A program made the position numbers and the translations under genes. A stretch of 27,630 bases of DNA from a virus, in the IMG/VR virus record IMGVR_UViG_3300045789_000328, positions 1-27,630 of that record; one strand, given 5' to 3'. The notes under the pieces were generated by a model that had not been told where the DNA came from, ran no database searches, and saw nothing but the letters and a program-made list of their open reading frames with translations. Shown here one piece after another: positions 1 to 27,630 of the stretch (its first letter is position 1; each line of letters opens with the position of its first letter).

Positions 1-2291
1 CTCTTAAATCCAGCCTGTGCCTTTGGCAGGTCTGTCACTGCTATATTAGCTAGGCTATTTCCAACTGCTTCTATACTCTTAGCGAATGCAGTTCCCTCCA
101 TGGTGCCCACAAGGAATCCTGAGAATGGAGACTCCTGAACCTTACCGATGTCTGATATAAGCTGCTTGGCATCGTAAAGCCCGGTGATAAATCTTTCAAG
201 AGGCATCAAGGCATCTCTACTGGCTTCTGCAAGACTTCCACCGCCAGTGGCCAGTGATTCTGTAATTTTAGTGACAGCTTTGTCCATGTTGGCCGCGTTG
301 ACAGCGTTCATTGCAACAGCTAGAGCAAGAATAGCAGCAGCTATTGCAACAACTATACCTATCGGACTTGTCACAAAGGCTGCAGTATTAGCCTTTAAGG
401 CTCCAGTCGCGCCATTAGTTGCAATAGTTGCTACGGTTTGAGCTTTTGTAATCCCAGCTAAGGCGCCTATAAATTTAGCGCCCACGGCAGTGAAGGAGCC
501 CAGGATTAAGATAATATTAGTCAACCCAACAGTCAGTAGGGCAAGTGCACTTATGACTCCAAATAGCGGGCCAAGGAAGACAATTAAGGGCTCTAGGCTC
601 TCAAGAAGGGACGCAACGCCGTCCAGTGCCCCGGCTATAGTGTTCATAAACGCATTAACGGGGCCAGCGTCAGAGAGCACAGCTAGAACTTCAGTTATTG
701 CTCGCAGTACATTGCCAAAGCCCTCGCCCGACTCGACAAAGTTTTGAACCAGCTTGTCAAAGGCAAAACTTCCTCTGTCAAGAGTTAAGAAGAATGCCCT
801 CACTGATGGGTTAGAGCCAGCCCTAACAATCGTTTCTACTGCCCCGCCCAACGTCTGAGCCATAGCGATGAAGTTATCTACAGCTCCATCAAAGTATGTG
901 TCTAGACCTATTAGATCTTTGTTTGCAAAACCCTCACCAGCTTGCCTGAGCCATTGAAGTAGCGTGTCTCCGGGAGATCCTTCTCCAAAGTTGACCTGAA
1001 TTATCTTACCTAGGCCCGAGAATATGCCACTAAAGAATGCTCCAAAGTCAGCGGCAATGTCGCCTGATCTATTAAAAAAGTCAGTCAGGTCGCCAGTAGC
1101 ATTTTTTACGTCCAAGAAAGCTGCAAGAGAGCCAGTCTTTCTCTCTAAGAAGTCAACAAATCTGGTTGTAAGAGGGTAGGTTGCAGTCAATACAGACAGC
1201 AAGGAATCAAATATGTTACCTATGATCGTACCAAACTTAGGCAAGAGTACTGCCATTTGACCAAGTACTAAGTTAAAGTTGGCCATATTGTTGTTTGCCA
1301 TTGCTACGTCAACAAATCTAGCCACAGCAAGCCCAGCACCTTGTCCAAGCAGGAAGAATTGAGTCTCTAAACTCTTTAACACTCCAGAATCTAGGATTCT
1401 CTGGATCTGGCTCTGCAAGATAGGCAGGAATCCATTGGCCGCGGATTCTCTTAGCTCTTTAAAACTGTCGTTTATAGAGACAAGGTATTTAGCAAAAACT
1501 TTTTGAGAAGGCGTAAGTCCAGCAAAAGGGTCTGCACCACCCGCCTGTCTCTCTTCTGGTAGTCCATCTTCCAGGTCTGCTTGGCGGTCTTTAGCCCTTC
1601 TGAACGCCAGGTCAGCTTCTCTATACGCAAGTTCGGCATCCCGACGCAGTATACTGTTCGGCGCTAAGTCGGCCGTCCTGAGCATAGTGTTGTAGGCTTT
1701 TTCAAGGTTTAAGGCAGCCCTGTCTGTAGACTGCCCTGCTTCTTCTTGATCGAAGGCTAGCTGCTGCAGCTGCTCTCGGAGCTCAGCGATGCTCATCCCG
1801 TAACCAGAAGTGGTCTCGGTTGCTTTCTTTACCGCAGCGCCAATGCCACCCAGGGCAAACTTAGCTATAGAAATTCCAACTTTTGCAGTAATTGCAGCGC
1901 TACCCACCGCTACAAGCGAGGACGCTAGCCCGGCTAGAGGGCCAAGTACGGCTCCCGCGGCACCGGCTATAGCTCCAATGGTGCCAACAAGTGCACCAAT
2001 ACCGCTCTGAAGCGCCATTCCAACTCGGTTTAGTCGAACAAAAGCGTGTCTTAGGCCATCAGCTTCGGGGTATAAGTCGTTGAACTGCTTAGAGAGTCTG
2101 CTAAAGGCATTGTTATTGTTATCCTTGCCCATTCCGCCGGTAATTCCACGCATGATGGAGTTACCGAGATCTTGTCCAGACCTCTCTGCACGGCGGTGGA
2201 CGGTGCTGTCAGAGAAAGCTTTAACAATCTCTCTAGGAACGGAATCAGTTATGGCATGTACGACGACATACGCGTGGCCAACTACTGCCAT
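1..2291 (-). CDS. Tape measure protein, N-terminal part (cut by window edge)
   Basis: An uninterrupted minus-strand frame runs from an ATG at 2291 to the left edge: 763 complete codons and no stop. The product sets tail length and is threaded inside the tail tube. I see an N-terminal segment beginning MAVVGHAYVVVHAITDSV, then a Gly/Ala-rich hydrophobic stretch (about residues 90-150, IGALVGTIGAIAGAAGAVLG), a charged helical segment with heptad-like character (about 165-250), repeated amphipathic helices, and a second hydrophobic cluster near 570-680 containing IGIVVAIAAAILALAVAMNA. This composition and the position directly after the frameshifted chaperone pair are the family hallmarks. AGGA lies just upstream of the ATG. 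The C-terminal part lies outside the window, so total length is unknown. Confidence is high for the call. Confidence 0.93.
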   Translation of the reverse strand, partial: MAVVGHAYVVVHAITDSVPREIVKAFSDSTVHRRAERSGQDLGNSIMRGITGGMGKDNNNNAFSRLSKQFNDLYPEADGLRHAFVRLNRVGMALQSGIGALVGTIGAIAGAAGAVLGPLAGLASSLVAVGSAAITAKVGISIAKFALGGIGAAVKKATETTSGYGMSIAELREQLQQLAFDQEEAGQSTDRAALNLEKAYNTMLRTADLAPNSILRRDAELAYREADLAFRRAKDRQADLEDGLPEERQAGGADPFAGLTPSQKVFAKYLVSINDSFKELRESAANGFLPILQSQIQRILDSGVLKSLETQFFLLGQGAGLAVARFVDVAMANNNMANFNLVLGQMAVLLPKFGTIIGNIFDSLLSVLTATYPLTTRFVDFLERKTGSLAAFLDVKNATGDLTDFFNRSGDIAADFGAFFSGIFSGLGKIIQVNFGEGSPGDTLLQWLRQAGEGFANKDLIGLDTYFDGAVDNFIAMAQTLGGAVETIVRAGSNPSVRAFFLTLDRGSFAFDKLVQNFVESGEGFGNVLRAITEVLAVLSDAGPVNAFMNTIAGALDGVASLLESLEPLIVFLGPLFGVISALALLTVGLTNIILILGSFTAVGAKFIGALAGITKAQTVATIATNGATGALKANTAAFVTSPIGIVVAIAAAILALAVAMNAVNAANMDKAVTKITESLATGGGSLAEASRDALMPLERFITGLYDAKQLISDIGKVQESPFSGFLVGTMEGTAFAKSIEAVGNSLANIAVTDLPKAQAGFK

Positions 2292-2308
2292 AACTAATTC
2301 CTATCTTT

Positions 2309-2674
2309 TTAACTGAATGGGACGTCTAAGACGCCACCAAATGGGTCGTGCGAGTCTGCATTGAACTCAGTTGCTGGAACGTAGGGCTTAACAGAAGGAG
2401 ACTCGACTCCATCTTTATCTACGGACCTATTTCTTCCAACACCATATTTGTAGTCATACCCATACATAGTGCCGTATATCTGTTCTCTTACGCTAGTGTG
2501 GAGCTGGGCTCCTTCTAGTGATCCATACCGCATGTCTTCTTCAAAGAAATAGTGGATTACATCAAGCATCTGAGATGCCTCCATTTCTGGGAGATTTAAT
2601 CCGCTTACTATTGCTTTTCCGTTAACATATGGCCAGAGGTCAACTGCCCAGACTAGGAGGCCTCTGGCTGCGAA
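2309..2674 (-). CDS. Tail assembly chaperone, downstream (-1 frameshift) part
   Basis: This frame is read as the C-terminal extension of the preceding chaperone after a -1 slip at CCCAAAT. It adds 121 residues (beginning FAARGLLVWAVDLWPYVNGK), giving a 228-residue fusion with the first 107 residues of the upstream ORF. An internal ATG at 2584 exists but has no Shine-Dalgarno sequence, and the frame stays open upstream of it back to the slip site, so independent initiation is unlikely. It is the equivalent of the T part of lambda gpG/gpGT, which keeps the tape measure protein soluble and recruits tail tube subunits. The short, acidic C-terminal part shows no recognisable catalytic motif. It ends 17 bases before the tape measure start. 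Confidence 0.85.
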   Translation of the reverse strand, partial: FAARGLLVWAVDLWPYVNGKAIVSGLNLPEMEASQMLDVIHYFFEEDMRYGSLEGAQLHTSVREQIYGTMYGYDYKYGVGRNRSVDKDGVESPSVKPYVPATEFNADSHDPFGGVLDVPFS

Positions 2675-2680
2675 TTTGGG
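2632..2680 (-). promoter_or_regulatory. Programmed -1 ribosomal frameshift signal (tail chaperone)
   Basis: The heptamer CCCAAAT at 2680-2674 is in the correct X XXY YYZ register of the upstream ORF (CGC CCA AAT). Five bases later GCCAGAGG (2668-2661) can pair perfectly with CCTCTGGC (2639-2632) around a 21-base loop. In the -1 frame the nearest upstream stop is the TGA overlapping codons AGT-GAC, so the shift window is narrow and contains the heptamer. The zero-frame stop TAG (2655-2653) lies in the loop. Slippery site, spacer and stem are all seen directly; that it works in vivo is inferred from tail chaperones generally. Confidence 0.88.
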
Positions 2681-2994
2681 CGGTCACTGTATTCTCCAAT
2701 GAGCCACGACACAATTTCGCTAAGGGTCTCTACCTGAACAATTTTGTCCTTGCTTTGTAGCAAAGAATCAAATCTTACAAAACTCTCGTCTGTCAGTGCG
2801 TGCTCAAAGAACTCGCTCATAATAGAAGCAGAGGCGGCGGCATCTCCAGAATTAGCTTTAGAGACGAGGTCTAGTAGAACCTTGCCTTGTAGCGCGGGGA
2901 GACAGTTGAATTCTTCTTCATGTAGCTTGAAGGATAGTGGTGGTTTCTCGCCTGAGGAGTTGCCTCCAAAGTCCTTAAATCTGGTTGTAGTCAT
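2653..2994 (-). CDS. Tail assembly chaperone, upstream part
   Basis: A 113-residue protein, equivalent to lambda gpG, made in excess over the frameshifted fusion. The central segment PLSFKLHEEEFNCLPALQG followed by a helical region (about residues 19-75) is typical of actinophage tail chaperones, and a helical second half follows. AAGGA stands about 9 bases before the ATG at 2994. The ORF ends at TAG 2655-2653, just past the slippery heptamer CCCAAAT, so a minority of ribosomes continue in the -1 frame to position 2309. Position between the neck proteins and the tape measure gene is where this pair always sits. No catalytic motif is expected or seen. Confidence 0.88.
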   Translation of the reverse strand: MTTTRFKDFGGNSSGEKPPLSFKLHEEEFNCLPALQGKVLLDLVSKANSGDAAASASIMSEFFEHALTDESFVRFDSLLQSKDKIVQVETLSEIVSWLIGEYSDRPNSQPEAS

Positions 2995-3018
2995 TTGTAT
3001 TTGTCCTTAAACATGTCA

Positions 3019-3040
3019 ATATGTTGCGGTTGCAACATAT
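3019..3040 (-). repeat. Perfect inverted repeat upstream of tail chaperones
   Basis: The arms ATATGTTGC and GCAACATAT are perfectly complementary over 9 bp around a 4-base loop. The repeat sits in the 92-base gap between the gp10-like gene and the chaperone start, ending about 25 bases before the ATG. No clean U-run follows on the minus strand, so it is not a convincing terminator. It could be an operator, a transcript-stabilising hairpin or a processing site. A TAAAAT box lies just upstream on the minus strand without a good -35 partner. Confidence 0.5.
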
Positions 3041-3086
3041 CTATTTTACTACGTAATAGACTCGCTAAGTTGGTTCAATAATTCTA

Positions 3087-3620
3087 TTAGCCCTCGCGTT
3101 TAGATGGCCTAATAAACTTTCTAAGTTGATCTGATAAGTACCTGTTTGGTCTGGTACCAGGGTGCATAACTGCAGTGGCAAATACAAGGCCACCTTTTTT
3201 ACTGGTAAACCTTAAGTGGGTTCTAGGAGGATGAGGCGTTATCAAGTGAGGTGCAGTTCCCTCGTGGTGCATTAGCGCATATTTGACGCTAGAGCCGACT
3301 CTAATGTACTGCTTTGTACCACTCGAATAGTGGGCCATGTGGATAGACGCGCTTAGTTTCCCGGTACTAACCCCAACTTGTTTCCTAGCACCTACAATAA
3401 TTTTATTGCCCAGTACCTTCATATGGCGACCAGTCATACCAGTTTTAGCATTCAGCTCGTAATTTAACACGGGCTTGTAGAGTACTATTTTCTTAAAATC
3501 AAGCTGAATGTATGTATCTTTAAACCTACTGCCACCACGACCACGAGGTCCTCTGGTGGCGCCCCTGTAGCTTTTAAGTGCAGCTGTAGCTATAAAGCTG
3601 TCCGGCAACCCTCTTGGCAT
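3087..3620 (-). CDS. HK97 gp10-like neck/tail-completion protein
   Basis: A 177-residue basic protein. The signature segments of the HK97 gp10 family are visible: a VSTGKLSASI segment (about residues 84-93), YALMHHEGTAPHLITPHP (114-131), and HPGTRPNRYL followed by a C-terminal helix (153-170). Family members act at the head-tail joint or tail terminus. The N-terminal 30 residues are Arg/Gly-rich and probably disordered. The ATG at 3620 follows the preceding gene's TAA by one base, so the two are probably translationally coupled. In actinophage annotation this slot is variously called neck protein, tail-component protein or minor capsid; I am sure of the family resemblance and less of the exact role. 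Confidence 0.75.
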   Translation of the reverse strand: MPRGLPDSFIATAALKSYRGATRGPRGRGGSRFKDTYIQLDFKKIVLYKPVLNYELNAKTGMTGRHMKVLGNKIIVGARKQVGVSTGKLSASIHMAHYSSGTKQYIRVGSSVKYALMHHEGTAPHLITPHPPRTHLRFTSKKGGLVFATAVMHPGTRPNRYLSDQLRKFIRPSKREG

Positions 3621-3621
3621 T

Positions 3622-4125
3622 TTATGGTACCGCCATTGTTATCACCATAGAGGTGTTCTGAAATCCGCCCTCAGGTGATGCCACTTCGAGTGTCGCAACA
3701 ACTCCAACGCCGTACCCGGTCTCGTCCCATTGATCTAGCTGATTAATAGACTCCATGAGCACCCAAGCGTCCATAGCCAGGACTTCCGCGGCACCTTGAA
3801 TCTTATCTGGAGATGGTGGTCGACCGTTCTGGTTTACAATGGGAGTGGCTCTAGCTATAGATATAGTTATAGTGGCGCTCCTTGGGACGTTGCAGCGTTG
3901 GGGTTCTCCGACCTCTGCTCCTGGTGCGCCTAGATACATCTGCTGGAAATAAACAACTAGTTGCTCACAGTCAATAGCAGGCAGACCCATTGTCCAGTAC
4001 CTACGCTGAGGAAGCTCAACGTTGTAGGACTGGAATACAGACTCTACTCGCTCCAAGACACCATACATCATGTCGCGAAGGTTTGTTGCACCCTCTACAA
4101 CACCAGAACCATCGATTTCTACCAT
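3622..4125 (-). CDS. Tail terminator-like protein
   Basis: A 167-residue protein with the pattern seen in actinophage tail terminators: an N-terminal helix (LRDMMYGVLERVESVFQSY), then YWTMGLPAIDCEQLVVYFQQMYLGAPG around residues 43-70, a beta-strand block (SATITISIARATPIV), a central helix (DAWVLMESINQ) and a C-terminal strand pair ending in TSMVITMAVP. Such proteins form the hexameric ring that caps the tail tube and meets the head connector. GGAG lies about 9 bases ahead of the ATG at 4125. The neighbours (adaptor and gp10-like protein) fit a connector block. The assignment rests on remembered family patterns, not a search. Confidence 0.7.
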   Translation of the reverse strand: MVEIDGSGVVEGATNLRDMMYGVLERVESVFQSYNVELPQRRYWTMGLPAIDCEQLVVYFQQMYLGAPGAEVGEPQRCNVPRSATITISIARATPIVNQNGRPPSPDKIQGAAEVLAMDAWVLMESINQLDQWDETGYGVGVVATLEVASPEGGFQNTSMVITMAVP

Positions 4126-4129
4126 ATTA

Positions 4130-4342
4130 TTACTCCGTTACAGGAGATTCCTCTTCTACAGGTGCGTCTTCTACTGGAACAGACTCCTCAACAGGAGTTT
4201 CTTCCTCTACTACAACTACAGGAGCTTCTTTAACAGGTGCGGACACCTTAACGGGCTTTGAAGCTTTAGCCTTTACAGCAGGCACTACTTTTTTAACACC
4301 TAGCATGTCTGCGGCGGTGAAGTTGGTCATTATTTCTGTCAT
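4130..4342 (-). CDS. Small low-complexity acidic protein, unknown function
   Basis: A 70-residue ORF with AAGGAT ahead of the ATG at 4342; a second ATG four codons on is an alternative start. The first 15 residues (MTEIMTNFTAADMLGVKK) could fold. The rest changes from a Lys/Val/Ala stretch (about 17-38) to a Glu/Val/Pro stretch (about 39-70) with recurring PVE units. It is probably disordered, charged oppositely at its two halves. It sits between adaptor and tail terminator with 4-base spacing to the next gene. It might be a small chaperone or a minor connector component. I recognise no family. Confidence 0.65.
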   Translation of the reverse strand: MTEIMTNFTAADMLGVKKVVPAVKAKASKPVKVSAPVKEAPVVVVEEETPVEESVPVEDAPVEEESPVTE

Positions 4343-4356
4343 GTTATTATCCTTCT

Positions 4357-5466
4357 TTAGCTATACATCTTGATCTGGAGATTTCCAGAGGCAAGTTCTA
4401 CTATGTTTGGGACGCCATCTACTGTTTTTGTTGCGTAGAGTGCCCATGAGCCAGGATCTACCATATCGAGAGCCTGGAGTGCTTTGTCATACAAGACAGT
4501 GAAGCCTAACGTTGAGGCATCGTTGTCAAGCACGATAGAACTAGAGTCTAGATCAACCGTACGACTACCAGAGTAGCTCCTTAGCGTCACAACCGGGGTC
4601 CAACCACTGTCAGGAAAGAAGTTAGTTAGATTTACCGAGGTACCAACAGAACTCCAGCTAGCAGGGGCACCTTTAACTAGAGTTAAGTCGTATGCAGCAT
4701 CCGGAGTCATTACAACTGTTTTTGGAGTGTAGCGGCGAGCTCTAGGAGCGTCTACGGAGAAAACTTTTGCTTTGCGTCGTGCATTGTCGGGGTTGGCTAC
4801 CTTTAGAAATAAGTCAATCTCATAGAGGCCAGTGCGAAGCTCGGCAATAAACTCTTGGTTGTCAAGAATTGTGTAAGAAACGCCCTGACGTGATACAGAA
4901 GTCACGCGCTGAGGTAGCTCACACGCATCGTCACCTGACCATAGACGGGCAAACTCAATGGCTAGCTTACGAGCTGCCATCTTTCCCGCAACCGGAACTG
5001 GTGTTCCGTAGGAGTACGTTACTTCTGTGTTACACGGAGTCCACGGTGTTCCAGCCTTAATGTGGATTGTAGAGTGGTCCACAAGATAGTAATTAGAAGG
5101 GTCAATGATAAGACCATTTTTATTTCTTATGGCGTGAATTTTAGTTACTGGTCGACCGCGAAGCTTTATGCGAGATTCTGGCGACATGCCGTCAGAAGTT
5201 AGCTCGGAGTACTCGTCATAGTCACCACTGGGGATGTTAAAGACATCTCCTCCAAAAAGTACAGGACTGTTAGTCCTAGAAGAGGGGCCCATCCTATTAT
5301 TGCGAAGGGTGCAGGTGTATCTCTCAGTTACAGTAGTCTCACCCGTGTACTTACGGCCAGACATAGACCAGAGTAAGTACGTCGCAGTCTGAGCAGCCTC
5401 TAGGGTATACTCAGTGTAAGCGTAGTCGCCCATCTCTTCGGGCTGAATCCATAAGTTATTAGACAT
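4357..5466 (-). CDS. Head-to-tail adaptor with C-terminal beta-domain extension
   Basis: A 369-residue protein. Residues 1-250 follow the actinophage adaptor pattern: an N-terminal helix with AAQTATYLLWSMSGRKYTGE (about 24-43), a beta-rich middle with GRPVTKIHAI and DPSNYYLVD, then AARKLAIEFARLWSGDD, CELPQRVTSVSRQGVSYTI and YEIDLFLKVANPDNARRKAK. Such proteins dock under the portal as a dodecamer and bridge it to the stopper. Residues about 255-369 are an extra, strand-rich domain (KTVVMTPDAAYDLTLVKGAP onward) resembling the accessory beta-sandwich domains added to phage structural proteins; it may decorate the neck. GAGGT precedes the ATG at 5466. It lies downstream of the major tail protein, which is unusual order. 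Confidence 0.78.
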   Translation of the reverse strand: MSNNLWIQPEEMGDYAYTEYTLEAAQTATYLLWSMSGRKYTGETTVTERYTCTLRNNRMGPSSRTNSPVLFGGDVFNIPSGDYDEYSELTSDGMSPESRIKLRGRPVTKIHAIRNKNGLIIDPSNYYLVDHSTIHIKAGTPWTPCNTEVTYSYGTPVPVAGKMAARKLAIEFARLWSGDDACELPQRVTSVSRQGVSYTILDNQEFIAELRTGLYEIDLFLKVANPDNARRKAKVFSVDAPRARRYTPKTVVMTPDAAYDLTLVKGAPASWSSVGTSVNLTNFFPDSGWTPVVTLRSYSGSRTVDLDSSSIVLDNDASTLGFTVLYDKALQALDMVDPGSWALYATKTVDGVPNIVELASGNLQIKMYS

Positions 5467-5483
5467 CTTTACCTCTTAGATAA

Positions 5484-5538
5484 GTTTAACGGGTGACGAC
5501 CTAAGCTAGTTTGCTCAAGCCGCCACCCGTCTTTAAAC
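5484..5538 (-). terminator. Strong hairpin after major tail gene, possible attenuator
   Basis: The 75-base gap between the major tail protein and the adaptor holds a long hairpin: ACGGGTG (5489-5495) pairs with CACCCGT (5524-5530), extended inward past one mismatch by CG/CG and outward past a 3-base bulge by GTTTA/TAAAC. Read on the minus strand it is followed by TTATCT, so the U-tract is weak. It could reduce transcription into the low-copy adaptor gene or protect the 3' end of the tail mRNA. The structure is seen; the role is inferred. Confidence 0.45.
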
Positions 5539-5541
5539 TAT

Positions 5542-6651
5542 TTAGTTCTCGTTAGAAGCGATGATGTTATCAATCGCTACATATTCGTTGTAGCTAGTGC
5601 TTCCAGGAACGTTGTAGGTATCTCCACCTGAACCAATTTGAAGAGTGGTGGTAGGTACTGGTGCTGGGAATCCTTCGGTAACGCTGTTCGCGACCGTGAT
5701 TCGTGCGCCAGCTCCAACAGGACCAGTGTAGTCAGCAGTGATAGCCGAGTTGACGTAGCTGACCGTTAGGCCAGAAATGCTTGCAACTGTGTGGGTACCG
5801 TTGAATAGAGTTCCTAGGTTCTGAACGTAAATCTCGTCTCCGACTTCGATGCCAGGATCAGCACTGAAGGTGATAGTTGACTTGGTGTCAGTAACCGTTG
5901 TGGCTGCGCCATCAATGGTGATGGTCGTAGGCTGCTTGTTAGTAGCAGAAGTAAACACTACCTGCTCGCCTGCGTTGTCGGTCCAACTGTAGAAGCCAGA
6001 CAAGCCGGTTGGAGCGTAGTCGGTACGTGCGTAAGCGTATGGACGCTCTGCAGCAACTGGGAACTCCCAGCGGCCATCGATACCTGACTGGAAGTTAGCG
6101 TTTCCTAGGCCATAGCCCTCGAAGGTGTTAGACATTACGCCATTTTCGAGCACGCGGTCACCAGACTGACGGAACTTAGCGTATGGGAAGATCCAGTGGA
6201 AGTATGGAAGAACTCCAGCCTTCTTGCCGTCCTTAATTGCGTGAGACCAGGCCTCGACAGCAACACCGTTGCCAGCAGGGTCATCGCCTACACCAGGAGC
6301 TGCCCAACCAATTGACTTGGTGTTTGGGTCTCCAGCAGTTCCAAGGTTCTTGCGAAGCAATAGTCCACCGGACATTAGAGCTGAAAGCTCTGGGTCTGGC
6401 TCGCAAATAGCAAGTTCCATGGTGATACGCTTTAGAGTGTCAGGAGACTTGTAGGTCACGCAAACAACGCCATTAGCGCCTTTTTCTGTGATCTCATCGC
6501 CCTCTTCGTACTCTGGGGTGAATGATATTCTCATGAACGCGGACGTGGTATATGAATCCATTGGTCCAGTCATGAGGTTGCCAACGGCATCTAGGCGAGT
6601 GACACGTATAGACACACCCTGGATGCTAGCTGCATATTCTTGAGTAGCCAT
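5542..6651 (-). CDS. Major tail protein (tail tube)
   Basis: A 369-residue protein with the actinophage tail tube pattern: IQGVSIRVTRLDAVGN (about residues 10-25), SFTPEYEEGDEITEKGANG (about 44-62), VCVTYKSPDTLKRITMEL, then ELSALMSGGLLL, AVEAWSHAIKDGKK and PYFHWIFPYAKF. It polymerises around the tape measure protein to form the tail tube. Residues about 230-330 (TTITIDGAATTVTDTKSTIT and following strands) look like an added beta-sandwich domain exposed on the tail surface. AAGGAGA precedes the ATG at 6651. A strong hairpin follows the stop. Its place between the capsid genes and the head-to-tail adaptor is atypical, since connector genes normally come first. Confidence 0.87.
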   Translation of the reverse strand: MATQEYAASIQGVSIRVTRLDAVGNLMTGPMDSYTTSAFMRISFTPEYEEGDEITEKGANGVVCVTYKSPDTLKRITMELAICEPDPELSALMSGGLLLRKNLGTAGDPNTKSIGWAAPGVGDDPAGNGVAVEAWSHAIKDGKKAGVLPYFHWIFPYAKFRQSGDRVLENGVMSNTFEGYGLGNANFQSGIDGRWEFPVAAERPYAYARTDYAPTGLSGFYSWTDNAGEQVVFTSATNKQPTTITIDGAATTVTDTKSTITFSADPGIEVGDEIYVQNLGTLFNGTHTVASISGLTVSYVNSAITADYTGPVGAGARITVANSVTEGFPAPVPTTTLQIGSGGDTYNVPGSTSYNEYVAIDNIIASNEN

Positions 6652-6678
6652 TTAGCTATTCTCCTTATTATTTCTTAG

Positions 6679-7539
6679 TTAAACTGACAGATCAACTCTG
6701 GCAGCTAGGTGGATGGATGTGTCAAAGTAGACCGCCGCTGGGCGAATTGCTTTGATACGCATGTCATTTGCATTACCCGACACGTCATAAGCTTGCGCTA
6801 GATTGTCGTTCACGACGTCGACGTCCCCAAGGTAGACCTTGAGAGCACCTGTGCCGTAAATCCATTTGTTGGTAGCTGATGCAGTTGCACCAGTAGCGCC
6901 TGTTGGGCCGTTGCCTGAGTACCCAGAACCTACGATAACTGGTGTACCTATACGGGTCACCATAATTCCGTCTCTCATCTCCAGCCTTGTGTTCAAGACG
7001 GCAGCAACGTCGCGAGTCATGTGTATGACTCCCTGCTCTCCAGCGTTAGACATAAAAGCCATAGCATTCTCTAGCTGCATTAGAGCCAACGATGCATTAA
7101 GAGCAGTTCCGCTGTTTACAAGTGCAGTGCCAGCATCAGATAGAGCCTTGTTGTCGTGGCTTTCACCCTTGCGGACTGCGCCGTCCCAGAGTTCAGCTTC
7201 GATAGCTTTCTGTGTTACGCCCTCAAGCTGACGGCTTAGACGAGCAATACGATCGATTGCGTTAAAACTTAGTCCCGAGCGAATTTCTTCTAGCTCGATA
7301 AAGAATGGCTTGATGTCATCAGAGTAGTTAATAACACCAGCAGAGACAACCGAACCAAATGTGGTGTCGGTAGTGTCCCAGTTCTTCAGGTTTTGTACAG
7401 TGGTCTCATACTCTTGAGCAAATCCACGAATCCACTGGTCTTCACCAGGTGCATTCTCAGGCTTAACTACTGCGAGTAGACCAAAAGCGGACGGCACAAT
7501 TGTGGAGGCCGATACTACGCCAGTCTTCGAGAAAGCCAT
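6679..7539 (-). CDS. Second capsid-like structural protein (HK97-fold candidate)
   Basis: A 286-residue protein. Features seen: a Gly/Ser/Ala N-terminus without a scaffold, the segment EEIRSGLSFNAIDRIARLSR (about 84-103) followed by a long helix ending AELWDG (115-120), a helix-rich middle (NASLALMQLENAMAFMSNAG), the segment GVIHMTRDVAAVL (170-182), GTPVIVGSGYSGNGPTG (198-214), and WIYGTGALKVYLGDVDV (226-242). This order resembles HK97-fold capsid subunits of actinophages, where some phages use separate hexamer and pentamer proteins. It may therefore be the pentamer or vertex protein, or a minor capsid protein. AAGGAT precedes the ATG at 7539. A terminator-like hairpin separates it from the major capsid gene, which would lower its expression. 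Confidence 0.62.
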   Translation of the reverse strand: MAFSKTGVVSASTIVPSAFGLLAVVKPENAPGEDQWIRGFAQEYETTVQNLKNWDTTDTTFGSVVSAGVINYSDDIKPFFIELEEIRSGLSFNAIDRIARLSRQLEGVTQKAIEAELWDGAVRKGESHDNKALSDAGTALVNSGTALNASLALMQLENAMAFMSNAGEQGVIHMTRDVAAVLNTRLEMRDGIMVTRIGTPVIVGSGYSGNGPTGATGATASATNKWIYGTGALKVYLGDVDVVNDNLAQAYDVSGNANDMRIKAIRPAAVYFDTSIHLAARVDLSV

Positions 7540-7555
7540 TTAAAATCCTTAAGTT

Positions 7556-7608
7556 AAAAATTTAGGGGGTGGGAGCCCCCTGATCCGAAGACCAGGGAGC
7601 CACCCTAT
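7556..7608 (-). terminator. Terminator or attenuator with UUCG tetraloop after the major capsid gene
   Basis: On the minus strand, immediately after the capsid stop, a hairpin with a TTCG tetraloop (7589-7586) is closed by 12 consecutive pairs (including G:U), from CUCCCUGGUC on the 5' side against GAUCAGGGGG on the 3' side, then further pairs through an internal loop. It is followed by AAATTTTTAAC, giving a five-U tract. This is a good intrinsic terminator. Since the operon continues, partial read-through is likely, making it an attenuator that sets capsid-protein ratios. Confidence 0.72.
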
Positions 7609-7619
7609 TTAGTTATTTT

Positions 7620-9773
7620 TTAGAGCTCGATTGCAGCTGCAGAAGCGCCACCAGTGGTGTCGCGAAGAGCAGCGGCCACACCGTTAACGTTCACGGTCTG
7701 GGTGATTGCAAGTGACTCGATACCAACCTTTGCGATACCTTCGAAGGTCTCGATGAACATCTTGTAGTCGTTGGTGCCGACTAGTGAAGAGTCGCGGATG
7801 ATACCTAGGTCTAGAGATCCACCGTCTAGGAACAAGAATGTTCCCTCGGCAAACAGGTACCAGGTAAAGGTATCTGGGAACTCAAGTAGAGCAGCGACGC
7901 CCTGAGCACCGAAGTAGGTTAGGTCAGGTGATGCAACTAGTGATACGTTGCTCTGAGCCAAGTAGCCTTCGATTTCAGACTTGCCAACTGCAAGAGTGTT
8001 GTCTCCTGGCATAGCAATTGCTAGGTCAGAAGCCATTGCGTCAAATACCCAGTCAGGAATGATTGCCTGAAGAGTAGTTGTAGGCGCAATACGGTGACGG
8101 CTGCGGTAAGCAACAGCTGCCTTGCGTAGTGATACTAGGAAGTCGCGACCGAAGCCCAAAAGGGTTCCAGAAGTAACTGCAGTTGAAGCTGCAGCAATCT
8201 TTCCTAGTAGGTAGCCTTCAGCTTCGCGTGCGTGCTGTACTAGAGCTAGCTCGTTGTGACGAGCAATCAACTCTGGGTACGCGCGAGTCATTAGGTTACC
8301 AAACTGTAGCTGTAGTGTCACAGCGTCAGTTACAGCAACTTCTTCAGCAGCAGCAGTAACAGTCAAGCTGTTCTTGGTTGCGGATGATGGAGATAGATCC
8401 ACAGCTGCAGTCCATACACCAACAGCGTCGGCATAAGTGTCAGCAGCAAATGACGGAGCGGTTACGAAACGAACGCCACCACGGTCTGCCTGGAACTTAG
8501 GAAGAGCGTCGCGAACTGGACGGTTAGTAGTTGAGCCGATTCCGAAGATATCGTACTTAACTTCTACAGGAGCTGCGTGCCCACCAGAAGCAACAAGAGC
8601 GGTGCTCGCGTTGATCTTTAGGGTGTTAGCTTCTGCATCGGTGCCTAGGAAGCGGTCCTCAGAGTACTGAGTAGAGAACGATGCAACAATGTGCTGCTCT
8701 CCGTCGCCACCGTTGACACGGCGTAGTGAGTGTAGACGCTTCTCCATAAGAGTAGCAACCTCGCTCAGGTCGTTAATGTTGCTACCCGCGCTGTAACCAG
8801 GGATGTCGGCGCCAGCAGTGATTGCCACTACTGGAGCTGTTGCTTCCTGAACTACAGGCTGACGGTCAGCTGGTGCCTCGAAAGGCTGTTCTGCTGCAGC
8901 GGTCACTGCCTGCTCCTTCTGCTCTTCTTCTAAGAGAGCTGTTGATGATTCAATGGTGTTCTCTGAGGAAAGCTCAGATACTTCTTCTACTTCTGATACT
9001 GCTTCTGCAGTCTCTTCGGTTGAAAGCTCTGTTACTTCTTCAGTTTCGGTCGATAGTTCGGATCCATCTACCTGAGTTGTTGATGCTTCTGCGACCTCTA
9101 CGGTCTCAGCGACGACTTCTGCGGAAACTTCCTCGTCAGCTGAAAGCTCAGCTGCTTCGGTTACTTCTGCGGATGCCTCTACGATGGCGTCAGCTTCGAC
9201 TACAGTCTCTTCGACTGCGGCCTCTGCCTCAACTGGAGCTTCGGCAACTGCTACTTCAGCAACTACCTCTACCTCGTCAGCGGAAAACTCTGCCTCTGGA
9301 ACGGAAACTTCTTCAGCGGATGCCTCAGGAGTGGTCTCGGAATCTGCAGATGCACTGATGGCCATCTCGTCTTCCTCTTCCTCTTCTTCAACTTCTTCTG
9401 TTTTCATTTCTGGTTCCTCAGCGGCTGGCATTTCCTCTGGAGTTTCCTCCATTGGCATGTCATCCTCTTTTGGCATTTCGTCTTCGTTCATAGCCATCTC
9501 TTCTCCCACGTCTTCAGCAGCACCCTTAACACGGGCAGTTGCCTCAGCGGCTCTGGTTGCAAGTTCTGCAGCCATAGCTTCGCGGTTACTTAGTTCGCCG
9601 CGAACGATGTCAAGAGAGTCTGCTAGTGACGTCATAGCATCAACTGTCTCAGGAGTTGGGTCTTCACCCTCAACCATTTCAAACTGACTGACAATATCTG
9701 ACTGAAGCTCGCCGAGTTGTTCATCGCCAAGCTCAGTGATAGTGTCTAGCTGAGTCTTAATTTGGTCGTACAC
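7620..9773 (-). CDS. Major capsid protein with fused acidic scaffold domain
   Basis: A 717-residue protein. Residues 1-85 are helical, like a delta/scaffold domain. Residues about 87-300 are extremely rich in Glu, Ala, Val and Ser, including an uninterrupted Glu run near 126-134 and recurring ELS units (ELSADE, ELSTET, ELSTEE, ELSSEN). Residues about 330-717 form the HK97-type coat part, with NINDLSEVATLMEKRLHSL, HAREAEGYLLGKIA and a C-terminal strand-rich domain (WYLFAEGTFLFLDGG, DYKMFIETFEGIAKVG). The scaffold is expected to be removed by the protease encoded just upstream; a likely cut zone is between about 300 and 330. The start is GTG at 9773, chosen because a perfect AGGAGG lies 4 bases before it and no other start is in range. 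The 717-residue length is about twice a plain coat protein. Confidence 0.88.
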   Translation of the reverse strand: MYDQIKTQLDTITELGDEQLGELQSDIVSQFEMVEGEDPTPETVDAMTSLADSLDIVRGELSNREAMAAELATRAAEATARVKGAAEDVGEEMAMNEDEMPKEDDMPMEETPEEMPAAEEPEMKTEEVEEEEEEDEMAISASADSETTPEASAEEVSVPEAEFSADEVEVVAEVAVAEAPVEAEAAVEETVVEADAIVEASAEVTEAAELSADEEVSAEVVAETVEVAEASTTQVDGSELSTETEEVTELSTEETAEAVSEVEEVSELSSENTIESSTALLEEEQKEQAVTAAAEQPFEAPADRQPVVQEATAPVVAITAGADIPGYSAGSNINDLSEVATLMEKRLHSLRRVNGGDGEQHIVASFSTQYSEDRFLGTDAEANTLKINASTALVASGGHAAPVEVKYDIFGIGSTTNRPVRDALPKFQADRGGVRFVTAPSFAADTYADAVGVWTAAVDLSPSSATKNSLTVTAAAEEVAVTDAVTLQLQFGNLMTRAYPELIARHNELALVQHAREAEGYLLGKIAAASTAVTSGTLLGFGRDFLVSLRKAAVAYRSRHRIAPTTTLQAIIPDWVFDAMASDLAIAMPGDNTLAVGKSEIEGYLAQSNVSLVASPDLTYFGAQGVAALLEFPDTFTWYLFAEGTFLFLDGGSLDLGIIRDSSLVGTNDYKMFIETFEGIAKVGIESLAITQTVNVNGVAAALRDTTGGASAAAIEL

Positions 9774-9872
9774 TGTACCTCCTAGGCCAGTTATTCTCGG
9801 ACGCGGATTGCGCCCTATTTTCAGTTAAGGCGAGGGACTCGACGCATAAAACGCGAGGCGCTCCACCTAGGG

Positions 9873-9900
9873 ATAATTTTACCTTACTTTTTAGGTAAGG
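9873..9900 (-). terminator. Small hairpin over the protease stop codon, weak terminator
   Basis: On the minus strand CCTTAC (9900-9895) pairs with GTAAGG (9887-9882) around a 7-base A-rich loop that contains the end of the protease TAA stop. The tail TAAAATTAT is AU-rich but not a clean U-run. It precedes the 117-base leader of the major capsid gene. Termination is possible but not strong. Confidence 0.35.
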
Positions 9901-12900
9901 AGTCGGAGCAGCTTGCTCATCTCAGACTGAACTTCACCCTGAGAGTATAAATCTGCACCCGACATGTAGGACCTCAGACTTTGAGTAGCTTCGTCTGCAT
10001 CCTTTTTACCGATCTTTGCCTCTACGCGGGTGATCATGGAATCAATAAGATCCTTGAGCCCAGAGGGTAAATCGCTAAACTTTAGCTTTTCTGCATCTTG
10101 ACCAAAAGGCAGTGGAAGGTTTGATATAACAGTCCCTAGCTCTTTCGCTGTAAGTCTAACATTCTCTAACGCCTGAGGGTTTAGAGCCTTAGCGTCTAGA
10201 CGGTCAATCATGCCCAGTAGATCCGCACTTGCACCAGCAGAAGCAGCATAGTCTCCGGCAAAGTCAAGCCCTTCGGCTTCTTCTGCCTTCTTTAGAGCCT
10301 TAGATAGGCCAGCTACTCCCAGGTTCTGCTTAAGACGAGCTAGGACTGTACGGTACTTACCCTTAGCATCACGTGGCTGGTTGACACCAGATACGTACTT
10401 AGGTTCACCGTTTTCGTCTAGATCTTCGCCAGAAGGCTGTTGCCCTTTATTAGCCTCTACTTCTTCAGCTGCTTCAATCTCGTCCTCGGTCTGCTGATCA
10501 GCGTCTTCCTTGGCATCTTTTAGCTCTTCGAGATCGGCGTCGGAGATTTCCTTGACCTTTGGAGCAGCAACAACTGCATCTAGTCTTGCTCGCATAGACG
10601 CTACTACTGCCTCCGCCTCGTAAGAGTCGGCACTCATCCACTGTGCGGGGACCAGTTCAAGATGCTTAAGAACTCTAGCCTGCTTAGTGATGTGCTTGCG
10701 GACTGCACGACGTTCTGATGACTTAGCTCTACCATATGCTTGGATCGCGTTTTTTAGGTCATCCACGTTGCGAATAGGGTACGCACCATCTGGCATTGCC
10801 TTACCATCTTTAGCAAGTTCCATGCGCTCATCTTCAGAAATCTTGGCTAGCTCAGCAATTGCTGCGGCAATCAAAGCCCTGCCACGCATATCAGCTGCGC
10901 TGGCTGTGATAGCTTGAAGGTTGGTTGCACGCATTACCTTTTTGGCTGCCCTGACACGTCCCTTGAGATCCGGAGCAGTGTTAGCAAGTTGCCCTAGTAG
11001 CTCTGCCTTGCTAGAGAGGATGTCACAAGACTGGCAGCGCATAGCGGCCATGTAACTTGCACCAGCGGCAACAAGTGCCAACATCTTTCCGCCAGCCACC
11101 ATTGCACGGGCTGTTGGGAATCCTGGAACGTTTACCTGACAAATTGCCACAAGCTCAAGAGAGCCCTCGATTGGACGCCAGTCTCCAGAAGGAGCTGATG
11201 CACGTAGAGCACGGATCTGCATCTCTTCTAGACCAGGTCGCAAGGAGCCCGCACACCAGATACCGTACTCGTCTTCGCCAACGTGAATGTCGGCAACTGC
11301 GGACGCGGTGTCATCGTAGTGCTTAGCAGCAGAAGCTGCGGATGCATTTAGAGGTGCGTGACCTCCAGCAAGAGTTAGCTGACCAACGGGTACGTCAGTA
11401 CCAGCTTCGGTGCGCAGGACTCCAGTGTGGAAGTATGCATACTTGCTACGAGAGCGAGGAGGCTTAGTTGCGCGAGGGAGCCCGATGTGGTTGACGCCCC
11501 ATGCTGCAATGTGGCCGTATACACGACCATCATCGTCAACAGTTAGAGGCGTAGGCCTTTCAAACTTAGGGCGATCAAACCAGTCAGATGGCGGGGTCAT
11601 TGGGATCTCGGCCTTTAGGAAGCCAGATGCCATGATTGGCTCGATATCCGCGAAGTCCTCCATGGACTCTTCGTATATGCCGTCTTCTGGAATCATGGTA
11701 TCCTCTTGGTCCCCTGAGTATTGTATAGAGATAGAGCATTCTTGGAATGCAGGCTTAGCTACAATTGTAGCAGCCATAATGCGAGCCTTGTTTATGGTAA
11801 GTTTATCCTTACCAATACGTCCGTTATCGTCATCTGCCATCTCTCCTTCTGGCTTCTTGTCTTCCATCGCCTCAAACTGGTCGAGATCTACAGAGACGCC
11901 ACGCAGGAAACCATTCTCCACTAAACGCTGTGCTTCAACGCCATAATGTCCAGTGTCAAAGACGCCATAGGCATTACCCATTCCGCCTTCAATTCTTTCG
12001 ACAAAATCTATACGTCCAACTACAACAGAACCGTCATGACCAGAGCCGGTCTTTATCTGCCACATAAGTGGGATCGGCAGCTCTCGGACGGTTATAGCAC
12101 CATCAGCAAACTTACGGCCGTCCCCAGACTCTAGCCCTTCGGGGACTAGCATAGGGATAGTGAACTTAGCGCCCATGTAGCCACTAGCAGAGGCAGTTAG
12201 GGTGACCTTTTCGCGAGCGTCAGCTGCAAGCGCAATCAGACGACTCTTTTCCAACATTGCATCTACCAAGTGCTGCTCCGTTTCGTACATGGTGGAGAAG
12301 TTTTTCTTGCCAGCGTTCTTGCTGTCACCAGTGTAAACACCAGTTACTTCCTTGTGGCGAAGCTGGCAGTACCCCTTTGCGCGTGGGCCCATGTACTTAG
12401 ACAGCTGACGAACACAGCGAGTCCAGTCACCAGGGGTACCCCAGCGGATCTTAGCGGCACCCTTGCCCTTGGTCCAGTAACGACGAAGCGCATCTGCATT
12501 GCCACGGTTGCGGTCTACGCCACCAGCAGCTAGTAGAGGTTCTACGACCTTGGCCCAGAAAATATCGAACTCATAACCTGATGCCTGCAGGGGGGCAGAG
12601 TTTTTATCGGTCTGTTCTAGTACATCGTTTAGGACTTCTTTAGTCTCTAACGGGACTACAGGAGGAGGGGTTGCAGATGTCAGATCAAGCAGTAGCTGAT
12701 CACTTCTCTGCCACTTGCCCTCTTGGCGCTCATAGATGACTGGCTCAGTTGACGTCTTGCTAGCAGGAACAAGTGCAACTACATCCATGACTGCACCCTT
12801 GTCGTCAGGGGAGACAATTGCCATGTATATAGGTGCTACGTCTGAGTCTTTAGGCTCATTGATAGCGTCTGTATCTGCTGCTGCAACTAGGGGGTCTACA

Positions 12901-14285
12901 GAGAAATCTGCGCCGTAGCGCTCTTTCATAAAGCCCTTGTCATACTTGGCTAGCCCGGGGGCTGTCTGCTGCTTGCCTTTAGTGACAGTGGCTATACGCT
13001 TATCCGTGTCACTGTATAACTTGTACTCAGCGCGTTCCTTAGCTACTTGAGCGGGGAAGTCTTTCATCAGTGCGCGAAGGTCTTTGTCCGTAAGTGCTGG
13101 GAGAGTTCCAGGGATCCTGGCCTTAGCAGTTCTAGGAGTACGTGGCTCTCCGAATATGCCACTAAGATCTAGAGGCACGTTGTCAGTAGAAGGCAGTATC
13201 GTTGGCCCATCTACGTCTTCTGGCGACTTTAGGTACTTGGCGTTAACCCCAATCACCTTTCCGCTGTCTAGACGTACATTTACCTTATCGTTGTCGTAGT
13301 CAATAGATTCAATTGTCCCGCTACCGCGCTTAGCATCGCCAGCAACAACAGTCTTACTTCCTACTTTTACAAACTTTCCGCCACCATCACGAGGTTGGTC
13401 TTTTGCCTTCTCAGAGAGGAATCCAGTGTCAAGCTTCCCATCGCCGTCTGCATCAGCAGAAGAGTCAGTTGTACCTGCTGCAGTTATTACACGGTCGATC
13501 ATTGTAAAGTCTTCTTCGGCTAGACCATAGGCCATTAGCTGAGTTTCTTCTGGGTCAATCTCATCGAGGAGGACTGGCTGGAACGGACGCTCTTGCATGA
13601 AAGCTGAGATAATAATTGCGGAAGACGGGTCAATCATGACGTGAGTCTTCTTAACCATGTCGTCTAGTTCGTCTAGTTCTTTGTCGTAGAAGTACACGTC
13701 ACCGTCAACGTTACCTAGGTCGTCCCATGACGAGCCGTCCCATAGGTAGACTTGTCCCTCAATCTCGATTTTATACAGACGATCGATGCCTGAGTTATCT
13801 AGACGTACGCGAGCCATAAATTCTGGCCCAACGTTTGGGTCCAGCTCATGCGCCATCTTAAACGATTCAATGTCCGAAGAGTATGCTGCATATTCGGGAA
13901 GGCTGTAAGTCTCTAGGCTATCTTCGTTCTGATACGCAACGCCGCCAGCAGCAAGGGCTTTCTGGTCTTCACGTTCTACAATTGCAGATGCCCAACGTTG
14001 TGCGGCATCTCCACCCCAGAGAGCCCAGGCAATGCGACCGTTAGATGGGAAGCCGTCTTCGCCTCTTTCGTAGCCCTTTGCCTTTTTATCTACTTCGTGA
14101 CGAGGGAAGTACTTGGCAATGTGACGAACCTTTTTAATGCCAACCTGACCACCCTTGGCTAGAGTACGTGCATTGCTCAGTCCGACAGGTGTGCCGCCAC
14201 GGTTAAATTCTTTGCGCCATGCAAGAGCCTTCTTGGCTTCTTTTTGGGCGCCACCAGGGATAGTGTACATACGATCGCTGCTCAT
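9891..14285 (-). CDS. Capsid maturation protease, 1464-residue multidomain polyprotein
   Basis: Several modules are visible. Residues 20-105: a helical basic module with RHIAKYFPRHEVDKKAKGYE and GRIAWALWGGDAAQRWA, common in actinophage proteases. Residues 299-355: RDGGGKFVKVG plus a KOW-like beta segment. Residues 572-662: a basic Trp-rich module (ALRRYWTKGKGAAKIRWG, KYMGPRAKGYCQLRHKE). Residues 690-860: a U35/HK97-type prohead protease, with probable catalytic His750 (GSGHDGS) and Ser798 (RGVSVD). Residues 910-1060: a module with DDDGRVYGHIAAWG, VGEDEYGIW and VNVPGFPTAR. Residues 1165-1215: a DUF6582-like YPIRNVDDLKNAI...RAVRKHI segment. The C-terminus is helical. It cleaves scaffold and itself inside the procapsid. 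The length is several times that of a plain prohead protease. The ATG directly follows the previous TAA, with GGAG ahead. Confidence 0.82.
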   Translation of the reverse strand: MSSDRMYTIPGGAQKEAKKALAWRKEFNRGGTPVGLSNARTLAKGGQVGIKKVRHIAKYFPRHEVDKKAKGYERGEDGFPSNGRIAWALWGGDAAQRWASAIVEREDQKALAAGGVAYQNEDSLETYSLPEYAAYSSDIESFKMAHELDPNVGPEFMARVRLDNSGIDRLYKIEIEGQVYLWDGSSWDDLGNVDGDVYFYDKELDELDDMVKKTHVMIDPSSAIIISAFMQERPFQPVLLDEIDPEETQLMAYGLAEEDFTMIDRVITAAGTTDSSADADGDGKLDTGFLSEKAKDQPRDGGGKFVKVGSKTVVAGDAKRGSGTIESIDYDNDKVNVRLDSGKVIGVNAKYLKSPEDVDGPTILPSTDNVPLDLSGIFGEPRTPRTAKARIPGTLPALTDKDLRALMKDFPAQVAKERAEYKLYSDTDKRIATVTKGKQQTAPGLAKYDKGFMKERYGADFSVDPLVAAADTDAINEPKDSDVAPIYMAIVSPDDKGAVMDVVALVPASKTSTEPVIYERQEGKWQRSDQLLLDLTSATPPPVVPLETKEVLNDVLEQTDKNSAPLQASGYEFDIFWAKVVEPLLAAGGVDRNRGNADALRRYWTKGKGAAKIRWGTPGDWTRCVRQLSKYMGPRAKGYCQLRHKEVTGVYTGDSKNAGKKNFSTMYETEQHLVDAMLEKSRLIALAADAREKVTLTASASGYMGAKFTIPMLVPEGLESGDGRKFADGAITVRELPIPLMWQIKTGSGHDGSVVVGRIDFVERIEGGMGNAYGVFDTGHYGVEAQRLVENGFLRGVSVDLDQFEAMEDKKPEGEMADDDNGRIGKDKLTINKARIMAATIVAKPAFQECSISIQYSGDQEDTMIPEDGIYEESMEDFADIEPIMASGFLKAEIPMTPPSDWFDRPKFERPTPLTVDDDGRVYGHIAAWGVNHIGLPRATKPPRSRSKYAYFHTGVLRTEAGTDVPVGQLTLAGGHAPLNASAASAAKHYDDTASAVADIHVGEDEYGIWCAGSLRPGLEEMQIRALRASAPSGDWRPIEGSLELVAICQVNVPGFPTARAMVAGGKMLALVAAGASYMAAMRCQSCDILSSKAELLGQLANTAPDLKGRVRAAKKVMRATNLQAITASAADMRGRALIAAAIAELAKISEDERMELAKDGKAMPDGAYPIRNVDDLKNAIQAYGRAKSSERRAVRKHITKQARVLKHLELVPAQWMSADSYEAEAVVASMRARLDAVVAAPKVKEISDADLEELKDAKEDADQQTEDEIEAAEEVEANKGQQPSGEDLDENGEPKYVSGVNQPRDAKGKYRTVLARLKQNLGVAGLSKALKKAEEAEGLDFAGDYAASAGASADLLGMIDRLDAKALNPQALENVRLTAKELGTVISNLPLPFGQDAEKLKFSDLPSGLKDLIDSMITRVEAKIGKKDADEATQSLRSYMSGADLYSQGEVQSEMSKLLRLLT

Positions 14286-14687
14286 TTATTCTCCAGGGAT
14301 CTTGTCGGCTTCTTCAGCACTGGTGTATTCTCCCGAGTTAACTAGTTTGCAGGTCTCCTCTAGGTCAGACCTACTGAGGTCTTCGCCTTTGGCCCACGAC
14401 TGAACTAATTCTATTTCCCAATCAAGCTCATCATCGGGAGAGATAGATACGCCACTTCCAGGAGTGTCATCTTCACTATCCCAGTCGTATGACCAGATCT
14501 CATAGTCTGCCGAGTAGTACTCTTGTAAGCTGTCGCGAGTACCCATCTCCCAGTCTTCACCCTTAGGCCTGACGGTGATACCGAAAATTGTGTACATAGA
14601 AACATATTCAACAGCTTGCGAGCCCTTGTTCACATAGAAGTAAATGGTAGGCTCCGCGGAAACGTCATACTCTTGCTCTTTAGCCAT
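14286..14687 (-). CDS. Small acidic protein, unknown function
   Basis: A 133-residue strongly acidic protein with no match I recognise. The N-terminal half is strand-rich and aromatic (PTIYFYVNKGSQAVEYVSMY, YEIWSYDWDSED); the second half is helical and Glu/Asp-rich. It starts at ATG 14687 with only a weak GAGAT-type ribosome site, and its TAA abuts the ATG of the protease polyprotein. It lies between the zincin/GNAT fusion and the protease. Its charge and size would fit an inhibitor, a chaperone or a DNA-mimic, but nothing in the sequence decides between them. Confidence 0.7.
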   Translation of the reverse strand: MAKEQEYDVSAEPTIYFYVNKGSQAVEYVSMYTIFGITVRPKGEDWEMGTRDSLQEYYSADYEIWSYDWDSEDDTPGSGVSISPDDELDWEIELVQSWAKGEDLSRSDLEETCKLVNSGEYTSAEEADKIPGE

Positions 14688-14752
14688 GTTAATCTGATCT
14701 CAATCTCTTAATTAGCTAGTTGGATCCAGCTATAAGTTTATCATACTAGTGT

Positions 14753-15106
14753 TTATAATGACTCGGCTACTTTTTTAAAGTAGTACTCATTATACCTGGG
14801 AAACGTAGCACATAACTTAGACAGCTGCTCGAGTGACATATCTCTTACATCAAGCGTGGAATTGTCGGGACCGTCTAAGGTGTCAATGCTGATGCTTATC
14901 AGGTAAAAGCTGTTGTCATAGTAGGTGTCTGCAGTGTCTCTAGGCGCGACTTCCGCTGATTCACGGTACTTTGCTAGCAGATCAGAGTCCAGCTTGTAGA
15001 AGTCGACTTGATCTTCTTCTGACCAACCGTCTATATCTAGTTCATCAATCTTTCGTGAATTGACAAAATCCTCGAATAGCTTTGCGTATTCTTGTCTATA
15101 GTCCAT
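14753..15106 (-). CDS. Small acidic protein coupled to the zincin gene, unknown function
   Basis: A 117-residue acidic, Tyr-rich protein with alternating helix-like (YRQEYAKLFEDFVNSRKIDE, EDQVDFYKLDSDLLAKYRE) and strand-like (NSFYLISISIDTL) stretches. Its ATG shares one base with the stop of the upstream metalloprotease ORF (TAATG at 15108-15104). There is no strong ribosome site of its own, so its translation is probably coupled to that gene. I recognise no family. The coupling suggests a partner, regulator or immunity role towards the upstream product, which is inference only. Confidence 0.7.
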   Translation of the reverse strand: MDYRQEYAKLFEDFVNSRKIDELDIDGWSEEDQVDFYKLDSDLLAKYRESAEVAPRDTADTYYDNSFYLISISIDTLDGPDNSTLDVRDMSLEQLSKLCATFPRYNEYYFKKVAESL

Positions 15107-17244
15107 TAGAGTTTCTTAATCCCATCCCAAGATCCATTGCTCATCATTATAATTCTACCAACTGACGATGTAGTCTTATCCTTAGTCCGCCTGTTTGCCT
15201 GACCAACTCTAGCAATCATATTAGCAGTTAATTCGCTACCTCGTGCATCTGCAATGAATTGCAGCTCGTTAATTAGATTATTGTCTATGTCCCAGCCGAA
15301 CCTGTCTGCCTGCTGAAGGATGCTCATAAGAGTGACCTCACTTGGCCATTGATCCCTACCGCTGTTGCTGTTTTGGTAGCTGTATAGGCTAGCAGTGTTT
15401 TTCAGGTCTGTTGGGAAGAGATCCTTGATCTCCTCCGGAGTCTTACCTGCATATTTGGCCTTATTGTTGCCTAGCTCCTTCATAATTGGTAACCACATAG
15501 CAGCAACATTACGTTGCCTCTTGTCCCTGTCTGAAGTTTTTTCGAACTCAAAGCCATGCATTGCCCACATGTATGGGCCATTACTTAGAGCAGCATTTAC
15601 GCGAACCTCGCTAACACCTAAGTCTCTGTACAAACCGTCTAGCCCGCGGGTAATCCTGCCACCAAGACCAGTGCCCTGGACGCTTTCGTCCAACGCGAAG
15701 TAGTCGTGTTTCACAGTAATTTTACCGTCTACATCTATGGTTAGAACCCTGTTTATGTTCCCAACAGGTGTACCGGCGTCATAGAACTTTCCATTGACCG
15801 AGACAGTAGCACTCACCCCACGCCCCTGAGAGATCCTCTGTATGGCTGCAGCTTCATTCGCGAGTGTCACATCTTGTGTAGACATCGTAAAGGTAAGACC
15901 ACTGCCTTGTAGTTGAGAGTTTATGTAGTCTACGTAGATATCTTTAAAGTTGTCCCCATAGAAGTAGTTTGGAGGCAGCTGATCTCTAAGATCATTTACG
16001 CCAACAACATCCTTCAAGTAGTCCAAGAATTCTTGACTGGCTTGTTCTGTAGAAATGTACTTAGCAAGAGACTCTGCAAAGTGCTCTCTAGCATCATTAT
16101 CTCCGTACCTAGAGACACTTTCTGCTTTAACCGAGTTATATTTCTCGCTCTTAGGGTTCTCAGAGCCAGGTGCACCCCAGTCAAGACCCATTGAGTGATG
16201 ATACGTGTGAGCAATCTCGTGGAACAATGTCTCTGCTGCGGCAGATCCCTCGCCGAACTCAGGGGTAAGTTTAGAATTAAGTTCGTGGTTAATCAGAACT
16301 AGAGATCCAAACCCCGAGATGCTTCTAGCAATACCGGCCCCCAGTTCCCTGCTGGTAGCTGAGTTTAGAACAAAGTTAACTCCCTGAGTCCTATTTAGGT
16401 CGTCCCTTGGAGTAAGTGCAATGGCGTTATATGCGGAAGAGAAATCTTCTTGGGTGGCCAGAATTTTTACGGCTACACTATTACGATCAACATCACCCGG
16501 CATACTTGTCATGACAGAGAATTGATCTAACTTAGCTAGACCAACCTTATACTCATCCATGTCTACTGCCCAACTTGTGGAAGGCAGGACGTCATCGCCA
16601 GCAGTTGCATCTATGTTGAAAGGCACAGAGACGCTGCCAACTACAGACGTACCCATTACTTTAGGTGTATAAGCTACGCCACGCTTAAGTCTTTCGGCAA
16701 CTAGTTGGTCTGGAGTTTTAGTTACGTCATCATTTCTAAGGAAGTCAATAAAGAATCCAATATCTTTTACCTGCTTTGAGGTTAGGAAAAGTCCATCTGT
16801 AGACGATACATATGCTCCAAGAGCTCTTTTTATGTCGGTGTTACTTACGAGGTCTATTAGGCCTCGAACGCTTATTGGGTCTGGGGCAGCGCCTAGCGTT
16901 AAGTCGTCCAACTCGATTTCGTAACCCAAGCCAAGGGCTGTGTTGTGGTTGACTTTAATAGAGCTACTGGCATACTTGAGTTTATTTTGAAGCAGTTTGG
17001 CTCTTGCTATGGCTAACTGCATGTTAGCTTCATAGGTGTCTCCACCGTAGTTTTCTAAGTTCTTAAATTCCGGTAAGAGCCTAACCAGCTCAGAGTCTAA
17101 GAGCTCAGGGATTGGATTACTAGGCGTCCTAGGTCCTTCGCTAACATCGTCCCACAGGTCGTCTGGCAGATCAAACCCTGGATCAGAATCTGGATCGATC
17201 TCGACTTCTCTAGATAGAGCCAGCCCCTGTAGAGGGGCTATGCT
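15106..17244 (-). CDS. Zincin metalloprotease plus GNAT-like domain, C-terminal part of a frameshift fusion
   Basis: The 638-residue ORF from ATG 17022 extends in the same frame, without a stop, for another 74 codons upstream to the slippery A-run at 17250-17244. It is best read as the -1 continuation of the 897-residue ORF (712 residues added, fusion 1608 aa). In the 638-residue numbering, HEIAHTYHH at 268-276 is a HEXXH zinc site, and NDAREHFAES (309-318) supplies a candidate third ligand Glu (E313 or E317). Residues about 425-495 look like a GNAT acetyltransferase: strand TVKHDYFALD, acetyl-CoA loop QGTGLGG (449-455), helix, strand VRVNAAL, and YMWAMHGFEF. The ATG at 17022 lacks a well-spaced ribosome site (GGAG is about 17 bases away). 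Position among capsid genes suggests a virion-internal protein. The substrate is unknown. Confidence 0.8.
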   Translation of the reverse strand, partial: SIAPLQGLALSREVEIDPDSDPGFDLPDDLWDDVSEGPRTPSNPIPELLDSELVRLLPEFKNLENYGGDTYEANMQLAIARAKLLQNKLKYASSSIKVNHNTALGLGYEIELDDLTLGAAPDPISVRGLIDLVSNTDIKRALGAYVSSTDGLFLTSKQVKDIGFFIDFLRNDDVTKTPDQLVAERLKRGVAYTPKVMGTSVVGSVSVPFNIDATAGDDVLPSTSWAVDMDEYKVGLAKLDQFSVMTSMPGDVDRNSVAVKILATQEDFSSAYNAIALTPRDDLNRTQGVNFVLNSATSRELGAGIARSISGFGSLVLINHELNSKLTPEFGEGSAAAETLFHEIAHTYHHSMGLDWGAPGSENPKSEKYNSVKAESVSRYGDNDAREHFAESLAKYISTEQASQEFLDYLKDVVGVNDLRDQLPPNYFYGDNFKDIYVDYINSQLQGSGLTFTMSTQDVTLANEAAAIQRISQGRGVSATVSVNGKFYDAGTPVGNINRVLTIDVDGKITVKHDYFALDESVQGTGLGGRITRGLDGLYRDLGVSEVRVNAALSNGPYMWAMHGFEFEKTSDRDKRQRNVAAMWLPIMKELGNNKAKYAGKTPEEIKDLFPTDLKNTASLYSYQNSNSGRDQWPSEVTLMSILQQADRFGWDIDNNLINELQFIADARGSELTANMIARVGQANRRTKDKTTSSVGRIIMMSNGSWDGIKKL

Positions 17245-17250
17245 TTTTTT
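17222..17250 (-). promoter_or_regulatory. Programmed -1 frameshift signal joining the 897- and 638-residue ORFs
   Basis: On the minus strand the codons CCA AAA AAA GCA TAG end the upstream ORF. The seven A residues (17250-17244) give A AAA AAA in frame, ideal for tandem tRNA-Lys slippage. Four bases later AGCCCCT (17239-17233) pairs with AGGGGCT (17228-17222) around a CTAC loop, and the zero-frame stop is at the foot of the stem. After a -1 slip the next codons are AGC ATA GCC, and the frame is open into the zincin ORF. All elements are seen directly; the frequency of shifting is unknown. Confidence 0.85.
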
Positions 17251-19931
17251 GGTACTACCTCGGTGCCCAGAGTGTACGCAACGGTTCCGTCGGTTCCGTC
17301 TGGCTTTGTAAACACAAAGGCAATACCCGCAGCGCCATCTCGACTTACGACGTCTTTAGTAGATTTAATTATTCCTAGTGGTCTGCCGTCTCGGCTATAC
17401 AGCATTTCGCCTTCAATGAAGTCGTCGACTAGCCTAGGCATGGCTGCTGGCGTACTGAGCACAGTTCCTACTCCAACTGGAGCATCAGCCTGAGGGCCTT
17501 CTTGCTCAGGAGTACTTATCAGCCCGAGCTCCCTGCGCTTTTGACGGAGAGCTTCTCCATATAGGTTTGCTGTATACGGCGTCAACCTAGAGTTTTGATC
17601 TTTTAGAATCCTAAGTTTGATTGCATTTATCTTGCGCTTTTTGCCATCGGCATCAGTAATAATTACATAGTCACCGTAGTTGTAAGAGGTGGTGTCATTA
17701 GGTCTGGCATTAAGGTTCTCCACCATAGAGTTGACTTTAACGGTTGACTTTTCACCTACGTTGTTGGTGTACTCTACGGTCATGCCGTTTTCTAGGACCC
17801 TGCTTCGATCTTTAGATGCGTACCTTAGGGATCTAACCTGAGGGTCAGAAGCCTGATAGATTCCTCTCAACCTGTTAGAAGCTGAAGTTACTATTCCATT
17901 AAATGACCTAGTCTCTTTTGAGCTTCTTTCAGGAAACTGCCTGGCAAACTCATCGCGTAGTGCTCTACGAGCTAGCGCGTGGGAAGTCTTGTCTAGCGGC
18001 ATTCTTCCAAATACTCCGTATAGTACGTAGTACAAGTTGTCAGCGGCCTGCTTCTTCTTTACTCCATTAGCTATATCTGATCTATAATCTGTAAATGCAT
18101 CCCATAGGCTAGGGATCTCGCTGTTTTTTACGGTACCGTTTTTTGCCAAAACTGCCGAACGACCGAGAGCAAGTCGGATAGCGTTGTCCTTGATCTCTTC
18201 CATCTTCTTGCGATCGCCGGTTCCTGACCTAAACCACTTAGATCTCTTGAAGAGGCTGTCGGTTGGCTTAAACTTTGAACTACCAAACTTCATGTTTGCC
18301 CAGTCGTTGCCCTGGTTGTCTACTCTACCTAAGAGACGATCGAGGAGCTCTTGAGGGCTATTATCTTTTCTAAACAAGGAGGCAATAGAGTGGCGGTCAT
18401 CCTTATGCATGAACTCTTGCCACTCGCCAGTCTTAGGGTCAGTAAATCGCATAGAGTAAATAATTGCTCTTTTACCAGAGTTGTTTGCGCGTAGCTCAAA
18501 AATCTTTCCGTCTTTGTCCTCTTGACGGTGAAGAATCAACGTTCCATCTGGAGTGAACTTTGCGTCAGGGTATACCTTGGCTAAGGCAGCCATCATTGCA
18601 AATGGGTCCTCAGCATTTGCTAATTCGTTGTTCTCGTCTAGATACATAGCAGTAGTGCCATCGAAGTCTGCCAATGGCGTCAACTCCATAGCTCTGGCAG
18701 CATCTACCTCTTCGTTAGACAGGACTGGTAGATCGAAATTGGTTCCATCATCTAGACGGTCTTTTGGAGGGTAGTTTGGAGGGGTGAGTTGAGATCGAAC
18801 CTCGGTGAAGTCTCCAGAGTCAAGTTCTCCTGAGTCTGGCCTTGGAGGGACTGTGTCCTCAGGGGCATCTACTTCAGGGGTTACAGCCTCGGGAGCATCT
18901 GCAGGCGGAGCCGATGGTGCGTCGTCACGTGTAGTGTTAGGGGTCCTGGCCCTTGGAGGCTTAGGCTTGCTAACTGTTCCCTTTTTACCCGATGCTACGT
19001 TAAGTTTTTGGTTGTTTGGTACGCTAATAGTTTCGCTCGTGCCATCTGATGACTGCAGGGTGACCATAGCTTGCTCATCAAAGTTAATATTTGTGACTGT
19101 CCGCTCATCACCATTGTCATCTACAACAACATCGCCTACTTCTAGGTCAAATGGGAGAGTCCTCTTTACGGATGGTCCGTCGCTCTCTCTGTGTAGCGCG
19201 AGGGTAGCCTCTGTTATCTTTCTTAATGTGTCAAGCCGGGCGCTAGTGTTTTCACCATATTTCCTGTCGGGCCCAGATGCGTCAGGTTTAGGTAGTGAGT
19301 CCACCTCGACGTCTGTGTCTCCTGGTAGTTCAATGCCAGCGTCCTTAAGCATCTGCTTAACTGCATCAGGATCCTCTAGCTCTGCACCTACTGGAAGAGT
19401 TGCAATAGGGGAGTCGGTGCGGGCAGCATCCTGAGCCTGACGCTCGTCGTCAGTTAGCTCACCTTGTGCTAGACGTAGATCGTTATCGGTGATATCGGCA
19501 ACTTCAAGCTTACTAAGCTCGGGAAGCTTAGAATCTTCTAGAGTCTTTACAGGCTTACCAAAAATATCCTTGCGATCTTGCTGACCGCCTTCTATGCCCT
19601 TGAGGGCTTCATCCGGGAGAATTGCCTGGAACTGCTTAAGGTTACTTGACTCGATACTGGTGTAGACACCAGATGGAATGCCGTCAGCATCCTGGCCTTG
19701 AACCAAGATGCGGGCTTTACCAATTTTACCTGCTGGTCCTACATAGACTCCACGTACGGTAGCTACTACTAGTCGACCATCTTGACTGATCCTGACCCTA
19801 AACAATACATCCGCGCCCATTTCGATCCACTGACCGCCGTCGTCGCGGGGTTGGATCATCCAGAAGCCCTTATTGGCACCTAGGCCTACAGCAATGATGG
19901 CGGTTAGGTCTAGATCAGAGTTTTCGAGCAT
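17238..19931 (-). CDS. 897-residue capsid-region polyprotein, unknown function, slippery 3' end
   Basis: A large, mostly hydrophilic protein. Residues 25-105: IQPRDDGGQWIEMGADVLFR followed by strands (VRGVYVGPAGKIGKARILVQ, PSGVYTSI), a small beta-barrel module seen in actinophage capsid-region proteins. Residues about 125-225 are acidic and helical. Residues about 255-310 are a KOW-like strand block (LEVGDVVVDDNGDERTVTNI). Residues about 315-400 are Pro/Ala/Asp-rich linker. Residues about 415-720 form the largest folded part, rich in Lys/Arg with FRKDNSPQELLDRLLGRV and KKKQAADNLYYVLYGVFGRM. Two more KOW-like strand blocks follow, near 720-790 and 850-895. It starts at ATG 19931 behind AAGAGG. 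It ends in VPKKA at an A-run, where a -1 shift adds the zincin/GNAT part. It is probably a virion or procapsid component. I see no catalytic motif in this part. Confidence 0.8.
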   Translation of the reverse strand: MLENSDLDLTAIIAVGLGANKGFWMIQPRDDGGQWIEMGADVLFRVRISQDGRLVVATVRGVYVGPAGKIGKARILVQGQDADGIPSGVYTSIESSNLKQFQAILPDEALKGIEGGQQDRKDIFGKPVKTLEDSKLPELSKLEVADITDNDLRLAQGELTDDERQAQDAARTDSPIATLPVGAELEDPDAVKQMLKDAGIELPGDTDVEVDSLPKPDASGPDRKYGENTSARLDTLRKITEATLALHRESDGPSVKRTLPFDLEVGDVVVDDNGDERTVTNINFDEQAMVTLQSSDGTSETISVPNNQKLNVASGKKGTVSKPKPPRARTPNTTRDDAPSAPPADAPEAVTPEVDAPEDTVPPRPDSGELDSGDFTEVRSQLTPPNYPPKDRLDDGTNFDLPVLSNEEVDAARAMELTPLADFDGTTAMYLDENNELANAEDPFAMMAALAKVYPDAKFTPDGTLILHRQEDKDGKIFELRANNSGKRAIIYSMRFTDPKTGEWQEFMHKDDRHSIASLFRKDNSPQELLDRLLGRVDNQGNDWANMKFGSSKFKPTDSLFKRSKWFRSGTGDRKKMEEIKDNAIRLALGRSAVLAKNGTVKNSEIPSLWDAFTDYRSDIANGVKKKQAADNLYYVLYGVFGRMPLDKTSHALARRALRDEFARQFPERSSKETRSFNGIVTSASNRLRGIYQASDPQVRSLRYASKDRSRVLENGMTVEYTNNVGEKSTVKVNSMVENLNARPNDTTSYNYGDYVIITDADGKKRKINAIKLRILKDQNSRLTPYTANLYGEALRQKRRELGLISTPEQEGPQADAPVGVGTVLSTPAAMPRLVDDFIEGEMLYSRDGRPLGIIKSTKDVVSRDGAAGIAFVFTKPDGTDGTVAYTLGTEVVPKKA

Positions 19932-19988
19932 GGATTATCCTCTTAATATTTAAGTGCAAATCTAGTTAAAATTTTACCCTAATAAAAG

Positions 19989-21494
19989 TTAGTCGACTTT
20001 AGCGTATCTAATTGTCAGTTGACTTAGTCGTATCAAAGTGTCATCAGACAACGATCCGCTAGCTACAAGTACTTTTAGTCTGGTGCTTGCGTGTAGTGAT
20101 TCAACCTCATCCGGAGATTCGCTAAACATGCCAATTAGCACATCTCTAGAGGAGTTTGCTATCTCAGGGGCACCTGCAACCCAAGCCGCCGACGAAATTA
20201 TCGAAGACTCTAGGTCTGGGTGTCCCTCGGGTAGGTAGTCAGTAAATTCTTCAATAGCTGCACCTTCTGGAGCATTTCCAGTAGTTGAGTACTCAACAAG
20301 GTTGAAGACTTCCCACATGATAGCTGAAGCAAGCTCTTCGTCTGGGAGATAGCTGTACTTCTCAAATGCGCTTCTAGCTACCTCGTAGGCGTCTTCTCTT
20401 GAGACATACCTGGAGTCTCCAAAGGTGGCATTACTTGTGTCAACAACGTAGTCAATAGAAGCGGCGCTAGGCACACAGTTAGGTACTTTCTTGCCGTTCT
20501 TCTTCTTCATGCCAACTTGATTGTAGCCCTTCCAACAAGGATCACCGGAGTCTTTGCCCATGGCTGCAGTGATGGCAGAGGCGCTACTCTTGCTTGACCT
20601 TCTGTGGGCCGATGGGAGCAAGTCGTTATCTGTGGTGTACTTGCTGTTCTTAGGGCTCCCGGTCCTAAGGATGACTAGGAAGGCATTGACTCTAGCCATT
20701 GCCCATGAGTTGCGATTCTGTCCTGGACGGTAGCCTGTCGAAAAAGCACCAGCACCGCGACGATACACGGCCTTGAGAGTTCTAACACTGGTCTTCTTAG
20801 ACGCTGTGTCGCCATGCTTTTCGTTGTGCTCGTCTGCTTTATTCTGAAGAGCTTTAATTACTGTGGCAGAAAACTTGACAGTTCCGCTTGATGAGGCTGA
20901 CCCCTTAGCGTTTTTGCTAGACCCTTTAACTTGATCTTTTTTAGGCGCAGGCTTAGATCCTGCAGCAGCTGTAACAGTGTAGTCTGGAAGTATAGCGAAG
21001 CGGCATAGGCCTTCTTCTTCTGTCACGTTAACAGTAATCTTGCAGCCGTTAGGTGCTTCCCAAAACACGCAGTTACCGCACTTGACGCCAATCGCTGCGT
21101 TTTCTGCGTTCTCTTCGGCTGAGTTGTACCCAGCCCAAACGCCAGTGTTGTCTGCGTTAAACTTTCCGTGCTTTTCGACGATCTCAAGGAGAGCGTCAGC
21201 TAGATCCTGCTCTTCAGGAATCAAATAACCTGAGTCACCCATTGATGATTGGATTGAGTGCGCATCGTCGCGCATGATCTCTCCGTCAGGCATACGGTGA
21301 AATCCTTCTGGGAGCTCCTCTGAGCCATCTTCTACGTCTGCAGCAACAGCGGCATCGTTATCGTGCTCTGAATCCTTCATTATTTCTCCATCTGGCATAC
21401 GGTGGTAGCCCTCTGGAATCTCAGTCTCTAGCACCTCTTCAGGTGCAGCATATCCGCCAGCAGCTCTAATAACGTTCTTTATGTAGTCTGACAT
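19989..21494 (-). CDS. Cys-cluster capsid-region protein with duplicated motif, unknown function
   Basis: A 501-residue protein. An N-terminal motif is present twice: IPEGYHRMPDGEIMKD (26-41) and LPEGFHRMPDGEIMRD (61-76). A four-Cys cluster follows (C139, C142, C151, C164), as in small phage modules resembling high-potential iron-sulphur proteins; metal binding is inferred. Residues about 190-230 are a Ser/Lys linker. Residues 237-301 (KAVYRRGAGAFSTGYRPG, SWAMARVNAFL, TDNDLLPSAHRRS) and 318-342 (DPCWKGYNQVGMKKKNG, then VPNCVP) are widespread phage structural-region modules of unknown role. The C-terminus is helical and acidic. The ATG directly follows the Dps stop, with GGAG inside the Dps 3' end. 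Confidence 0.72.
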   Translation of the reverse strand: MSDYIKNVIRAAGGYAAPEEVLETEIPEGYHRMPDGEIMKDSEHDNDAAVAADVEDGSEELPEGFHRMPDGEIMRDDAHSIQSSMGDSGYLIPEEQDLADALLEIVEKHGKFNADNTGVWAGYNSAEENAENAAIGVKCGNCVFWEAPNGCKITVNVTEEEGLCRFAILPDYTVTAAAGSKPAPKKDQVKGSSKNAKGSASSSGTVKFSATVIKALQNKADEHNEKHGDTASKKTSVRTLKAVYRRGAGAFSTGYRPGQNRNSWAMARVNAFLVILRTGSPKNSKYTTDNDLLPSAHRRSSKSSASAITAAMGKDSGDPCWKGYNQVGMKKKNGKKVPNCVPSAASIDYVVDTSNATFGDSRYVSREDAYEVARSAFEKYSYLPDEELASAIMWEVFNLVEYSTTGNAPEGAAIEEFTDYLPEGHPDLESSIISSAAWVAGAPEIANSSRDVLIGMFSESPDEVESLHASTRLKVLVASGSLSDDTLIRLSQLTIRYAKVD

Positions 21495-21950
21495 TTAGCG
21501 AACTCCTATGAATGCTTTGAGTTGCCACATCCACTTAGCGTACATATCACTGCGAGCAGCTAAGAAGTCCAGTAACCCCTGAAGGTCGTACTTCTCTGCA
21601 AGGTGAAAAGCTGCGATGTGGCATGCGTAGAGCTGCTCTATGATGTCAAGTGCTGAGTAAAGCATCCCCTGAGAGTCACTACCGTCTAGGCGCCTCTCGG
21701 AAATGCCGGACAGCTCAACGTAGTCTGACAGCATGTAGGGTGCTGGGAACCCGATCTTAAGAATGTTCTCTGCTAGTGGGTCGATCGAACTGTCGAGGTC
21801 TAGATACAGCTTGCCAAAGAACTTATGGAGTTGCCCAAAATCCGAGCCCATGACATTCCAGTGATATCCGTGGAGTATGAACTTAGCCATAACTACATCC
21901 GATAGAACTTCTGCAAGCTTCTCTGCAAGTTCAGTTTTTTCTTGTCTCAT
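21495..21950 (-). CDS. Dps-like ferritin family protein
   Basis: At 151 residues it is close to standard Dps length. Dps proteins form 12-subunit shells that bind DNA, oxidise Fe(II) with peroxide and store iron. The Dps signature is clear: YHWNV (29-33), then LHKFFGKLY (41-49), and IDPLAENILKIG (56-67). Against E. coli Dps, the ferroxidase residues His51, His63, Asp78 and Glu82 correspond to H30, H42, D57 and E61 at exactly matching spacing, but Asp67 is replaced by Gly46. The C-terminal helix (DMYAKWMWQLKAFI) also matches. There is no long basic DNA-binding tail. It lies between portal and the Cys-cluster protein with 1- and 0-base gaps, so it is expressed with the virion genes and could be packaged or protect DNA late in infection. 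Confidence 0.87.
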   Translation of the reverse strand: MRQEKTELAEKLAEVLSDVVMAKFILHGYHWNVMGSDFGQLHKFFGKLYLDLDSSIDPLAENILKIGFPAPYMLSDYVELSGISERRLDGSDSQGMLYSALDIIEQLYACHIAAFHLAEKYDLQGLLDFLAARSDMYAKWMWQLKAFIGVR

Positions 21951-21951
21951 A

Positions 21952-23667
21952 CTATGCCTCTGGTTCTGCTAGGGGTGGAGCCTCTTCTGCTACAGGGTCT
22001 GGAGTCTCGCCTTGCAATAGTTGATCAATCTCTGGTGGAATAGCAGCGCCAGTGGCCTCAGAAGCAGTTCTTCTGATCTTCTTCATAAGATCAGGAGCTA
22101 CTGCAGCCATCATTGCCTCGGTCAGCTCCGGAGTAACCATGCCCTTGTTGATAACCAGGCGTAGTGCAAGCTCGTTTGCGTCAGGAGCATCTGCCTCTGA
22201 GAAACCGTGCGCACGTCTCCATGAATCAAAAGAGACCGCAAGCTTATCAAAGCCCGCATCAGCGTCGGTTGCACGATCGTTGCGAGTAGCAACTAGAGAC
22301 GGGTCATACCAGATGCAAACATCTTTTACTTCGTCTTCCGAGTAACCGTTTGCAATAAGGTATGGACGCAAGTACACAACCGTGAGAGCGTCAACGATAA
22401 GAAGCATCAGAGGCTCTATGTGAGCCTTGTAGAGGGCCTCATCGATCTGTAAAGCATTGGAGTACTTAACGTTGGCAAGTCCTGTTACAACGTCTTTGGG
22501 GACGTCTAGGCCCTGCATGATGCGCTCTAGTACCCGGTCAGAACGCAAGGCAAGGGATGGGTCGAAAGAACGCTCAAACTTGAACTGCTTAATCTTGTCG
22601 CCAAGATCTGCAGGACCACGAATGATTAGAGGGACAATTGCACTAGCAGAGTCCTCGTCTTTAATTGGGGTGGTCATTGCATCAATAAGTTGATCTTCGA
22701 AGTCGTCTGCAGCTTCTTCTGCGTTGTACAGCTCGTTGTACTCGCCGTTTTCATCGTACGGGTAGTCTGGATCTGGAGACGAGGCAACCGATAGGCCGTC
22801 TGGCAAGTAAAGAGCACCAGCGTTGAGGCGCGAACGTGCAGTTGCACGGAAAGTACGGTTGAGGAGTAGAAGCTCAGCGCAAAGGTCTAGTAGACCGCGA
22901 AGGCTTGAGTCGGCTTCTTGGCTGTAACGAGGGTGTGCTCGCCAAATACGACCAACAAACGCGCCTTTTGGTATGGAAATAAGTTCTTTGTTCCCCTGAG
23001 CCATATACCCGGAGCTTCCGCCACCAACATCACGGCGAGGGTTGATAACGTAGTTGCCTTTTGAGTCTACTTGGAGCTCGTCAGTAGATCTGATGTCCCA
23101 AGTCTCTGGAAGTCCAGACCCTAAACGCTCTGGTATCTGAACTAAGTAGCATTCGCCAGTAACTTGAATATTTAGAGCCGAGTCCTTCAAAAGACCGGGC
23201 TGCCCACCATAAGCAGAGCTTAGGCGCTCAAGTGCACGCGTTGCAGCCTGCGCTAGACGAGTGTCAACCTTGGCGACAGAGTCAATAGGAGCAGGAGCTT
23301 CATGTGGACTATTGACTGCAGCTGCATATAGACGAATTCTTGATACAACAGACGCAACTAGGTTGAAAGCATACTTGATTTCACCGATTGAGTCGTAGTA
23401 CTCCCAGGCTTCTGACTGCCAAGAGCTAGATGCTGATTGGCGCCTTGCCTTGAAGAGCTCTGCTTCGCCTTTGTCCTGCAAGTTTACCTGAGAAGCAGCT
23501 GCAGTTAGCGCACGAGGTGAGTTGAACACTTGTGGTTCTGCATACACAATGCCAAAGGAGTCAACCGATACGCCTGGACCAACGCGTGTGGCGCTCTTTG
23601 GAGCAGAAGCACGTACGCTAGGGCGTCCTTGACCCTGACTAGCGCTGTCTTTTTTAAAAATACCCAA
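21952..23667 (-). CDS. Portal protein
   Basis: A 571-residue protein that forms the dodecameric ring at the capsid vertex through which DNA is packaged. Seen: a disordered basic N-terminus, WEYYDSIGEIKYAFNLVASVVSRIRLYAAAV (about 88-118) typical of the portal wing entry, ALNIQVTGECYLVQIPE (stem/wing strand), WDIRSTDEL, IWRAHPRYSQEADSSLRGL, a stem helix region with ERIMQGLDVPKDVVTGLANV and NALQIDEALYKAHIEP, and a crown-like C-terminus ending in a Pro/Glu/Ala tail. The start is TTG at 23667, preceded by GGGAG at good spacing; no ATG or GTG lies between it and the upstream in-frame stop. Position after terminase supports the call. This length is usual for actinophage portals. Confidence 0.9.
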   Translation of the reverse strand: MGIFKKDSASQGQGRPSVRASAPKSATRVGPGVSVDSFGIVYAEPQVFNSPRALTAAASQVNLQDKGEAELFKARRQSASSSWQSEAWEYYDSIGEIKYAFNLVASVVSRIRLYAAAVNSPHEAPAPIDSVAKVDTRLAQAATRALERLSSAYGGQPGLLKDSALNIQVTGECYLVQIPERLGSGLPETWDIRSTDELQVDSKGNYVINPRRDVGGGSSGYMAQGNKELISIPKGAFVGRIWRAHPRYSQEADSSLRGLLDLCAELLLLNRTFRATARSRLNAGALYLPDGLSVASSPDPDYPYDENGEYNELYNAEEAADDFEDQLIDAMTTPIKDEDSASAIVPLIIRGPADLGDKIKQFKFERSFDPSLALRSDRVLERIMQGLDVPKDVVTGLANVKYSNALQIDEALYKAHIEPLMLLIVDALTVVYLRPYLIANGYSEDEVKDVCIWYDPSLVATRNDRATDADAGFDKLAVSFDSWRRAHGFSEADAPDANELALRLVINKGMVTPELTEAMMAAVAPDLMKKIRRTASEATGAAIPPEIDQLLQGETPDPVAEEAPPLAEPEA

Positions 23668-23685
23668 GATGGGCTCCCTGTCTGT

Positions 23686-23976
23686 TTACCGCTCAATCCA
23701 AGCGGAAATAAGTCCAATCAAGGCGGATATAGCCAAGACTAATGATACCACAAGTGTGATTTGGGGTAGAGTGAGCCAAAATACCACCAAAACAGCCGAA
23801 ACCCAGAACCCCGAGCACCAGTTACAGGTGATTAGGTATCCAATTTTAGTCGTTGGTGGAAACTTTGACCATACTTTGTTGCGAAAACCGTCGGCAATCG
23901 CATCGGTGGTGATGATGTGGGTGGCTCTAAAAGCTGCCAGCCCAAGAATCAGTAAAGTTACTAAATCAATCGTCAT
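23686..23976 (-). CDS. DUF1360-like small membrane protein
   Basis: A 96-residue protein with an N-terminal hydrophobic segment (about 4-18, LVTLLILGLAAFRATH) and a C-terminal one or two (about 56-92, WVSAVLVVFW and VVSLVLAISALIGLISA). Between them is the motif TDAIADGFRNKVWSKF and YLITCNWCSGFWVS, where the CxWCxGFW signature marks the DUF1360 family found in phages and in Bacillus. The function is unknown. In phages it has been suggested to be holin-like, but the portal-adjacent position argues equally for a virion or membrane-docking role. AAGGA precedes the ATG at 23976, which lies just after the previous stop. Confidence 0.75.
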   Translation of the reverse strand: MTIDLVTLLILGLAAFRATHIITTDAIADGFRNKVWSKFPPTTKIGYLITCNWCSGFWVSAVLVVFWLTLPQITLVVSLVLAISALIGLISAWIER

Positions 23977-23978
23977 TT

Positions 23979-24338
23979 TTAGTCCTTAATCGAGTTTAAA
24001 GTTTTGTATGGGTTCCATCCGCGAAGGCGAGACCCACAACCGCAACCTGTATCTTTCTTAAATGCTAGCATCTTTCCGGACGAAGTGACAACAAAAGAAT
24101 CTAGAGTAGATTTTTCTGAGGGGATAAACTCTTGATATGTTTCTCTAAAAACAATCTGTGGGCCCTGATCTCCGTCTTTAGCCACAACAATATGCTCATC
24201 AGTGACAATCACCCTTGTAATTTCCATGTACGTTGAGCCCTTTGTTGGCTCAAAGCTCCTTAAAGTGGTGACATCTTCAACTTTGTCCGCCGATATTGCC
24301 ACTAAGTGGCATGGAAATCTGTCCATTAGCACTTTCAT
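23979..24338 (-). CDS. Conserved small protein next to terminase, unknown function
   Basis: A 119-residue protein of mainly beta character (LVAISADKVEDVTTL, MEITRVIVTDEHIVVAKDG, SFVVTSSGKMLAFKK) ending in a CGCGSRLRGWNPY motif at about 98-110. Similar Cys-Gly-Cys-Gly-Ser-Arg-Leu-Arg endings occur in small proteins beside terminase genes of other actinophages, as I recall, with no known function. The two close Cys could bind metal. Ribosome site GGGTGAGG overlaps the terminase stop codon region, so translation is probably coupled to terminase. Confidence 0.72.
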   Translation of the reverse strand: MKVLMDRFPCHLVAISADKVEDVTTLRSFEPTKGSTYMEITRVIVTDEHIVVAKDGDQGPQIVFRETYQEFIPSEKSTLDSFVVTSSGKMLAFKKDTGCGCGSRLRGWNPYKTLNSIKD

Positions 24339-24340
24339 GA

Positions 24341-25750
24341 CTACCTCACCCTAAAAGTGCCACCAGCGGAGCCGCGACTAGTGTTTGGGAGGCCAATTTT
24401 ACGGTCTCCCATGGATTTTGCACGTAATTTGCCACCCGAGAAGCCAGCTGGTGGCTTAATTAGTAGCGCAGTAAGTGCGTGGACCAGTGCGTCGATGCGG
24501 TCAGGGGATTTTCCCTCACCTGGAACCCAAGAAATCATCTGAGTCTCCAAATCCGTGAGGCGCCCAACGTGGTGAACGCGCTGTTGCTCGTAAGCGAGAC
24601 TGATTGGCTCTGCTCGGAGCTGTTTTCCCTGCTTTGAGTGCACTTCAAGGACCTTAATTGAAGGATCAATGGTGTTAATAGCGTTTCTGACCATTGCACC
24701 ACCCTGGTTGACCTCTGCAACCACTGGGCAGCCCCATTTTCGGGCCATATCTACCACTCTTTGAGCCCAAACGGTAGGTGAGCCAAGAACTGATGCGTCT
24801 TCAAGCACCCAAGCGTTGCGCTTATACAGGTCAGGCTCTGCAGAAGAAGCCACAACTACGATTCCACACTCATCACGAGGGTTTTCAGCAACAGAAGGGT
24901 CAACTCCGATGATGCGTAGTGGAGTGGAGAATGGGTACTGGGACTCTCGCCCAGCTTCAATTATCTCCTCTGTCCACATTGCACCTTCTGTGGCTTCAAG
25001 CATCTCGCCATAGAGCTCTTGACGAGCTAGAACCGTACCTTCGTAGACGCCCAACATTGTGTCAAGGTATGAGCCAGCAAGGTTTCCAGCATTGTCCATG
25101 GTTGAGCCGCGAGTGACTACAACGTTAGGACCCTTACCGGCCTCTTCAATAAGTTTATAGAGGAGCGGAGTACGCTTTGGCGTGGTGGTGACTAGGATCT
25201 TTGGATGGGAACCGAGACGGGTTCCAACGCGGAGGTTGTCAAAGGCTGTCATGCCAGCAGCATCTGGAGTTTGACGCCAGGCTGCAATCTCGTCGCCCCA
25301 TGCGTGTGTGAACTGCGGACCACGAAGACCGTCAGGTTCGTCAGCTGTAAAAAGAGTTGCGGTATTTCCGTTGGGCCAAGTTAGACGTCTCTTCGAAGGC
25401 TCGTAGTGTGGCTTCTCGCTAGGGGGAGATACGGAGATAATTCCGGACTCTCCTTCAACGATAACGTCACGAACGTCGGCAGCGGTACGAGCTACTAAAG
25501 CAAAGCGACGTTGTCCAGTGTTTGTGTATTTGGCCATTTCGCGAACCCACTCAGATGCGAGGCGGGTCTTACCAAATCCACGACCTGCAAGTACAAGCCA
25601 AACGTTCCAGTCGCCTTCCGGAGCCTGCTGCTCTGGGCGCCCCCAAACAGACCAGTCCCACAGGAGTGCCTCGGGATCCATGTCAGCGAGTGCTTCAGCC
25701 CTGGCCTCTGGAGAGAGGTCGGCGAGTAGTTCCATAATGCTTTTGCCCAT
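24341..25750 (-). CDS. terL: Terminase large subunit
   Basis: The DNA-packaging motor: an N-terminal ATPase and a C-terminal RNase H-fold nuclease, docking on the portal. At 469 residues it is full length. Walker A is LAGRGFGKT (54-62), Walker B is HAWGDE (149-154, catalytic E154), and the coupling motif is TTTPK (188-192). Nuclease acidic residues are D284 in IIGVDPS, E346 in VAEVNQGG, and D417/D420 in SPDRIDAL. All motifs are intact. The ATG at 25750 has no close ribosome site; AAGG lies about 15 bases upstream inside a small hairpin (TAAGGT paired with ACCTTA, 25771-25748), so initiation may be regulated. It is the first gene after the tmRNA cassette and its terminator. No obvious small terminase lies directly beside it. 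Confidence 0.95.
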   Translation of the reverse strand: MGKSIMELLADLSPEARAEALADMDPEALLWDWSVWGRPEQQAPEGDWNVWLVLAGRGFGKTRLASEWVREMAKYTNTGQRRFALVARTAADVRDVIVEGESGIISVSPPSEKPHYEPSKRRLTWPNGNTATLFTADEPDGLRGPQFTHAWGDEIAAWRQTPDAAGMTAFDNLRVGTRLGSHPKILVTTTPKRTPLLYKLIEEAGKGPNVVVTRGSTMDNAGNLAGSYLDTMLGVYEGTVLARQELYGEMLEATEGAMWTEEIIEAGRESQYPFSTPLRIIGVDPSVAENPRDECGIVVVASSAEPDLYKRNAWVLEDASVLGSPTVWAQRVVDMARKWGCPVVAEVNQGGAMVRNAINTIDPSIKVLEVHSKQGKQLRAEPISLAYEQQRVHHVGRLTDLETQMISWVPGEGKSPDRIDALVHALTALLIKPPAGFSGGKLRAKSMGDRKIGLPNTSRGSAGGTFRVR

Positions 25751-25760
25751 AAGGTTTATT

Positions 25761-25766
25761 AGTATA
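25761..25766 (-). promoter_or_regulatory. Possible -10 box upstream of terminase
   Basis: TATACT on the minus strand matches the -10 consensus at five of six bases and lies just after the tmRNA terminator and before terL. No convincing -35 is visible at 16-18 bases, so this would need an activator or a phage factor. The alternative is that terL is transcribed by read-through. Confidence 0.3.
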
Positions 25767-25770
25767 CCTT

Positions 25771-25824
25771 AAAAAAAGAGATGCAGGCTCTGCGGGGACA
25801 TACTCCGCTATTGCCTACATCTCT
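25771..25824 (-). terminator. Rho-independent terminator downstream of tmRNA
   Basis: On the minus strand AGAGATGTAGGC (25824-25813) pairs over 12 bp with GCCTGCATCTCT (25788-25777), one U:G pair included, with a further GCGG/CCGC stem nested in the loop. Seven U residues follow directly (25777-25771, the last stem pair overlapping). It lies about 20 bases after the tmRNA 3' end and should end the tmRNA transcript and any read-through from upstream. Confidence 0.88.
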
Positions 25825-25845
25825 GAGATTAGTATATACCAATCG

Positions 25846-26170
25846 TGAACCTGGGGGGAATCGAACCCCCGTCCAATAAGTTGTCCATCGTTCTTCTACG
25901 TGTGTAGGCTCTACCAGCCACGGTGCTGCGGTGGGTCCGATATTTTCAAGCCTCGTCACCCGCGGGCCTTTTTCTTGTTGCTCTATTTATTTAAACCCAG
26001 TGGCGATTAGTTAGAGCTACATCTACCAGTGGGACACTAAGCGGCTATTAAGCAGCTAGTGCGTATGCAGAACGTGAGTTTGCAATTATTTTTTTTGTCC
26101 GATTCAAGAGTTACAGACTTCTCTACACGCTTCACCGAATTAAGACTTACTGTCGAAACCGATCAGGCTC
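25846..26170 (-). ncRNA. ssrA: Phage-encoded tmRNA (ssrA)
   Basis: tmRNA rescues stalled ribosomes and tags the nascent protein for proteolysis. The 5' acceptor strand GAGCCTG (26170-26164) pairs over 7 bp with CAGGTTC (25853-25847), followed by discriminator A. The third pair is G:U, the alanyl-tRNA synthetase identity element. CCA is not encoded (CGA follows). The conserved CGGTTTCGAC follows the acceptor stem. The T-arm is a perfect 5-bp GGGGG/CCCCC stem around TTCGATT (25870-25854). The tag reading frame starts at GCA (26083) and gives ANSRSAYALAA, then TAA TAG. The body between tag and T-arm holds GC-rich paired segments where the pseudoknots are expected. The length is about 325 nt. Terminators flank it on both sides. 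Other phage tmRNAs are known, for example in the Bxz1 group of mycobacteriophages. Confidence 0.95.
26048..26083 (-). other. tmRNA tag-peptide reading frame (ANSRSAYALAA)
   Basis: The resume codon GCA at 26083-26081 starts an 11-residue tag ending in ALAA, the degron read by ClpXP-type proteases, closed by tandem stops TAA TAG. An A/T-rich stretch precedes the resume codon, as usual for tmRNA. Confidence 0.9.
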
Positions 26171-26192
26171 ATACATATTTAGTTGTAGCAAA

Positions 26193-26198
26193 AGTATA
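26193..26198 (-). promoter_or_regulatory. Possible -10 box for tmRNA
   Basis: TATACT on the minus strand lies 22 bases before the mature tmRNA 5' end, so a transcript would start with a leader of about 16 bases to be removed by RNase P. No good -35 is seen because that position falls in the preceding terminator hairpin. The same hexamer occurs in front of terL. Confidence 0.35.
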
Positions 26199-26200
26199 GC

Positions 26201-26235
26201 AAAGAAATGCGGGCCCTGCCTAAACAGGACCCGCA
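26201..26235 (-). terminator. Rho-independent terminator between the small-gene operon and tmRNA
   Basis: On the minus strand TGCGGGTCCTG (26235-26225) pairs over 11 bp, with one U:G, with CAGGGCCCGCA (26218-26208) around a 6-base loop, followed by TTTCTTT (26207-26201). It is a GC-rich intrinsic terminator ending the transcript of the five small genes upstream. Confidence 0.87.
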
Positions 26236-26255
26236 GATCTAGATACGTTTTCCAA

Positions 26256-26327
26256 CCTCCTAAGTAGGACATCTTCGGTCTATCTAGCTAGGGCTTTCGC
26301 CACTTATAGTGTACCGCTACTTGGAGG
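26256..26327 (-). ncRNA. Structured RNA element overlapping the end of the 44-residue ORF
   Basis: On the minus strand CCTCCAAGTAG (26327-26317) pairs with CTACTTAGGAGG (26267-26256) over 11 bp with one bulged A. Inside, CGGT/ACCG, CTAT/ATAG and GGC-GAAA-GCC nest in order, the last capped by a GNRA tetraloop. The outer 5' arm contains the stop codon TAG of the 44-residue ORF. No U-run follows directly; a separate terminator stands 20 bases on. It matches no riboswitch or ribozyme core I can recall. It could be a 3'-UTR stability element, a processed small RNA, or a translation-termination regulator. Confidence 0.55.
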
Positions 26328-26451
26328 AAGGGACTACTGAGACGTCCGTAAAGTCTGACTTTTGGTCTTCTTCTGGCTCTCTGGCTTCGTCGCTCATTCC
26401 GTGAGGGAATGGGCACTTTGCTTCGCTGCTGTTGATTTCGTAGTTTTCCAT
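26317..26451 (-). CDS. 44-residue small protein, unknown function
   Basis: A short ORF starting at ATG 26451, which shares one base with the TAA of the upstream gene (TAATG), with a very good AAGGAGA ribosome site 6 bases before it. The product begins MENYEINSSEAKCPFPHG; a KCPFPHG turn (residues 12-18) carries its only Cys and a His, and the rest is acidic and hydrophilic, ending in VVPSSK. The ribosome site and coupling make it a likely real gene. Its stop codon lies in the base stem of the RNA structure that follows. No family is recognised. Confidence 0.68.
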   Translation of the reverse strand: MENYEINSSEAKCPFPHGMSDEAREPEEDQKSDFTDVSVVPSSK

Positions 26452-26669
26452 TACTTATCTCCTTCTTTGTTTAGATTGTGACAAACTGAACGCGCTATTA
26501 AATCGGCGAACAATAGCCCTTGTTCTGCTGGTGTGTTGGCACCGTCAACTTTTGGGAAGTCTAGAACCTGTGCAGTACCCGCAAGAATGTCGTTAACTCT
26601 GACAGAAACTAACGCAGCAAAATTCTCCTGCTGCATTTGGATGCTGTACATGTCATAGAGCTCGTCCAC
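26451..26669 (-). CDS. Small hypothetical protein
   Basis: A 72-residue protein starting at GTG 26669, five bases after the previous TAA begins, with only a weak AGG upstream, so translation is probably coupled. It is mostly helical: MYSIQMQQENFAALVSVRVND (8-28), a loop with DFPKVDGANTP, and a second helix EQGLLFADLIARSVCHNLNK (49-68). No motif is recognised. It is the second-last gene of the operon that ends at the terminator before the tmRNA. Confidence 0.72.
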   Translation of the reverse strand: MDELYDMYSIQMQQENFAALVSVRVNDILAGTAQVLDFPKVDGANTPAEQGLLFADLIARSVCHNLNKEGDK

Positions 26670-26671
26670 TG

Positions 26672-27256
26672 TTACTTAGCCTGTGGTCGGTTGTCTTGCT
26701 TGATGGTCTGATAAACCTTAGAGGTTGCAGTGATTGGCTGCTTGTAGCCGTAGCGAACCAGGCGGAAGCGTAGAGCACCGTGAGTAACGCCGAGTCTCTT
26801 AGCTAAACGGTAAAGAGTAACGCCTTCTACAGTGTGCGCGTGATCTAGAAGCTTTGTGTACTCTTCTGCTTCTTCGCGGTACTTTGTTCCGTTGGATCGA
26901 ACAAGCTGAGCGTAAGGCTGAAGTTCTAGTAGACGTTCAAGAGTCTTTGGAGCTGGCTCGATGTATGTTGGACCAACTTTTTCTGGCTTCAGTGGAGGTT
27001 CTGGAATTTCAAAGCCCAAGTTGTAGCCGCCATCTTTTGAATGAGCAGATATACGGTTTGAGATCTGACGGATACGCTCGCGGGTTAGACCGCTAGCACC
27101 AGATATTGACTCGTAGGTCCAGTTGGCTTCAACTAGTGCCTGGATCAGAATGTCGCGTGTACTGTTGTCGGAGATCTGATCAAAGTGGATCTTGATCTCT
27201 TGTGGTAGACGTTGGTTCTTCCTTATGTACTGTGTTTTCTCTGTCATTATCTTCAT
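26672..27256 (-). CDS. DNA-binding protein with two helix-turn-helix segments
   Basis: A 194-residue basic protein. Segment 1 (about 39-69), EANWTYESISGASGLTRERI then RQISNRI, resembles sigma-70 region 4 and related helix-turn-helix units. A Pro-rich linker follows (84-104, EIPEPPLKPEKVGPTYIEPA), then a helical region. Segment 2 (about 145-171), VTLYRLAKRLGVTHGALRFR, is a second helix-turn-helix. This could be a transcription regulator of the late operon. The position a little upstream of terL also fits a small terminase, which binds DNA by an N-terminal helix-turn-helix. The ATG at 27256 follows the previous TAG by two bases with a poor ribosome site; the ATG three codons later is an alternative start. 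Confidence 0.78.
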   Translation of the reverse strand: MKIMTEKTQYIRKNQRLPQEIKIHFDQISDNSTRDILIQALVEANWTYESISGASGLTRERIRQISNRISAHSKDGGYNLGFEIPEPPLKPEKVGPTYIEPAPKTLERLLELQPYAQLVRSNGTKYREEAEEYTKLLDHAHTVEGVTLYRLAKRLGVTHGALRFRLVRYGYKQPITATSKVYQTIKQDNRPQAK

Positions 27257-27258
27257 TT

Positions 27259-27534
27259 CTACTTGAGGTACTTGTTTTTAAGTCGTTCGCCGTCTTCGAT
27301 GAATACGATTTTGTAATCTTCAGATATTAAATTCTCTATAGAGGAACCTATCTTTACGTCTGTAACATGCACCATGGACTCTATGAGGAGGACCATTCGG
27401 GCAACTTCATCAATTTCCGAGATCTCTGGGCACCATATCTCTACAGCGCAGTCGGTCATATCAAATATGCCACTCGTAGGCAATGACTCCCTCAGGTCGT
27501 CATAGTTTGTGGCAGTTATTGTCCTTGTTGTCAT
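27259..27534 (-). CDS. Small hypothetical protein
   Basis: A 91-residue acidic protein of alternating strands and helices: TRTITATNYDDLRESLP, FDMTDCAVEIWCPEISE, EVARMVLLIESMVHVTDVKIG, then EDYKIVFIEDGERL. The helix-strand alternation suggests a small alpha/beta fold. Its ATG overlaps the upstream stop as ATGA, indicating translational coupling. No family is recognised. Confidence 0.72.
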   Translation of the reverse strand: MTTRTITATNYDDLRESLPTSGIFDMTDCAVEIWCPEISEIDEVARMVLLIESMVHVTDVKIGSSIENLISEDYKIVFIEDGERLKNKYLK

Positions 27535-27630
27535 TTAGGTTCTTTCTCTGTGGTGTGTACTTTTGGCTTACCTTCGATGTCTATATCGTTTAGGTCTTTA
27601 GGGGTTTTCATGAGTGCAGCAAGTACAGCA
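27531..27630 (-). CDS. C-terminal end of an upstream gene (cut by window edge)
   Basis: An open minus-strand frame enters from the right edge and ends at TGA 27533-27531, overlapping the next ATG by the usual ATGA. The visible 32 residues end in DIDIEGKPKVHTTEKEPK, a charged hydrophilic tail. An internal ATG (26 residues before the end) has no ribosome site, so a longer gene beginning outside the window is more likely. Nothing can be said about function. Confidence 0.6.
   Translation of the reverse strand, partial: AVLAALMKTPKDLNDIDIEGKPKVHTTEKEPK

Follow-up and report, generated by a model that had tools for sequence, protein, structure and literature searches.

A conserved candidate -1 frameshift site joining a head-region protein to enzyme modules in uncultured phages

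The head-gene locus and the shift site

The window, that is, the whole stretch of DNA analysed, is a 27.6 kb IMG/VR record. Its minus strand carries a head and tail module. The genes follow the order terminase, portal, a Dps-like gene, a 501-aa protein, ORF1 (897 aa), an ORF in the -1 frame, two small genes, a 1464-aa protein and the major capsid protein. The 1464-aa neighbour contains a capsid maturation protease core. ORF1 and the -1 ORF have the portal on one side and this protease on the other. ORF1 is not the major capsid protein, which is encoded separately at 7620-9773 (phrog_777 match). The phage family with the split is related to phages of actinobacteria. Directly after the portal gene, the Dps/ferritin-like gene (21495-21950, minus strand) encodes 151 aa, and most relatives covering that region present an ORF of 151-153 aa at the same place.

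ORF1 (17238..19931, minus strand) is the zero-frame short form, and its homologues are present in about 50 IMG/VR loci. Its 3' end reads GTA CCA AAA AAA GCA TAG. A slippery heptamer, A AAA AAA, lies here in the -1 register (17244..17250, minus strand), and the zero-frame TAG stop (17238..17240) is 3 nt past it. After a 4-nt spacer comes a putative stimulatory hairpin (17221..17240, minus strand), which in RNA reads UAGCCCCU-CUAC-AGGGGCUG. This G+C-rich stem (AGCCCCT-CTAC-AGGGGCT at 17239-17222) has 7 bp, or 8 with a terminal U-G pair. Folding gives -13.3 kcal/mol over 31 nt (z = -2.0). The pattern of heptamer end, stop and hairpin occurs once in the window and in none of 100 shuffles.

The -1 frame is open from a stop ending at 17356 down to a stop at 15108-15106. 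The extension (15106..17244, minus strand) consists of Ser (AGC, the first post-shift codon) and then 711 codons. The predicted long form would have 896+1+711 = 1608 aa, with the junction -VPKK-SIAPLQG-, and the short form 897 aa. The first in-frame ATG of the -1 frame is at 17022-17020, 74 codons past the slip. Its best anti-SD pairing is -2.7 kcal/mol, and most gene starts in the window reach -4 to -9.6. An earlier note on this DNA had described the same heptamer, a 4-base spacer and a 7-bp GC-rich stem. It had also described a -1 frame open for 74 codons and in phase with ORF2, an ATG without a good ribosome site, and products of 897 and 1608 residues. The site agrees exactly with the minus strand, and the other points are borne out as well, the two lengths as predictions.

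The window also has a shift site of the tail-chaperone type. The tail assembly chaperone pair occupies 2309-2994, and the chaperone gene at 2653-2994 (minus strand) has a C CCA AAT slippery heptamer at 2674-2680, kept in relatives. The ORF1 site is far from this pair. ORF1 and the -1 ORF are not a small pair just upstream of the tape measure gene, the arrangement that marks the tail assembly chaperones G/GT.

Relatives with split and fused genes

Single-protein scans of IMG/VR with each window ORF gave no match. Relatives were reached via the neighbouring 1464-aa protease protein, which led to 17 close contigs (L009-L025). Pattern scans contributed L031, L032, L038 and L047, and the alignment of ORF1 homologues contributed 49 loci, many of them new. 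We scored each locus for whether the ORF1 homologue is split, for the frame of the second part and for the sequence at the ORF1 end. One further pattern match, L035, was dismissed as chance. The cultured-phage collection has no split member, and its only matches are N-terminal, to Microbacterium giants and DSL-LC01. Likewise, the scan of genome contigs found no relative. All split members are uncultured phages. In three contigs (L021, L022 and L023, at about 9767-14726), two overlapping ORFs take the place of an intact homologue of the 1464-aa protease protein.

IMG/VR holds 26 non-duplicate split relatives, from many samples. ORF2 is in the -1 frame in 26/26. Each of them also has a heptamer in register, A_AAA_AAA or C_CCA_AAA, whose last base is 0 or 3 nt from the stop, with a hairpin after it. 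The alignment of related phages that the earlier note had proposed as a check finds heptamer, hairpin and open -1 frame all kept. No in-frame stop separates the ORFs at any of these 26 junctions. Ribosome sites were scored in eight split relatives. They share no conserved internal start, and the in-frame starts pair poorly with the anti-SD compared with most genes of the window.

The A AAA AAA heptamer is present in L048, L049, L051, L054, L056, L066, L080 and L083. The C CCA AAA heptamer is present in 11 loci of type A and 7 of type B. Most type A loci read CCC AAA A TAG ATA GGGCTG...CAGCCC, and type B loci read CCC AAA A GCN TAG CCCCC nnnnn GGGGG CT. Several loci (L014, L019, L038, L047, L062, L080 and L083) have a -1 stop that precedes the zero-frame stop by just 10-16 nt, which leaves the heptamer as the only place for the shift. 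The -1 extensions of split members measure 262-1002 codons. The upstream proteins of type B (566-1939 aa) are without BLAST similarity to ORF1. The same locus thus bears this arrangement on either of two proteins that show no detectable relationship.

Folded singly, the hairpin lies 3-6 nt past the heptamer in the window and most relatives, and the others have computed G+C-rich stems. The z-scores go from about -1.6 to -4.5 across members. In type A, the base of the hairpin (GGGCTG/CAGCCC) is invariant in nine aligned sequences. Its upper stem changes in sequence and keeps its pairing, with 3 covarying pairs. Between the window and type B, the loop-closing pair is compensated (CCCCT/AGGGG vs CCCCC/GGGGG). 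This covariation is modest because the outer stems hardly vary.

To estimate chance, we scanned 480 ORFs of at least 100 aa in the loci of the phage group. The scan asked for a heptamer in register within the final six codons, together with 40 or more codons of -1 extension. The heptamer occurs in 37 of the 480 ORFs. After the extension filter, only this junction, the tail-chaperone site and one isolated window ORF (TTTAAAC) are left. The last one looks like chance. The known tail-chaperone site (CCCAAAT), recovered by the same scan, is a built-in positive control. Codon choice was also considered. The base before CCA AAA is C in 18/18 CCCAAAA loci, and the amino acid there varies (V, S, G, L, N, A). 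AAA, used at the shift sites, is in most cases the less frequent of the two Lys codons. Combined naively, the codon probabilities come to about 10^-28 over the CCCAAAA loci and 10^-10.5 over the A7 loci, and phylogeny inflates both values.

Six non-duplicate relatives (L010, L012, L055, L058, L063 and L067) have both parts fused in one frame. They all (6/6) keep R-G-P-(K/N) at the same alignment position, with the codons CCT AAG/AAA/AAT, which are not slippery. Judging from this alignment, the slippery site is missing exactly where fusion needs no shift. The fused relatives form one clade (support 100/100), and the tree places A7 twice and CCCAAAA once. Past the junction, the fused relatives read SDPDFDLDSI in frame, which matches SDPGFDLPDDL in the -1 frame of the window, ahead of any start codon. 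That a whole clade is fused in frame suggests a functional fusion protein, and also that not every phage needs a fixed short:long ratio.

Protein parts and appended modules

The N-terminal domain of ORF1, of about 140 aa (19497..19916, minus strand), recurs in giant proteins of Microbacterium phages (1654-2235 aa), which are encoded at the same locus by a single ORF. The ORF1 model is a chain of small beta-barrels, and the last barrel (residues 829-894; 17250..17447, minus strand) ends at the shift. By predicted structure and structural comparison, this barrel is SH3/KOW-like and closest to EF-P/eIF5A domain I, with a Z of about 8 that makes the likeness only suggestive. The viral structure search gave no convincing match to the whole protein.

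The model of the window -1 module is poor (mean pLDDT 41). A zincin metallopeptidase domain with a PPEP/ATLF-type fold is predicted at 15994..16674 (minus strand). Its HEIAH motif (16207-16221) corresponds to -1 residues 341-345. The best fold match has Z 10.9 over 175 residues on this low-confidence model, and the zincin profile match has E 0.0046. The model supports that the module carries a zincin, with the HExxH placed in a zincin fold. A GNAT-like acetyltransferase region (15532..15804, minus strand) presents the motif VQGTGLGGRIT. Its QGTGLG is conserved, and the GNAT profile matches are sub-threshold (E about 0.16-0.84). The zincin/GNAT enzyme of the earlier note keeps its zincin half, through HEIAH and the fold match. 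For its GNAT half, the evidence is the motif QGTGLGG plus profile matches below threshold.

Most type A modules have an HETGH or HESGH zincin followed by an ART-like region, judged as ART by eye. Type B modules contain the ArdcN + MPTase-PolyVal unit twice (E about 1e-48). Zincin, GNAT, ART and ArdC modules are all listed among the domains of polyvalent proteins (PMC5512222). Two or more effector-type domains per polypeptide are present in type B and, more weakly, in the window (zincin and GNAT-like); this holds only if the fusion is made.

Two loci, L054 and L066, have a -1 extension of just 262 codons. It ends before the zincin present in the homologous L056, an apparent loss of the enzyme part.

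A linker motif, G[LF]DQ, is found in type B (L016, L023, L031, L032, L038 and L015). The upstream protein has 3-9 copies. The -1 part has 1-2 more, including a copy about 10 residues past the shift. Among the other ORFs checked, it is present only in the L015 ORF just upstream. The motif may mark domain borders or cleavage sites. The repeats were considered as sites of the maturation protease, but the other head ORFs have no site that matches them.

Proposed mechanism and competing explanations

The best overall explanation, and one we regard as probable, is a programmed -1 frameshift yielding a minority enzyme-tailed head-region protein. Ribosomes on CCA AAA AAA would stall at the hairpin, which starts about 4 nt ahead. 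Some of them would slip, with the two Lys tRNAs pairing again one base back, and would read past the TAG into the -1 frame. Most of the product would then be the 897-aa form, and a smaller share the 1608-aa form that ends in the zincin and GNAT-like module. The zero-frame part may dock the protein in the procapsid, since the gene lies between the portal and the maturation protease. Shifting would set a low dose, that is, few copies per virion of an exchangeable polyvalent-type enzyme (zincin/GNAT, zincin/ART or ArdC pair). The enzyme cargo could be injected for early action on the host, or it could act in assembly.

We consider it an even question whether the long form is a packaged effector; its virion location comes from gene position only. 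A broader reading, a little short of even, is a Gag-Pol-like strategy. The -1 cassette is conserved, variable in sequence and placed on two upstream proteins without detectable BLAST similarity at the same head locus. It may load limited amounts of exchangeable counter-defence or host-modifying enzymes per capsid for injection. Another use of a real frameshift, regulatory or structural and not enzyme delivery to the host, is possible but less likely than not. It could give a capsid-surface or tail-vertex extension of set stoichiometry, or a product processed by the maturation protease. The coat-protein frameshifts of T3, A2 and Listeria phages do give structural extensions (PMC5009743), and the modelled ORF1 resembles a string of small beta-barrels. 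However, the appended modules are of catalytic types with intact HExxH, including the ArdcN + MPTase-PolyVal pairs, and effectors fit them better than scaffolding.

As for the mechanism itself, we hold it very likely, from sequence comparison, that a programmed -1 ribosomal frameshift joins the two parts. The -1 text ahead of the first in-frame ATG (17023..17244, minus strand) is informative here. Between the window and L051, the 72 codons before the ATG have pS = 0.84 and pN = 0.27. Other pairs show dN/dS values mostly of 0.0-0.35 in the pre-start -1 segment, with few higher values on short segments. By these ratios, the pre-start text is under protein-level selection. The in-frame ATG is missing from the three closest split relatives, which have Leu there. 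The first start codons in relatives range from codon 8 to about codon 140. At the level of sequence, the comparisons show selection preserving the site, the hairpin, the frame and the -1 coding text in phages that are distant from one another.

Two separate genes would be a very unlikely reading of these data. ORF2 would then start at an internal ATG, GTG or TTG (74 codons in) or by termination-reinitiation at the TAG. Mechanical ORF finders do call two ORFs, and the -1 codon overlapping the stop is ATA in the window and type A, a conceivable weak start. Nevertheless, type B and L048 have CTA, TTA or GTA at this position. The window ATG, with its weak SD pairing, is unconserved, and the first starts are scattered. 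In addition, the pre-start text is constrained as protein and read in frame in six relatives, and the heptamers would be left unexplained.

Transcriptional slippage on A7, making a fusion mRNA in place of ribosomal slippage, seems just as improbable. Seven A's could slip at a low rate, but 18 split relatives use CCCAAAA, with a longest run of four, and the hairpin and stop spacing suit ribosomal shifting. Finally, an error of sequencing or assembly, or a frameshift mutation fixed in one true ORF (A7 for A8), is hardly credible: the contig is metagenomic, the split lies inside a homopolymer and single-ORF relatives exist, but the same split recurs in 26 non-duplicate contigs from many samples, with two heptamers of which only one is a homopolymer, always -1, beside a stop and with a hairpin after it, and the in-frame relatives lack the site.

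The programmed -1 frameshift has several known counterparts. In the major coat proteins of T3/T7 (gp10B), Lactobacillus phage A2 and Listeria A118/A500, a -1 slip near the end of a structural gene likewise yields a short and a long form that share their N-terminus, and there too some relatives are in frame and others shifted. Their extension is short and often Ig-like (PMC5009743). The one studied here spans 262-1002 codons, brings enzyme domains and belongs to a protein whose gene lies between those of portal and protease. The tail assembly chaperones G/GT (Xu, Hendrix and Duda 2004, as cited in PMC7302621) share the -1 mechanism and CCCAAA-type heptamers (C CCA AAT in the window chaperone). 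They differ in being small, tail-specific, non-enzymatic and outside the virion. Retroviral and totiviral Gag-Pol joins a shell-targeting part to a minority enzyme extension by a -1 frameshift and is packaged in a set ratio. In contrast, that extension is a polymerase, in unrelated viruses; the enzyme here is no polymerase, and we infer its packaging. The parallel with tail chaperones drawn in the earlier note is apt for the mechanism; the nearest parallels are rather the frameshift-extended coat proteins and Gag-Pol.

Polyvalent and MuF/Alt-type effectors are multidomain, lie beside portal or head genes and carry zincin, GNAT, ART and ArdC modules, as here (Iyer et al. 2017, PMC5512222). They are thought to be packaged and injected (PMC5512222). 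Polyvalent proteins are single ORFs, whereas here the ORFs are split, and frameshifting has 0 occurrences in that paper (PMC5512222). Microbacterium phages have fused VIP2-MuF genes and virion proteins of >4,400 aa (PMC7302621). PRFect flagged VIP2-ART/MuF-like gene pairs of SEA phages as possible frameshifts (PMC10885494). As here, toxin and head genes are separated, fused elsewhere and possibly joined by a frameshift; unlike here, the remark is one line among 'false positives', without site, conservation or family (PMC10885494). Within open-access literature that lacks most subscription papers, we found no description of this family or of a conserved frameshift joining polyvalent-type parts. 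The earlier note had held such a frameshift to be undescribed for this kind of protein. For the family this stands within the literature covered, but the PRFect remark on VIP2-ART/MuF pairs qualifies it. Frameshifting and polyvalent proteins were each already known, and what appears new is the conserved frameshift linking them.

If true, this would be a third conserved frameshifting class in tailed phages, beside tail chaperones and coat-protein extensions. It would also be a general answer for limiting the large effector proteins loaded per head. The family offers a natural experiment, with a one-frame clade that has no slippery codons at the same site. Such proteins are split by gene callers. 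The enzyme halves of many 'polyvalent proteins' from environmental phages have therefore probably been annotated in error, as independent genes with incorrect starts.

A look-alike cassette is present on an unrelated head gene in L033 (IMGVR_UViG_2881703511_000002), which we placed outside the family as a coat-protein frameshift. At L033:958-1020, a coat-protein-like ORF ends C CCA AAA GCC TAG CCCCGACTGTCGGGGCTG and has an 18-codon -1 extension.
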